Below, piece by piece: positions 1 to 55,646 of a stretch of DNA of 55,646 nt. The DNA is from Haloarcula sp. DT43 (lineage in GTDB: Archaea > Halobacteriota > Halobacteria > Halobacteriales > Haloarculaceae): assembly GCF_037078405.1 (NCBI RefSeq), contig NZ_JAYMGZ010000007.1, positions 1 through 55,646 of the forward strand, written 5' to 3'. How positions within the stretch are numbered: the stretch's first letter is position 1; every line of letters begins with the position of its first letter. Below the pieces are notes generated by a model, which was given only the letters and a program-made list of their open reading frames with translations, did not search any database and had not been told where the DNA came from. The position numbers and the translations under genes were made by a program.

Positions 1-288
1 GACCAGCCCGCGCCGCCGACGGCCCAGGCCGCCTGGCAAGCCGCCGAAGTCGCCGGCGAGAACCTGGCTCGCGCGGTGCGCGGCCAGCCGCTGAAGACGT
101 GGACGCACAAGGACAAGGGGACGGTCGTGTCCGTCGGAGAGAAAGCGGTCGCCCACGACGTGATGAACGTGCCCATCGAAACCTTCGGCGGACTGCCGGC
201 GAAGCTGCTGAAGAAAGCCATCGCCGCCCGGTGGATTAACGACGTGACCGGGGTGGGTCGGGCCGCGAAGGCCTGGCCCGACATGTAG
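1..288 (+). CDS. NADH dehydrogenase-like FAD protein, C-terminal part (5' truncated by window edge)
   Basis: An open frame enters from the left edge in frame 1 and gives 95 residues before TAG. The translated end (AWQAAEVAGENLARAV, then GTVVSVGEKAVAHD, then a basic stretch) matches the C-terminus of single-subunit type II NADH dehydrogenases (NDH-2). In those enzymes the AEVAAxN helix follows the second dinucleotide-binding domain and a C-terminal amphipathic helix touches the membrane. NDH-2 passes electrons from NADH to quinone without pumping protons. The FAD- and NADH-binding motifs lie outside the window, so the family call rests on the tail only. A related sulfide:quinone-type oxidoreductase is the main alternative. 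Confidence 0.75.
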   Translation, partial: DQPAPPTAQAAWQAAEVAGENLARAVRGQPLKTWTHKDKGTVVSVGEKAVAHDVMNVPIETFGGLPAKLLKKAIAARWINDVTGVGRAAKAWPDM

Positions 289-342
289 GGCCTTCTTAGG
301 TCACTCCCTCTCCTCGCGGCGCTTCGCACCGCTGTGGGGAGC

Positions 343-399
343 GGGTTCGCAAAACCCTACGCTAAAACCGACCTTCTCGCTCCCGCTGGTCGCGAGAAG
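343..399. terminator. Two hairpins between convergent genes
   Basis: The 180-bp gap between the convergent NDH-like and alcohol dehydrogenase genes (289-468) has no credible ORF. It holds a 5-bp stem GGGTT/AACCC at 343-357 and a perfect 8-bp stem CTTCTCGC/GCGAGAAG at 373-399. A shared terminator or a dispersed palindromic element would both fit; function is inferred. Confidence 0.35.
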
Positions 400-468
400 T
401 GAAACCGCTTGCCGTCGGCGAGTGGTATGCCGGCTCTACCGCACCGCCGAACGGCTTCCTGTGGGGCG

Positions 469-1692
469 CTACCAGGCCGATTCCAGCACGCCGACGATAT
501 CGTCGCGGGTGGGGTCCAGCTTCGGCGGGGCGTTCGCCATGAACGAGTCTTCGAGGACGGCGTCGGCGACCTCGGGGAACGCCTCGCGGTCGGGGCCGGC
601 GACGTCCCGGAGCCGCGTGGGGAGTCCCAGCGCCGTCACCACGTCACCGACCTGGTCGACGACCGCACCAGCGGGGTCGTCGGCGTCACCGACGCCGAGC
701 GCATCGGCGAGTAAGTCCCGCCGCCCGTCGACCTGCTCGAAGAGATACGAGAGCACGTGGGGGGCGACGACTGCATGGGCCGCGCCCTGCTGAACCTCGT
801 AGGTCCGGGTCAGCCCGTGACCGAATGCGTGGAGCACGGAGAGTGTCGTCCCGTCGGCCCGCGCGATGCCGTACTGGACGAGCATGACGCCCTGCGCCAG
901 TGACTGATACACCCACGGGTCGTCGTCGCCGTCGCCGAACGCACGCAGCCCCGTGGCGAAGCGGCCGAGTCCGTGCGACGCTGTCGCGTCGGTTATCGGC
1001 GTCGCGGTGGCCGCGTACAGCGTCTCGATGCCCTTGTCGAAGCCGTTCATCGCCGACGCGGCGAGAACCGACCGGGGCGTCGTCGCAATCAGGTCGGGGT
1101 CGTAACAGACCGCTGTGGGCATCAGGTCCGGGTCGCCGACGCCGCCGCTGGCCGGTTCGTCAACGGGACAGGTGTCGGGATGGGCCGTTACCCCGGCGAC
1201 GATAGAGAGGTCAGCCCCCGCCAGCGTCGTCGGGACGGCCACAATCGCCGGCAGGTCCGCTTCGGGGACGGCTATCGTGCCGGCATCGACGAGGGCCCGG
1301 CCGACGGCGGCGGGGTCGCGGTCGGCGGCCGCGAGGATGCTTATCGTCTTCGCAACGTCGAGACTGCTCCCGCCGCCGACGGCGACGAGACAATCGGCGT
1401 CGACCTCACGGAACCGATCGAGCCCGTCGTAGGCGGTGCCGAGCCGCTTTTCCGGCGTCGTCTCGGCGAAGACGCCCGCCAGTCGGTCACCGAGGCCCTC
1501 CCGAACGGGCTCCATCACGGCCGGCGTCGCACCGACGGTTTCGCCACAGACGACCAGCGCACGGTCGTACCCCTGCGCGTCCAGTTCCGCACCCAGCGAC
1601 CGTGCGGCGTCGGGGGCGTACCGGAGCGTCGCGGGGTCGTACTCGAACCGAAACGGGGCATCGAGGTCGCCGGCGACCGGTGTGTCGGCCAT
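469..1692 (-). CDS. Iron-containing (group III) alcohol dehydrogenase family protein
   Basis: This 407-residue protein should oxidise or reduce an alcohol/aldehyde pair with NAD(P). The family signs are the glycine-rich nucleotide loop AVGGGSSLDVAKT near residue 95, the Asp-containing helix MNGFDKGIETLY, and the metal-ligand His cluster HAFGHGLTRTY followed by GAAHAVVAPH. Length is normal for the family (about 390-410). The longest open frame starts at 1905, but the ATG at 1692 begins where the family begins and has a TATA-like TTTAGG about 26-30 bp upstream, so the extension is excluded. It is monocistronic and convergent with the NDH-like gene. The substrate cannot be read from sequence; glycerol-1-phosphate dehydrogenase is unlikely because the flanking motifs are of the alcohol dehydrogenase type. 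Confidence 0.85.
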   Translation of the reverse strand: MADTPVAGDLDAPFRFEYDPATLRYAPDAARSLGAELDAQGYDRALVVCGETVGATPAVMEPVREGLGDRLAGVFAETTPEKRLGTAYDGLDRFREVDADCLVAVGGGSSLDVAKTISILAAADRDPAAVGRALVDAGTIAVPEADLPAIVAVPTTLAGADLSIVAGVTAHPDTCPVDEPASGGVGDPDLMPTAVCYDPDLIATTPRSVLAASAMNGFDKGIETLYAATATPITDATASHGLGRFATGLRAFGDGDDDPWVYQSLAQGVMLVQYGIARADGTTLSVLHAFGHGLTRTYEVQQGAAHAVVAPHVLSYLFEQVDGRRDLLADALGVGDADDPAGAVVDQVGDVVTALGLPTRLRDVAGPDREAFPEVADAVLEDSFMANAPPKLDPTRDDIVGVLESAW

Positions 1693-1792
1693 CGTTGTGA
1701 CACGTTCGGCCCCGCTCGTCTTTAGGCCTTCAGGTCGCCAGCGCCGCCGTTCGACGGTAATCGGGCCGGGAGCCCGCTCTCGGTCCGGCCCG

Positions 1793-3673
1793 CTACTGGG
1801 ACTCCATGCCGGCCATCCCGTCAATAAGCGGGTCGAGGTCGTCGAGCGCCTCGGCGAGCGCGCCGACGCTGTCTTTCCCCCGTCGGTCCGGGTTGGCGAG
1901 AACACGAACCGGCTGGGTTCCGAGCGAGACGAACCCGAGGTCGAGTTTCGCCGCTGTTGCGCGGAGACCGAGGCCCGCGTCCGCGTCGCCCGCCAGGACC
2001 TTCCGGGCGGGGCTCTCGTGGGCCTTCGTCGTGAGTTCGTAGCCGTCGATGGCGTCGGCGACGTCGGCGCGACCGAGGCCCCGTTCCTCGCCGACGGCGT
2101 CGAGCGCGTCGTCGAAGCTCCGGCGGAGTCCAGAGGCGGTGTCGCGGTTGACGAAACGGTAGTCGCCGTCGACGAGGTCGTCGAGGTCGGAGATGTCGGT
2201 CTCGGCGTCGACGACCAGCCCCCACTCGCGCCGCCAGCCGCCGATGTCGGTCGCCTCGTGGTCGGCGTCGGTCGGACCCGCGACGACGGCGACGTCGGGC
2301 ACGCCGTTGCCGAGGCGGCGGACCCCCTCCGTCGACCCGAGCGGGAGATACCGCGGCCGGTCGATTGTGTCGAGCAGGCGCGAGAGGAGCGGGTCGTCCT
2401 CGCCCATGCCGAGCAGCGTCGGCGGCCTGACCGCGGGGGAGAACAGCGTCACGTCGACCGTCTCCCCCTCAGCGAGGTAGTCGGTCCCCGGCGGCACGTC
2501 GACGAAGCCGTCGGCGTCGACGAGGCTCGTCGTCGCGCCGCTGCCCTTGTCGACGGGGTAGACCAGCAGCGACCCCGCCCCGTCCTCGACCAGCCCGGCC
2601 GGCATGAGGCGTCTGCGCCCCTCGCCGTAGCGTTCCTGGACCGCCATCGTCCCGGACACCGTCGCGGTCTGTGGCGGGTCCCGTCCGGCGGCGTCCCGAA
2701 CCGCCGGCGCGACGAACGTCTGGAAGATGGTCAGCGCCGACACCGGGTACCCCGGGAGGCCGACGTACGCCGAGTCGCCGATGGTGCCGACGAGCATCGG
2801 CTTGCCGGGCTTGACCGCGACGCCGTGGAGGCGGAGTTCGCCCCGCTCCTCGATGACGCGGTAGATGACGTCGACCGCGCTGGCGCTGGTCGACCCCGAG
2901 GAGAGGACGAGGTCGCACTCGTCGGCCGCCTCGTGGAGCAGCCGCTCCATCTCCGCGTAGTCGTCGCCGGCGTGGGGGTACAGCACCGGCTCGCCGCCGG
3001 CCTCCGCGACCGCGCCGGCCAGCGTGTAGCTGTTCACGTCGTAAATCTGGCCGGCGGCGCTGTCGAGCGGGTCCCCGGGCCGGACGAGTTCGTCGCCCGT
3101 CGAGAGGATGCCGACCTGTGGTCGGCCACGCACCGGCACCTCGTCGACGCCCAGCGCCGACAGGAGGCCGATTTCCCGCGGTGTGATTCGCGTTCCCGGG
3201 CCGAGCGCGCGCGCCCCGGCCGCGATGTCCGCACCGGCGAGCATCACGTTGTCACCGGGCGCGACGGACGTGCGTATCTCGACGCCGTCGTCAATCTCGG
3301 TCGTCCGCTCGACCATCACGACGGCGTCGGCCCCGGGCGGCATCACCGCCCCGGTGGATATTTCGGCGACCGCGCCCGGCTCGACGGTCACGTCGGGCTC
3401 CTCGCCCGCGTGGACCTCGCCGGCGACCGACAGGGTCACGGGGTCGGCCTCGTCCGCGCCGAAGGTGTCCCTGGCCCGGACCGCGTAGCCGTCCATGCTC
3501 GCGCGGTCGAAGCCGGGCACGTCGATGTCGGCGTCGACCCGCTGGGCGAGGACGCGGTCGCGGGCGTCGGCCAGCGGGACCGTCTCGGGGTCGGGGTCGA
3601 CCTCCAGGCCCGCGACGACCTCGTGGGCCTCCTCCGGCGAGGCGAGGTCGCGGAACTCGCGGCGGTCGCTCAC
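1793..3673 (-). CDS. moeA2: MoeA-type molybdopterin molybdotransferase fused to a PBP-like domain
   Basis: The N-terminal ~405 residues are MoeA, which inserts molybdate into adenylylated molybdopterin. Visible are SMDGYAVRARDTFG with the conserved Asp, STGAVMPPGADAVVMVE, ILSTGDEL and LPGYPVSALTIF. The loop that is SGG(V/S)SVGExD in classical MoeA reads SGSTSASAVD here, keeping the Asp but changing the glycines. Residues from about 415 onward (LPLGSTEGVRRL ... DVAVVAGP) form a periplasmic-binding-protein-like domain, as in archaeal MoeA-PBP fusions, possibly a molybdate or tungstate sensor. I start it at the GTG at 3673, which overlaps the upstream moeA stop as GTGA; a GTG at 3682 is also open. 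It forms an operon with the next moeA. Confidence 0.85.
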   Translation of the reverse strand: MSDRREFRDLASPEEAHEVVAGLEVDPDPETVPLADARDRVLAQRVDADIDVPGFDRASMDGYAVRARDTFGADEADPVTLSVAGEVHAGEEPDVTVEPGAVAEISTGAVMPPGADAVVMVERTTEIDDGVEIRTSVAPGDNVMLAGADIAAGARALGPGTRITPREIGLLSALGVDEVPVRGRPQVGILSTGDELVRPGDPLDSAAGQIYDVNSYTLAGAVAEAGGEPVLYPHAGDDYAEMERLLHEAADECDLVLSSGSTSASAVDVIYRVIEERGELRLHGVAVKPGKPMLVGTIGDSAYVGLPGYPVSALTIFQTFVAPAVRDAAGRDPPQTATVSGTMAVQERYGEGRRRLMPAGLVEDGAGSLLVYPVDKGSGATTSLVDADGFVDVPPGTDYLAEGETVDVTLFSPAVRPPTLLGMGEDDPLLSRLLDTIDRPRYLPLGSTEGVRRLGNGVPDVAVVAGPTDADHEATDIGGWRREWGLVVDAETDISDLDDLVDGDYRFVNRDTASGLRRSFDDALDAVGEERGLGRADVADAIDGYELTTKAHESPARKVLAGDADAGLGLRATAAKLDLGFVSLGTQPVRVLANPDRRGKDSVGALAEALDDLDPLIDGMAGMESQ

Positions 3674-4884
3674 TGCGACCACTCCCAGTCCTCGACGGTC
3701 ACGGTGTCGCCGGCGTCGTAGCCCTCCACGGACTCTGGCACGACGACCCAGCCGTCGGCGAGCGCGACGCTGGAGAGGACGCCCGACCCGCTGGCCCGCG
3801 TCGGCGTCGCGGTCGGGCCGTCCCCCTCGTGCAGTTCCACCCGCGCGTAGGTCCGGGTCCCCGGCTCGCTGGCTATCTTCCGCGTGAGTTCGGCCGCGGT
3901 CGTCGGCGGGCCGGTCGCCGGGAGGTGGCCGGCACGGCGGAGCGCCGGCCGGAGGAACTGGACGGCGTTGACGATGCAGGCGACCGGGTACCCCGGGAGC
4001 ATGAGAACCGGCGTCCCCTCGACCACGCCCAGCGCGACCGGGTGGCCCGGCTTCAGCGCGACGCCGTGGACCAGCACCTCGCCGAGGTCGTCGACGACCT
4101 CCGGGAGCAGGTCCCGCTCGCCGACGGAGGAGCCGCCGGTCGTCACCACGAGGTCGTGGTCCAGGTCGTCGCTGATGGCCGCCCGGAGCGCGTCGGCGTC
4201 GTCGGTGACGATGTCCCGGTAGGTCGCGTCCCCGCCCCAGCGCTCGACGTACTGGGAGACGGTCTGGCCGTTCGTCTCGATGACCTCCCCCGGTTCCGGG
4301 TCGTCCTGTACCAGCTCCTCCCCGGTCGGAATCACGCTGACCGTGGGCCGCTCGTACACCTCGACGGCGTCGTTCCCGACCGATTTCAACAGCCCGAGGT
4401 CCGACGGGCGGAGCCGGTGGCCGTCCGCGTACAGCGTCTGGCCCTCGGCGACGTCCTCGCCGACGGGCGCGACGTTCTCCCCGCCCGCGACCGCGTCGAA
4501 GACGGTGACGCTGTCGCCGGTCACCTCGGTCTCCTCGACCATCACGACGGCATCGGCCCCCGCCGGGAGTTCGCTGCCCGTGTGCACGCGGGTCGCCGTG
4601 CCGGCGGTCACCGCCTCGTCGACCCGGAGTGACGCCGGCGACCGCTGGCTCGCGCCGAAGGTGTCCTCGGCCCTGACGGCGAAGCCGTCCATCGCTGCCC
4701 GTCGATAGTGGGGTACCGCTCGCTCGGCAGTGATTGCCCCCGCGACGACGCGCTCGTCGGCGTCGCCGAGCGGGACGCGCTCGGTCCGTTCGTGTGGGGA
4801 CACTGCCTCCAGCAGCGTCTCCCTGGCTGTCGTCACCGGCGTCCGGTCCTTGAACCCGGCCGACTTTCGGGACTCGTTGCTCAT
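3670..4884 (-). CDS. moeA: Molybdopterin molybdotransferase MoeA
   Basis: This 404-residue protein catalyses the last step of molybdenum cofactor synthesis, transferring Mo to molybdopterin in the cytoplasm. All MoeA hallmarks are present in order: AAMDGFAVRAEDTFG, TGSELPAGADAVVMVEE, IPTGEELV, the canonical TGGSSVGERD loop, LKPGHPVALG and LPGYPVACIVN. The start is the ATG at 4884 because a TATA-like CTTTTTGG lies 26 bp upstream; the in-frame ATG at 4905 would fall on that box. It is the first gene of a two-moeA operon. Two paralogues side by side are common in archaea and may separate molybdenum from tungsten cofactor insertion, which is inference. Confidence 0.92.
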   Translation of the reverse strand: MSNESRKSAGFKDRTPVTTARETLLEAVSPHERTERVPLGDADERVVAGAITAERAVPHYRRAAMDGFAVRAEDTFGASQRSPASLRVDEAVTAGTATRVHTGSELPAGADAVVMVEETEVTGDSVTVFDAVAGGENVAPVGEDVAEGQTLYADGHRLRPSDLGLLKSVGNDAVEVYERPTVSVIPTGEELVQDDPEPGEVIETNGQTVSQYVERWGGDATYRDIVTDDADALRAAISDDLDHDLVVTTGGSSVGERDLLPEVVDDLGEVLVHGVALKPGHPVALGVVEGTPVLMLPGYPVACIVNAVQFLRPALRRAGHLPATGPPTTAAELTRKIASEPGTRTYARVELHEGDGPTATPTRASGSGVLSSVALADGWVVVPESVEGYDAGDTVTVEDWEWSQ

Positions 4885-4952
4885 GTCGGTACGAATGGGC
4901 GGCACACCAAAAAGCTCGCCAGGTTCAGGGGGCTCCGGCCGGAAGGGACCGT

Positions 4953-5111
4953 ATGGCCGAGCCGGACCTGCGCTGTCGCCTCTGTGGCCGGGAACTCGCC
5001 ACGGGCCTGGTCGCCACCGACAGCCGCCACTGCTGTCTCAACGCCACCCCTATCGCCGGCACCTGTCCCGAGCACGGTCCCGTGGGGCCACACCACGCCG
5101 TGGAAGACTGA
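4953..5111 (+). CDS. Small Cys/His-rich (zinc-ribbon-like) protein, 52 aa
   Basis: An ATG at 4953 opens a 52-codon frame: MAEPDLRCRLCGREL, then HCCLN, then GTCPEHGP, ending at TGA 5111. CxxCG plus the later CC and CPEH residues give enough ligands for one zinc site, as in the many tiny zinc-finger proteins of haloarchaea. It lies between divergent moeA and the downstream permease, 52 bp before the permease start, and may be co-transcribed with it. No clear TATA box is seen at -26. Function is unknown. Confidence 0.6.
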   Translation: MAEPDLRCRLCGRELATGLVATDSRHCCLNATPIAGTCPEHGPVGPHHAVED

Positions 5112-5163
5112 CGCGGCCCGCCGCCACGGAGGTTCAAGTGCGGGGACGGGACCACGCCCCGGT

Positions 5164-6390
5164 ATGTTCCCGGGGACGCCCGCCCTCGACCCGATGGCGA
5201 CGCTCGCGCTGCTCGGCGCGGTCGGGGCCGGAGTCGGACTGGGCACGCTCAGCGGGCTTGTTCCGGGGTTGCACGCCAACACGTTCGCACTTTTGCTCGC
5301 CGCGGCGGCGAGCAGTCTGCCCGGGCCTCGACTCTACGTCGGCGCGGCGATGCTTGCGGCCGGGGTAACACACACCTTCCTCGACGTGGTCCCGGCGCTG
5401 GCGCTCGGCGTGCCCGACCCGGCGATGGCGGCCAGCGCGCTCCCGAGCCACCAGCTAGTCATCGAGGGGCGGGGCCGGGAGGCGCTTCGTCTGTCGGCGC
5501 TGGGGAGCGGGCTGGCCGTGGTGTTCGCGGCCCCCCTCGCGGTCCCGCTCACGCTGGTGATGGAGCGGGCGTACCCGCTGCTCCGGCCGCGGCTCCCGGT
5601 GGTGCTCGCGGTCGTCGCCGTCCTGCTCGTGGGCACGGAACGCGGCCGCCGACAGCGGGTCGGTGCGGCGTGTTCGCTCGCCGGGAGCGGGCTGCTCGGC
5701 GTCGCCTTCCTCGACGCGCCGGTGGCCGGAGCGTTGCCCGTCTCGGACGTGTTGGTCCCGCTGTTTTCGGGGCTGTTCGGCGCGCCGGTGCTCCTGGCCG
5801 CCATCGAGGGGGAAGGGGTCCCGCCACAGGCCGACGCGGCGGTGACGACGCCGCCCCGAACCGTCGCAGTTCTCGCGGGCGTCGGGACGCTCTGTGGCGG
5901 CGCTGTGGGCTACATCCCCGGGGTTTCCAGCGCCATCGCGGCTACGCTGGCGCTGGGCCTCGTCGCCGACCGGGGGCCGCGGGCGTTCGTCGTCACGACG
6001 AGCGGCGTCAACACGGCGACGGCGGTGTTCGCGCTGTTCGCGCTCGTCTCGCTCGGGACGCCCCGAACCGGCGTCCTCGTCGCGCTCGACCGGGCCGAGG
6101 TGCCGCTCGTGCTCCCGGCGCTGCTCGCTGCGGTCGCCGTCGCCGCCGTCGCTGGTGCGATACTCGTCCCAACACTGGGTGACCGCTACCTCCGGGCCGT
6201 CGGTCGGGTGGACCAGACGGCCCTCTCGCTGTCGGTGGTCGCGGTCCTCGTCGGCCTCTCGGCGCTCTTTGCCGGCCCCGTGGGCGTCGGCGCGTTCGGG
6301 GCGGCCACGCTGGTCGGGCACCTCCCGCCGCGGTTCGGGTCCCGCCGGGCGACGCTGATGGGGGTGTTGCTCGTCCCGCTGGCGCTATAG
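5164..6390 (+). CDS. TctA-like (tripartite tricarboxylate transporter permease, archaeal type) membrane protein
   Basis: This 408-residue protein is almost wholly hydrophobic, with about 10-12 predicted membrane segments. Two internal repeats each carry a Gly-Pro-Gly turn, GTLSGLVPGLHANTF near residue 30 and GGAVGYIPGVSSAIAA near residue 245. That is the signature of TctA/DUF112 permeases. Bacterial TctA works with a small TctB and a binding protein TctC; neither is present here, as is usual for the archaeal branch, so the substrate is unknown. The ATG at 5164 begins the first hydrophobic repeat; the open frame back to 4708 is moeA antisense. Its 3' end overlaps the convergent corA by 6 bp. 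Confidence 0.8.
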   Translation: MFPGTPALDPMATLALLGAVGAGVGLGTLSGLVPGLHANTFALLLAAAASSLPGPRLYVGAAMLAAGVTHTFLDVVPALALGVPDPAMAASALPSHQLVIEGRGREALRLSALGSGLAVVFAAPLAVPLTLVMERAYPLLRPRLPVVLAVVAVLLVGTERGRRQRVGAACSLAGSGLLGVAFLDAPVAGALPVSDVLVPLFSGLFGAPVLLAAIEGEGVPPQADAAVTTPPRTVAVLAGVGTLCGGAVGYIPGVSSAIAATLALGLVADRGPRAFVVTTSGVNTATAVFALFALVSLGTPRTGVLVALDRAEVPLVLPALLAAVAVAAVAGAILVPTLGDRYLRAVGRVDQTALSLSVVAVLVGLSALFAGPVGVGAFGAATLVGHLPPRFGSRRATLMGVLLVPLAL

Positions 6391-7362
6391 GTAGCCCCGC
6401 TGTCGGAAGTGGCCGAGCAGTATCACGACGATGAGGGCCATGCCGACCATCACCGCGGGGTAGGCGAACGTCCAGCCCAGTTCCGGCATGTTGTACGGGC
6501 TGTCGGCGAAGTTCATCCCGTAGACGCCGACGACAAAGGTTAGCGGGATGAAAATCGTCGCGACGACGGTCAGCACCTTCATGACCTCGTTTGTCGACTG
6601 GGACACCGTGTTCAGGTAGATGTCCCGCGCGCCCGAAACCAGGTCGCGGTAGGTCTCGGTCAGGTCCACAATCTGGACGAGGTGGTCGTAGACGTCCCGG
6701 AAGTACTTCTCCGTCTGTGGCTGTATCTGCTTTGGGTCGCCACGAGCGAGGCTGCCGACGGCCTCGCGCGCGGGCCAGGCCTGCTTGCGGAACGACAGCA
6801 GGTCCCGTCGAACGTCGTTTATCTTCTCGATGGTCGCGCTGTCGGTGGAGACGGTGACCTCCTCCTCTATCTCCTCGATATCCGTCTCGATGTCGTCGAG
6901 CAGGTCGAAGTAGGCGTCGACGATGACGTCGACGACGCGGTAGGCGGTGAAGTCCGGGCCGTGCTGGAGCAGGCGCTCGTCCCCCCTGCGGGCGGCGTCC
7001 ATCACGCGCTGGACCGGGCGGGCCTCGTCCAGGCCCAGCGAGACGACCCAGTCGTGGCCGACGAACACGCCGACCGGGCTGGTCGTCACCTCCTTCTCGA
7101 AGGTGGTCTCGCCGGGGGTGAGCCGTATCGTCTTCAGCAGGACGAAGGTGTAGTCGCGGTACTCCTCGGTCTTGGCCCGAGCGTCCCCACGGAGGTCGTC
7201 GATGGCGAGCGGGTGGAGGTCGAAGGCCGACTGGACGGCGCGTATCTCCTCGTCGGTCGCCTCTGCGGCGTGGACCCACGTCGTCCCCGCGGCTTCGCGG
7301 GCGGCCCCGAGGTCGTCGTAGGGCTCGGCCGTCTCGTCGGCGTAGACGAGCGCGGATATCAC
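6385..7362 (-). CDS. corA: CorA family magnesium/cobalt transporter
   Basis: This 325-residue protein ends in two membrane helices separated by the diagnostic YGMN motif (GMN at about 282-284, then FADSPYNMPELGW), the selectivity loop of the pentameric CorA channel. The preceding helix (DIYLNTVSQSTNEVMKVLTV) is the pore-lining stalk, and the N-terminal two thirds are the cytoplasmic Mg2+-sensing funnel rich in Asp/Glu. The start is a GTG at 7362, overlapping the TGA of the upstream small membrane gene as GTGA, which implies translational coupling. The open frame extends to 7602 but that part is antisense-like and basic. It is convergent with the TctA-like gene. Confidence 0.92.
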   Translation of the reverse strand: MISALVYADETAEPYDDLGAAREAAGTTWVHAAEATDEEIRAVQSAFDLHPLAIDDLRGDARAKTEEYRDYTFVLLKTIRLTPGETTFEKEVTTSPVGVFVGHDWVVSLGLDEARPVQRVMDAARRGDERLLQHGPDFTAYRVVDVIVDAYFDLLDDIETDIEEIEEEVTVSTDSATIEKINDVRRDLLSFRKQAWPAREAVGSLARGDPKQIQPQTEKYFRDVYDHLVQIVDLTETYRDLVSGARDIYLNTVSQSTNEVMKVLTVVATIFIPLTFVVGVYGMNFADSPYNMPELGWTFAYPAVMVGMALIVVILLGHFRQRGYL

Positions 7363-7529
7363 GCCCCGCCCTCCGTCTCGTCCGAGCGGCCGACGGCCAG
7401 CAGGGTCATCCCGGCGAGCAGCGCGGTCACCGAGAACGCACGGCCGGGGTACGGCACCGCGACGCCCGCGGCGTAGCCCGCCAGGCCGGCGACGGTGAGC
7501 CCCAGACCCAGCGCCAGGACGGTGTTCAT
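7359..7529 (-). CDS. Small two-helix membrane protein, 56 aa
   Basis: The 56-residue protein MNTVLALGLGLTVAGLAGYA... has two hydrophobic segments (about 3-26 and 31-48) and an acidic tail ending DETEGGA. A TATA-like CTTTTTATC lies about 26 bp upstream of the ATG at 7529, so the transcript is probably leaderless. Its stop overlaps the corA start, so it is the first gene of a two-gene operon and could modulate Mg2+ transport. Function is not known from sequence. Confidence 0.7.
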   Translation of the reverse strand: MNTVLALGLGLTVAGLAGYAAGVAVPYPGRAFSVTALLAGMTLLAVGRSDETEGGA

Positions 7530-7620
7530 GGCCCAGCAATCGCCGCGCCCGATAAAAAGCGTATGGCCGAGGCCGACGGTGTCCGAGGCCGGACCGCCCC
7601 ACCGCGGAGCGAAGCGACGG

Positions 7621-8256
7621 TCAGTCGCCGCCGTGCCGGAGGCCGGACAGCAGGTCGTCGACGGCGTCGGCCTCGTCGACGGTCTCAGGGTGGACGGCGA
7701 CGCCGATGACGATGTCGCCCTCGTGCTGGAAGCTAACGAGGTGAATGCGGACGTCGAGTGACTGGCCCGCCACCTCGGTCGTGCCGGTGTACTCGCTGAC
7801 CCGGCGGTCCGCACCCAGCGCCCGGACCGTCCGGTTCCCGGCCAGTTCGACGTCGTCGATGCTACCGGTCTGACCCCGGACCGCTTCGAGGACTCGGCGG
7901 TTCGCCCAGTCGGAGGCGGGGTTGAGCGTCTGGCCGGCGACGGTCGCGCTCGGAATCGAGACGACGACGAACCGCGACAGCTCCACCACTTCGACGCCCA
8001 GGAGGGAGCCGCTCCGGGTGTACTGTCTGCGCTCGGTCACGAGCCGCACCGTCCGGTCCTGCCCGGCGACGCTCACGTCGCGGGTCACGTTCGTCTGCGT
8101 CGCGTTCTGGAGTTCGTAGCCGGTCGAGTCGAGCGTACTGTCCGAGACGGTCGCGGGCGAGGCCTCGAAGGTGACCGTCTCACCGGTGATGAGCCCGACA
8201 CAGCCGGATGTCACGAGAAGGAAAGCCACGGCGACGGGGAGCAAGCGGCGTACCAT
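7621..8256 (-). CDS. Secreted lipoprotein, DUF6517-like, 211 aa
   Basis: The N-terminus MVRRLLPVAVAFLLVTSGCVG is a Sec-type signal with a lipobox (TSGC), so Cys18 should be lipidated and the protein held outside the membrane. The mature part starts with ETVTFEASPATVSDSTLDSTGYE, typical of a haloarchaeal surface lipoprotein family I recall as DUF6517. There are several NxT sites for glycosylation. The TATA-like CGTTTTCCC at 8281-8290 sits about 26 bp before the start. A distant paralogue with a Tat signal is at 35495-36268. No enzymatic motif is visible. Confidence 0.78.
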   Translation of the reverse strand: MVRRLLPVAVAFLLVTSGCVGLITGETVTFEASPATVSDSTLDSTGYELQNATQTNVTRDVSVAGQDRTVRLVTERRQYTRSGSLLGVEVVELSRFVVVSIPSATVAGQTLNPASDWANRRVLEAVRGQTGSIDDVELAGNRTVRALGADRRVSEYTGTTEVAGQSLDVRIHLVSFQHEGDIVIGVAVHPETVDEADAVDDLLSGLRHGGD

Positions 8257-8322
8257 CTACTCCCACGAACTGTCCGGTACGGGAAAACGTTTTGTGGCCG
8301 CGGGGCAGATCCGTCGGGGGCG

Positions 8323-8844
8323 TCAGCCGAAGATGCCCCGGACGACGTCGGCGACCACGTTAATCGCGTACCACTTGACGCTGCCGACGAAGCCGAGACC
8401 GGAGACGCTGATTTGGCCCGCGGTGACGGCATTCTTGAACTCTACAGTGGGGTTGTTCGACCCGATGACTCGGTCCATCGTCGCCTTGTCCGTGTTCATC
8501 TGGATGGTCGCATCGTCACGGGTGCCCAGCGTCAGTTCCTGCATCTGAAGCTCGTCGTTCATGCTGAACGACACGGACGCTTCGGTTCCGTTCGCGGGGT
8601 CGTCCACCACGAGGTTCACCTTCTCGCCTTGCAACTGACCAGCTATGAAGCCGAAGTCCTCCGGGTCGACGTTCGCGTTGTACGTCTCGACCATCGGTCC
8701 CATCCGGTCGAACATATCGACCGCCCAGTCGGGCTGGTCGCTCTGTGCGGCGACGGGGGTTGCGACCGCACCGGCCGCGGCGACGACGAGGACGAGGGAG
8801 AGGACCACCCGAGTGAGAGCGGCAGTAGTTGGTACGTATTTCAT
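8323..8844 (-). CDS. Secreted protein with signal peptide, 173 aa, unknown function
   Basis: Residues 1-33 are a Sec-type signal peptide ending AVATPVAAQ. The mature domain (about 140 residues) contains TLGTRDDATIQMNTDKATMDRVIG, which resembles the ligand-pocket strand of SCP2-like lipid-binding domains; this is only a suggestion. The last 20 residues (WYAINVVADVVRGIFG) are hydrophobic and may be a membrane-associating helix. A strong TATA box (TTTATATA on the minus strand, 8871-8878) lies about 28 bp upstream of the ATG at 8844. Confidence 0.72.
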   Translation of the reverse strand: MKYVPTTAALTRVVLSLVLVVAAAGAVATPVAAQSDQPDWAVDMFDRMGPMVETYNANVDPEDFGFIAGQLQGEKVNLVVDDPANGTEASVSFSMNDELQMQELTLGTRDDATIQMNTDKATMDRVIGSNNPTVEFKNAVTAGQISVSGLGFVGSVKWYAINVVADVVRGIFG

Positions 8845-8930
8845 AACGAATATCTAAACGTTCGAATAGTATATAAAGACGTAGTGAGGCGTGCTAGAAC
8901 GGCCTTAGTCAGCTTTCTGACGAAGAAGTG

Positions 8931-10409
8931 TCAGATACGATAGGTCGGCCCGTCGTCGGTGTCCTGGACCTCGACGCCGAGGGCTTCGAGTTCGTCCCGG
9001 AGTTCGTCGGCCCGCTCGTAGTTCCCGGCGTCGCGCTCCTGCTCGCGGACGCGCAAGACCAGGTCGACCACGTCGCCGGCCAGCGACACGTCGCCGCTGT
9101 CGTCGTCGCCGAAGGACAGTCCGAGGATGCCGCCGCCCAGTTCCTCGAACGTCTCGACGGCCCGTCGGAGCGCCCGGTAGTCGTACTCGTCGCGGCCGTC
9201 GACGTGCGTGTTGACCGCGGCGGTCAGGTCCAGCAGTGCGGTCGTCGCCTCCCGCGTGTTGAAGTCGTCGTTCATCGCGGCCTCGAAGTCGTCTCGGGTG
9301 GCGTCGACGGCGTCCCGGAGCGCCTCGTCGGTCACCTTCGCGTAGGCCTCCACGGCGTCGCAGGCCGCCACCGCGCGCTCGTAGCCCCGCGAGAGGCGGT
9401 CCCAGCGCTCCTCGGCCTCCGCGACGGTCTCGTCGCTGTAGGTCGCCCGCGAGGTGTAGGCCGTCGACAGCAGGAAGGTCCGGAGCACGTCGGGGCCGAA
9501 CTCGTCGACGGCGTCCGCGACGGTGAAGTAGTTGCCAAGCGACGAGGACATCTTCTCGTCGTCGGTCTCCAGCAGGCGGACGTGGAGCCAGTAGTTCGCG
9601 AACTGCTCGCCGGTCGCGGCCTCGCTCTGGGCCACCTCGTTCTCGTGGTGAGGGAACACGAGGTCCTGCCCGCCGACGTGGATGTCGATGGACTCGTCCA
9701 AGTGCGTCATCGACATGGCCGAGCACTCGATGTGCCAGCCCGGTCGGCCTTCGCCCCACGGCGAGTCCCACGTCTGGGCGGTCCGGCAGGCCTCCTCGGC
9801 CGGTGCGGCCTCGGGGTGCTGGTGCTCGGCGATGTCCTCGGGGGCGACGCCGCCGGCCTTCCAGAGCGCGAAGTCGGCGGGGTGGCGCTTCTCGCCCTCG
9901 CTCTCCTCGCCCTGGGATTCGATGTCCTCGACGGACTGGTTCGAGAGCTTGCCGTAGTCCTCGAAGCTCGTCACGTCGAAGTAGACCGAGCCGTTGGCCT
10001 CGTAGGCGTGGCCGCCCTCGACGAGGCGCTCGACGAGGTCGATGATTTCGGGGACGTGCTCGGAGACGCGGGGGTACACCTCCGCCCGGCCGAGGTTGAG
10101 CGACCGCATGTCCTCGATGACCTGCCGGACGTAGTGGCGGGCCACGTCGGCCTCGCTGTCGCCGTCCTCGCCGACGCGGGCGACGATCTTCTCGTTGACG
10201 TCGGTGAAGTTCTCCACGTGGTGGACCTCGTAGCCCAGGTGGTCGAGCCAGCGGGCCATCACGTCGACGTGGACCCAACCGCGCGCGTGGCCGAGGTGGG
10301 GCGGGTCGGAGGTCGTCAGCCCGCAGTAGTACAGCAACACGGAGTCGGGGTCGCGCGGCTCGAAGGGCTCTTTCTCACCGGTCAACGTGTTCGTCACGCG
10401 AAGCGTCAT
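8931..10409 (-). CDS. cysS: Cysteine--tRNA ligase
   Basis: This 492-residue class I aminoacyl-tRNA synthetase charges tRNA-Cys. The HIGH-equivalent PPHLGHARG is at about 36-44, preceded by the zinc-ligand Cys29 in YYCGLT. GWHIECSAM follows (WHIECSAM is specific to CysRS), and the KMSKS-equivalent KMSSSLGNYF is at about 286. The C-terminal anticodon-binding region ends in LEALGVEVQDTDDGPTYRI. Length matches the family. A TATA-like TTAAAG sits about 27 bp before the ATG. It is a single gene, followed on the same strand by the secreted protein. Confidence 0.96.
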   Translation of the reverse strand: MTLRVTNTLTGEKEPFEPRDPDSVLLYYCGLTTSDPPHLGHARGWVHVDVMARWLDHLGYEVHHVENFTDVNEKIVARVGEDGDSEADVARHYVRQVIEDMRSLNLGRAEVYPRVSEHVPEIIDLVERLVEGGHAYEANGSVYFDVTSFEDYGKLSNQSVEDIESQGEESEGEKRHPADFALWKAGGVAPEDIAEHQHPEAAPAEEACRTAQTWDSPWGEGRPGWHIECSAMSMTHLDESIDIHVGGQDLVFPHHENEVAQSEAATGEQFANYWLHVRLLETDDEKMSSSLGNYFTVADAVDEFGPDVLRTFLLSTAYTSRATYSDETVAEAEERWDRLSRGYERAVAACDAVEAYAKVTDEALRDAVDATRDDFEAAMNDDFNTREATTALLDLTAAVNTHVDGRDEYDYRALRRAVETFEELGGGILGLSFGDDDSGDVSLAGDVVDLVLRVREQERDAGNYERADELRDELEALGVEVQDTDDGPTYRI

Positions 10410-10456
10410 TATCGGGGGGAACTGCGTCCGCCCGCTTTAAGCCGTCGGAAGGCGAC

Positions 10457-10930
10457 TCACCCCTGCACCACCGCCTCGACCACCCGGAGCGCGTCCGGCC
10501 CCGCACGGCGACGCACGACCACGACGAGCGCGTCCCCGGTGACGCCGGCGGCGTCGACCGCGACGTCCGCTGCTCGCAGGCGACCCAGCACCTCGGCCAG
10601 CGCCGGCGGCGAGAGGTCGCCGGTGGCGACGATACCCGTCAGGGAGCCAGCGCCCTCTGCGAAGGCGGCGTCCCCGACCTGAAGGACGGCGTCGGTCGTC
10701 TCGGCCCGTCCCAGCCCGCTCTGCATCGAGACGCGAGCGTCGCTGTCGTGGGCCGGGTGGTCGTCCAGTTCCTCGGCGAACCGTCGGAGGGCGGTCGCGA
10801 CGGCCTCCGCGTCGCCGTCGACGTCGAGCGTCCGCGCGGCGGCCGTGTAGTTGACGACGCCGGCCCGGAGCGCGTCGTAGAGGAACGGGCGCTCGCGGAC
10901 GGCGTCCCTGGTCGCGGCGGCGAGTGACAT
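10457..10930 (-). CDS. Conserved haloarchaeal protein (DUF7523-like), 157 aa
   Basis: A two-part soluble protein. The N-terminal helical part (residues 1-60, RDAVRERPFLYDALRAGVVNYTAAARTLDV...) looks like a winged-helix or helical DNA/ligand domain. The C-terminal part (about 80-157, SLTGIVATGDLSPPALAEVLGRL) has the alternating strand/helix pattern of an ACT-like small-molecule domain. That layout would suit an effector-sensing regulator, but this is inference. A TATA-like CTTTTGCC lies 26 bp before the ATG. It is 47 bp upstream of cysS on the same strand and could be co-transcribed with it. Confidence 0.7.
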   Translation of the reverse strand: MSLAAATRDAVRERPFLYDALRAGVVNYTAAARTLDVDGDAEAVATALRRFAEELDDHPAHDSDARVSMQSGLGRAETTDAVLQVGDAAFAEGAGSLTGIVATGDLSPPALAEVLGRLRAADVAVDAAGVTGDALVVVVRRRAGPDALRVVEAVVQG

Positions 10931-11124
10931 TGGCGTCGACCACGCCCGGCGCGGGCAAAAGTCGTTCCATCGGTGACGGCGTGGGTAGCGGCGCCGCGCC
11001 GTCCGGCTATACTCGCCGGACAGGCGCGCTCCCCCCTCAGAACTACGGGCCCACTCCCAGCGAGTGAGAACAGGGGGAGGGGTTTGTCACCCTCGACGCC
11101 CACTCTCTACACGAGGGAAGGACA

Positions 11125-11283
11125 ATGGCGATTGCACAACGAGAGCGGCAGACGTTCGGACAGCCCCTGGGAGCAGCGGAGCGTGTCGTCGGCGGCATCG
11201 TCGTCGCTGCCGGCGCGCTGGGACACGCCGCACTGCTTGTGGCCGCCGGACTGTTGTTCTACGTACTCCTGTTCGGGCTGTGA
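11125..11283 (+). CDS. Small single-helix membrane protein, 52 aa
   Basis: The frame MAIAQRERQTFGQPLG ... LLFYVLLFGL has a polar N-terminus of about 20 residues and a long hydrophobic stretch (21-52), enough for one long or two short membrane spans. A purine-rich GGGAAGGAC directly precedes the ATG and could be a Shine-Dalgarno site. Nothing links it to a known family. Confidence 0.5.
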   Translation: MAIAQRERQTFGQPLGAAERVVGGIVVAAGALGHAALLVAAGLLFYVLLFGL

Positions 11284-11396
11284 CCGGATGAATCGGGTGG
11301 CAACCACACGGTCTCCGAGTTCGACGCCGACCAGCCCGTCGGCTATCCGGACGGGCCAACGAAGGCCATAAGGACGGTTCGCACCAACTGACCCGT

Positions 11397-12278
11397 ATGG
11401 ACGAAGCCCTCGTTATCGCGGCCCACGGCTCCCACCTGAACGCCGAGTCGAGTACGCCGACCTACGACCACGCGGACACCATCCGGGCGACCGGCGCGTT
11501 CGCCGAGGTCCGCGAGTCCTTCTGGAAGGAGGAACCGTCGTTCCGGGAGGCCCTGCGGACCGTCGACGCCGACGAGGTGTACCTGGTCCCGCTGTTCATC
11601 TCGGAGGGCTATTTCACCGAGCAGGTCATCCCCCGAGAGTTCCGTCTCGACGACTGGGATCCGGAGCTGTGGGACTCCGACGGGACGAGCGCCACGCACG
11701 CGACGCTTTCCGCCGCGGACACGGGCCAGACGGTCCACTACTGCGGCCCGGCGGGTACCCACGACGCGATGAGCGACGTCATCGTGCAGCGCGCCGAGTC
11801 CGTCACTGGCGACCCCGACGTGGGCGAGGGGTTCGGTCTCGCGGTCGTCGGCCACGGCACCGAGCGCAACGAGAACTCCGCGAAGGCCATCCAGTACCAC
11901 GCCGACCGCATCCGCGAGCGGGGCCGCTTCGACGAGGTGCAGTCGCTGTTCATGGACGAGGACCCCAAGGTCGACGACGTGGCCGACTACTTCGAGAGCG
12001 ACGACGTCGTCGTCGTCCCGCTGTTCATCGCCGACGGCTTCCACACCCAGGAGGACATTCCCGAGGACATGGGGCTGACCGACGACTACCGGACCGGCTA
12101 CGACGTGCCGACCACCGTCGAGGGCCACGACATCTGGTACGCCGGCGCAGTCGGGACGGAGCCGCTGATGGCCGACGTGGTGCTCGAACGGGCCGCCGAC
12201 GCGGGCGCGGACGTGAGCGCCGCCATCGCACAGGTACGCGAGGAGACCGGCGGCGCGAAGCCCGCGACCGGGGACTGA
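11397..12278 (+). CDS. cbiX: Sirohydrochlorin cobaltochelatase CbiX-type protein
   Basis: This 293-residue protein has two tandem CbiX/SirB-like halves. The first starts ALVIAAHGSHLNAESSTP (metal-ligand His in AHGS) and the second GLAVVGHGTERNENSAKA (GHGT), each followed by a VVPLFIADGFHT/VPLFISEGYFT motif bearing the second ligand region. CbiX inserts Co2+ into sirohydrochlorin in the early (anaerobic) cobalamin pathway. A TATA-like CCATAAGG is centred 26 bp before the ATG, indicating a leaderless transcript. The next gene encodes a DR2241-type protein, a partner of CbiX domains, which supports the role. A ferrochelatase role for siroheme is the alternative. Confidence 0.88.
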   Translation: MDEALVIAAHGSHLNAESSTPTYDHADTIRATGAFAEVRESFWKEEPSFREALRTVDADEVYLVPLFISEGYFTEQVIPREFRLDDWDPELWDSDGTSATHATLSAADTGQTVHYCGPAGTHDAMSDVIVQRAESVTGDPDVGEGFGLAVVGHGTERNENSAKAIQYHADRIRERGRFDEVQSLFMDEDPKVDDVADYFESDDVVVVPLFIADGFHTQEDIPEDMGLTDDYRTGYDVPTTVEGHDIWYAGAVGTEPLMADVVLERAADAGADVSAAIAQVREETGGAKPATGD

Positions 12279-12363
12279 AGTCGCCGCCGGGCCGAAACCG
12301 ACGAGGCCGCCGCTGGCTGGCCGGAACCAGCCGACTTTTGCCGACCGAGTACCGTCTTCCGGT

Positions 12364-13434
12364 ATGGACGGCGAGTACGTGGACGCGCTGGTGGCAACCG
12401 CCCCCGATGGCATCGCCTTCGACGACCTCCACGTGACCCACGGGAGCGACGGGTACACGTTCCGGACGCCGGACGTGGACCGCAGCGGCATCGACGAGGA
12501 GACGCTCCGGACGGTGGCGGCGTCGCCGTACGCCCGGAACTGGTACTTCTGGCACGCCACCGCCCCACAGAAGGCGGACCGCTGGGCGTTCCTCCGGTGG
12601 CTCGAAGGCGCACAGCAGCGGGACGTGGCCGAGCGCTACGACGCGCTCGCCGACGGCATCGCCGCGACCTGGGGGGAACTCCATCTGACCGTCTCCCGCT
12701 CCGACGGGGAGCGGACCTACGGCGTCCGGCACCGCGCCGACGCGGACGTCGGAACCAGCGCGCTCGACACGTACGACGACCCCCTCGACGCGCGCGAGAT
12801 AGCGAAACACGACGACGACGGCGACTACCGACCACTCAAGACCGCACCGTCGCTCCGGACCGGCTGGGCGTTCCCCGAGCTATCGGCGAGCGAGTTCGTC
12901 ACGACGGTCGACGCGTTCTACCCGGCGACCATCGCGAACTGGCACCGAGAGCGGGAGGGCGACCTCGACGTGACTCACTGGCGGGAGACCGTCGACCGCC
13001 AGACCGGGATTTACGGCGTCGTCAGGACCTGGGACCGCGGCGACGGCCACGAACACGTCAACTGGGTCGCCGAGGCCTGCTGTGACGACTCCCAGTGTCT
13101 CAAGCGCCGGGAGTGGCAGTACGACGACGAGACCGACCTCGACGTCGACGGGGGCTCCGGGGCGTTCCCCTGCCGGGAGCCCTGCTCGCTGGTCATCGCC
13201 GGCGCGCGCAAGTGGACGAAACTCGAAGGCGAGCAGTCCCGGACCTACGAGTTCGAACTCACGCCGAGCGAGAAAGAGCAGCTAGAGGACATCATCGACG
13301 CCGTGGCCGACGGCGAGGCCGAGGATATCCGCGAGGCGGACATCTACGAGGGGGCCAACCGGTATCGCGCACGATTCCTGCGGGCGAAACTGTTCGACGA
13401 CGAGGGGAACCTCGGCGGCGTCGAGACGGAGTAA
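12364..13434 (+). CDS. DR2241-like Fe-S protein associated with CbiX
   Basis: This 356-residue protein resembles the domains that accompany CbiX in Deinococcus DR2241 (a stabilising domain followed by a 4Fe-4S domain). Here the CbiX part is a separate upstream gene. A Cys cluster is visible: C239, C240, C245 (ACCDDSQC) and C270, C274 (PCREPC), suitable for an iron-sulfur cluster. The N-terminal half has alternating basic/acidic helices and no transmembrane segment. It begins 85 bp after cbiX with its own TATA-like CTTTTGCC about 26 bp before the ATG. A redox role tied to cobaltochelation is inferred; no enzyme activity is known to me. Confidence 0.8.
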   Translation: MDGEYVDALVATAPDGIAFDDLHVTHGSDGYTFRTPDVDRSGIDEETLRTVAASPYARNWYFWHATAPQKADRWAFLRWLEGAQQRDVAERYDALADGIAATWGELHLTVSRSDGERTYGVRHRADADVGTSALDTYDDPLDAREIAKHDDDGDYRPLKTAPSLRTGWAFPELSASEFVTTVDAFYPATIANWHREREGDLDVTHWRETVDRQTGIYGVVRTWDRGDGHEHVNWVAEACCDDSQCLKRREWQYDDETDLDVDGGSGAFPCREPCSLVIAGARKWTKLEGEQSRTYEFELTPSEKEQLEDIIDAVADGEAEDIREADIYEGANRYRARFLRAKLFDDEGNLGGVETE

Positions 13435-13437
13435 CGC

Positions 13438-13998
13438 TCAGGACGAACGGGCGGCGACGACAAACAGCCCCAGCACGACCGTGACCGCGAGGACCGCGCC
13501 GACGGCCAGGAGCACGTTCTCGGTGAGCACCAGCGCGATTAGCCCCGCTATCAGGGCCGTGAAGCCGCCGGCCGCCAGTATCGGTCCCGGGAACAGGTCG
13601 TCGAAGGCGGGCTCCGACGCCGTCGGCTTCGGCTGTGGTTTCGAGAGTTCCTCGTCGACGATGACTGGGTCGTTGTCCGTTCCACCCTCCGGAATATGCA
13701 CGTCGACGTACCGCGTCTGAGCACCGTAGGCCGTCACCACCTTGAGCTTGCCACGGACCGGCCCGTCGCCGTGGACGGTCACTCTGACCAGCCGGTCGGT
13801 CTCGGCCCGTACGTGGTGGTTCGTGGCGTCGAGGGATGCGACCGACGACAGCGCGTCGTCGAGGTGGAGATGGACGTGCAGCGCCTCGCCGTGGTTGTGT
13901 AGCTGTACGTCGAAACTCCCTGTCGCGTCGAACTCCGTCGGTACTTCGAGGCTATGGATGTCCGTCCGGTTGAGGTGAACGGGCAGGGAGTCAGGCAC
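13438..13998 (-). CDS. Membrane-anchored haloarchaeal protein (DUF7524-like), 186 aa
   Basis: The N-terminal ~115 residues form a beta-rich domain without a signal peptide (MPDSLPVHLNRTDIHSLEVP ... HNHGEALHVHLHLDD). A short Pro/Lys linker (KPQPKPTA) follows, then two membrane helices (about 138-156 and 161-182). The soluble domain therefore probably sits in the cytoplasm or is translocated without cleavage. It converges on the DR2241-like gene with only 3 bp between stops. TATA-like CTTTTTTTCC lies 26 bp before the start. Function is unknown. Confidence 0.65.
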   Translation of the reverse strand: MPDSLPVHLNRTDIHSLEVPTEFDATGSFDVQLHNHGEALHVHLHLDDALSSVASLDATNHHVRAETDRLVRVTVHGDGPVRGKLKVVTAYGAQTRYVDVHIPEGGTDNDPVIVDEELSKPQPKPTASEPAFDDLFPGPILAAGGFTALIAGLIALVLTENVLLAVGAVLAVTVVLGLFVVAARSS

Positions 13999-14031
13999 GG
14001 ACGTGACTCCGCGGGGCGAGGAAAAAAAGGT

Positions 14032-14226
14032 TCAGGCCGGCGCTTCGTCGCGCATGTCCGGCGGGAGCAGGTTCGGGATGCCGTCCTCGATGGGGAACGT
14101 CTCGCCACACTCGGTACAGACGAGCTCGCCCGAGATTATCTCGCCGTCGTCGCGCTCCGTCACTTCGAGGTTGAGGTCGTGTTTGTCCAGAGGGCAGCAG
14201 ATAATCTCCATCAGGTCCTCTTTCAT
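14032..14226 (-). CDS. Trm112-like zinc-ribbon protein, 64 aa
   Basis: MKEDLMEIICCPLDKHDLNL starts the protein, and VCTECGETFPIEDGIPNLLP completes it. This is the Trm112/YcaR pattern (CCPxCKxxL ... CxxCGxxFPIxDGIPxxLP). In archaea and eukaryotes Trm112 activates and stabilises several methyltransferases that act on tRNA, rRNA and release factors. The ATG at 14226 has a TATA-like CTTTTGCG 26 bp upstream; the open frame to 14253 runs over that box. It is 92 bp downstream of purA on... the opposite end of the same strand block, with no shared operon evident. Confidence 0.85.
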   Translation of the reverse strand: MKEDLMEIICCPLDKHDLNLEVTERDDGEIISGELVCTECGETFPIEDGIPNLLPPDMRDEAPA

Positions 14227-14317
14227 ACGTTCGGCCAGGACCGGCGGTCGCAAAAGTCTGCCGCTCTTGCCGTAGCTATAGTCCGTTCGAGGGAGAAGCC
14301 AGGGGAACGAGCGCCCG

Positions 14318-15694
14318 TCAGAACGGCTGTTCGCGGACGATGGTCTCGCCGCGACCGGGGCCGACGCCGATGGCGTAGGCCGGCGTGTCGAGTTCGTCCT
14401 CGATGTACTCGATGTAGGCCTTCGCGTTCTCGGGAAGTGCGTCGTAGCCCTCGTCGGCGACGGTGCCCCAGTCGGCTTCGGGCCAGCCGTCGAACGACCG
14501 GACGTTCGCCTCGCAGCGCGCCCACTGCTCGGTGGTCGCGGGCATCGACGCCAGTTCCTCGCCGTCGAGCGTGTAGGTGTGGCCGACCTTCACTTCGTCG
14601 AGGCCGGCGAGCACGTCGAGGTGGTTGATGGCGATGCCGGTGAAGCCGGAGACACGGGTCGAGTGCCGGAGCATCGGCAGGTCAAGCCAGCCGACTCGGC
14701 GCGGCCGTCCGGTGACCGTGCCGTACTCGCCGCCCTCCTCGCGGATGTAGTTCGCCAGCTCCTCGTCGTCGCCCTCGCCCTGCTCGTCGTAGCCGGGCGT
14801 GTCGCCGACGACGCCGCCGAGTTCGGTCGGGAGCGGCCCGCTACCGACGCGGGTGAGGTAGGCCTTGACGATGCCGACGACTTCGCCGCCGCCGACGACG
14901 CCGGGGCTGAGGCCGGTCCCGGTCGCCGCGCCGCCAGCGGTCGGGTTCGAGGAGGTGACGTAGGGGTAGTTCCCGTGGTCGATGTCGATTATCGTCCCCT
15001 GCGCGCCCTCCAGCATGACGTTTTGGCCCTCGTCGATGGTCGCGCTGAGGAAGGCACCCGCGTTGACCGTCATGTCCTCGGCCTCGAAGCGGCGGCCGAA
15101 CTCGCGGAACTCCTCGAAGATAGCGTCGACGTCGAAGGCGTCGGGGTCTTCCAGGTCCTCGACGTCGAGGCCGTAGACGTCCTCGACGACGGCCCGCTTC
15201 TGGGGGACGACGTAGTCGAGGCGCTCCCGGAGCACGTCCGGGTCGAGCAGGTCGCCGACGCGGACGCCGCGCCGGCCGGCCTTGTCCTCGTAGGTCGGGC
15301 CGATGCCCCGGCCCGTCGTCCCGACTTCCTGGTCCGTCTCGCTCTTTACCTCTTCCTCGATGCCGTCGAGCACGCGGTGGAAGGGGAGAATGACGTGTGC
15401 TCGTTCGGCGATGCGGACGTCCGGGTCGAGGCCGCGTTCCTGGAGCGTGTCTATCTCGTCGAACAGCGTTCGCGGATTGACGACGCACCCGTTTCCGAGT
15501 ACGCCGACCTTGCCGCGGATGGCTCCGCTCGGAACCAGCGAGAGCTTGTACTCCTCGCCCTCGTGGACGACGGTGTGGCCGGCGTTGTCGCCGCCCTGAT
15601 AACGCGCGACGACGTCCACGTCGTCGCCGTACAGGTCGACGATGCCGCCCTTCCCTTCGTCGCCGAGCTGTGAGCCGACGATGGTTACGGTCAT
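14318..15694 (-). CDS. purA: Adenylosuccinate synthase
   Basis: This 458-residue enzyme joins IMP and aspartate using GTP, the first committed step to AMP. The phosphate loop SQLGDEGKGG is at about 8-17, the catalytic Asp is in GDEGKG, and the catalytic His is in NAGHTVV. Further family marks are TTGRGIGPTYEDKAGRRGVR, EGAQGTIIDIDHGNYPYVTS and GRPRRVGWLDLPMLR. Length fits. The start at 15694 rather than 15703 is chosen because MTVTIVG is the family start and a TATA-like TTTATCAC is centred 26 bp upstream. Confidence 0.96.
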   Translation of the reverse strand: MTVTIVGSQLGDEGKGGIVDLYGDDVDVVARYQGGDNAGHTVVHEGEEYKLSLVPSGAIRGKVGVLGNGCVVNPRTLFDEIDTLQERGLDPDVRIAERAHVILPFHRVLDGIEEEVKSETDQEVGTTGRGIGPTYEDKAGRRGVRVGDLLDPDVLRERLDYVVPQKRAVVEDVYGLDVEDLEDPDAFDVDAIFEEFREFGRRFEAEDMTVNAGAFLSATIDEGQNVMLEGAQGTIIDIDHGNYPYVTSSNPTAGGAATGTGLSPGVVGGGEVVGIVKAYLTRVGSGPLPTELGGVVGDTPGYDEQGEGDDEELANYIREEGGEYGTVTGRPRRVGWLDLPMLRHSTRVSGFTGIAINHLDVLAGLDEVKVGHTYTLDGEELASMPATTEQWARCEANVRSFDGWPEADWGTVADEGYDALPENAKAYIEYIEDELDTPAYAIGVGPGRGETIVREQPF

Positions 15695-15839
15695 CGCACG
15701 CACCTTCCAGCCACCGTGATAAACAGATTACGGTCCGCACGTCACGCTCGTGACCAGTACCCATGTGAACCGTTACGACGGTTTTAAGACACCCCTGTTC
15801 GAACGTGTCAACGTTGTAGCGGCCGGCCGAGGGAGAACA

Positions 15840-15847
15840 TTTAAATA
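15840..15847 (+). promoter_or_regulatory. TATA box of the winged-helix regulator gene
   Basis: TTTAAATA is centred about 29 bp before the ATG at 15873, the position expected for a leaderless haloarchaeal transcript. It rules out the upstream in-frame start at 15750. Confidence 0.75.
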
Positions 15848-15872
15848 CCACAACCACAAGTTAACAATTGCC

Positions 15873-16178
15873 ATGATAGACAGGCTTGAGAAGGAAGTTG
15901 ACATGCTGGAGCGCCACTTGCAGGTGCTTCGCATGGTTATCGAGAACGAGCCTATCGGTATCGTGAAGATGTCCAACGAGACCGGCTACCCGCACCACAA
16001 GGTGCGCTACTCGCTGCGGGTTCTCGAAGAGGAGAACCTCATCGAGCCCTCCAGCCAGGGTGCCATCACCACCGAACAGACCGGTGAGTTCGTCGACGAC
16101 CTCGACGAGAAAGTCGACGAAATCATCGACAAGCTCGAAGGTATGAAGATCGAAGACGCGGCCGAAATCGAAGGCTAA
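15873..16178 (+). CDS. Small winged-helix transcriptional regulator, 101 aa
   Basis: MIDRLEKEVDMLERHLQVLR forms an N-terminal coiled helix. A winged-helix follows: GIVKMSNETGYPHHKVRYSL is the helix-turn-helix and RVLEEENLIEPSSQGAITT the wing. An acidic C-terminal helix (EFVDDLDEKVDEIIDKLEG) could mediate dimerisation. This looks like a conserved haloarchaeal DNA-binding protein. It is divergent from purA, with 178 bp between starts, so it could regulate purA or itself, which is untested. AT content of its 5' region is higher than in its neighbours. Confidence 0.8.
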   Translation: MIDRLEKEVDMLERHLQVLRMVIENEPIGIVKMSNETGYPHHKVRYSLRVLEEENLIEPSSQGAITTEQTGEFVDDLDEKVDEIIDKLEGMKIEDAAEIEG

Positions 16179-16187
16179 GCTTCTCTT

Positions 16188-18635
16188 TCAGAGTTCCGGG
16201 ACTGCCAGGTGGAACTCCTGGTTTCTCGCTTCTAACAGACAGAGGTGAAACCCCTCCTTGCGCGAGAGGTTCACGAAGCTCTTCCGCTTGTCGCGGTTGA
16301 ACAGTCCGCTGGAAGTGGCTTCCTCGGCGGTCTCGAGCGCCCCCGGCTCGAAGAAACTGCTCGTGACGAGAAACGCCGAGGCGAAGGACTTGGAGGCGTT
16401 GCCGACCCGCTCGGCGTTTCGAACGAGGTCCGACATCTGCCCCTCGGAGGCCGGTTCGCGCGAGTCGTTGATGTTCGCGACGACGAGGGGGTTCCCCATC
16501 CGGTCGCGGACGACCACGTCGAACCGCTCCTGAGAGCGGTTCTCCTGGCCGTCTTCCGTGTAGGTGACCGTGACGCTCCCGTTCAGTTCGGCGCGGTCGA
16601 CGGCCGGGAGAGCCTCGTAGAGGTCTTTCATCGCACCCGCGTGCCCGGTGTCCCGGATTTCGTAGAGGAGGTTCCGGATGAGCCAGTTGACGAAGCGGTA
16701 CTGGATGCTGTCCTCGAGGAACTCCTCGAAGGGCGTCCCGTCGACAGTCGCGCCCTCGGCTTCGAACTGCGTGTGGTACTCCAGCCTGAGGTTCGCCTCG
16801 ACATCGTCGCGGCTCGCCTCGCCGTCCCTGGCCTCCTCCAGCGTCGCCTTGCCCTTCGAGTCGTACCTGACGAAGAGGTTCGTCCCGTTTATCGCCTCGC
16901 CGGCGCTTATTCGGGTCCCGTCGCTGGCGGTGTCGGTCTGTTCGTCGAGTCGTTCCTCCAGCCGTTCGATTTCGGCCCGCGCGTCAGCGAGTTCCGACTC
17001 CAGGCGGTCGCGCTCGTCCCGGAGGTCCTGGTTCGTGGCCTCCAGGTCCGCGAGGTCGGATTCGAGTTCCGACACCGTCTCGGCCCGCTGCTCCAGTTCG
17101 GATTCGAGTTCGGCGACGCGCTCGCTCTCAGGCGGTGCCGACTCGTCGCCGGCAGGCGCGGGTGGCCGGTCCGCCGTCGGCGACGCGTCTTGCGGTGCCG
17201 GTTCGGCCGTAGGACGGGGCTCCTGGGGCGACGACGGCTCCCGTGTGCCGGTTTCGGGCGACGGCGCCGGGTCGTCCTGTGCCGGCTGGTCGCGCCGTGG
17301 CGTCGATTGCTGGGTCCCCGTCGGCGCGGTCTGCGCGGCCGTCACGCTCGCAGTCTCACCGCCGTCGCCGGACTTGCCCGGGTCCAGCGACGGGACCGAG
17401 CGGGTTTCGAGGTCCGTCCCGGAACTATCCGACCCGGACTCCGGCGTCGCCGCGGACCCCTGGGAGGGGCGTGCCTCGGTGCTTCCGCTCGGCTCCGAAT
17501 CGGGCCGTTCTGCCCGGCGGTCGGGCGCGTCCTCGCTCCGAGCCGGGGCGCTCCGGGCACTGGCCTGTCGCGTGTCCTGGGTCTGTGGCGGGTCCGTCGC
17601 CGGGCTCTCGGCCTTCGCGGCGGCGTCGCGCTCGGTGGTCTCCCGCTCGGCGGCGCTACGGTCTGGTTCCGACCGTGTCTCGGCGTCCGTGTCCGTCGCC
17701 GCCGTCGGCTCGGTCGCCTCGGCGTCCGGCTGGCGGTCCGCGCTCGGTTGGTCGTCCGGCTCGGAGCCTCGACCGGACCGGCCCGGGGCCGCACCGGCGG
17801 CTTTCGAGCCCGGCGGGCCGCCAGCCGCGGGGCCGCGGTCCGGCGTCGCTTCCGCCGTCGTCCGGGGTCCCTCGCTGTCGTCGGTTCCGGCGGCCTCGGC
17901 CGGTTCGGGGGACGGTTCCACCGGGTCGTCAGTGGGGGGGTCGTCCTGTGGTTCGTCCGACGCCGTCGCGTCTGTGGCGTCGGTCACACCGGCGTCAGCC
18001 GGTTCGTCGGCGACGGCGTCAGCGTCGGCAGCGTCGAGCGGGTCGACGCCGGCGGCCGCCGCGTCGGCCGACTGCTCGTCCGTGTCCGTCTCCGGCGGTT
18101 CCGGAATCTCGACGGGCTCTATGTCGACCGGCATGACCTCGTAGATGCCGACCTCGTCGTCGGCCGTCTCGAAGGCCTCGTCGTCGGTGAGCAGTTTGTC
18201 GGAGTTGCCGACCCAGGCGACGCTCATCGAGCGGCCCTGGTGGTAGACGGTGTAGTAATCGCCCGAGAGGACGTTTTCGGAGAGCTCGATGAAGCCGGTG
18301 AAGTTGCCATCCGACAGCGTCCTGTCGACCTCCGCGAGCGCCGTGTCTTCGGTGTAGTACTGTGCCTTGACCTCGTCGGCGCGCTCCTGCATCACCGCGA
18401 GCAGCGGTAGGGCCTCGTGTGGCGACCGCTTGGCCGTGCCCGACGCGTCCTCGAAGTCCTCGATGGTGCCGTCGAGGACGCCGACGACGGTCCCGTTCAA
18501 CATGAACAGGCGCGTCGGACCCGCGATGACCGCGCCGGAGAACTCCTGTCCGGCGAGGTCCTGCAGGCCCGCGAACCCGCCGTCGAACGGAACCGACTCC
18601 CAGCCGTCGACCCGTTCGACCGTGCGTGTACTCAT
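16188..18635 (-). CDS. Large protein with disordered middle, coiled coil and conserved C-terminal domain (DUF7527-like), 815 aa
   Basis: Residues 1-195 are a folded domain (DGWESVPFDGGFAGLQDLAG ... SMSVAWVGNSDKLL). Residues ~200-510 are a low-complexity stretch of Asp, Glu, Ala, Pro, Ser and Thr, surely disordered. Residues ~512-575 are a coiled coil (VAELESELEQRAETVSELES...). Residues ~580-815 are a second folded domain (NLFVRYDSKGKATLEEA ... KEGFHLCLLEARNQEFHLAV) with nuclease- or PD-(D/E)XK-like alternation but no motif I can name. No signal peptide or membrane segment is seen. The start at 18635 has a TATA-like CTATTTG 26 bp upstream. It looks like a scaffold linking two ends; I recall the family as haloarchaeal only. 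Confidence 0.78.
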   Translation of the reverse strand: MSTRTVERVDGWESVPFDGGFAGLQDLAGQEFSGAVIAGPTRLFMLNGTVVGVLDGTIEDFEDASGTAKRSPHEALPLLAVMQERADEVKAQYYTEDTALAEVDRTLSDGNFTGFIELSENVLSGDYYTVYHQGRSMSVAWVGNSDKLLTDDEAFETADDEVGIYEVMPVDIEPVEIPEPPETDTDEQSADAAAAGVDPLDAADADAVADEPADAGVTDATDATASDEPQDDPPTDDPVEPSPEPAEAAGTDDSEGPRTTAEATPDRGPAAGGPPGSKAAGAAPGRSGRGSEPDDQPSADRQPDAEATEPTAATDTDAETRSEPDRSAAERETTERDAAAKAESPATDPPQTQDTRQASARSAPARSEDAPDRRAERPDSEPSGSTEARPSQGSAATPESGSDSSGTDLETRSVPSLDPGKSGDGGETASVTAAQTAPTGTQQSTPRRDQPAQDDPAPSPETGTREPSSPQEPRPTAEPAPQDASPTADRPPAPAGDESAPPESERVAELESELEQRAETVSELESDLADLEATNQDLRDERDRLESELADARAEIERLEERLDEQTDTASDGTRISAGEAINGTNLFVRYDSKGKATLEEARDGEASRDDVEANLRLEYHTQFEAEGATVDGTPFEEFLEDSIQYRFVNWLIRNLLYEIRDTGHAGAMKDLYEALPAVDRAELNGSVTVTYTEDGQENRSQERFDVVVRDRMGNPLVVANINDSREPASEGQMSDLVRNAERVGNASKSFASAFLVTSSFFEPGALETAEEATSSGLFNRDKRKSFVNLSRKEGFHLCLLEARNQEFHLAVPEL

Positions 18636-18724
18636 TACCCTCACCAAGCCGGATGGTGAACAAATAGTTTGTGCCCACGGGCGCGGTCCGATGGACATAT
18701 CACGATTCGGCCGCAAGCCATTGT

Positions 18725-19120
18725 ATGGCAGAGGAGCCGGGACTAAGCGACCAGTATCCGACCGCGAGTCCGTGGCCGCTGTTCGTCGCACTGGGACTGA
18801 CACTGTCTGAAATCGGCGTGTTCGTCGGGCTCTTTCCGGTGGCCGTCTTCGGCCTGATACTGTTCGGCGGCAGCATCGCCGGCATTCTCACGGAGTCCGG
18901 GTACGCCGAACGGCCGTGGCCGACCCTGCTCGGCATCGGGGTCGTCCTCGTCGTTCTCGCTGCTGCATTTACAGTCTGGCAAGTCCCGGCCGCCGACATC
19001 GCGCTCTCGAACGTCGGGACCGGGCCCTTGCTCACACGGCTGGTGGCCGTCGCCGCTGCCGGTGCCGTGATGATTGCGATGGGCGGCGTCGCCTCGATAA
19101 TGGAACAGACTGCGGCCTGA
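18725..19120 (+). CDS. Four-helix membrane protein of the cytochrome oxidase cluster, 131 aa
   Basis: MAEEPGLSDQYPTASPWPLF precedes four hydrophobic segments (about 17-37, 40-58, 67-90 and 103-126). It is typical of the small membrane proteins next to haloarchaeal terminal oxidase genes. The ATG at 18725 is 26 bp after a CATATCAC TATA box; the frame upstream to 18671 is not coding. It precedes the other small cox-cluster gene and coxA on the same strand. It may help assemble or stabilise the oxidase, which is inferred from position. Confidence 0.7.
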   Translation: MAEEPGLSDQYPTASPWPLFVALGLTLSEIGVFVGLFPVAVFGLILFGGSIAGILTESGYAERPWPTLLGIGVVLVVLAAAFTVWQVPAADIALSNVGTGPLLTRLVAVAAAGAVMIAMGGVASIMEQTAA

Positions 19121-19176
19121 GTCCGTTCGACTCGGAAACCAACACTCTATTTACTGGCCTGTTCTAACGGGCAGGT

Positions 19177-19428
19177 ATGGCACTGTTCGGGTTCGAAAAA
19201 GAGACCCTGCTCGACCTCACTGTGAACGTCATCCCGCTCGGGATTCTCTTCTTCTTCATCGTCGCGTTCGCCGCGTTTCCGGCGTTCGGGACCGACCCCG
19301 TCTTCTCCGGGATGCAGTTCGCGCTGATAATCTCGATGTTCCTGCTGCTCGCGGTCCTGACCTACTACGCGGGGAAGGCCGTCGAGAACGCCGAGAAGGA
19401 AAAGGGCGAACTCGGCCACGAGGACTGA
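19177..19428 (+). CDS. Two-helix membrane protein of the cytochrome oxidase cluster (DUF6684-like), 83 aa
   Basis: MALFGFEKETLLDLTVNVIP starts a protein with two membrane helices (about 16-36 and 45-66) and a charged C-terminus (ENAEKEKGELGHED). The TATA-like TATTTACT is centred 26 bp before the ATG. Its place directly before coxA and its shape match a small haloarchaeal oxidase-linked family. No cofactor ligand is visible, so a structural or assembly role is the likeliest. Confidence 0.72.
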   Translation: MALFGFEKETLLDLTVNVIPLGILFFFIVAFAAFPAFGTDPVFSGMQFALIISMFLLLAVLTYYAGKAVENAEKEKGELGHED

Positions 19429-19573
19429 GACGGACGCGTCGCCGCTCGCGACCGGCGACAGTGTAGCTTTTTTCAGGGTTTCTTAGGGTTTCAATGCCTA
19501 CCGGGAGCCGTCTCGCCTCGACGCCGCCGCAGGAATCGACCCTTTGATAATGGCCGAGTCCTGAAAGGCGACT

Positions 19574-21355
19574 ATGGTAGCAGGAGATATTGTGCTGACG
19601 GGGCTGATGGCCGTCCTCCTCGTCGGCGTCGCCGCGCTTCTCACCCGTGTCGAGAACTGGCGGTCGTACACGCCGCTCGCGGGTGGCGGGGCCGTCACGG
19701 GTGACGAGACGACCGTCATCAACCGTGAGAAGCCCGCAGGTATCATTCGCTGGCTAACAACCGTCGACCACAAAGACATCGGGCTGTTGTACGGGGTGTA
19801 CGCGGTCATCGCCCTGGCCGTCGGTGGCATCATGGCGATGCTCATCCGCATTCAGCTGGTCACGCCCGCCGGAGCCATCCTGGGCAACAACGCCTACAAC
19901 TCCATCCTGACGAGTCACGGCATCACGATGCTGTTCCTGTTCGGGACGCCCATCATCGCGGCGTTCGCGAACTACTTCATCCCGCTGCTCATCGGGGCCG
20001 ACGACATGGCGTTCCCGCGTATCAACGCCATCGCGTTCTGGATACTCCCGCCCGCCGCGTTGCTCATCTGGGCCGGGTTCTTCCTCGCTCCGGTGACGGA
20101 GAACATGATCGAGCCGGCCCGCACGGCCTGGACGATGTACACGCCGCTGTCGGTCGAGCAGTCCAACCCCGGCGTCGACCTGATGCTGCTGGGGCTGCAC
20201 CTCTCCGGTATCGGCGCGACGATGGGGGCGATTAACTTCATCGCGACCATCTTCACCGAGCGCGACGGCGAGGTAGACTGGGCGAACCTCGACATCTTCT
20301 CGTGGACCATCCTCACCCAGTCCGCGCTCATCCTGTTTGCCTTCCCGCTGCTTGGCAGCGCCATCGTGATGCTGCTGCTCGACCGGAACCTCCAGACGAC
20401 GTTCTTCGCCGTCGAGGGCGGTGGCCCGCTGCTGTGGCAGCACCTGTTCTGGTTCTTCGGCCACCCCGAGGTGTACATCCTCGTCCTGCCGCCGATGGGA
20501 CTGGTCAGCCTCATCCTGCCGAAGTTCTCCGGCCGGAAGCTGTTCGGCTTCAAGTTCGTCGTCTACTCGACGCTGGCCATCGGTGTCCTCTCCTTCGGCG
20601 TCTGGGCCCACCACATGTTCTCGACGGGCATGGACCCGCGGCTCCGGGCGTCGTTCATGGCCGTCTCGCTCGCGATTGCGATACCGAGCGCGGTCAAGAC
20701 ATTCAACTGGATAACGACGATGTGGAACGGCCGCCTGCGCCTGACGACGCCGATGCTGTTCTGTATCGGCTTCGTCTCGAACTTCATCATCGGGGGCGTC
20801 ACCGGCGTGTTCCTCGCCTCCATCCCCGTGGACCTCATCCTCCACGACACCTACTACGTCGTGGGCCACTTCCACTACATCGTGATGGGCGCTATCGGCT
20901 TCGCGGCCTTCGCCGGCATCTACTACTGGTTCCCGGTGTTCACCGGCCGGATGTACCAGCGCACTCTCGGAAAGGCCCACTTCTGGCTCTCGATGGTCGG
21001 GACCAACGTCACGTTCTTCGCGATGCTCGCGCTGGGCTACCTGGGGATGCCCCGGCGCTACGCGACCTACCAGTTCGACGGTGCTATCGCGCCGCTGACG
21101 CAGGTGGCGACGTTCCACCAGGTGGCCACCGTCGGCGCGGTCATCCTGTTCGTCGGCCAGCTGTTCTTCGTCTGGAACATCGTCCAGTCCTGGCTCGAAG
21201 GCCCGAAAGTCGAGGACGGCGACCCGTGGAACCTGGAACGCGACGGCATGCTCGACCGTGAGTTCCAGTGGTTCGACGAACAGCTCGAAGCCGAGGAGCC
21301 CGAGAAGGACCCGTCGCTGCTCGCCGACGGCGGGCAGGAAGAAGACGGCTCGTAA
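19574..21355 (+). CDS. coxA: Cytochrome c oxidase subunit I (A-type heme-copper oxidase)
   Basis: This 593-residue membrane protein carries the heme and CuB centres of a terminal oxidase. After a first TM segment at 5-23, the canonical 12-helix core begins at WLTTVDHKDIG. LTSHGITMLF holds a heme a ligand His. FGHPEVYI holds the CuB His, the proton-channel Glu and the cross-linked Tyr, so it is A1 type. WAHHMFSTGMD holds the two CuB His residues. VVGHFHYIVMG holds the heme a3 and heme a ligands. The extra N-terminal helix and acidic C-terminal tail are haloarchaeal features. TATA is centred 26 bp before the start. Subunit II and III genes are not in the window. Confidence 0.95.
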   Translation: MVAGDIVLTGLMAVLLVGVAALLTRVENWRSYTPLAGGGAVTGDETTVINREKPAGIIRWLTTVDHKDIGLLYGVYAVIALAVGGIMAMLIRIQLVTPAGAILGNNAYNSILTSHGITMLFLFGTPIIAAFANYFIPLLIGADDMAFPRINAIAFWILPPAALLIWAGFFLAPVTENMIEPARTAWTMYTPLSVEQSNPGVDLMLLGLHLSGIGATMGAINFIATIFTERDGEVDWANLDIFSWTILTQSALILFAFPLLGSAIVMLLLDRNLQTTFFAVEGGGPLLWQHLFWFFGHPEVYILVLPPMGLVSLILPKFSGRKLFGFKFVVYSTLAIGVLSFGVWAHHMFSTGMDPRLRASFMAVSLAIAIPSAVKTFNWITTMWNGRLRLTTPMLFCIGFVSNFIIGGVTGVFLASIPVDLILHDTYYVVGHFHYIVMGAIGFAAFAGIYYWFPVFTGRMYQRTLGKAHFWLSMVGTNVTFFAMLALGYLGMPRRYATYQFDGAIAPLTQVATFHQVATVGAVILFVGQLFFVWNIVQSWLEGPKVEDGDPWNLERDGMLDREFQWFDEQLEAEEPEKDPSLLADGGQEEDGS

Positions 21356-21410
21356 CTCCCGTTTCGGTCAGTCTGTTTCTGCGTTCGTTCTCCGACTCGC
21401 CATCCGGCTC

Positions 21411-21503
21411 TTAGCTCGCGCCGGAGACGAGCACCATCGCCGTGACGAACATCATGAGTGCGATTCCGGTGAGGACGAGAAACAGGAGTTCCTTCTGTGA
21501 CAT
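21411..21503 (-). CDS. Tiny membrane peptide in the cytochrome oxidase cluster, 30 aa
   Basis: The 30-codon frame MSQKELLFLVLTGIALMMFV... ends at TAA and is one hydrophobic helix with a polar N-terminus. It is below usual gene-finding cut-offs. Support is the precise TATA-like CCTTTTTCAC on the minus strand at 21524-21534, 26 bp before the ATG, and its place between coxA and a second small membrane gene. It could be a single-helix subunit like those in other oxidases; that is inference. Confidence 0.6.
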   Translation of the reverse strand: MSQKELLFLVLTGIALMMFVTAMVLVSGAS

Positions 21504-21561
21504 AGGGTCGCTACGGCGCGGAAGTGAAAAAGGCTAATCGTCTCCGAGCCGTTGTCAGGAC

Positions 21562-21831
21562 ATGAGCAACCGAGCCGAGGCTAGGTCCGGACAGCAAATC
21601 GTCCTTCGGCTGTACGTCGCTATCGTGATTCTCGCCGGCGTGATGGGGTTCGTGCTTGGGAGCATCCGGCCGGAGGACCTCCAGCCGGAACTGTTCGGCG
21701 TCATCGCGCTGCCGCCGACCCCGGTCGGCGTGGCCGTCTACGGGTTCGTCACCATCGCCGTCGTGCTCGGCGCGTTGCTCGGGCTCGTCGTGTACGTCTC
21801 TGGCCGAATTGACGACACGGCCGGGTCCTGA
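21562..21831 (+). CDS. Two-helix membrane protein of the cytochrome oxidase cluster (DUF7520-like), 89 aa
   Basis: MSNRAEARSGQQIVLRLYVA begins the protein, with membrane helices at about 15-35 and 54-80. A TATA-like GGCTAATCG is centred 26 bp before the ATG and lies back to back with the promoter of the 30-residue gene. Its stop is 6 bp from the stop of the convergent mutase gene. Context points to the oxidase; no catalytic residue is seen. Confidence 0.68.
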   Translation: MSNRAEARSGQQIVLRLYVAIVILAGVMGFVLGSIRPEDLQPELFGVIALPPTPVGVAVYGFVTIAVVLGALLGLVVYVSGRIDDTAGS

Positions 21832-21837
21832 TAGCGG

Positions 21838-23541
21838 TCACGCGACGCTCGCCGTCTCCTGATAGCTCCCGTATTCCGCCTCGAAGACGGCCATGATTTC
21901 GCCCATCGTGGCGTAGGCCTTCACCGCGTCGACGATGACCGGCATCACGTTCCCGCCGTCGTCGAGTACCGCCCGGAGGTCGGCGAGGGCCGCCTCGACG
22001 GCCTCGTCGTCGCGGTCGGCCTTGACCGCCGCGAGCCTGTCGCGCTGGCGCTCCTGGACGTCCTCGTCGACGGTCAGAATCTCGGGTTCGGTGTCCTCCG
22101 CGACGGTGTACTTGTTGACGCCGACCATGACCTCGGCCTCGCTCTCGACGCGTTGCTGGTACTCGTAGGCGGCGTCCTGAATCTCGCGCTGGAAGTAGCC
22201 GTCCCGAATCCCCCTGAGTACGCCGTCCCGAACGGAGCCGTCGCCGAGTTCGTCCCGCACGTGGGTGATGTACGCCATCGCCTGCTCCTCTATCTCGTCG
22301 GTCAGGGATTCGATTGCGAAACTGCCGCCCATCGGGTCGACGATGTCGGCGGCCCCCGACTCCTCGGCGATTATCTGCTGGGTCCGCAGGGCGACCCGCA
22401 CCGCTTGCTCGGAGGGGAGGGCCAGCGCCTCGTCGAAACTGTTCGTGTGGAGGCTCTGGGTGCCGCCGAGCACGCCCGCGAGGGCCTGTATCGTCACGCG
22501 GACGACGTTGTTCAGCGGTTGCTGGGCGGTCAGCGACTGCCCGGCGGTCTGGGTGTGGAACTTCAGTTGCTTGCTCGCCGTGGCCTCTGCGCCGTACCAG
22601 TCGTCCATCACGCGGGCGTAGATGCGCCGGGCCGCGCGGAACTTCGCTATCTCCTCGAAGATGGAGTTGTGGGAGTTGAAGAAAAAGGACAGCTGTGGGG
22701 CGAAGTCGTCGACGTCCAGGCCCCGCTCCAGGCAGTCCTCGACGTAGGCGAACCCGTCCGCGAGCGTGAACGCCAGTTCCTGTACGGCGGTCGAACCGGC
22801 CTCCCGGATGTGGTACCCCGACACCGAGACGGGCTTGAACTTCGGCGTCTCCTGGCTGGCGAACTCGATGACGTCGGTGACCAGCTTCAGCGACGGCTCC
22901 GGGGGGATGACCCACTCCTTCTGTGCGATGAACTCCTTGAACATGTCGTTCTGGAGGGTCCCGCGGACCTCCTCGCGCGGGACGCCCTGCTGGTCGGCCA
23001 GCGCGATGTACATGGCGTAGACGACCGGCGCGCTGGGGTTGATGGTGAACGAGGTCGAGACCTCGTCGAGGTCGATGCCGTCGAACAGTCGCTCCATGTC
23101 CGCCAGCGTGTCGACGGCGACGCCCTCCTTGCCGACCTCGCCGTCGGCCATCACGTCGTCGGAGTCGATGCCCATCAGCGTCGGCATGTCGAAGGCCGTC
23201 GACAGCCCGGTCTGGCCCTCGTCGATGAGGTAGTGGAACCGCTCGTTGGTCTCGTCGGCGGTTCCGAAGCCGGCGAACTGCCGCATCGTCCACTGCCGGC
23301 CGCGGTACATCGTCGGGTAGACGCCGCGTGTGAACGGCTCCTCGCCGGGGAAGCCGATGTCCTCGTCGTAGTCGATATCGGCGACGTCGAGCGGCGTGTA
23401 CAGCCGGTCGACGTCGAGGTTCGACACCGTCGAGAACTGCGACCTGCGCTCGCCGTAGGCGTCAAGAGCGGGGTCCAGCGTCTCCGACTCCCACTCGTCT
23501 TTCCGCTCGCGGATGCGTTGGAGGTCCGACTCGTCGAACAT
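21838..23541 (-). CDS. mcmA1: Methylmalonyl-CoA mutase large (substrate-binding) subunit
   Basis: This 567-residue protein interconverts methylmalonyl-CoA and succinyl-CoA with adenosylcobalamin, serving propionate and odd-chain or branched fuel breakdown. Motifs are RGVYPTMYRGRQWTMRQFAG, FDMPTLMGIDSDD, SVSGYHIREAGSTAVQELAF and NNVVRVTIQALAGVLGGTQS. The C-terminus has no DxHxxG cobalamin-binding domain, so a separate small subunit is needed, as in many archaea; that gene is not in the window. The ATG at 23541 has a TATA-like box 26 bp upstream; the frame to 23601 crosses it. The cobalamin link to cbiX nearby is notable but not operonic. Confidence 0.94.
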   Translation of the reverse strand: MFDESDLQRIRERKDEWESETLDPALDAYGERRSQFSTVSNLDVDRLYTPLDVADIDYDEDIGFPGEEPFTRGVYPTMYRGRQWTMRQFAGFGTADETNERFHYLIDEGQTGLSTAFDMPTLMGIDSDDVMADGEVGKEGVAVDTLADMERLFDGIDLDEVSTSFTINPSAPVVYAMYIALADQQGVPREEVRGTLQNDMFKEFIAQKEWVIPPEPSLKLVTDVIEFASQETPKFKPVSVSGYHIREAGSTAVQELAFTLADGFAYVEDCLERGLDVDDFAPQLSFFFNSHNSIFEEIAKFRAARRIYARVMDDWYGAEATASKQLKFHTQTAGQSLTAQQPLNNVVRVTIQALAGVLGGTQSLHTNSFDEALALPSEQAVRVALRTQQIIAEESGAADIVDPMGGSFAIESLTDEIEEQAMAYITHVRDELGDGSVRDGVLRGIRDGYFQREIQDAAYEYQQRVESEAEVMVGVNKYTVAEDTEPEILTVDEDVQERQRDRLAAVKADRDDEAVEAALADLRAVLDDGGNVMPVIVDAVKAYATMGEIMAVFEAEYGSYQETASVA

Positions 23542-23612
23542 ACTCCCGTATTTGTCATCATTTAGCAAGAAGGTTCGGGCGGTGTCGCGTGCGGCGGTCA
23601 CGCGGCCCGGAG

Positions 23613-24404
23613 CTAGTCCTGCAGCCGTTCCGTCGTCTGGACGAGCGGGTGATGTGCGTAGTCGACGACCTCGATGTCGTCTATCGACTCCAGGTCAGAG
23701 TCGGCGGCCGTCTCGGCCATCCCGAGTTCGACCGTCTCGTCGAGGACGATGACGTAGGCGTCCATCTCGTCGATGTCGAGCCGCGCGGCGGCTTTGACGC
23801 GGTGGTGGCCGTCAGCAAGCAGGAGGTCCCCGCCGTTGTCGATGACGACGAGCGGTTCCGCCAGCCCGTGTTCCAGCTCGTACACTCGGCCTTCGAGTTC
23901 GTCGGCGTACACCGTCGTCTGTGTCGGCGTCAGATTGGCAAGCTCCACCTCGCGGCGGTCTTCGTGTGTCGTGATGCCGTGGATGTTTTCGAGCGTCCGG
24001 CTAAGCTTGTCCACCTTGCCCGGCGTCGCCCGCTCGATCTGTGAGCGGATGACGTCGGCGTTCGAGATGATACCGACGAGGTGGCCGGCGTCGTCGACGA
24101 CCGGGAGCTTCTGGATGCCCGACCGCAGGATAACGCGCGCTGTGTCCTGAACGGCCATGTCGGGATGGGCCACGAGGATGTCGTCAGTCATCACGCGGAA
24201 CATCGGCTCGTGGTCTTCCGCCAGGAGCAGGTCGCGCGCGCTGACGAACCCTTCGACGCGGCGGCCGTCAGTCACCGGAAACCCGCTGAAGTGGTCGTTG
24301 TCGGCGATACGTCGGGCGACCTCCCCGACAGTGTCGTCGAGTTCGACGGTGACAACCTCGCGTGTCATGTAGTCTCCGACCGTCGGTCGACTCGATTCCT
24401 CCAT
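23613..24404 (-). CDS. CBS-pair protein with ParB/sulfiredoxin-like domain
   Basis: Two CBS repeats come first (about 8-62: TVGDYMTREVVTVELDDTVG; about 72-125: MTDDILVAHPDMAVQDTARV), an adenosyl-nucleotide sensor. Then comes a ParB/Srx-fold domain with PLVVIDNGGDLLLADGHHRV, whose DGHHR is the ParB-type GExR phosphate-binding motif, followed by an all-acidic tail. The start at 24404 rather than 24431 is chosen because CTTTTTTGCC is 26 bp before 24404. It follows the DHH gene on the same strand. A nucleotide-sensing regulator is likely; a chromosome-segregation role is not supported because the ParB HTH is missing. Confidence 0.82.
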   Translation of the reverse strand: MEESSRPTVGDYMTREVVTVELDDTVGEVARRIADNDHFSGFPVTDGRRVEGFVSARDLLLAEDHEPMFRVMTDDILVAHPDMAVQDTARVILRSGIQKLPVVDDAGHLVGIISNADVIRSQIERATPGKVDKLSRTLENIHGITTHEDRREVELANLTPTQTTVYADELEGRVYELEHGLAEPLVVIDNGGDLLLADGHHRVKAAARLDIDEMDAYVIVLDETVELGMAETAADSDLESIDDIEVVDYAHHPLVQTTERLQD

Positions 24405-24443
24405 CGGCACTGAATTCTCGACCGACGGCAAAAAAGGCTCCCC

Positions 24444-26123
24444 CTACGACGGCTCGCTGTCGTCGGATTCGACGAGCGGCTCCGGGCTGTCTGTCGCCTG
24501 TGCCTCGCCGTCTGTCTGTTCGTCCCCGTCGGCTGCCCCCTCCGGCTCGTCGTCGCCGTTTTCCAGTCCCGTCACGTCGCCGTTCCAGTCCCCCGTGATG
24601 CCGTCGGTCGACTCCGCGGGGTCCTCGCTACCTTCGCTGATGGCCGTCGACTCGGTGAACGCGGCCACGTCGTAGTCAGAGCGTGCGTAGACGCGTCCGA
24701 GCAGGCGGTGGGACCGCGACTGGATGGCTTCGAGGAACCGGTCCGAGACGATGGAGCGGACGATTTCCTCCAGCGACTCCTCGCGTTCGTCGACGGTGTC
24801 CATCACGCCCAGGTCTATCTGTGCGCCCGCCATGTCGGCGTGGCCGCCGGCTGAGCCTATCTGCCCGAAGGCGTCCCGCAGCACCTCGCCGAGGTCGATG
24901 TCGGCCCCGCGAGCCCGCGCGGACGCGTAAATGGTCCCGTCGACGACGCCGTAGACCATCGTCGTCTGGACGCCTTCGAGGTCGAGCAGCCTGTCGGCCG
25001 CCTGCGCCAGCGCGTCCCGGTCGCTGATTTCGCCGACGCCGGTCAGGAGCACCGACCCCTCCTGGTCGCGGTTCGCAATCGCGCGGCCGATGACCGACAG
25101 CGTCTCCGGACTCACGCTCGGGTCCTCGATGCGCTGGAGCGTCGCCATGTCGGCGTCGGTGACGAGGTGTGCGGCGGCCTCGAAGTCCGCGACCGAGACC
25201 TCCCGGCGGAAGTCCTTCGTGTCGACCTGGATGCCGAACAGCAGACCGGTCGCGATGGGGGTCGAAAGCTTGACGTCGTACCGCTGGAGGTAGTCGACGA
25301 GCAGCGTACTCGTCGCCCCGACGCCGCTCCGGAGGTCGACGAACCGGGCCTCTATCGGGACGCGGGGCGGGTGGTGGTCGATGACGATGTCGATTTCGGT
25401 CTCGGGGGGGAGCTGGTCGTTGACGCCGGCCCTGGAGTGGTCGACCAGCGCGAACCCGTCGAACTCGGCCAGTTCCGCCGGCGAGTCGGCGTCGAGGTTC
25501 CGGAGGTCGAACTCGAGGAGGTTGACGAACGCCCGGTTCTCCTGGTGGGAAATCTCCCCGTAGTAGCAGACGGTCACCTCACAGCCGGCTCGCTCCGCCA
25601 GCGCGCCGAGGGCGACGGCGCTGGCAATGGCGTCCGGGTCGGGGTTGTCGTGCGTGACGACGGCGAGGTGGCCGTCGATGTCCCGAAGGACCTGGTGTAG
25701 CTGTCTGGCCCGCGTCCCCTCGTCGCCGACCGCCTGGACGACGTGGTCCGTGACGACTGCCTCCGGCGTGACCAGCCGGTCCGCCGCGGTGTCGAGTCGC
25801 GCGCGCTGGTCGGCCGTCGCGCCGCGGCCGGCGTAGGCGAGCAGGAACGCGTCGGGAAAACACTCGCGTGCGGCCGTCGCCGCCTCGGCGTTTCGCTCGG
25901 GGTCCTCGCTGGCGACGACGACGCTCTCGGGGCGAACGTCCAGCCCGCCGAGGACGGCCGGGTCGGTCTGGTCGGCCTCGAAGACGTTGATGCCGTCCGC
26001 CCGGAGCGTTTCGGCGCGGTGCTCGTCCTGTGTCACGACCGCCAGGTCGCCGCGGTCGTCGCTAATCGCGTCGAGAAGGTCCGCGGCGGTCGGGCCGAGT
26101 CCGAGCACCAGCCGAGAAAGCAT
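24444..26123 (-). CDS. DHH/DHHA1 phosphoesterase with N-terminal TrkA-N domain
   Basis: Residues 1-130 are a Rossmann TrkA-N-like domain (LVLGLGPTAADLL ... DPERNAEAATAAR). Residues ~155-330 are a DHH phosphoesterase core with VTHDNPDPDAIASAV, DHSRAG and VIDHHPPR as the metal site. The DHHA1 end carries QIGSAGGHADMAGAQID. After residue ~490 is an acidic disordered tail. Family members cleave nanoRNA or cyclic dinucleotides, or act on single-strand DNA ends. The Rossmann part may bind NAD or a cyclic nucleotide. The substrate cannot be read from sequence. TATA-like TTTTTAGAC is 26 bp before the ATG. Confidence 0.85.
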   Translation of the reverse strand: MLSRLVLGLGPTAADLLDAISDDRGDLAVVTQDEHRAETLRADGINVFEADQTDPAVLGGLDVRPESVVVASEDPERNAEAATAARECFPDAFLLAYAGRGATADQRARLDTAADRLVTPEAVVTDHVVQAVGDEGTRARQLHQVLRDIDGHLAVVTHDNPDPDAIASAVALGALAERAGCEVTVCYYGEISHQENRAFVNLLEFDLRNLDADSPAELAEFDGFALVDHSRAGVNDQLPPETEIDIVIDHHPPRVPIEARFVDLRSGVGATSTLLVDYLQRYDVKLSTPIATGLLFGIQVDTKDFRREVSVADFEAAAHLVTDADMATLQRIEDPSVSPETLSVIGRAIANRDQEGSVLLTGVGEISDRDALAQAADRLLDLEGVQTTMVYGVVDGTIYASARARGADIDLGEVLRDAFGQIGSAGGHADMAGAQIDLGVMDTVDEREESLEEIVRSIVSDRFLEAIQSRSHRLLGRVYARSDYDVAAFTESTAISEGSEDPAESTDGITGDWNGDVTGLENGDDEPEGAADGDEQTDGEAQATDSPEPLVESDDSEPS

Positions 26124-26158
26124 ACCGTGGAGTCAGCGCTGGAGCGTCTAAAAACCCG

Positions 26159-26587
26159 TCACTTCAGCCGTTCCTGCAGAAACGACGGATGCGCGGCGGT
26201 AACGCCGTCGAGCGCGAGAATCTTGTCCTCGATGACGTCGGCCAGCGAGTCCCCGTCTATCGCCCGGACCTCCGCCATCAGCATGTGGTCGCCGCTCGAC
26301 GTGTACAGTTCCTCCATCTCCGGGATGTCCTTGAGGTTCCGGGTGGCCTCGACGTAGCAGTCGCTCGCCACGTCGATGCCGACGAGGGCAATCGACTGCC
26401 CCGCAAGCTTCTTCGGGTCGACGTCGGCCGAGTAGCCGACGATGACGCCCTCCTCTTCGAGCTTCTGGATGTACTTCCGAACCGTCGGTTTCGATACGTC
26501 GGCACGCTCCGCGATTTCTGCGTACGAGGCCTGTGCGTCCTCTTCGAGGACCGACAGGATTCGACGCTCCGTGGACTCGGCACTCAT
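26159..26587 (-). CDS. Lrp/AsnC family transcriptional regulator
   Basis: This 142-residue protein has an N-terminal helix-turn-helix (YAEIAERADVSKPTVRKYIQ) and a C-terminal RAM domain (SIALVGIDVASDCYVEATRN ... GDHMLMAEVRAIDG). Such feast/famine regulators bind amino acids and form dimers to octamers. An AT-rich TATA (AAATATTTTTT on the minus strand, about 26611-26621) is centred 26-28 bp upstream. It lies 72 bp downstream of korB on the same strand and may regulate korAB or itself. Confidence 0.88.
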   Translation of the reverse strand: MSAESTERRILSVLEEDAQASYAEIAERADVSKPTVRKYIQKLEEEGVIVGYSADVDPKKLAGQSIALVGIDVASDCYVEATRNLKDIPEMEELYTSSGDHMLMAEVRAIDGDSLADVIEDKILALDGVTAAHPSFLQERLK

Positions 26588-26659
26588 GGACTATTCTTTT
26601 CGGTGCATGAAAAAATATCTTCCGAACCAGAAACCCACGTTCGGGGGGTATCCGCGGAG

Positions 26660-27598
26660 TTACTTGTGGTGTTCGAGGAGGTTGTCGTAGGTCCGCTCCC
26701 ACTCGGCGTCCTCGTCGAAGTACCGCTCCGCGAGCGGTTCCTCGGGCATCTCGCCGATGGCGCGTTTCTCCTGTCCGTAGGAGGGGCGCTCGTCCTCGAC
26801 GTACATCCGGCCGGTCAGCACTTCGCCCTCGTAGAGGCGCTCCTCGGTCTTTCGCATCATCTCGGCGGCTTCCGCCCGGTCCGAGACGTCGAAGTCGAAC
26901 TCGTCGGACTGCTGGACGTCCGTGTACGGGACGTAGTGTTTCGCGTCCTTGTTCCAGGTCGGACACTGGGTCAGGAAGTCGATGTGCGCGAAGCCGTCGT
27001 GTTCGATGGCCTCGGCGATGATTTCCTTGGCCTGGTTCGGGTTCACGGCGGCGGTTCGGGCGATGTAGGTCGCGCCGGCGTTGAGCTGCTGGGACAGGGG
27101 CCGAATCGGCGACTTCGCCGACCCGTGGGGCTGTGTCTTGGACTTGTGGCCCTTCGGCGACGTCGGCGACGTCTGGCCCTTGGTCAGCCCGAAAATCTCG
27201 TTGTTGAACACGATGTAGGTCATGTCGTGGTTCTCACGGGCCGTGTGGATGGTGTGGTTCCCGCCGATACCGTAGCCGTCGCCGTCCCCGCCGGCCGCGA
27301 TGACTTCGAGGTTGGGGTTGGCGAGCTTCGCGGCCCGGGCGACGGGCAGCGAGCGGCCGTGGATGGTGTGGAAGCCGTAGCTGTTGAAGTAGCTGTTGAG
27401 CTTGCCCGAACAGCCGATGCCGGTGAACAGCGCGACCTCGTCGGGGTTCTTGCCGACTTCCGGCATGGCCTGCTTGAGCGCCTTGAGGACGCCGAAGTCG
27501 CCACAGCCCGGACACCAGGTCGCCTGCGGTTCGATGCCGGGTGTGAACTCGTCTCGGTCTATCTCTCGTTCCTCGCCGATTGCGCTGAATGCACTCAT
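26660..27598 (-). CDS. korB: 2-oxoacid:ferredoxin oxidoreductase beta subunit (KorB/PorB-like)
   Basis: This 312-residue TPP-binding subunit oxidatively decarboxylates a 2-oxoacid with CoA, reducing ferredoxin. ATWCPGCGDFG gives Cys29 and Cys32, GIGCSGK gives Cys63 and LTQCPTW near residue 210 gives the fourth ligand position for one [4Fe-4S] cluster. The TPP-Mg motif is AAGGDGDGYGIGGNH, followed by NNEIFGLTKGQTSPTS. The C-terminus is typical of the haloarchaeal two-subunit enzymes. It starts 3 bp after korA. The 2-oxoglutarate enzyme is favoured over the pyruvate one by overall resemblance, but I cannot prove this. Confidence 0.9.
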   Translation of the reverse strand: MSAFSAIGEEREIDRDEFTPGIEPQATWCPGCGDFGVLKALKQAMPEVGKNPDEVALFTGIGCSGKLNSYFNSYGFHTIHGRSLPVARAAKLANPNLEVIAAGGDGDGYGIGGNHTIHTARENHDMTYIVFNNEIFGLTKGQTSPTSPKGHKSKTQPHGSAKSPIRPLSQQLNAGATYIARTAAVNPNQAKEIIAEAIEHDGFAHIDFLTQCPTWNKDAKHYVPYTDVQQSDEFDFDVSDRAEAAEMMRKTEERLYEGEVLTGRMYVEDERPSYGQEKRAIGEMPEEPLAERYFDEDAEWERTYDNLLEHHK

Positions 27599-27601
27599 AG
27601 G

Positions 27602-29500
27602 TTAGTCACCTGCCGCAGGTACGTACTTCATGTTGCTCGCGGCGAGTTCCTCGCCGTCGATGCTGGACTCGAACCCGTCGACGATTTCGGCGGGCTCGAA
27701 GGGGTTGCCGTTGTACTTCAGGAGACTCGACATCTTGTCGCCGTACTTGCCGAGTTCCTTCTGGGTCAGGCCGCGGAACTGCGCCGTGGCGTTCATCTCG
27801 ACGACGAGCGCTTCGTCGACTGATTCGAGCCACTCGGAGACTTCCTCCTTCGGGTACGGTGCCATGTCGGAGACGCCGAGCGCCTTCACGGAGTGGCCGT
27901 TCTCGTTGAGGCGGTCGACGGCCTCGAAGACGGTCCCCTGCTGGCTGCCCCACACGAGGATGCCGTGGTCGGCGTCCTCGGGTCCGTGGTAAGTCTGGTG
28001 GGACGTGTTCTCGTCCAGGTCGGCCCGGATGTCGTCGAGCTTGTTCAGCCGACGGTTCATCTGGGCGATGCGGTTCTCGGGGTCCTCGCTGATGTGGCCC
28101 GACGGGTTGTGCTCGTTGCCCGTCGCGAGGAAGCGACCGTCCTTCTGGCCCGGCACGGAGCGCGGGCTGACGTTCGAGCCGTCCTCCGGCTCGTGGAGGA
28201 ACCGCTGGAACTTCCCGGAGGAGTGGTGTGCCGCGTCCTGAATCTCCGCTTCGGTGAGGACCGACCCGGGGTCGGCGTTTGGTTCCTCGTCGAAGTGGCT
28301 TGCCGGGAGGTTCCGGAGCTCGCCCTGTATCTTCTGGTCGTAGATGACGATGGCCGGAATCTGGTACTCGTAGGCGATGCGGAACGCTGAGCGGGTCTGG
28401 GTGTAACACTCGCGGATGTTCGCCGGCGCGAACACGACGCGGGCGGAGTCGCCCTGTGACGTGTACAGGACGTGTTCGAGGTCGGCCTGCTCGGGCTTGG
28501 TCGGCATCCCCGTCGAGGGGCCGGCCCGCATCGCTTCGACCAGCACGATAGGCGTCTCGGTCATCTCCGCCAGTCCGAGCGGTTCGGACATCAGCGCGAA
28601 GCCACCGCCGGAGGACCCGGACATGGCCTTCACGCCGGCGTGGGACGCACCGAGCGCCAGCGCGGCGGCCGCGATTTCGTCCTCGACCTGCTCGGAGATG
28701 CCGCCGAACTCGGGCAGGTGTTGGGACATGATGGTGAACACGTCGGTCCACGGTGTCATGGGATACCCCGAGATGAAGCGACAGCCCTCGTCGATTGCGC
28801 CGTAGGAGATGGCGTTCGAGCCCGAGAGGATGACCTGCTCCTCGTCGTGGGAGCCCTCGGGGACCTCGATGTCGTGGTCGATGTCGAGTTCGCTCGCGGC
28901 TTCGTAGGCGTCGTGCAGGACGTTGAGGTTCGCCTCCTGCATGTCGCCGCTCATGTTCTGCTTGATGAGCTTCTCGAACTCGTCGGTGCTGATGTCGAGG
29001 ATGGCCGCGGTCGCGCCGATACCGGCCGTATTCCGCATAATCTCGCGACCGTGCTCCTTGGCGATGCCGCGGAGGTCCATCGGGACGACGTGCCAGTCGT
29101 TCTCCTCGGCGGCCTCCTCGAGACCGATTTCGTCGACGTCCTCGTCGTCGAGCAGCCCCTCGTCGTACAGCAGGACGCCGCCCTCGCGGAGGTCGTCGAA
29201 GTTCTCGTACAGCGGTTTCAGCTCCTCTTTGCCGTAGTAGGCCTCTTCCTGTGGGTTCCGGGCGAAGGAGTCACCCAGGGCAAGCAGGAAGTTGTAGCCG
29301 TCCCCGCGGGACTGTACCGGCTCGTCTTTCGCACGTACCTCGACGTACGTGTGGCCGCCACGGATACGCGACGGGTAGTGACGATGTGTGAACACGTTCA
29401 GCCCCGACCACATCAAGGCCTTCGCGAAGTTCTGGCTTGTCGAGTCGATTCCGTCACCGGAACCTCCGGCGATTCGCCAGATTAGTTCGTTGTCTGTCAT
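27602..29500 (-). CDS. korA: 2-oxoacid:ferredoxin oxidoreductase alpha subunit (fused gamma-alpha, KorA/PorA-like)
   Basis: This 632-residue protein fuses a gamma domain (about 1-195: WRIAGGSGDGIDSTSQNFAK ... SRIRGGHTYVEVRA) to the alpha domain (from about 215: GSNAISYGAIDEGCRFISGY, PMTPWTDVFT, MSGSSGGGFALMSEPLGLAE). Fusion is standard for haloarchaeal enzymes. It forms an operon with korB (3 bp gap). The promoter is likely the TTTAGTC near 29555-29564, giving a leader of about 35 nt, unlike the mostly leaderless neighbours. The enzyme replaces the NAD-linked dehydrogenase complexes in haloarchaeal central metabolism. Confidence 0.92.
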   Translation of the reverse strand: MTDNELIWRIAGGSGDGIDSTSQNFAKALMWSGLNVFTHRHYPSRIRGGHTYVEVRAKDEPVQSRGDGYNFLLALGDSFARNPQEEAYYGKEELKPLYENFDDLREGGVLLYDEGLLDDEDVDEIGLEEAAEENDWHVVPMDLRGIAKEHGREIMRNTAGIGATAAILDISTDEFEKLIKQNMSGDMQEANLNVLHDAYEAASELDIDHDIEVPEGSHDEEQVILSGSNAISYGAIDEGCRFISGYPMTPWTDVFTIMSQHLPEFGGISEQVEDEIAAAALALGASHAGVKAMSGSSGGGFALMSEPLGLAEMTETPIVLVEAMRAGPSTGMPTKPEQADLEHVLYTSQGDSARVVFAPANIRECYTQTRSAFRIAYEYQIPAIVIYDQKIQGELRNLPASHFDEEPNADPGSVLTEAEIQDAAHHSSGKFQRFLHEPEDGSNVSPRSVPGQKDGRFLATGNEHNPSGHISEDPENRIAQMNRRLNKLDDIRADLDENTSHQTYHGPEDADHGILVWGSQQGTVFEAVDRLNENGHSVKALGVSDMAPYPKEEVSEWLESVDEALVVEMNATAQFRGLTQKELGKYGDKMSSLLKYNGNPFEPAEIVDGFESSIDGEELAASNMKYVPAAGD

Positions 29501-29671
29501 TGTGAAATCCTCGGCCCCAGCTCTGGTGCCGTACCAGTCCGTTGGGGGGCCATGACTAAAGATTTTCCACTATATCACCACTCATTAATCGTTATCTTTC
29601 GCCTCAGGACCTCAGGTTGCCGTTTTCGAACTGACGAATCGTCGCTATTTGCACGTATTCTGACGGCTGTG

Positions 29672-29679
29672 TTATATAT
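29672..29679 (+). promoter_or_regulatory. TATA box upstream of the DICT-domain gene
   Basis: TTATATAT is the strongest TATA-like run in the 242-bp gap between korA and the DICT gene. Transcription would begin near 29702, leaving a leader of about 40-65 nt before the start codon. Confidence 0.5.
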
Positions 29680-29766
29680 CACGATGACACGTGTCGCCGT
29701 CGATTCCCCGCACGTGTTCCCCCGCCCGCAACGACTAACACAGTGACTACCGATGTACAGTCGAGG

Positions 29767-30486
29767 ATGTCGTTAACGGAACTCATCGCCGGCGTCGAGG
29801 ACCACCGAAAGACGCTGACTATCTTCAACGCCGGGCCGAAAGCGGCCGAAGACCTCCGCGAGCGCTTCGCGGACCGCAACGTCCGCGTCCAGACCGAGCA
29901 GACCGAGAGCGGGCGGCCGGGGGAGTTCATCACTCTCAGCGACGACGGGGAGGTCATCGCGGCCGCGAGCCTCGACTCGTTTACCGACTCGCTCGACGAG
30001 GGACGACAGTACATCACGAGGGAGAACAGCCCGTACGCGTCGATTCTCGACCACCTCGACGAGACGATGTTCACCTCGTGGTCCATCCAGCGGATGACCG
30101 CCGCGTCGCGCGAGATAGAGGACCGCGCGTGGCGGGTGGGCCAGGGGGCCCTCCACGCTGGCTTCCAGACGCTCTCGACCCTGCAGGGCGAACTCGACCT
30201 CTACGAGCGGCTGGGCGAGACCGACGTGGACGTCCACGCCTACGCCGTCCCCGACATCGAACCGCCCGAGCACAGCACCTTCTCGCTGCACCTGGAGCGG
30301 TCCGACGAAATCGCCGACTCGTGGTTCGTCGTGTTCGACGGCGGCGGCGACCCGACCCAGAAGTGCGCCCTGCTGGCGGAAGAGCGCGAGCCACGCGAGT
30401 TCTACGGCTTCTGGACCTACGACGAGTCGACGGTCGACTGGATTGTCGACTATCTGGAGGAGACGTACGGCTACCTCGAACAGTGA
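29767..30486 (+). CDS. DICT sensory domain protein
   Basis: MSLTELIAGVEDHRKTLTIF begins the DICT domain (a sensory domain seen with diguanylate cyclases and two-component proteins), here standing alone over about 240 residues. The second half carries SWFVVFDGGGDPTQKCALLA and EFYGFWTYDESTVDWIVDYL, the conserved DICT end. No kinase or HTH domain is present, so it is a ligand or light sensor waiting for a partner, as commonly seen in haloarchaea. A GTG at 29743 adds eight residues and cannot be excluded. It is divergent from korA. Confidence 0.82.
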   Translation: MSLTELIAGVEDHRKTLTIFNAGPKAAEDLRERFADRNVRVQTEQTESGRPGEFITLSDDGEVIAAASLDSFTDSLDEGRQYITRENSPYASILDHLDETMFTSWSIQRMTAASREIEDRAWRVGQGALHAGFQTLSTLQGELDLYERLGETDVDVHAYAVPDIEPPEHSTFSLHLERSDEIADSWFVVFDGGGDPTQKCALLAEEREPREFYGFWTYDESTVDWIVDYLEETYGYLEQ

Positions 30487-30555
30487 ACGCTCCCTCCGAC
30501 CCGGCTCTCGCGGCCCCGACGACGGTTCGCGTCCCGGTCGCTCCCAAGTAACGAC

Positions 30556-30735
30556 ATGTCCTCCAGCGAACCCCGACAGTTCCGTATCGAGGAGACCGGA
30601 GCGCGGGTCAACGGTCTCGAACTGGAGTTGCACCTGTTTTTCGGCGTCTGGGCCGTCGTCGAGCGCGGCGAGGACCGGTGGGTCGTGGCCACCGACGACG
30701 GCGAGCGCCGGACGCTCGTCGCAGTCTCCGACTGA
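30556..30735 (+). CDS. Small hypothetical protein, 59 aa
   Basis: The frame MSSSEPRQFRIEETGARVNG ... RRTLVAVSD has a haloarchaeal acidic composition and a beta-strand alternation (VWAVVERGEDRWVVATDDGE). It starts 69 bp after the DICT gene on the same strand and converges on the MBL gene. There is no TATA of its own, so co-transcription with the DICT gene is likely. No family is recognised. Confidence 0.5.
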   Translation: MSSSEPRQFRIEETGARVNGLELELHLFFGVWAVVERGEDRWVVATDDGERRTLVAVSD

Positions 30736-30752
30736 ACGCAGCGGACCGCGAA

Positions 30753-31550
30753 TCAGGCTCCGGTTCCAGCCACGTTCTCGAACACTGCGGGGTCGTGGCC
30801 CAGCAGCACCTCGGCCCCCGTGGCGCGCTGGCGGTCTCGGCACCGCTCCAGGCTCTCCTTCCAGGCACCGTTGTTCCACAGGAGGCTCGTCGCCATCGGC
30901 TGGCCGGCGTAGTTCGCCTCGACGTACGCTTCGTCGCCGACGACCAGCAGCGGCTGTTCCGGGCGGTCGATGAAGGCGCCCATGAGACCCGGCGTGTGTC
31001 CGGGGAGGTGCAGCAGTTCGATGCCGTCTGCGAGGTGGTAGCTGTCGCCGTGGACGATTTCCCAGTTCAGGTCGCGGTCGAAGTCGCTGGCCAGATAGGC
31101 GATAGAGCCCTCGTCCGTGTTCGCGCTGTAGTACGCGTACGGGAGTTCTTTGCGGTGGACGTAGATTGGAACGTCCGTTCCCGCGAAGTTGTGCAGGCCG
31201 CCGGCGTGGTCCAGGTGCAGGTGGCTCATCACGACGGCGTCGACGTCGTCGACGCTGTAGCCCGCCGCTTCGAGGTCGGTCGACAGGGCGTGGTCGGCGG
31301 CGTCGACGTGTGCGAACGCTTCGTACAGCGGCGTCGGCCAGTACCCGTCCCCGGCCTCCGGATGGGAGCCGGTGTCCCAGAGGACAGTCAGGTCCGGCGT
31401 CTCCACGACGAGGTTCCAGACGACGTAGGTCTCGTAGTCGTGTTCCGGGTCGCGGTCGGACGCCGTCGCGACGCTGTGGCCGTCGACGACGAAGTTCCGG
31501 TCGGCCCGTACGCGGCCACGGTCGAGCAGTGTCACTGTGAGGTCGTCCAT
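30753..31550 (-). CDS. Metallo-beta-lactamase fold hydrolase (AHL-lactonase-like)
   Basis: This 265-residue protein carries the MBL zinc motif SHLHLDHAGG (about residue 109), a later His in LLHLPGHTPG, an Asp in LVVGDEAYVE and the final His in LLGHDPAV, enough for two zinc ions. Layout and length resemble N-acyl-homoserine lactonases, but the family spans many esterases and lactonases, so the substrate is unknown. TATA-like TCTTTACC is 26 bp before the ATG. It lies immediately left of the replication origin. Confidence 0.85.
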   Translation of the reverse strand: MDDLTVTLLDRGRVRADRNFVVDGHSVATASDRDPEHDYETYVVWNLVVETPDLTVLWDTGSHPEAGDGYWPTPLYEAFAHVDAADHALSTDLEAAGYSVDDVDAVVMSHLHLDHAGGLHNFAGTDVPIYVHRKELPYAYYSANTDEGSIAYLASDFDRDLNWEIVHGDSYHLADGIELLHLPGHTPGLMGAFIDRPEQPLLVVGDEAYVEANYAGQPMATSLLWNNGAWKESLERCRDRQRATGAEVLLGHDPAVFENVAGTGA

Positions 31551-31725
31551 GCGATAGCTACGGGCCGTGCGAAGGTAAAGAACGGTGCCGAACCGCGCCC
31601 TCGACGTGCTTCCCTTCGTGTTGTAGTGGACCTACAGCCGGTTGCCACGGTAACGCGGGTCTCGTCCCGGGTCAGCGGCGATTCCCTTTATATTGGAGCC
31701 AGCAGGAATAGCGGTGCACCCACAC

Positions 31726-31745
31726 ACACCACCCTGCAAGTGTTC
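31726..31745 (-). repeat. Origin recognition box, inverted copy
   Basis: ACACCACCCTGCAAGTGTTC is the exact reverse complement of the consensus box plus one base. It is the only copy in this orientation and bounds the AT-rich region on the left. The box plus the adjoining G-tract are mirrored by the box and C-tract at 33510-33551. Confidence 0.9.
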
Positions 31746-31756
31746 TGGGCGTTCTC

Positions 31757-31777
31757 GGGGGAGGGGGTGGGGAGGGG
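31757..31777 (+). other. G-tract (G-quadruplex-capable G-string)
   Basis: Four G-runs of 5, 5, 4 and 4 separated by single bases A, T and A form a near-perfect intramolecular quadruplex motif. G-strings next to origin boxes are reported in haloarchaea. It sits 11 bp inward of the inverted box. Confidence 0.75.
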
Positions 31778-31799
31778 CACTTTCCCCAGAGCGAACTTA

Positions 31800-32040
31800 A
31801 ATGAACGGACACTGGTGGAGAGGAACTGCCTCTCAGTGGAGTAGATATGGGCTTAGAGCGGTGAAAAGACGAATAGATGCGGCTAGACCTGATAATAGAG
31901 CTCATCACGGTTCGGTGACTAGCAGCAATAAGTTCATATACCATAAAATATAAAAACAAAATCTAGATTGACAGTCGAGTCAAAACGGACGGGACGAAAT
32001 CACAGGACTGAAGTGGTATAACTCAGGATTAGCTGTAGCG
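31800..32040. other. AT-rich putative DNA unwinding element
   Basis: The stretch is markedly AT-richer than the rest of the window, with its richest part around 31921-31970 (CATATACCATAAAATATAAA). It has no credible ORF and is enclosed by the inverted box at 31726 and the direct boxes at 32076 and 32122. Confidence 0.7.
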
Positions 32041-32075
32041 GCCCGCTCGTGCCCGTTCTCCGGAGCGGTTCGAGA

Positions 32076-32094
32076 AACACTTGCAGGGTGGTGT
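32076..32094 (+). repeat. Origin recognition box
   Basis: AACACTTGCAGGGTGGTGT matches the consensus exactly and closes the AT-rich region on the right, in opposite orientation to the 31726 copy. Confidence 0.9.
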
Positions 32095-32121
32095 GTGACT
32101 GCACGGCGCGAAAACACTTGA

Positions 32122-32140
32122 AACACTTGCACGGTGGTCA
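32122..32140 (+). repeat. Origin recognition box in the orc1 promoter
   Basis: AACACTTGCACGGTGGTCA is a two-to-three-base variant. A half-box AACACTTG lies just before it at 32113-32120. It ends 6 bp before the orc1 TATA box, over the expected BRE, so bound Orc1 should hinder TFB/TBP. Confidence 0.85.
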
Positions 32141-32145
32141 CTGGT

Positions 32146-32153
32146 TTTATATA
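32146..32153 (+). promoter_or_regulatory. TATA box of orc1/cdc6
   Basis: TTTATATA is centred about 29 bp before the ATG at 32179, giving a leaderless or nearly leaderless mRNA. It excludes the in-frame upstream start at 32134. Confidence 0.8.
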
Positions 32154-32178
32154 CGGTCACTCGAAAGGTGGGGGTACG

Positions 32179-33507
32179 ATGGTCGACGTGAACGAGAACC
32201 CGTTCGACGGGACTGACGCGATCTTCGAACGCAAGCAGCCACTGAAGAAGGACACGTTCACGCCGGACACTATCTTCCACCGCGACGAGGAAATCGAGTT
32301 CTACATCAACGCCCTTCAGGACGTCATCGTCGGCCACGACCCGAACAACGTCTTCGTGTACGGTCCGACCGGTGTCGGGAAGACCGCCGTTACGAAGTGG
32401 GTCCGGGACAAGCTCGAAGAGAAGGCCGAGGCCGAGGACATCCCCCTCACCGTCATCGGGCCGATTAACTGCCGGAACTACCGGTCGGCGTATGCGCTGG
32501 TCAACACGCTCGTCAACGAGTTCCGTGACCCGGAGAACCAGCTCCCGGAGAGCGGCTACAGCACCGACAGCGTCTTCGAGTTCCTCTACGAGGAAATCGA
32601 AGCCGTCGGCGGGAACGTGCTTATCATCCTGGACGAAATCGACAACATCCCAGCGGACGCACGGAACGACTTCCTCTACGAACTGCCGCGGGCCGAAGCC
32701 AACGAGAACACGCCCATCACCGACGCGAAGGTCGGGCTCATCGGCATCTCGAACGACCTCAAGTTCGTCGACGTGCTGGAGCCGAAGGTGAAATCGACGC
32801 TTGGGGAGCGGGAAATCAAGTTCGGCCCGTACGACGCGACCGAACTCCGCGATATTCTGGGCTACTACGCGGACATCGCCTTCCGGGAGGACGTTCTCGG
32901 CGAAGACGTCGTCCCGCTGGCGGCGGCCTTCTCGGCGCAGGAACGCGGCGACGTTCGCCAGGGGCTCCGCATTCTCGAAAAGGCCGGGGAGTACGCGCGG
33001 ATGGAGGGGGCAGACGGCGTGACGGAGGCACACACGCGGCGAGCGACGGACACTATCGAGACCGACGAACTCCTCGATTACTTCGAACACGACCTGAGTT
33101 CACAGCAGGCGCTGACGTATCTCGCGACGACGCTGGCGCTCATCGAACCGAAACACGAGGCCTCGACGAAGCGAATCTACAACCTCTACTCCTCGATTGC
33201 GGAGTCCAGCGGCCGCCGGGTGAAATCCGAGCGCAAGATATACGAGTTCCTCGACCAGCTCTCGATGCAGGGGCTGGTCCGCTCTGCCGAGCGGAACCTC
33301 GGCCGGAAAGGGGGGCGCAAGTACATCTACGAGGTCACGGACGACCCGACGGACATCATCAACGCCGCGCTGCAGTCCTCCTACAGCGACGCCGTGCCGA
33401 GCAACGTCAACGGGATTCTCGAACACTATCTCGAGGACGAGGCGACCGAGTTCGAGGCCCCGGACACCACCGACGACGAGCAACAGAACCTCTGGCAGTT
33501 CACGTAG
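32179..33507 (+). CDS. orc1/cdc6: Orc1/Cdc6 replication initiator
   Basis: This 442-residue AAA+ protein binds the origin boxes and loads MCM. Walker A GPTGVGKTA is at 62-70, Walker B LIILDEIDN at about 149-156 and sensor 1 GISND near 190. The sensor 2 region includes GDVRQGLRILEKAG, and an initiator-specific motif insert plus a C-terminal winged helix end the protein (IYEFLDQLSMQGLVRSAERN). The N-terminus ENPFDGTDAIFERKQPL resembles one haloarchaeal Orc paralogue class. The boxes around the gene and in its promoter show that this protein and this origin belong together. Confidence 0.95.
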   Translation: MVDVNENPFDGTDAIFERKQPLKKDTFTPDTIFHRDEEIEFYINALQDVIVGHDPNNVFVYGPTGVGKTAVTKWVRDKLEEKAEAEDIPLTVIGPINCRNYRSAYALVNTLVNEFRDPENQLPESGYSTDSVFEFLYEEIEAVGGNVLIILDEIDNIPADARNDFLYELPRAEANENTPITDAKVGLIGISNDLKFVDVLEPKVKSTLGEREIKFGPYDATELRDILGYYADIAFREDVLGEDVVPLAAAFSAQERGDVRQGLRILEKAGEYARMEGADGVTEAHTRRATDTIETDELLDYFEHDLSSQQALTYLATTLALIEPKHEASTKRIYNLYSSIAESSGRRVKSERKIYEFLDQLSMQGLVRSAERNLGRKGGRKYIYEVTDDPTDIINAALQSSYSDAVPSNVNGILEHYLEDEATEFEAPDTTDDEQQNLWQFT

Positions 33508-33532
33508 CCACCCCTCCCCCGCGAACCCCGAG

Positions 33533-34155
33533 AACACTTGCACGGTGGTGTGTGTGTGTCCAGCGACGAGTGCTCCCTCGCGCGGTCCAGAACAGTTGCA
33601 GGGTGGTGTGTACCCATGAACGGTCGCAGAGACGGGGCAACAGCGGACGGTCACGCCGGGTCCACCACGTATGGCGCGGAGAACACTTGCAGACCGGTGT
33701 ACCCGTCCGGTCTCGGCGGCCGGACACCCCGCTTCGAAAACACTTGCAGGGTGGTGTCGACGCCGATTCGACGGTGAAAACGCCCAGCACGCGCGCTCGG
33801 AACACTTGCAGGGTGGTGTGAACCCCGTTCGTGAAACACTTGCAGGGCGGTGTGTGAGACACCAGCCAGCCGAGTCGCGCTGTGAGATGTCCGTAGCACG
33901 GTGATCCCGGGCGCTCTGGCCGCACGCGAACACTTGTAGGGTGGTGTCTGAACACGCGTACACCGTTCTGGGCCGACTGCAGCCGAACCCGGAACACTCG
34001 CAGGGTGGTGAGAGAACACTCGTACGGTGGTGTCCCGACCCCGGGAACGCCGGGACTCCGTGGCGGCTGTCCCGCCGGCCTGTGCAGGCAGTCCGGTCTC
34101 GGCCCCGTCGCCGTGGTCGACCCGTTCGGCCCGAAGAACACTCGCAGGGTGGTGT
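33533..34155 (+). repeat. Array of ten same-strand origin recognition boxes
   Basis: Copies start at 33533, 33591, 33682, 33739, 33801, 33835, 33929, 33993, 34015 and 34137, each 19 bp. Start-to-start distances are irregular (58, 91, 57, 62, 34, 94, 64, 22, 122). Copies at 33739 and 33801 match the consensus exactly. Variants include AACAGTTG (33591), AGACC for AGGGT (33682), GGGCGG (33835), TTGTAG (33929), and CTCG forms (33993, 34015, 34137). Intervening sequence is unrelated. No gene fits between 33508 and 34213; the open frames there are artefacts of the repeats. Confidence 0.9.
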
Positions 34156-34213
34156 TCCCCCGAAAAACCGGCCTGTAGCCCGGGTGGGGAACGGACCCGA
34201 GGGGACCGCGTCG

Positions 34214-35395
34214 TTATTTCGGCGCCTGGTTGTAGATGAGGTTCCGCTGGATGTCGTTTGCGCCCTCGTAGATGACCGGAATCCGGACGTCCCGGTACAC
34301 GCGGGAAATCCGGTTCTCCGTCAGCACGGACCGGCCGCCGTGGAGTTGCATCCCCTTCTCCGCGCAGTCCATGGCGGCCTCGGTCGCTTTCGTCTTCGCC
34401 AGCGCGGCCCAGTAGCCGGCGTTCTCCTGATTGGCGACGCGTTCGGCGGCGTGCCAGGTGAGCGTCCGGGCCGACTGGAGGCCCAGTTGCATGTCGGCCA
34501 GCTTGTGCTGGACCGCCTGGAACTCGTCGACGGTCCTCCCGAAGGCCTCGCGGTCGTGGACGAACTCCCAGGCCTCCTCGATGGCCGCCGCGGCGAGACC
34601 GATGCCGTGGCCGCCGACGACGACGCGCCCGTGGTTGAAGAACTCCGCGAGCATGTAGAAGCCGGCCCCCTCGACGCCGACGAGGTTCTCCTCCGGAATC
34701 CGGCAGTCGTCGAGCACGATGTGTGCCTGCTTGGACGCCCGGAAGCCCATCTTCTCGGGGATGTGCTCGGCGTGGTAGCCGTCGGCGTCCGTCGGGACGA
34801 TGAACATCGAGTAGTTCCCGTAGCGGTCGTTCGGGTCGTCGCCGGTCTTCGCGTACAGCGTCACCCAGTCGGCCTCGACGCCGTTGCCTATCCAGTACTT
34901 CTCGCCGTTGATGACCCACTCGTCGCCGTCCTTCTCGGCGGCCGTGGTCATCCCGGCGAGGTCGCTCCCGGTCTCCGGTTCGGAGACGGCCAGGCCAGTG
35001 AGCTGCTCGCCCGCGGCGACGGGCCGGAGGAACTCCTCTTTCTGCCACTCGTCGCCGTGGTCCTCGACGATTTCCGCGCCGAAACTGGCCAGCTGGAGCG
35101 TCAGCGCGATGCCCGCGTCGGCCCTGTACAGCTCTTCGGCCATCGCCAGCATCTGCTGGAGGTCGTAGCCGCTCCCGCCCCACTCCTCGCCGATGTCTTG
35201 AGCGACGAGGCCGGCCTCCGTGGCCGCTTCGAGTACCTCCCAGGGGTACTCCCCGGACGCGTAGTACTCGCCGGCGACCGGCTCGATGTGCTCCGCGGCG
35301 AACTCCCGGGCGTCCGCCTTGACCTCGCGTGCGTGCTCCGGAACGAGCTTCTCCGACAGTAGGTCCATGGGAACTGTCATGGTTTGTGTACTCAT
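34214..35395 (-). CDS. Acyl-CoA dehydrogenase
   Basis: This 393-residue flavoprotein oxidises acyl-CoA to enoyl-CoA. The signature LAVSEPETGSDLAGM binds FAD, KYWIGNG follows, and the active-site base Glu lies in the C-terminal YEGANDIQRNLI, so it is of short/medium-chain or glutaryl type rather than isovaleryl type with a displaced base. QLHGGRSVLTENRISRVYRD completes the fold. The start at 35395 (MSTQTMTVPMDLLSEK) replaces the 35464 open-frame start because that extension is not conserved. It is the first gene right of the origin. Electron acceptor ETF genes are not in the window. Confidence 0.92.
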   Translation of the reverse strand: MSTQTMTVPMDLLSEKLVPEHAREVKADAREFAAEHIEPVAGEYYASGEYPWEVLEAATEAGLVAQDIGEEWGGSGYDLQQMLAMAEELYRADAGIALTLQLASFGAEIVEDHGDEWQKEEFLRPVAAGEQLTGLAVSEPETGSDLAGMTTAAEKDGDEWVINGEKYWIGNGVEADWVTLYAKTGDDPNDRYGNYSMFIVPTDADGYHAEHIPEKMGFRASKQAHIVLDDCRIPEENLVGVEGAGFYMLAEFFNHGRVVVGGHGIGLAAAAIEEAWEFVHDREAFGRTVDEFQAVQHKLADMQLGLQSARTLTWHAAERVANQENAGYWAALAKTKATEAAMDCAEKGMQLHGGRSVLTENRISRVYRDVRIPVIYEGANDIQRNLIYNQAPK

Positions 35396-35494
35396 ATACT
35401 CCGTGGAACTCTGCCAAACCCCGTTGTAGTTGTTTCCGATAAAATCCTGATAATCGGCCAGCACGCTTTTTGGTGACTGTGGCCTTCCACGGAC

Positions 35495-36268
35495 ATGAAC
35501 CGCCGAGACTACCTGCTCGCCGGAGCCAGCCTCGGAACCGCCGGGCTCGCGGGCTGTTCGTTTCTCGCCGCGGCCGAAACACCGCCGCCGGACGTTCCGA
35601 CACAGCGCCTCGAGGAGGGCGGCTGGACGCAGACGAACCAGTCCTCGGAGACGGTGTTCGACCGCAGCTACGGCCCGGTGTCGGTCGAGGCCGTCTCCAG
35701 TACGGTCCAGTACGCCGACGAACAGCTACGGGAGCGCGTCGCGGACCGGACCCTCGACCAGGTCCAGACCGCCCTCTCCGTATTTTTCGCCACGCGAGTG
35801 GACTTCAGTCCGAATCTGGACAACCTCCCCGGCGGCGTGGGCCGCGAGGAACTGCTGACGGAAGTCCGGACGAACGCCCGCGATAGCTTCGAACAGCAGA
35901 TGGAAGCCCAGGGCCTGACCGACATCGAGAAGACCGGCGAGGGAACCGTCGACATCGACACCGGCGAGACGGCCGAGACAGTGGAACTGTCGGCCGTCTA
36001 CCCGTTCGAGGGGATTTCCTTCGACGTGACCGAATCGGAGGCCGTCGAGATACCCGCGAGCGACATCGACATCTCGGCGATGTTCGCCGTCTGGCACCAC
36101 GGCGACTTCGTTCTCATCTCCGGGGGCGCGTACCCGGCACAGGACTTCGAACAGGCCGTCGAGAACTCCCTGAGCGACGGCATCACGGTCACCGTCAACG
36201 TCGACCTCGGCCTGGAGCCGGACACCTACCGCTCCGAAGTCCGGGACCTGGTCACCGGCGTCCAGTGA
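35495..36268 (+). CDS. Tat-exported lipoprotein, DUF6517-like, 257 aa
   Basis: MNRRDYLLAGASLGTAGLAGC is a twin-arginine signal ending in a lipobox with Cys21 (LAGC), so it should be exported folded and lipid-anchored, the usual route in haloarchaea. The mature part contains SYGPVSVEAVSSTVQYADEQ and FVLISGGAYPAQ. It shares its general shape with the Sec-type lipoprotein at 7621-8256. TATA-like GCTTTTTGG is 26 bp upstream. It is divergent from the acyl-CoA dehydrogenase and convergent with the ligase (4 bp gap). Function is unknown. Confidence 0.75.
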   Translation: MNRRDYLLAGASLGTAGLAGCSFLAAAETPPPDVPTQRLEEGGWTQTNQSSETVFDRSYGPVSVEAVSSTVQYADEQLRERVADRTLDQVQTALSVFFATRVDFSPNLDNLPGGVGREELLTEVRTNARDSFEQQMEAQGLTDIEKTGEGTVDIDTGETAETVELSAVYPFEGISFDVTESEAVEIPASDIDISAMFAVWHHGDFVLISGGAYPAQDFEQAVENSLSDGITVTVNVDLGLEPDTYRSEVRDLVTGVQ

Positions 36269-36272
36269 CCGG

Positions 36273-37925
36273 TCACTCCGGGGCGGCGTCGTCGGGGACG
36301 CGCCCCTCGACGAGCGACTCGTCGGCGTACTCGTCCCGAAGCGCCTTCTTGTCGAACTTCCCGGTCGCCGTCTTCGGGACCTCGTCGATGGTGATGAAGT
36401 TGTCCGGTACCCACCACTTGGGGTAGGAGTCGAGGATGTGGTCCCGGAGTTCCGCGGCCAGCGCGTCTTCGTCGGCGTCGGCCGCCGGCACAATCATCGC
36501 CAGCGGCCGCTCCTGCCAGCGCTCGTGTGGGACGCCGATGACCGCCGCCTCGTTGACGCCGTCGTGGGCTATCAGCTCGTTTTCCAGTTCGAGCGAGGAT
36601 ATCCACTCCCCGCCGCTCTTGATGACGTCTTTCGCGCGGTCGACTATCTTGATGTAGCCGTCCTCGTCGACGGACACCACGTCACCGGTCTTCAGGTAGC
36701 CGTCCTCGAACTCCTGCTCGTTCGCCTCGGGCCGCTTGAAGTACTCCGTGGTCACCCACGGGCCGCGGACGCACAGTTCGCCGAAGTCCTCGCCGTTGTG
36801 CGGGACCTCGTTGCCGTTGTCGTCGACGACGCGGAACTCGAGGCCCGGCGAGATGAGTCCCTGTTTCGCACGCTTGTCCAGCTGGGTCTGGTAGTCGGCG
36901 TCCTGCAGGTCGCTGCGCAGGGTCGCCACCGCGCCGACAGGGGTCGTCTCGGTCATCCCCCAGGCGTGGACGAGCTCCACGCCGTGGTCGTCGAAGAAGC
37001 GAATCATCGCCTCGGGCGCGGCACTGCCGCCCACGATGAGGCGTTCGAGCGAGGAGAGGTCCACGTCGTATTCCTTGATGTACTCCATCAGCCCCAGCCA
37101 GACGGTCGGGACGCCGGCGGTGACAGTGACGTTCTCCTCCTCGATGAGCGTCGCGAGGTCCGCCGGCTCGGGCTGTGGGCCGGGGTAGACGTGCTTGGCC
37201 CCGCCGGCGGTCGCCGAGAACGGGAGCCCCCACGCGTTGACGTGGAACATCGGGACGACCGGCATCACGACGTCGTCGTCGTCGAGGGGAATCCCCTGCG
37301 GCGACTGAATCGCCATCGTGTGGCTCCAGAGCATCTGCTGGGTGTACTCGACGCCCTTCGGGCGGCCGGTCGTGCCGGACGTGTAGCAGAGGCCCGCCGG
37401 CCGCTCCTCCTCGAGTTCGGGCCAGTCGTACTCCGTCGGCTGGTCGGCGATGAACGACTCGTAGGCGACGGCGTCGAGGTCCGTCTCGGGAACGGATTCG
37501 CTCATCACGACGAACCGCTCCACCGAGTCGAAGGAGTCTGGGTCGTCGGCGGCGGCCCCCTCCAGTTTCGGCAGGAGCGACTCGTCGACGAAGACGAGCC
37601 GGTCCTGCGCGTTGTCGACGATGTACTGGATGTGTTCGTCGGGCAGGAGCGGATTGATGGTGTGGAGCTGCGCACCGATTCCGGGGACGCCGAAGTACGT
37701 CTCGAAGTGCCGGCTGTGGTTCCAGCAGAACGTCCCGAGCCGTTCGCCGTCGCCGTAGCCGGCCTCGTCGAGCGCGTTCGCCAGCTGTGCCGTCCGTTCG
37801 GCGTACTCGGCGTAGTCGTGCCGGACGACTCCTTCGTGAGTGCGTGAGACGACCTCTGTGTCGGGATACAGTGTCTCTGCACGCCACAGGAACGGTCGGA
37901 GCGTCTGCGGGCTTCCTCCTGGCAT
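36273..37925 (-). CDS. Long-chain fatty acid--CoA ligase / AMP-forming acyl-CoA synthetase
   Basis: This 550-residue enzyme activates a carboxylic acid with ATP and CoA. The AMP-binding P-loop [12 protein letters not shown] is near 180, the A5 motif is [11 protein letters not shown]7/A8 reads [20 protein letters not shown] followed by [13 protein letters not shown], and the catalytic Lys is in [14 protein letters not shown]. The start at 37925 is family-like; the open frame to 37952 adds nine residues not seen in homologues. It is near the acyl-CoA dehydrogenase, which supports fatty-acid degradation, though the genes are not one operon. Confidence 0.9.
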
Positions 37926-38023
37926 ACCACCACGCAAGGGCCCCCGGTACAAGAAACTCTGTTAAATCTTTGATGAAGGAAAAGCAGTTCATCCGCGCCG
38001 TCCGTCCGGTCTCGTCGGCTGTC

Positions 38024-38626
38024 CTACACTTCGATTTCCTGCATCAGGTCGACAAGCTCCTCCAGTTCCGGGAACGTGTACACCTTCACGTTGATGTCGG
38101 ACTCCAGGGCGTGGACGCGGGAGTCGAACATCAGCGCCATCTCGTTGTCCCGGTCGCCGACGAGCTGGTCGACCATTCCACTCCCGGGGCCGAAGGTGAA
38201 GCTCGGCGTCGAGATGTCGATGGTCGTATCGAGGACGTTCGCCCAGCCGTCGATGAAGCCGCTGGTCATGATGTTCCCGATTTCCTGAATCGCCGACCGC
38301 TCCATGTCGGTGAAGCCGCTGGCGTTGGGGTCAGTCTCGCCCATGTCGCCTATCATCCCGGTGGCGAGGTCCTTCGCGCTTTCGGCGTTGAACAGGAACA
38401 GGATGTGCCCGTGGGGCTTCTCGACCATCTCGATACTGATACCGATTTGCTTCTCGTCGCCGACGTGTGTCTTGATATCCGGAATGTCGATGAAGTTGAT
38501 TTTCGTTATCTCCATCTCCGTCTCCATCCCCGTCATCTGGCTGAGGTGGTTCGCGACCGTGTTACCGCCCTGTTTAGCCATCTGATTGAACAACCCGAGC
38601 TTCCGAATATCTATCATCAGACTCAT
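38024..38626 (-). CDS. cheC: Chemotaxis phosphatase CheC
   Basis: This 200-residue protein has the CheC/FliY-type phosphatase motif: ERSAIQEIGNIMTSGFIDGW followed by STP about 22 residues later (E-xx-N ... P pattern) near residue 112-140. The N-terminal copy FNQMAKQGGNTVANHLSQM is degenerate. CheC dephosphorylates CheY and works with CheD in archaeal taxis. No other che gene is in the window, so it is an isolated paralogue. A start at 38617 (MIDIRKLG) is also possible. Confidence 0.88.
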   Translation of the reverse strand: MSLMIDIRKLGLFNQMAKQGGNTVANHLSQMTGMETEMEITKINFIDIPDIKTHVGDEKQIGISIEMVEKPHGHILFLFNAESAKDLATGMIGDMGETDPNASGFTDMERSAIQEIGNIMTSGFIDGWANVLDTTIDISTPSFTFGPGSGMVDQLVGDRDNEMALMFDSRVHALESDINVKVYTFPELEELVDLMQEIEV

Positions 38627-38759
38627 TCGTTAGGACCAGCGTTAGCGCTCAGTTGTGGGGCCTCCCACATAAGCTATGCACCCGCATTTTCGTCAGCGAG
38701 AATCGGAGCGGTCCGCGGAACTGTTCGGGCGTGTCGATGCCACACTCGTCGACGGTGAA

Positions 38760-39428
38760 TCACTCGACGCGGACGCTCACGGCGACGCCCTCGCCGAGGG
38801 GCAACAGCCCGGTCTCGAACGCCGGGTCGCCGCCGACGCGGTCGAGATACGCGGCGATGCCGCGGCTCGTCTCGTTGGCATCGACGTCGTCGCCGGCAAG
38901 CAGCGCCCGCACGTCCTCGAACTCCAGCGGCCCGGCCGCTATCATGTTGTCGGCGACGACGGCCCCGCCGACCGGCACCTTCGACCGGACCGCCTCGAAG
39001 GCCTCGACGTACCGGTGTTTCTCGTTGTCGATGAGCACCACGTCGAACGGGCCGTCGTAGCGGTCGACGGTCTCGATTGCGTCCCCGTGTTCGAAGGTGG
39101 CCCGGTCGGCGAACCCGCCGCGGTCGAGGAACTCGCGGGCCTCGTCCAGTTCGTCGGCGTCGACTTCGGTCAGGACTAGCTGTCCGTCGTCGCCGACGGC
39201 GGGGGCCATCCAGTACGCCGAGTAGCCAAAGCCCGACCCGAACTCGAAGACCCGGTCGGCGTCGACCATCCGGGCGACGAGGCGGAGCCAGCCGCCGACG
39301 GCGGGACCGACCGTCGGGAACCCCTCCAGGTCGGCCTTGGCGTCCATCTCCTCGATGACCGGGTCGCTTTCCGGCGCTATCGTGCGGGCGAACTGCTCTG
39401 TGATCGCCGGGAGCGGCGTCTCGTCCAT
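38760..39428 (-). CDS. O-methyltransferase (class I SAM, CCoAOMT-like)
   Basis: This 222-residue protein has the SAM-binding motif I FEFGSGFGYSAYWMA near residue 62, followed by VLTEVDADELDEA and DVVLIDNEKHRYVEA (metal/substrate-binding Asp and Lys). That is the family-3 O-methyltransferase layout, with substrates from catechol-like to tRNA in different members. TATA-like CATTTATG is 26 bp before the ATG. Substrate is unknown. Confidence 0.86.
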   Translation of the reverse strand: MDETPLPAITEQFARTIAPESDPVIEEMDAKADLEGFPTVGPAVGGWLRLVARMVDADRVFEFGSGFGYSAYWMAPAVGDDGQLVLTEVDADELDEAREFLDRGGFADRATFEHGDAIETVDRYDGPFDVVLIDNEKHRYVEAFEAVRSKVPVGGAVVADNMIAAGPLEFEDVRALLAGDDVDANETSRGIAAYLDRVGGDPAFETGLLPLGEGVAVSVRVE

Positions 39429-39471
39429 GCCAGGCTATGCCGACAGCGGCCACATAAATGGTCGGGCGCGA

Positions 39472-40515
39472 CTACCCGAGTTCGAGGCGCTCGACGTACC
39501 GGATGACCGACTCCAGGGCGGGATTGGGGTAGTACTCGACGGTGTTGTCCGCCGACTCGTAGGAGAGAATCCCGAGGTCGTCCAGTCGGGGCAGGTGATT
39601 GTGCGCCAGCGACACGCCCACCTGGTCGCGCGACTGGGGCGTCTCCCTGGCCGGGATGGCCTTCTCGCGTTCGTAGACGCGCTCGACGAGTTCGTCCAGC
39701 GTCATCTCGTTTTCCGACCGGTCTTTCAGGTGATACAGGAGGCTGCGCCGCCGCGGGGCGGAAATCAGTTCGAGCACCTGGTCGAACGAGTAGGGAATCG
39801 GAATCGTCTCGGGCTGTTCCGGGTCGCCCTTGCCGACGCCGCCGGGCGGGGTGACGGTGTTCCGGAACGTCGGCGTCTCCCCCTCGTCGGCGTTCGCCGC
39901 GGCCGTGACGGTCCAGCCGTGGTCCGGGAGGTACTCGTACACCACGTCGTACAGCGGCCGGAACATCTCGACCGTCTCCTCCGTGTGGGCCTCCGGGTCC
40001 ATGTGGTGGTGGCTCTTGACGTCCATCTCGGCGCACTGCCGGTTCAGCGCGGTCACCAGCGTGATGACGCGGTCGCGCTCCCAACACTCCAGCAGCCCGG
40101 TCAGCGAGTGCAGGCACAGAAGCAGCGGGGTGTCTGCCCCCTCCAGCCGGCCGAGGTGGCGCGAGACGGTCGCGCCGATGTCTATGGGCTCGACGGTCTC
40201 GGGGAGGGTGTCGAGCGTCAGCGAGGGGAACGCGCCCGAGGCCGCCGCCTGCGAGTTCGCCGGGAGCGAGCTGCCGGCGTCGACGATTATCGCCTCCTCG
40301 GGCATCTCGTCGTCGAGGTGCTGTTGCCACAGCGAGAGGCGGGAATCGGGCGACTCCGACACCGTGACACAGATGGCTTTCGACTCACTGACGCCCTGAT
40401 CGGTAAAGAATCCGGCACACCCTTCCCGTTCGGCGTCGCTCGAATCGGGCGCCAGCATCAGCACGGACCCGGCCTCGCCGAGAGGCCGGTCCCCAGTCCC
40501 GCTCCCGGAGTTCAT
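39472..40515 (-). CDS. RecA/KaiC-like protein with C-terminal winged helix (DUF7504/DUF7344-like)
   Basis: Residues 1-230 look like a degenerate RecA-like domain (SVLMLAPDSSDAEREGC ... LLLCLHSLTGLLECWERDRV) without a clear Walker A. Residues ~250-347 are a winged helix (IPIPYSFDQVLELISAPRRR, LTLDELVERVYERE, VGVSLAHNHLPRLDDLGILS) of the haloarchaeal DUF7344 type. The start at 40515 is chosen over 40542 because a TATA-like AGCTTTATGG is centred 26 bp before 40515. It is a probable signal-dependent regulator; no partner is adjacent. Confidence 0.75.
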   Translation of the reverse strand: MNSGSGTGDRPLGEAGSVLMLAPDSSDAEREGCAGFFTDQGVSESKAICVTVSESPDSRLSLWQQHLDDEMPEEAIIVDAGSSLPANSQAAASGAFPSLTLDTLPETVEPIDIGATVSRHLGRLEGADTPLLLCLHSLTGLLECWERDRVITLVTALNRQCAEMDVKSHHHMDPEAHTEETVEMFRPLYDVVYEYLPDHGWTVTAAANADEGETPTFRNTVTPPGGVGKGDPEQPETIPIPYSFDQVLELISAPRRRSLLYHLKDRSENEMTLDELVERVYEREKAIPARETPQSRDQVGVSLAHNHLPRLDDLGILSYESADNTVEYYPNPALESVIRYVERLELG

Positions 40516-40698
40516 TGCGTATTGTATCGTATCAGGAACCATAAAGCTACCAACAAATAAGGGTTGCCTTAGTGTTCAGCATCGTGCGACAGTGGGGCGT
40601 GACGCCACGACGGCCCACGGCCGCGCACCCGTGGTACTCGGTGCGCGTCTCAATCCCGAGTCCGAGGCTTTTTGCGAGGTTACGGCGAAGCGCCGACC

Positions 40699-40857
40699 AT
40701 GCCTATCATGTCGAGTGGCGACTTCTCTATCCACGTCGCAGAGTGCGACGAGTTCGACGACGGGATGCCGATAAGCTCGTTCCCCGACGAGGTCACCTCC
40801 ATCGACGACCTCGACTGCGAGTGCTGGAGCGGGTTCGACTCGCTCGACGAGGTGTAG
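40699..40857 (+). CDS. Small acidic protein, 52 aa
   Basis: MPIMSSGDFSIHVAECDEFD ... WSGFDSLDEV is a short acidic frame with two Cys in DCECW and one in AECDE, perhaps a metal site. TATA-like GCTTTTTGCG is centred exactly 26 bp before the ATG at 40699, which argues that it is real. It lies alone, divergent from the DUF7504-like gene and convergent with dhaM. No family recognised. Confidence 0.55.
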   Translation: MPIMSSGDFSIHVAECDEFDDGMPISSFPDEVTSIDDLDCECWSGFDSLDEV

Positions 40858-40910
40858 CCGTCCGGAGCGCGGCCGTCGCCCCCGGCGGGACGTGCTCCCG
40901 GCGGCGCGCC

Positions 40911-41291
40911 TCAGAGCTTGTCGACGTCCCGGGCCGCCTCGGCCTGGTCGCGCACGGCCTCGAGCGTTGCGTCCGGGCCGGTCGCGGCCACTGCCGCGTT
41001 GACCGCCCCCTCCAGGACGGGCGCGTCCGCTATCACGGCCTCAATATCGCTCAGTTCGATAGCCACCTCGGCGTTCATGACGGCGCTGCCCAGGTCGACC
41101 AGGACGACGACGCCGTCCCCGTCGTCCGCGACGGCGAGGGCCGCCTCGATGTCGTCGGGAACGGTCCCGATTCCGCCGTCACCGTCACCACCGACCGGTT
41201 CGATGTTCGTCTCCCCCGCCATCTCCGCGGCGACCTCGGCGATTCCCGTCGCGGCAGTGTGGCTGTGGGACACGACGACGAGCCCCACCAT
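40911..41291 (-). CDS. dhaM: PTS-dependent dihydroxyacetone kinase phosphotransferase subunit DhaM
   Basis: This 126-residue EIIA-mannose-like protein accepts phosphate from HPr; the acceptor His is in LVVVSHSHTAA (about residue 9). VVLVDLGSAVMNAEVAIE is the conserved second half. Unlike E. coli DhaM there is no fused HPr or EI domain, so these must come from elsewhere in the genome. Its start overlaps the dhaL stop by one base. It phosphorylates ADP on DhaL. Confidence 0.9.
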   Translation of the reverse strand: MVGLVVVSHSHTAATGIAEVAAEMAGETNIEPVGGDGDGGIGTVPDDIEAALAVADDGDGVVVLVDLGSAVMNAEVAIELSDIEAVIADAPVLEGAVNAAVAATGPDATLEAVRDQAEAARDVDKL

Positions 41292-41998
41292 TACTCCTCG
41301 CTCGCCTCCGCGTCGGGCACCGTCGGGGAACTGGCGTCGGCCGACGGAGCTTCCCTGTCGAGGTGGGCCGTCGCCGTCGCCAGCAGTTCCTCCATGACGT
41401 ACAGCGTACTCGTCGCCCCCGGGTCCTGGTGACCGACCGACCGCCAGCCGAGATACGACGCCCGCCCCTTCGACGCCCGGATTGGGACGGTGAACGCCAC
41501 GCCCCGTTCGGCCGCCGCGACGGCCTTCGCGAGCGCGTCGAGCGGGGGCAGGTCGTCCGTCTCGACGGACTTCTTGAACGTGTGGACCGCCGGGACGAGC
41601 GCGTCGACCATCGTCTTGTCGCCGACCCTGGCGTCGCCGCGGTCCTGTACCTTCTCCAGGTACGTCTCCGCGAAGGCGACGGCCGATTCGGCGGTGAGAC
41701 CGTCGGTCAGTTCCGCGCTGGCGAACACCAGCGAGCCGCCGTACAGCGGCCCCGACGCCCCGCCGACCTCCGACAGCAGTGTCTTGCCGGCGGTCTTGAC
41801 CACTGTCTCGATGTCGGGGTCTTCGAGGTCTGCGACCGCCTCGGCCGCCGCCTGCCACCCGCGGGCCATGTTCCCGCCGTGGTCGGCGTCGCCGATGGCG
41901 GAGTCGAGGTCGGTGAGCCGCTCGCGCTCGGCCTCGATACGCTCCGCGACGTTCTCGACGGCCGTCACGGCGGCTTCCGCGTCGCTGTCCGGACTCAT
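41291..41998 (-). CDS. dhaL: Dihydroxyacetone kinase ADP-binding subunit DhaL
   Basis: This 235-residue protein has the Mg-ADP loop LDSAIGDADHGGNMARG (Asp residues that hold Mg) and SEVGGASGPLYGGSL, plus VGDKTMVDALVPA. In the PTS-dependent system ADP stays bound as coenzyme and is phosphorylated by DhaM. An acidic tail of about 30 residues is an extra. The start overlaps the dhaK stop as ATGA, and the frame is part of the dhaKLM operon. Confidence 0.93.
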   Translation of the reverse strand: MSPDSDAEAAVTAVENVAERIEAERERLTDLDSAIGDADHGGNMARGWQAAAEAVADLEDPDIETVVKTAGKTLLSEVGGASGPLYGGSLVFASAELTDGLTAESAVAFAETYLEKVQDRGDARVGDKTMVDALVPAVHTFKKSVETDDLPPLDALAKAVAAAERGVAFTVPIRASKGRASYLGWRSVGHQDPGATSTLYVMEELLATATAHLDREAPSADASSPTVPDAEASEE

Positions 41999-42993
41999 CG
42001 GACTGTCAGGGCCGGCGTCTCGGCCGGCGCACTCAGCAGTTCCTTCAGTTCGTCGTCGACCGCACAGACCGTAATCGAACAGCCCGCCATGTCCAGCGAG
42101 GTCATGTAGTCCCCCACCCACGCGTCCCACGTCTCGATATCGCGCTCGCCGAGGCGCTCCTGCAGGCGTCGGTTGACGACGAACAGCTCCATCTGTGGCG
42201 TCCCGCCCATCCCGTTGACGATGGTGACGACCGCCTGCCCGGAGTCTAGTTCGAGGTCTTCGAAGACGGCGTCGGTGAGTTCGTCGGTAATCTCGTCGGC
42301 CGACATCGTCCCCGTCCGCTCGACGCCCGGCTCGCCGTGGATGCCGATGCCGAGCTCTATCTCGTCGTCGCCCAGGTCGAACGTGGGCTCGCCCTTCTCG
42401 GGGGTGACACAGGAGGTGAGGGCCATCCCCATGGTTCCGACGTTGTCGACGACCTTCTGTGCGACCCGCTGGACTTCGTCCAGGCTCGCTCCTTCGGCGG
42501 CCTTCGCACCGGCGGCCTTGTGGACGAGAATCGTCCCGCAGACGCCGCGGCGGCCGCTCGTGTACAGCGAGTCCTCGACGGCCACGTCGTCGTCGACTAC
42601 CACCTCGGCCACCGCCGTGCCCTCCATCTCGGCCATCTCCCCAGCCGTCTCGAAGTTCATCACGTCGCCCTCGTAGTTCTTGACGACCAGCAGGACGCCC
42701 GCGCCGCTGTCGCAGGCGTCTATCATCGCTTCGAGTTCGTCGGCCGTCGGGGAGGTGAACACTTCCCCGGCCGCCGCGCCGTCGAGCATCCCCTCGCCGA
42801 GGTAGCCGGCGTGTGTCGGCTCGTGGCCGCTGCCCCCGCCACTGACGACGGCGACCTCACCGTCGACTGGCGCGTCGTCCCGGACCAGCACCTGCGTGCC
42901 GGGCAACCGACGAACCGTGTCCGGGTACGCCGCGACCATCCCGTCGAGCATCTCGTCGACCACCGTCTCCGCGTCGTTGATGAGCTTCTTCAT
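41995..42993 (-). CDS. dhaK: Dihydroxyacetone kinase substrate-binding subunit DhaK
   Basis: This 332-residue subunit binds dihydroxyacetone covalently on His in LGIGIHGEPGVE and passes it to the DhaL phosphoryl site. VSGGGSGHEPTHAGYLGEGM is the family signature, and VKNYEGDVMNFETA follows. The ATG at 42993 is chosen over 43170, since that extension is not family-like and a TATA-like ATAAAAGT is about 30 bp upstream. It is the first gene of dhaKLM, feeding glycerol-derived dihydroxyacetone into glycolysis. Confidence 0.95.
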   Translation of the reverse strand: MKKLINDAETVVDEMLDGMVAAYPDTVRRLPGTQVLVRDDAPVDGEVAVVSGGGSGHEPTHAGYLGEGMLDGAAAGEVFTSPTADELEAMIDACDSGAGVLLVVKNYEGDVMNFETAGEMAEMEGTAVAEVVVDDDVAVEDSLYTSGRRGVCGTILVHKAAGAKAAEGASLDEVQRVAQKVVDNVGTMGMALTSCVTPEKGEPTFDLGDDEIELGIGIHGEPGVERTGTMSADEITDELTDAVFEDLELDSGQAVVTIVNGMGGTPQMELFVVNRRLQERLGERDIETWDAWVGDYMTSLDMAGCSITVCAVDDELKELLSAPAETPALTVR

Positions 42994-43130
42994 GGTCCAT
43001 GTTGACGAATGACTCACCGTCGCATAAAAGTACTCGTAGAGCCGACTGTCTGGCCGAAAAACACGTCCGTCCGCGTTCACGGGCCACCGCGCCAGCGATA
43101 CGGCTCGCGAGCCTTCCCCCGCCGTCGGAA

Positions 43131-43721
43131 TCAGGCGTTCCAGTACGCCGGTTCGTTGCCGGGCTTCCACTTTATCGAGCAGCCCCGGGACGGCTTCTCG
43201 GCGGCCGTGACCTGGCCCCCGTCCAGTAGCGTCTCGACGTGGGCGGCCATCTCCCGCTCGCTCGGTTCGTCGTCCGGGTTCGGCGCGTCGTCCAAGCGGC
43301 CGTGGTAGGCCAGTTTGAACGTGCCGCCGTCGTTCCGGAACAGGAACGGGTCGGGAGTACAGCGAGCGCCGTACGCGGCCGCGACCGCCTGAGACTCGTC
43401 GAACAGGTACGCGTCGTACTGTATCTCACCGCGGTCGACGAGTTCCTGCATCCGCTCGAAGGAGTCGTCGGGGTACTCCTCGGGGTCGTTGGCGTTGATG
43501 CCGACGACGGCCAGGTCGTCGTACGCCGCCGCGAGGCGGTTCAGTTCGTCTACCTTCGCCTTCGCGTACGGACAGTGGTTGCAGGTAAACACGACGAGCA
43601 GTGCCTCCCTGTCCGCGAAATCCGACAGTGAGTGGGCGTCCCCGTCCGCCCCCGGTAGTTCGAACGTCGGTGCTTCGTCCCCACGCCCGAGTACGTCGGA
43701 CTCCGAATCGATTGAGACCAT
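43131..43721 (-). CDS. Thioredoxin-fold redoxin family protein (AhpC/TSA-like)
   Basis: This 196-residue protein has GDEAPTFELPGADGDAHSLS, the AhpC/TSA beginning, then VVFTCNHCPYAKAKVDEL with a CxxC motif (CNHC) at the active site and later RCTPDPFLFRNDG with the cis-Pro. It would reduce or oxidise thiols or scavenge peroxide. The ATG at 43721 is preferred to GTG 43727 because CTTTTAGCG is 26 bp before it. It is separated by about 137 bp from dhaK. Confidence 0.85.
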   Translation of the reverse strand: MVSIDSESDVLGRGDEAPTFELPGADGDAHSLSDFADREALLVVFTCNHCPYAKAKVDELNRLAAAYDDLAVVGINANDPEEYPDDSFERMQELVDRGEIQYDAYLFDESQAVAAAYGARCTPDPFLFRNDGGTFKLAYHGRLDDAPNPDDEPSEREMAAHVETLLDGGQVTAAEKPSRGCSIKWKPGNEPAYWNA

Positions 43722-43789
43722 CGACACACAGTAGGGTTGTCGGCGCTAAAAGTCCACGGACGCCGGAACGACTCGCTGTGACGGCCGTC

Positions 43790-44122
43790 TTACTCGCTTG
43801 CGTCCTCGCGCGTCGCGGCCGCGGCGTCGAAGGCTTTCGCGGCCTCGAAGGCCGCGCTCCCGTCGTCGACCGAGAACAGCGTCTCCTGCCCCTCTGCTTC
43901 GTGTTTTTCCAGCAGACCGACCGTCACTAGTTCTTCGAGCGTCCCGTCGAGGTACAGCGTCTTCAGCGGCACGCCGGCCGCCTCGCTCAGGGCCGTCTTG
44001 GTGTACGTCTCGTCCGCGTCGAGCCGGAGTATCGTGTCGATGACCGTCGCCGCCTTGTCGTGGTTCGCCACGTGTGCCCATCCCGTGTCGGACCCCGAGC
44101 GCTGACCACCCTCTTCGAACAT
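43790..44122 (-). CDS. Small winged-helix regulator, 110 aa
   Basis: HDKAATVIDTILRLDADETY starts a helix-turn-helix (TKTALSEAAGVPLKTLYLDG) with a wing (TVGLLEKHEAEGQETLFSVD) and an acidic tail. It is a haloarchaeal-type short regulator. The start at 44122 has TTTTAATA 26 bp upstream. It is divergent from the lrpA1-like gene and could regulate the pair, but that is inferred. Confidence 0.75.
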   Translation of the reverse strand: MFEEGGQRSGSDTGWAHVANHDKAATVIDTILRLDADETYTKTALSEAAGVPLKTLYLDGTLEELVTVGLLEKHEAEGQETLFSVDDGSAAFEAAKAFDAAAATREDASE

Positions 44123-44238
44123 TACCCGAAGCCTAACTCGCAACGATATTAAAACTGCCCGGTGACCCGTCCGCGGACGGTGTGACCCTCTCCCACTATT
44201 GAGCAAGGCTTTTGTCCGCGTCACTCTCCTGCCACTGT

Positions 44239-44733
44239 ATGAGCAGTCGCCGCGAGATACTCGACCTGCTACGGGAGAACGCCCGCTACACGACCGAGGA
44301 CATCGCTCGGTTGACCGACTACTCCGAGAGCGAGGTAGCCGAGATTATCGAGGAGTTCGAGGAGGCGGGTATCATCCGCGGCTATCAGGCAGTCGTCGAC
44401 TGGAACGCGGTCGAGAGCGACGAGGAGCGGGTCCGCGCCACCGTCGAACTCAACGTCACGCTGGACCGGGAGACCAGCTACGACGACATCTCGGACCGCA
44501 TCGCAAAGTTCCCGGAGGTGACCTCGCTGCGCCTCGTCAGCGGTGACTACGACTTCGACCTGGAGGTCCAGGGCGATTCGATGCGCGAGGTGTCGCATTT
44601 CATCAGCGACAAAATCGCGCCGATTCCCGAAATCACGCAGACGGTCACCCACTACATCATGGAGTCGTACAAGGAACAGGGGATGGAGTTCGACGACCAC
44701 GACGACGACGACCGGCTGTCCGTCTCACCATGA
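44239..44733 (+). CDS. lrpA1: Lrp/AsnC regulator, LrpA1-like
   Basis: This 164-residue protein has a helix-turn-helix (TTEDIARLTDYSESEVAEII) and a RAM domain (ATVELNVTLDRETSYDDISD). An acidic tail with four His/Asp runs ends it. It overlaps the aminotransferase start by four bases (ATGA). In Halobacterium the LrpA1-AspB3 pair has this arrangement and LrpA1 is known to control aspB3, which supports the symbol. TATA-like GCTTTTGT is 26 bp upstream. Confidence 0.86.
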   Translation: MSSRREILDLLRENARYTTEDIARLTDYSESEVAEIIEEFEEAGIIRGYQAVVDWNAVESDEERVRATVELNVTLDRETSYDDISDRIAKFPEVTSLRLVSGDYDFDLEVQGDSMREVSHFISDKIAPIPEITQTVTHYIMESYKEQGMEFDDHDDDDRLSVSP

Positions 44734-45875
44734 CGTTCGAACCGGCAGACAGGGTCGACAGCGTGCCGCCCTCCGGTATCCGTCGGTTCTTCGAACTGGC
44801 CGAGGAGATGGACGACATCATCTCGCTCGGCGTCGGCGAACCGGACTTCTCGGCCCCGTGGGCGGCCCGCGAAGCCGCCATCGCGTCGCTCGAACGCGGC
44901 CAGACCTCCTACACCGCCAATCGGGGGAAACGGGAGCTCCGGGAGCGTATCGCCGACTACGAGGCGGCGACACACGGCCTGCAGTACGACCCCGACGAGG
45001 AAATCCTCGTCACGGCGGGCGCGAGCGAGGGCATAGACCTGGCTTTCCGGGCGCTGTTGAACCCCGGGGACTCCGTCGCCATCGCCCAGCCCTGCTACGT
45101 CTCGTACGTCCCCGGCGCGACGTTCGCCGGTATCGACGTGGTCGACGTTCCCACGCGCGCGGAAGACGAGTTCAAACTCACCCGGGAGGTGCTGGAGTCG
45201 TCCGGCGCGGCCGAGGCGGACGCCCTCGTGTACTGCTACCCGAACAACCCGACCGGGGCGACGATGACCGACGAGGAGATGGCCGCCGTCGCGGCCTTCT
45301 GCCGGGAGCACGACCTGCTGGTGTTCGCCGACGAGATATACGCCGACCTCACGTACGAACACGACCACACGTCCATCGCCACGCTCCCCGAGATGCGCGA
45401 GCGGACCGTCGTGTTCAACGGCTTCTCGAAGGCCTTCGCGATGACGGGGTTCAGGCTGGGGTACGCGATGGCCCCGCCGGCGGCAATCGAGGCGATGAAC
45501 CGCATCCACCAGTACTCGATGCTCTCGGCCCCGACGACGGCCCAGCACGCTGCCATCGAGGCGCTTGACAACTGCCGGGACGAGGTCACTGACATGGCCG
45601 CCCAGTACGACCGCCGGCGGAAGTACGTCCTCACGCGCTTCGAGGAGATGGGGCTGGACTGTTTCCCGGCGGCCGGGGCGTTCTACGCGTTCCCCGAGTG
45701 CCCCTGGGACGACGCAAGCGAGTTCGCCGAGAGCCTGCTCCAGGAAGAGCGGGTCGCGGTCGTGCCCGGGACCGCCTTCGGGGCGGGCGGGTCCGGTCAC
45801 CTGCGGGTGTCGTACGCGACCGGTCTCGGCGACCTCAAGGAAGCGATGGCCCGGATAGAGTCGTTCCTCGACTGA
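44730..45875 (+). CDS. aspB3: Class I/II aminotransferase, AspB3-like
   Basis: This 381-residue PLP enzyme has the PLP-binding Lys in NGFSKAFAMTGFRLG, NNPTGATM, the N-terminal IISLGVGEPDFS and the substrate Arg in GHLRVSYATG. It transfers amino groups between aspartate-, aromatic- or alanine-type amino acids and 2-oxoglutarate; the exact pair cannot be read. It is translationally coupled to the lrpA1-like gene. Confidence 0.9.
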   Translation: MTFEPADRVDSVPPSGIRRFFELAEEMDDIISLGVGEPDFSAPWAAREAAIASLERGQTSYTANRGKRELRERIADYEAATHGLQYDPDEEILVTAGASEGIDLAFRALLNPGDSVAIAQPCYVSYVPGATFAGIDVVDVPTRAEDEFKLTREVLESSGAAEADALVYCYPNNPTGATMTDEEMAAVAAFCREHDLLVFADEIYADLTYEHDHTSIATLPEMRERTVVFNGFSKAFAMTGFRLGYAMAPPAAIEAMNRIHQYSMLSAPTTAQHAAIEALDNCRDEVTDMAAQYDRRRKYVLTRFEEMGLDCFPAAGAFYAFPECPWDDASEFAESLLQEERVAVVPGTAFGAGGSGHLRVSYATGLGDLKEAMARIESFLD

Positions 45876-46012
45876 TAATTAAGAACGGCGAAACATTCAG
45901 TATGGTCGACTTACTACCGTAAGGAGACCGTGATACGAACAGCCGGACCTTCTCTTTCGACTACAGTAGGTGGGGGTAAAGTTTTTTCCTGCCTAACGGG
46001 AGATGAATAACA

Positions 46013-48499
46013 ATGGCTATCGATGACACCGGGGGAGGTGAGGCAGACGGGGTCGATGGGGGCCGACTGACCGACAAGCCCGTCCGGGTCGGCGAGTACA
46101 CCTGGGACGACCTCCGCCGGGAGGTACACGACGGGGGGCGGTTCGACCGGAGCGCGTACCTCGGCTTCGAGCCACGGGAACTCGGCCAGCGACTCGAAGA
46201 CGCGGCGAGCGCCGGCAAGACACTGCAAGCCCCCTTTGAAGAGTACCTCGACCCGACGACGACGCCAGTCGCGAAGGACATCTACACCTGGGAGCATTTC
46301 AAACAGGAGTACTACTACGAGGACGGCGACCTCCCCCGCGACGGCGACGGCGAGGTCGTCCCGTTCGACGCCAGCGAGTTCCTGGAGTTCGACCCCGAAC
46401 ACACCGAGAACAGGCTGTCCGCGGCCGAAGACATCGCCAGCGAGCTACACGAGTACGTCGAGGAGAACACCGTCGACGTCAACCCCGAACTGGACGAGGA
46501 CGCGTTCTTCTCGACGCGGGAGGGCCACACGACCGTCGTCAACCGCTACGACCTCGAAAAGGCCGTCCCCCAGTCGAAGAAGTCCCACTTCAAGGAACTG
46601 GAGCGGTACTGGGTAAACAAACCCTACGCCTGCGTCGTCATCTTCCACTCACGGAAGGAAAACGAGAAGAAGTACTACGTCATCGAGCCGTACCTCACCG
46701 ACATCGAACTCGACCTCCGCGAGTTCCTCTCGGGCAAGCTCAAGACCGCCATCAAGTACTCGGAGGACGAGGTCATCGTCCAGGGGACCGACGCCGACCG
46801 CGCCCAGGTCATCCAGCGGGAAGCCGAACAGCTCCTCTCCCGGTACGACCTCTACAACGGGCCGGTCTCCGGCGGCGAAGCGGGCGTGCTCGACCAGGTC
46901 AAGGAGCTGTTCGGCCTCGACGACGAGGACGAGAGCGAGACGACCGGACAGCTCGTCGGCATCTCCACCCGCCCGGAGCCGGCTATCCTTGAAGACGACG
47001 AGCCGAAGCTAAACGAGTACCAGGTCGAGAAACTGCTGTACATGCTCAAGCGGGACTTCGTCGGCTACGCCCGTATCGACGGGGTCAAACACGACATCAA
47101 CGTCGAGGACATCTCCTGTGACGGGTACAACTCCCGGGTGTTCGTCTACCACACCGACTACGAACAGATAATCTCGAACGTCGAACACGGCGAGGGCGAA
47201 CTCGACGATTTCGTCGTCAAGCTCGCCCAGCGCTCGGGCAAGGGCATCTCGAAGCGCCAGCCCCAGGTCGACGCGACGCTGCCGGACGGGTCCCGTGCCC
47301 AGTTGACCCTGGGCCGGGAGGTGTCTGACCACGGGACCAACTACACCATCCGTCAGTTCAAGGACGTGCCGTTCACCCCTATCGACCTCATCAACTGGAA
47401 CACGTTCTCGCTGGACGAGATGGCCTTTCTCTGGCTCTGCATCGAGAACAACAAGAGCCTCATCTTCGCCGGTGGTACCGCCTCCGGGAAGACGACGAGC
47501 CTGAACGCCGTCTCGCTGTTCATCCCATCGAACTCGAAAATCGTCTCCATCGAGGACACGCGGGAGGTCGAACTCCCCCAGCGAAACTGGGTGGCCAGCG
47601 TCACCCGCCCATCCTTCGGCGAGGACGACAAGGGCGACGTCGACGAGTTCGACCTGCTGGAGGCCGCGCTCCGCCAGCGGCCCGACTACATCGTCATGGG
47701 TGAGATTCGTGGCGAGGAGGGCCGGACGCTGTTCCAGGTCATGTCGACCGGGCACACCACCTACACCACCTTCCACGCCGACTCCGTCGGCGAGGTCATC
47801 AAGCGGTTCACCACCGAACCGATTAACGTCTCGAAGACGTTGTTTACGGCGCTGGACCTCGTCTCGATTCAGACCCAGACCCGGGTCGACGGCAACAAGG
47901 TCCGCCGGAACAAGTCCCTGACCGAGATCAACGAGTACTCCGCCGAGAACGACGAAATCAACGTCCGGGACGTCTACGAGTGGCGCGCCGAGACGGACGA
48001 GTACATCCAGATGGGGAACTCCAACACCCTCGAAGAAATCAAGTTCGACCGCGGGTGGACCCAGGACAAACTCGACGAGGAACTGTTCAAGCGCAAGGTC
48101 GTCCTCGCGTACCTCATCGAGAAGGGGCTGAACACCTACACGCAGGTCGCGGCGACCATCCAGGCGTTCATCAACGACCCCGACACCATCCTCACGCTCA
48201 TCGCCAACGACCAGCTCGAACTGTCGCTTGAGGACCTCCGGGAGATGGAGTCGGTCAAAATCGATATCGACCCGGAGAAAGAGGAGATGGTGCCCCGGCC
48301 CGACGCCCCGCCGGAGATGGTCGAGGAGACCAAGGCGGTGCTCGACAACGCCCAGCCGCTGTTTAACACGTACAAGAGCCGTGAGACGCCGGACATCGTC
48401 TCGGCGCTGATGGACGAATCCGACGACAGCGCCGACGAAGACAGCATCGAGTTCGGCCAGTTCGTTCCGAAGGCCGGGGCGGAGGCGGACAGGGAATGA
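46013..48499 (+). CDS. pilB: Type IV pilus/secretion ATPase, archaeal PilB (TadA/GspE) type
   Basis: This 828-residue protein is a long archaeal form with an acidic N-terminal domain of about 450 residues before the ATPase. The Walker A GGTASGKTTSLNA is near 490, the Asp box is SKIVSIEDTREVELP, Walker B is YIVMGEIRGEEG and the His box is STGHTTYTTFHAD. The ATPase drives assembly of type IV pili or a related secretion filament. Its stop overlaps the pilC start (ATGA). The promoter is probably the TTTTTTCC near 45981-45988, with a leader of about 5 nt. Haloarchaeal PilB3 has the same layout, including an adjacent PilC3. Confidence 0.9.
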   Translation: MAIDDTGGGEADGVDGGRLTDKPVRVGEYTWDDLRREVHDGGRFDRSAYLGFEPRELGQRLEDAASAGKTLQAPFEEYLDPTTTPVAKDIYTWEHFKQEYYYEDGDLPRDGDGEVVPFDASEFLEFDPEHTENRLSAAEDIASELHEYVEENTVDVNPELDEDAFFSTREGHTTVVNRYDLEKAVPQSKKSHFKELERYWVNKPYACVVIFHSRKENEKKYYVIEPYLTDIELDLREFLSGKLKTAIKYSEDEVIVQGTDADRAQVIQREAEQLLSRYDLYNGPVSGGEAGVLDQVKELFGLDDEDESETTGQLVGISTRPEPAILEDDEPKLNEYQVEKLLYMLKRDFVGYARIDGVKHDINVEDISCDGYNSRVFVYHTDYEQIISNVEHGEGELDDFVVKLAQRSGKGISKRQPQVDATLPDGSRAQLTLGREVSDHGTNYTIRQFKDVPFTPIDLINWNTFSLDEMAFLWLCIENNKSLIFAGGTASGKTTSLNAVSLFIPSNSKIVSIEDTREVELPQRNWVASVTRPSFGEDDKGDVDEFDLLEAALRQRPDYIVMGEIRGEEGRTLFQVMSTGHTTYTTFHADSVGEVIKRFTTEPINVSKTLFTALDLVSIQTQTRVDGNKVRRNKSLTEINEYSAENDEINVRDVYEWRAETDEYIQMGNSNTLEEIKFDRGWTQDKLDEELFKRKVVLAYLIEKGLNTYTQVAATIQAFINDPDTILTLIANDQLELSLEDLREMESVKIDIDPEKEEMVPRPDAPPEMVEETKAVLDNAQPLFNTYKSRETPDIVSALMDESDDSADEDSIEFGQFVPKAGAEADRE

Positions 48500-50532
48500 G
48501 CCTCGACACACCGAGCCAGCAACAGGTGGGCAGTGGCGGCGCGCTCGGTGACACGTTCTACCCGGCGTACCAGATGGTGTTCGACGACGAGGGCGACTTC
48601 GTCAGCAGCGTCGAGAACAAGCTCGGCGAGGCCCGGATGGCCGACAACGTGGAGATGTTCCTCGCACGCGCGCTCGCGGTCGGCATCATCGCGGGCCTCG
48701 CGCTGTGGCTGGTCGGGACGTTCCTGGGCTACCTGCTCGTCCAGTTGCTCTTTGCGGGCGGAGAAGCGCCGACGCTCATCGGCATCCCCGTCCCCGAGAA
48801 CGTCTCGGCCATCCTGGACATGTTGAAACTGCCCTTCCTCGTGCTCACGACGGGGGTCGTCTTCGGAGCCATCGGGTTCGGCATCGGGTTCGGGTCGCTG
48901 GTGTCGATTCCGTATTTCCGGGCGAGCGCCCGCGAGCGGGAAATCAACGTCCTGCTGTCCGACTCGATTTCGTTCATGTACGCGCTGTCCGTGGGGGGAC
49001 TGAACCAGCTCGAAATCCTACAGTCGATGGGGCGGGCCGAAGACACGTACGGGGAGGTGGCAAAGGAGTTCCAGTCCATCGTGCTGGAGACGGAGTACTT
49101 CGATACGGATTACCGGACCGCCGTCCGGAACCAGGCGCTGCAGACGCCGTCGGACGAACTGTCGCAGTTCCTGACGGACATGCTCTCTATCATCAACTCC
49201 GGCGGTGACATGACCTCGTTCCTCGAAGACCAGAAGGAAAAGCACATGCGAACGGCCCGGCAGGAACAGGAGAAGATGCTGGAGACGCTGGAGCTGTTCG
49301 GCGAGATGTACATGACCCTCTCGCTGTTCCCGCTGCTTCTCATCATCATCCTGGTCATCATGTCGATGATGGGCAACGCCCAGAAGTCGCTCATCTACGG
49401 GACCGTCTACGGGCTGATTCCCCTGACCGGCCTGGGGTTTCTCGTCCTCGTCTCGACTGTCACGCAGGACTCTATCGGGGACGGCTATCTACGTTCGAGT
49501 CCCGGCGAGAAGGAACTCGTCGTCGACGAGGGCGTGGGCGTGTTCAACCTCGGACTCATCGAGAGCTACACGGGGACCTACAGCGTCTTCGACCGGATAA
49601 AGAGCCGGGAGGGGACCCACGAACTGCTGGCCATCCTCAAACGGCCCGACCTGTTCTTCCGTGACCACCCGCTGTTGGTGCTGTGGCTGACCGTCCCGCT
49701 GTCGATTCTCGCCGTCGTCGCGGCCATCGTCGTCGGGTGGGCACCGCTCTCCCTCGACGGGATGATAGCCGTTCCCGTCCGCTCGACGTTCTTCTGGGTG
49801 TACGTGCCGATGTACCTCAACTTCGTCCCGCTGATGGTCTTTTACGAGTGGAACCAGCGTTCCCGGAAGGCGATTATTGGGAAGCTCTCGGAGAACCTCC
49901 GGAAGCTCGCGTCGGCCAACGACACCGGGATGACGCTGCTTGAGTCGGTCAAAGTGGTCTCGGAGACCTCCTCTGGGAAGCTCTCCGACGAGTTCGAGAC
50001 CATCCACGCGAAGGTCAACTACGGGACGAGCCTGAAGGACGCGCTCCGGGAGTTCAACAACAAGTACCACGTCCCGCGGCTGGCACGGACGATAAAGCTC
50101 ATCGCGGAGGCCCAGGAGGCCTCCAGCCAGATTCAGGACGTGCTCTCGACGGCGGCTCAGGCCTCGGAGAACCAGGACGATATCGAACGGGAACGGAAGT
50201 CGCGCACGCGGATGCAGACGGTCATCATCCTGATGACCTACCTGACGCTGCTGGGCGTGATGGCGCTGCTGAAGACGCAGTTCCTGGACGTGATGGCCGG
50301 GCTTGCGACCCAGGCTTCCGGGGCGGGCAGTTCGAGCGCTCCCGGCGGCGGGTTCGGTGGCAGCGTCGACACGGAACTGCTGTCGATGCTGTTCTTCCAC
50401 GCGGTGACGCTGCAGGCGCTGCTGTCGTCGTTTATCGCCGGCTACATCCGGGAAGTGAAGCTCGTCGCCGGCGTGAAGTTCGCGGTCGTCCTGTCGACGA
50501 TTGCACTGGTGGTGTGGATAGCCGTGGGCTAG
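48496..50532 (+). CDS. pilC: Type IV pilus assembly membrane protein, archaeal PilC (TadC) type
   Basis: This 678-residue protein has two T2SSF/TadC domains, each with paired hydrophobic helices. The first half is around 58-135 and 270-310, the second around 400-450 and 560-678. The conserved middle helices carry FLEDQKEKHMRTARQEQEKM and RLARTIKLIAEAQEASSQIQ. It is the membrane platform on which the PilB ATPase acts. It is longer than bacterial PilC because of the archaeal tandem layout. Translation is coupled to pilB, and the next pilin-like gene follows after 56 bp. Confidence 0.9.
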   Translation: MSLDTPSQQQVGSGGALGDTFYPAYQMVFDDEGDFVSSVENKLGEARMADNVEMFLARALAVGIIAGLALWLVGTFLGYLLVQLLFAGGEAPTLIGIPVPENVSAILDMLKLPFLVLTTGVVFGAIGFGIGFGSLVSIPYFRASAREREINVLLSDSISFMYALSVGGLNQLEILQSMGRAEDTYGEVAKEFQSIVLETEYFDTDYRTAVRNQALQTPSDELSQFLTDMLSIINSGGDMTSFLEDQKEKHMRTARQEQEKMLETLELFGEMYMTLSLFPLLLIIILVIMSMMGNAQKSLIYGTVYGLIPLTGLGFLVLVSTVTQDSIGDGYLRSSPGEKELVVDEGVGVFNLGLIESYTGTYSVFDRIKSREGTHELLAILKRPDLFFRDHPLLVLWLTVPLSILAVVAAIVVGWAPLSLDGMIAVPVRSTFFWVYVPMYLNFVPLMVFYEWNQRSRKAIIGKLSENLRKLASANDTGMTLLESVKVVSETSSGKLSDEFETIHAKVNYGTSLKDALREFNNKYHVPRLARTIKLIAEAQEASSQIQDVLSTAAQASENQDDIERERKSRTRMQTVIILMTYLTLLGVMALLKTQFLDVMAGLATQASGAGSSSAPGGGFGGSVDTELLSMLFFHAVTLQALLSSFIAGYIREVKLVAGVKFAVVLSTIALVVWIAVG

Positions 50533-50588
50533 CGACCCGCCCGCGGTTCGACGGTTGAGTAACAAACAGCAAACAGGGTGTGTGGGAG

Positions 50589-51107
50589 ATGGATACGAGA
50601 GCACAGACACCGCAGGACTTCGCCGTGGGGGTGAGCGTCCTGCTCGTGACGGTCATCGGGGTGTTAGCGTTCGTACAGGGCAGTGCGGTCGGCGTGTACG
50701 AATCCCCGGACGTACAGCGCAACCAACCGATTGCGGACAGAGCGGCGACGTACCTCGTCGAGAACTACTCCGTCCAGGGCACGCGCAACCACGTCCGCTA
50801 CAACGCGAGCGGCGGGATGAACGCGTCGCTCAGTTCGGATACAGACGACCTCCGCGAGTTCAAAGAGCGGGCCGGGCTCATCGTCGCCACGGAGCGGCGG
50901 GTGAACCCGCGCGTGAACGTGACGATAGTCAACGCGTCGACGCTCGGTGCCGGGGCACGGACTCCAGCGGCCGACGACGGCGACACGCTCACCTGGGGAC
51001 CGTCGGTCGCCGGGCAGCAGAACGTCGCGTCGACGGCCCGCGTGGTGAAACTGACGAACACGGACCAGTGTGACCCGGTCTGCTGGCTCGTCGTGAGGGT
51101 GTGGTAG
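50589..51107 (+). CDS. Pilin-like single-anchor protein (DUF7287-like), 172 aa
   Basis: MDTRAQTPQDFAVGVSVLLV begins it: a short charged segment and a hydrophobic helix at about 12-34, then a soluble part rich in NxT/S glycosylation sites. That is the topology of an archaeal minor pilin, but the charge and cleavage signal is weaker than in PilA. Two Cys (DQCDPVCW) near the C-terminus may form a disulfide. It is first of five such genes after pilC. An upstream GTG at 50580 is possible. Confidence 0.72.
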   Translation: MDTRAQTPQDFAVGVSVLLVTVIGVLAFVQGSAVGVYESPDVQRNQPIADRAATYLVENYSVQGTRNHVRYNASGGMNASLSSDTDDLREFKERAGLIVATERRVNPRVNVTIVNASTLGAGARTPAADDGDTLTWGPSVAGQQNVASTARVVKLTNTDQCDPVCWLVVRVW

Positions 51108-51109
51108 CG

Positions 51110-51682
51110 ATGCGGGGCCAGGCGTACACGCTCGAAGGCGTTCTCGCGGCCATCGTCGTCGTGACGGCGACCGTCTACGGCCTGTCGGCCGTCGACACCG
51201 GCCCGTTCCAGACGGGCTCCCAGCAACGGACGGCAGCACTGGAGACCCGCGCCAGCGACACGCTGTCGCTGGCGGCCGAGACCGGCGCGTTGCGCAACGC
51301 GACGGCCTGTTACAGCGTCGGGACGCCGACGCTTAACGGCAATCAGACCGGGAGTGCCACCGAGTTCGAGTCGATGCTGAACCGGACCTTCGACCGCCAG
51401 GGCACCCAGTACAATCTCTACCTGAGCTACTGGGACCCTGTCTCTGACTCGCGGCGGACCGCGCTCGCATCGCAGCAAACGGACGAGAACGTCGCCGAAC
51501 GACCGGTCGCCGCGGCCGTTGCCACTGAAACGGTGACGCTGACCGACGACATGCCCGCCCGAATCGGCGACTGCAGCGGGACCGGTCCGCCAATCTCGGC
51601 CGTCGACGGGTACTTCGCTCCCGACGCGACGCCGGACTCTGTCGTCTACAACGTCGTGGAGGTGCGTCTGGTCGTATGGTAG
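51110..51682 (+). CDS. Pilin-like single-anchor protein (DUF7288-like), 190 aa
   Basis: MRGQAYTLEGVLAAIVVVTA gives a short polar N-terminus and a hydrophobic helix at about 10-28, then a soluble domain with NxT/S sites and two Cys pairs. It begins 2 bp after the previous stop; the GTG at 51101 is in frame but the ATG fits the operon spacing. It ends in a hydrophobic strand (VVYNVVEVRLVVW). A minor pilin or pilus tip component is inferred. Confidence 0.7.
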   Translation: MRGQAYTLEGVLAAIVVVTATVYGLSAVDTGPFQTGSQQRTAALETRASDTLSLAAETGALRNATACYSVGTPTLNGNQTGSATEFESMLNRTFDRQGTQYNLYLSYWDPVSDSRRTALASQQTDENVAERPVAAAVATETVTLTDDMPARIGDCSGTGPPISAVDGYFAPDATPDSVVYNVVEVRLVVW

Positions 51683-52566
51683 CCAGCGACCGCGGGCAGC
51701 TGCTGTTGATAGGCGGTATCGCCGTCGCCATCGTCGTGTTCAGCACTATCCTGTTTGCCCACAGCCTCGCTGTCACCGACGGTATCACGACCACCGGGAG
51801 CGCGGACACTATCGAACGGTCGGCCGACCGCGAGGCCTCCGTCGAGCGGGACCTGGGACGGCTCGCGGCCGAAACGCGGGGCGACGACGTCGACGGGTTC
51901 GAGGCGCGATACGAGCGTGCCCTTCGGAACTACACGCGGACGCACAACCGGGTCGTCGCAAACAGCGGTGGGTCCTACTTGAATGCGACGCTGAACGAGT
52001 CGGCGTCGCTCGGGACCGAAGTGAACCAGACGACCTCCTCTCGGTTCACTCGACCTGGTGGTACGGGGTCGAACGTCGACTGGGACATCGCCCGGAGCGT
52101 TGACCGCGTCGTCGTCTTCAATCTGACCGTGACGCGCATCCCCGGGGTCGGGCGTGAGTTCATCGTCAAAGTGGTCGGCGACAACGGCGACACCTGGGAG
52201 ATGGTCGTGACAGAACCCGGCGACAAGGAGGTGACGGTCACTCAACCCTCCGGCTCGACGGCTACCTGCTCGGGGACCGGTGACGCCGACGTCGACCTCT
52301 TCGCCGGAACCTGTGATATCGGCGGAACACCCGGCACGTTCCCGTCGTTCACCGAGACGCTGGACGCGCCCTACACTGTCAGTATCGAGAAGGGGAACCG
52401 CGCACGCGGTACGTACCGGTTCGCTGCCGTCGGCGACTTCCCCGGTACAAGCTATGACGCCGGGGACACGGCGTCGTACCCGGTCATCCCTGCCATCGAC
52501 GCGACGTACGACACGCCGTCTGCGAGCTACAACCGAACTGTGTTCGTGGAGGTGGGAGAGGAATGA
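51676..52566 (+). CDS. Pilin-like single-anchor protein (DUF7261-like), 296 aa
   Basis: MVASDRGQLLLIGGIAVAIV starts with GQLLLIGG and a membrane helix (about 8-30), then a 260-residue extracellular part with several Cys and NxT/S sites (NATLNES, NQTTS). It overlaps the previous gene by 7 bp and the next by 4 bp. The helix is N-terminal with short cytoplasmic side, as for archaeal pilins. No enzymatic motif is seen. Confidence 0.7.
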   Translation: MVASDRGQLLLIGGIAVAIVVFSTILFAHSLAVTDGITTTGSADTIERSADREASVERDLGRLAAETRGDDVDGFEARYERALRNYTRTHNRVVANSGGSYLNATLNESASLGTEVNQTTSSRFTRPGGTGSNVDWDIARSVDRVVVFNLTVTRIPGVGREFIVKVVGDNGDTWEMVVTEPGDKEVTVTQPSGSTATCSGTGDADVDLFAGTCDIGGTPGTFPSFTETLDAPYTVSIEKGNRARGTYRFAAVGDFPGTSYDAGDTASYPVIPAIDATYDTPSASYNRTVFVEVGEE

Positions 52567-53024
52567 GCGTTCGATTCCGTGGCGACGACCGCGCTGTCTC
52601 GCCGGCCGTCACGCAGGCGCTCACCATCGGCATCACGTCGCTGTTGGTGACCGGTCTCCTCATCGGCGGGAGCCAGATGGTCGACTCACAGCGCGAACGG
52701 GTGACCCAGGAGGCGCTGGAGAACGTCGCCGACGGCGTCGCACGGGACCTGGTCCGTCTGGACGCGTTCGAGACCGGGACGCTCGACACCACGGTGTCGT
52801 TCCGCGCGATGTACCCCGAGCGAATCGCCGACCAGGCGTACAACGTCGAGGTAATATCGGATAGTTCGCACACGCACGTGTACGCGAACGCGTCCGGGCT
52901 GAATCGGTACGCCGTCGTGCAGTTCAGAAACGAGACCAGCGTCTGTCCCTCCGTCGTCTCTAGCGGTCCGCTAGCGGTTTCGTACAACGCGACGGCCGAC
53001 TGTATGGCGGTGACCGATGGATGA
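52563..53024 (+). CDS. Pilin-like protein (DUF7266-like), 153 aa
   Basis: MSVRFRGDDRAVSPAVTQAL followed by a hydrophobic stretch is the clearest class III (PibD/archaeal prepilin peptidase) signal in the operon, with RAVSPxV just before the helix as in haloarchaeal PilA. The mature part is about 120 residues with NxT/S sites and two Cys. Both ends overlap neighbours by four bases. Confidence 0.75.
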   Translation: MSVRFRGDDRAVSPAVTQALTIGITSLLVTGLLIGGSQMVDSQRERVTQEALENVADGVARDLVRLDAFETGTLDTTVSFRAMYPERIADQAYNVEVISDSSHTHVYANASGLNRYAVVQFRNETSVCPSVVSSGPLAVSYNATADCMAVTDG

Positions 53025-53761
53025 GTGACGACCAGCGGAGCCACGACCGCGGCGTCTCCGACCTGCTCGCGTTTACGCTCACCTTCAGCATCATCGTCAC
53101 CACCATCGCGCTGGTGTCGCTCGGTGGGCTCGGTGCGTTCGACGCCGTCCAGCGGGGCGCGACGACCGACGTCGCGGAGACGTCGATGGTCGGGTTCGCG
53201 GAGACCACGGACGACCATATCCGCGGCGACGCCCCGCGACGCACTACCAGTATGAAACTACAGGGCCATGGCCTCTCTCTCCGGCCGTCGACGTTGAACG
53301 TGACCGTCGACGGGCACACGACGAATATCTCGACCGGGGCGTTCGTCCGGGAGACCGACGCGGGGACGGACATCGTCTACACCGGCGGCGCGGTGTACCG
53401 GGTCCAGCAGGAGGGGTCAGTCGTCTCGAGAGAGCCCAGCTTCAGGTGTAGCCCCGACAGTGCGTACCTCGCCGTCCTCGCGCTCAACGGCCGGACCGAC
53501 TTCGCGTCGTCCGGCCGCGTCACCATCGAGACCGCGATTCGAAACAGGACGCTCGTTTCCCCGGGAGCTGGCCGGTCGCCGTCCGCGACAACCGTCTCTG
53601 TCAACGTCTCCGGTACCGCGTACCCGGACGCGTGGCACCGCTTGTTCGAACAGGAACTGTCGAGCTGGTCGAACCACTCGGACCCCCACACCTACCAGTG
53701 TACGGGCATCAGCCGCGCTGTCGTCCACGATACGACAGTCGAGGTCCGTACTGTCACCTGA
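53021..53761 (+). CDS. Pilin-like single-anchor protein (DUF7289-like), 246 aa
   Basis: MSDDQRSHDRGVSDLLAFTL leads into a hydrophobic helix (about 13-38), with the RGVSDLLA pattern that resembles the archaeal prepilin signal. The 200-residue mature part has NxT sites and two Cys (FRCSPDS; TYQCTG). It overlaps the previous gene by ATGA and is last in the operon. There is no obvious terminator before 53800. Confidence 0.72.
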   Translation: MSDDQRSHDRGVSDLLAFTLTFSIIVTTIALVSLGGLGAFDAVQRGATTDVAETSMVGFAETTDDHIRGDAPRRTTSMKLQGHGLSLRPSTLNVTVDGHTTNISTGAFVRETDAGTDIVYTGGAVYRVQQEGSVVSREPSFRCSPDSAYLAVLALNGRTDFASSGRVTIETAIRNRTLVSPGAGRSPSATTVSVNVSGTAYPDAWHRLFEQELSSWSNHSDPHTYQCTGISRAVVHDTTVEVRTVT

Positions 53762-54259
53762 GTGGCAGTCTCCCCCAGTGGTAAAAGAGACCGTTACGCG
53801 CCAGTCAGTACGCGCGGCGATGAACGACCACCGGGCTCCGCTGGTAGTTTCGCCCTGTTTCGCCATCGTCGCAGTCTCGTCCCGTGGGTGCTTCCAGTTC
53901 ATCGTAGGTGTTCGTACGTCCCCGGCGAGCATGATGTGTTTGAAAACCAATATCTTATCGTAGTCTTTCGTGATTGAGAAAGATTCGCAGGTCAACGGGC
54001 CTGCGATAGTACCGACTCACCCTCAGACCACAGTGACCGCATACTGTCACGATTCGGACCGTGGTCTCATTTTAATGTTAGGACGTGTGTGACGGATTTT
54101 ACGAACGATATTCCAAACCGAGTGTGGAGACGAGTATTCAGCAGTATCTGGCTCTATATTCGCATTTGAGACTGGTGGGACCCGCTACTGAACGATAGCT
54201 ACGTGTGAGCCGTTGGCAAGGTAGTACTATTACCCTCCAATCCAAAAGGACGGACACTA
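53762..54259. other. Intergenic region with nested inverted repeats
   Basis: The 498-bp stretch is AT-richer than neighbouring genes and holds no ORF I trust. It has a hairpin TCGCAGG/CCTGCGA at 53985-54006, and a nested palindrome GACCAC ... GTGAC ... GTCAC ... GTGGTC at 54026-54066. A terminator for the pilus operon, or an operator or small RNA, could sit here; none can be proved. Confidence 0.4.
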
Positions 54260-54496
54260 ATGAAGAAGCAAGAACTCATTCACCTTCACAGTCTTCTCGC
54301 ACAGGTACAGCACCACTACGAGCACGAAGCGGACGCCACCGTCGAACACGACCTGTACGCCGACCTGGGCGTCAAACCGACATCGATTCACAAGTCGAAG
54401 ACGGACCACAAGGAGGCGGTGTTCGCCCTCGCTTCCGAACTGACCGGTGCCATGACCGAAGAAGCGGACGAGCCGCAGGCGCTGACCGCCGACTGA
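54260..54496 (+). CDS. UPF0058 family protein, 78 aa
   Basis: [20 protein letters not shown] begins the UPF0058 family (archaeal, MTH_224-type), with paired His residues (HLH, HHYEHE) and [20 protein letters not shown] typical of the middle. The His cluster suggests metal binding. A TATA-like TACTATTA is about 30 bp upstream. It stands before aIF-1A and the rRNA operon on the same strand. Biochemical function is unknown. Confidence 0.88.
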
Positions 54497-54612
54497 GACG
54501 ACTCGTACTGTCGGCAGTCTTTTCACCGTTTCCCATCCCGATAGTTGCGTGTTCGTACCTGAGGCGGGCGTTTTCGAAAGTCCATGGTACACGCTATCCC
54601 GACTCTCAAACG

Positions 54613-54620
54613 ACTTATAC
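54613..54620 (+). promoter_or_regulatory. TATA box of the aIF-1A gene
   Basis: ACTTATAC is centred 26 bp before the GTG at 54643, giving a leaderless mRNA that starts at or next to the start codon. Confidence 0.75.
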
Positions 54621-54642
54621 GGGAGGCAGCCGTACATCCAGT

Positions 54643-54939
54643 GTGAGCGACGATTCAGGGCGGCGGAACCTCCGCATGCCTACAAGTGACGAGATGTTCG
54701 CAGTCGTAACAGAACACCTTGGCGGGAACCACGTCCGTATCCGCTGTGAGGACGGCGAGACCCGACTCGGCCGGATTCCGGGCCGGATGAAGTTCCGGAC
54801 CTGGATTAACGAGGACGACATCGTTCTCGCCGAACCGTGGGACTGGCAAGACGAGAAGGCCAACATCGAATGGCGCTACAAGGGGCAGGACGCCGACCAG
54901 CTCCGTTCGGAAGGCCACATCGACTCGCTGACCGCCTAA
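54643..54939 (+). CDS. eif1a: Translation initiation factor aIF-1A
   Basis: This 98-residue OB-fold factor promotes mRNA and initiator-tRNA binding to the 30S subunit. After a basic tail ([12 protein letters not shown]), the OB core [20 protein letters not shown] leads to [20 protein letters not shown] and a [13 protein letters not shown]-terminus. These match IF-1A but not the commoner haloarchaeal KVRCADGxERTARIPGRM form, so it is the second paralogue type I recall in haloarchaea. The start is a leaderless GTG placed by the TATA box. The upstream ORF extension to 54205 is a different frame's artefact. Confidence 0.92.
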
Positions 54940-55238
54940 TTTTACCACTGGACACGTTCGGTTCGCAACGACAGCGAGATAGTTCTCTCCCGGCCCGCAT
55001 GGAAGTCATCGCGTAGTAGTCCCGACTGTGTCGGGCGTGTCCCGAGCGGCTCGTACGTCTCCCGATTGATATATAATGGCTGATCGAAATTCGTGGTTCG
55101 AGCTCTATGTCAGAACTCGAATACTACTATACGTTAGTTCATCGACAGTCGGTCGCTGTCTTGCGGTTATCTGTGTCACGCCATCACGTTACGTATGCGT
55201 CGTGTGTGTGCTACACAGGGCGGGTCCGAGACGATTCA

Positions 55239-55246
55239 TTTATATG
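55239..55246 (+). promoter_or_regulatory. Main rRNA promoter TATA box
   Basis: TTTATATG lies about 26 bp before ATGCGAAGG (55266-55274), which resembles the start-site sequence of known haloarchaeal rrn promoters. Confidence 0.75.
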
Positions 55247-55456
55247 TTCCCCCGTCTTCTGAACTAATGCGAAGGTCGCACCGGGCAGCAAGCCCGGGTC
55301 GACACGCTCGGCCGGCCACCTGGGTCGGCCCGAGCCACGAGAGACTCTCGCTTTCCCTTCTGGGGTCGGCGAGGTCTCATCCCATGAGGATTCCACCCCT
55401 GCGGTCCGCCGTCAAGATGGAATCTGATGTGAGCCCACGGACCCATGCAGTAGTCA

Positions 55457-55478
55457 ACACTGGCGTAGGAACCAGTGT
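55457..55478 (+). other. Leader hairpin upstream of 16S
   Basis: ACACTGG/CCAGTGT forms a perfect 7-bp stem with an 8-nt loop about 50 bp before the 16S. It may be part of the leader fold or the processing stem. Confidence 0.5.
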
Positions 55479-55511
55479 GTTTGCTTCCGACGGAGTGCAA
55501 CCACTTCCGCC

Positions 55512-55527
55512 GCTGATGTATATCAGC
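55512..55527 (+). other. Hairpin immediately before the 16S 5' end
   Basis: GCTGAT/ATCAGC is a 6-bp perfect stem with a 4-nt loop, ending 2 bp before the mature 16S start at 55530. Its place suggests a maturation role. Confidence 0.5.
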
Positions 55528-55529
55528 AC

Positions 55530-55646
55530 ATTCCGGTTGATCCTGCCGGAGGCCATTGCTATCGGAGTCCGATTTAGCCATGCTAGTCGCACGAGTTTAG
55601 ACTCGTGGCATATAGCTCAGTAACACGTGGCCAAACTACCCTACAG
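55530..55646 (+). rRNA. rrs: 16S rRNA, 5' 117 bases (continues past the window edge)
   Basis: ATTCCGGTTGATCCTGCCGG is the universal archaeal 16S start. AACACGTGGCCAAACTACCC near the end of the window is also standard for haloarchaeal 16S. The middle (GCATATAGCTCAG) differs from the Haloarcula type I recall (GCGAAAAGCTCAG), so the genus cannot be fixed from these bases. The rest, and presumably tRNA-Ala, 23S and 5S, lie outside. Confidence 0.97.

Follow-up and report, generated by a model that had tools for sequence, protein, structure and literature searches.

The box-rich region of the window (the whole 55.6-kb stretch of DNA analysed here) is, judged from its sequence, the ortholog of oriC2-cdc6E-oriC2D, the second chromosomal origin of Haloarcula hispanica. 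We hold with high confidence that it represents an oriC2 with its own initiator, Cdc6E, and that the ten-box region downstream of the initiator gene, oriC2D, is a brake on this origin; by analogy with H. hispanica, the brake probably acts by soaking up the initiator. The array system is already known and was described in 2013, and the window adds another species. New here are the contrast in conservation between boxes and spacers, the invariant orientation of the boxes, their division into three classes and a half-box at the initiator promoter.

An oriC2-cdc6E-oriC2D locus in another species of Haloarcula

Thirteen copies of AACACTTGCAGGGTGGTGT are present at all positions where an earlier note on this DNA had placed them, and in the layout that it had described, with one inverted box to the left, two direct boxes before the initiator gene and ten direct boxes after it. 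The latter lie on one strand, 3' of the orc1/cdc6 gene, and span 623 bp (33533-34155; Table 1). With a matrix built from these same boxes, all 13 score 24.9-33.2 bits, compared with 11.0 bits for the best non-box site in the window and 13.7 bits for the top score in 20 first-order Markov shuffles, a gap that rules out a chance origin. A genome-wide search (3.75 Mb), which had been proposed as a check, identified 12 sites with 0-1 mismatch, all of them at the box locus. Dispersed repeats are also ruled out, because the four two-mismatch sites found elsewhere in the genome do not exceed the six obtained with a reversed-pattern control. The boxes are thus confirmed as real, far beyond chance and specific to the locus. 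No regular period was seen in the spacing of the array in the window, which is 58, 91, 57, 62, 34, 94, 64, 22 and 122 bp.

The initiator gene scores 364.8 bits with TIGR02928, for which the cut-off is 181.3, and its product contains a Cdc6 lid and a C-terminal winged helix, the nearest solved structures being Sulfolobus Cdc6-1 (2qby_A) and 2v1u. Cdc6E is about 100% identical (rounded) to the H. hispanica copy (L032, G012:C3) over residues 1-442 (E 1.2e-295). The nucleotide identity of cdc6E is 90.7%; the window belongs to a species other than H. hispanica, from which alone the experiments come. Orthologs of cdc6E are confined to Haloarcula (16 of the 146 genomes of the family, including the window's own, and 1 of 22 genera), and related copies (67-86%) are found in other families, some of them plasmid-borne.

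In H. hispanica, Wu et al. described 11 origin boxes (ORBs) in oriC2D, a 722-bp intergenic region downstream of cdc6E (PMC3936714), and the evolution of the system is the subject of a further paper (PMC4441112). In the H. hispanica locus recovered here, the intergenic region measures exactly 722 bp and contains 11 boxes, as published; in the genome from which it comes (G012), one contig opens with the first 1245 bases of the H. hispanica plasmid pHH400, at 100% identity. The window shares with this locus the initiator ortholog, the box, the pair of inverted ORBs flanking an AT-rich element upstream of cdc6E, the same-strand downstream array and the same convergent acyl-CoA dehydrogenase gene. 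Also shared is an rRNA operon about 20 kb downstream: the 16S rRNA gene of the window, on the + strand, has its start at 55530, which is 22 kb downstream, and is transcribed away from the origin, and the published H. hispanica operon lies about 20 kb from the origin. Unlike the H. hispanica locus, the window has 10 rather than 11 array boxes, in a gap of 706 rather than 722 bp between the convergent cdc6E and acyl-CoA dehydrogenase genes.

In H. hispanica, oriC2 is an active origin, as seen from a marker-frequency peak at cdc6E and from plasmid assays, and its activity depends on cdc6E (PMC3936714). Via this orthology, the earlier proposal that the window contains a replication origin is supported. 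The oriC1-cdc6A origins of haloarchaea likewise have inverted ORBs around an AT-rich element beside an orc1/cdc6 gene, but differ in box sequence and initiator; for oriC1, a G-rich inverted repeat is reported to act as an enhancer, in contrast to the restraining effect of the ORB-rich region on oriC2 (PMC3936714).

By position, the boxes fall into three classes: origin boxes, which have the tail GTGTG; array boxes, most of them with the core only; and the promoter box. Among 12 loci chosen for lower redundancy, at least four of the five tail positions matched in 21 of 25 origin boxes, compared with 21 of 77 array boxes, the arrays of Halobellus and Haloparvum being partial exceptions to the tail-less rule.

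Table 1. Features of the origin, initiator gene and downstream array in the window.
Feature	Position	Strand	Basis
Left ORB (inverted; GTGTG tail, origin class)	31726..31744	-	matrix score, tail class
G-rich stretch just inside left ORB	31757..31777	+	sequence
AT-rich element (76% A+T) lying between the inverted boxes; candidate for unwinding	31925..31974	.	composition
Right ORB, in the opposite orientation to the left one	32076..32094	+	matrix score, tail class
Composite promoter-proximal element: half-box AACACTTG (32113-32120) and full box (32122-32140)	32113..32140	+	
TATA element TTTTATATA of cdc6E, ~30 bp before ATG, leaderless-type promoter	32145..32153	+	
orc1/cdc6 initiator gene, 442 aa, ortholog of H. 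hispanica cdc6E	32179..33507	+	
oriC2D, 706-bp convergent intergenic region with array	33508..34213	+	published counterpart 722 bp, 11 ORBs
Array box 1	33533..33551	+	matrix score
Array box 2	33591..33609	+	matrix score
Array box 3, variant ...AGACCGGTGT	33682..33700	+	matrix score; same place in most Haloarcula
Array box 4	33739..33757	+	matrix score
Array box 5	33801..33819	+	matrix score
Array box 6	33835..33853	+	matrix score
Array box 7	33929..33947	+	matrix score
Array box 8	33993..34011	+	matrix score
Array box 9	34015..34033	+	matrix score
Array box 10	34137..34155	+	matrix score

A composite box at the cdc6E promoter

The box closest to cdc6E is a distinct composite element, in which a half-box precedes the full box by exactly 9 bp. 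The half-box, with 0-2 mismatches, was found exactly 9 bp upstream of the promoter box in 28 of 28 homologous loci and in none of 278 other boxes; these loci are mutually related, so that a Fisher p-value cannot be taken at face value, and the meaningful part of the comparison is the contrast within loci between the promoter box and the other boxes. The TATA motif begins at a constant sixth or seventh base past the promoter box, and this offset does not change with the distance to the start codon, which shifts from about 56 to 70 bp. The arrangement suggests that this composite element next to the TATA motif serves as an operator for autoregulation, with Cdc6E most likely repressing its own gene. 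A limited literature search, which covered few subscription journals and is therefore weak evidence, returned no report of the composite element or of Orc1 autoregulation in archaea. The composite box makes such autoregulation directly testable, and we find the promoter element more interesting than the array itself.

The other initiators in the same genome, with 41-43% protein identity, have a related promoter geometry. Promoters of the cdc6K family contain CGGA half-sites with a period of 9 bp and then GGTGG adjoining the TATA element (26 of 29 by pattern), and those of a third cdc6 family contain half-sites of the CACTTG-CAGATG type (27 of 29 by pattern); both patterns were written after seeing the same sequences, which makes these rates descriptive, and the counts leave out L066 and L117, one locus per family, which have no usable upstream sequence. 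Self-similarity at a lag of 9 is clear in the cdc6E and cdc6K promoters, the self-match in the latter being 7.9 of 9 as compared with at most 4.4 at other lags. The same test gave no distinctive peak in the third family (5.46 at lag 9 versus 5.61 at lag 4), which thus provides weak support only. The cdc6E and cdc6K families share this layout of a putative operator although their half-sites differ in sequence; in the third family it is weaker.

Combining the promoter with the box classes, one tentative reading of haloarchaeal Orc1/Cdc6 origins, to which we give slightly less than an even chance, is that the tandem half-site operator with its 9-bp repeat at the TATA element would mediate self-repression, the tailed boxes would open the origin and the core-only boxes would serve as decoys that restrain it, in a copy control like that of iteron plasmids but with initiators of the eukaryotic type.

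A few additional features were observed near other cdc6 genes. Upstream of a cdc6K-like gene (L049; G000:C3:191659-192753, minus strand), CGGACA half-sites recur at 9-bp intervals ahead of GGTGG and TTTTAT, and many further TGTCCGC(A/T)GT boxes lie upstream of this promoter. Another cdc6 gene (L047; G000:C8:29019-30110) is preceded by TTCACTTGA-AACAGATGC-AGAGGTGG directly before TTTTATATA, an arrangement conserved in its family. On contig G000:C8, two cdc6-like genes are flanked on both sides by short inverted repeats, CTAACCAAC...GTTGGTTAG (L047 1099/1131 and 3668/3700; L053 1316/1348 and 2635/2669).

Proposed restraint of oriC2 by the downstream array

The function proposed for the array builds on the genetics of H. 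hispanica, where deletion of oriC2D was obtained only when oriC2 was also gone, alone or together with cdc6E (PMC3936714). As reported in the same source, oriC2D by itself has no origin activity; its presence in trans or in cis results in less oriC2 plasmid, and two boxes have an intermediate effect. Wu et al. inferred that oriC2D "likely" titrates Cdc6E and likened it to datA (PMC3936714). The datA-like titration put forward in the earlier note thus appears essentially right, being the published explanation of the orthologous oriC2D, derived from deletion and copy-number genetics.

By this analogy, Cdc6E would open the origin by binding to the inverted pair of tailed boxes on either side of the AT-rich element, and the ten boxes of oriC2D would bind Cdc6E without initiation, leaving less free or active initiator at oriC2. 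With an autoregulatory operator at the promoter, the array, the origin and the promoter would compete for a single, self-limited pool of initiator. We infer both that Cdc6E binding is the mechanism of oriC2D and that the species of the window behaves like H. hispanica.

In E. coli, datA lies far from oriC and is bound by DnaA. The window array shares with it a cluster of initiator boxes that would lower initiator availability, but adjoins the initiator gene and belongs to an Orc1/Cdc6 initiator; by analogy, it works like datA but is not a datA. The trait that defines the likeness, a box cluster that lowers initiation without having origin activity, is known from the H. hispanica ortholog. Another parallel is provided by the iteron plasmid P1 (incA/incC with RepA). 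Like iteron plasmids and chromids (P1; ori2-inc/RctB of Vibrio, PMC6090056), the window has the same initiator sites at the origin, at the promoter of the initiator gene and in a separate cluster; in those systems the extra cluster restrains copy number and causes incompatibility, and the array would be its counterpart here. Unlike the plasmid Rep-type initiators (RepA, RctB), the initiator of the window is an AAA+ protein of the Orc1/Cdc6 type with an unrelated fold; with regard to possible autorepression and handcuffing, the window shows a composite box abutting the promoter.

If Cdc6E does repress its own gene, renewed synthesis would offset part of the titration, and bridging between the array and the origin could then be the real brake. 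Renewed synthesis is a known difficulty for plain titration in iteron replicons, where handcuffing is invoked. In a handcuffing or looping model, Cdc6E bound to the array would bridge to Cdc6E bound at the origin, in cis or on sister copies, and block its opening, with titration being secondary. The trans effect and the dose dependence of oriC2D fit bridging as well as titration, and RctB of Vibrio chromosome 2, which is autorepressed and has remote clusters of sites, is described as acting by both titration and handcuffing (PMC6090056). The composite box, which suggests autorepression, also weakens pure titration. However, Cdc6E is not known to pair DNA sites, and the intervals within the array of the window, from 22 to 122 bp, show no evident regularity. 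We therefore consider handcuffing rather unlikely, although it is the chief rival, and keep titration as our main reading.

The earlier note had also suggested that the array loads extra Orc1. As a positive element, it would load additional Orc1/MCM or otherwise aid origin firing, which would agree with the origin-like cores of its boxes. The H. hispanica genetics contradict this: oriC2D alone is without replication activity, and adding it lowers oriC2 activity and cuts plasmid copy number (PMC3936714). With the GTGTG tail also absent from most array boxes, we regard a positive role as very improbable. The further option in the note, that the array sets the timing of firing, finds no support here.

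Iteron arrays can serve partition, and the position of the array between convergent genes could suit a centromere-like or a transcription-termination element rather than a replication brake. Yet the same boxes are also found inverted at the origin, and oriC2D of H. hispanica is not needed for chromosome segregation because it could be deleted once oriC2 had been removed (PMC3936714); a role in partition or termination is equally hard to credit.

Conservation of the array boxes

When the window is compared with 12 further loci from Haloarcula, identity is 94-97% in the array boxes, 51-56% in the array spacers and 65-74% at the third codon positions of cdc6E; these figures use the box columns of the window only and are unaffected by the recognition of boxes with a matrix. 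In a comparison of all pairs, the values are 95% for boxes and 69% for spacers, where boxes were recognized by the window-built matrix and any that had decayed past recognition would count as spacer. Single boxes keep both their array position and their variant letters (box 3, AGACC, in most Haloarcula). Because the boxes are conserved while the spacers have diverged, selection acts on individual boxes and not on the region as a whole. The value of this contrast is comparative, in that it supports a box-level function of the Haloarcula array. The idea that the array consists of functionless leftovers of tandem duplication, a process that does enlarge arrays in relatives (in Halobellus, L011, by tandem units of 47 bp), has virtually no chance of being correct, refuted as it is by the contrast between boxes (~96%) and spacers (~53%) and by variants kept at the same array position across species.

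The downstream boxes are all on the strand of the gene in 28 of 28 loci, an orientation that is invariant across genera. Where the orthologous gene is present in Haloarcula, the array has 8-12 boxes; less closely related loci have 1-10, among them a copy on a Haloarcula plasmid with 5. This natural variation (1-12 across relatives) makes dose effects testable. The array, which the earlier note had called unusual, is so only in part: the other Haloarcula genomes with the orthologous gene have kept it, it was already described, and a weaker form is found in plasmid and chromosomal relatives from other genera.

Some of the relatives differ in the arrangement of their arrays. In Halobellus inordinatus (L011), eight array boxes 3' of a cdc6E-like gene are repeated in tandem at regular steps of about 47 bp, and their flanks are nearly identical, which looks like a recent tandem duplication or expansion. 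In a plasmid of Natrinema gelatinilyticum (L013), two of four downstream boxes are located about 1.7 kb farther off than in L014, and these distances suggest an insertion inside the array. Finally, cdc6E-type origin layouts are near-identical on a contig of chromosome size (3.66 Mb; L042, G345:C1) and a 104-kb plasmid (L041), a likeness that is consistent with plasmid integration.
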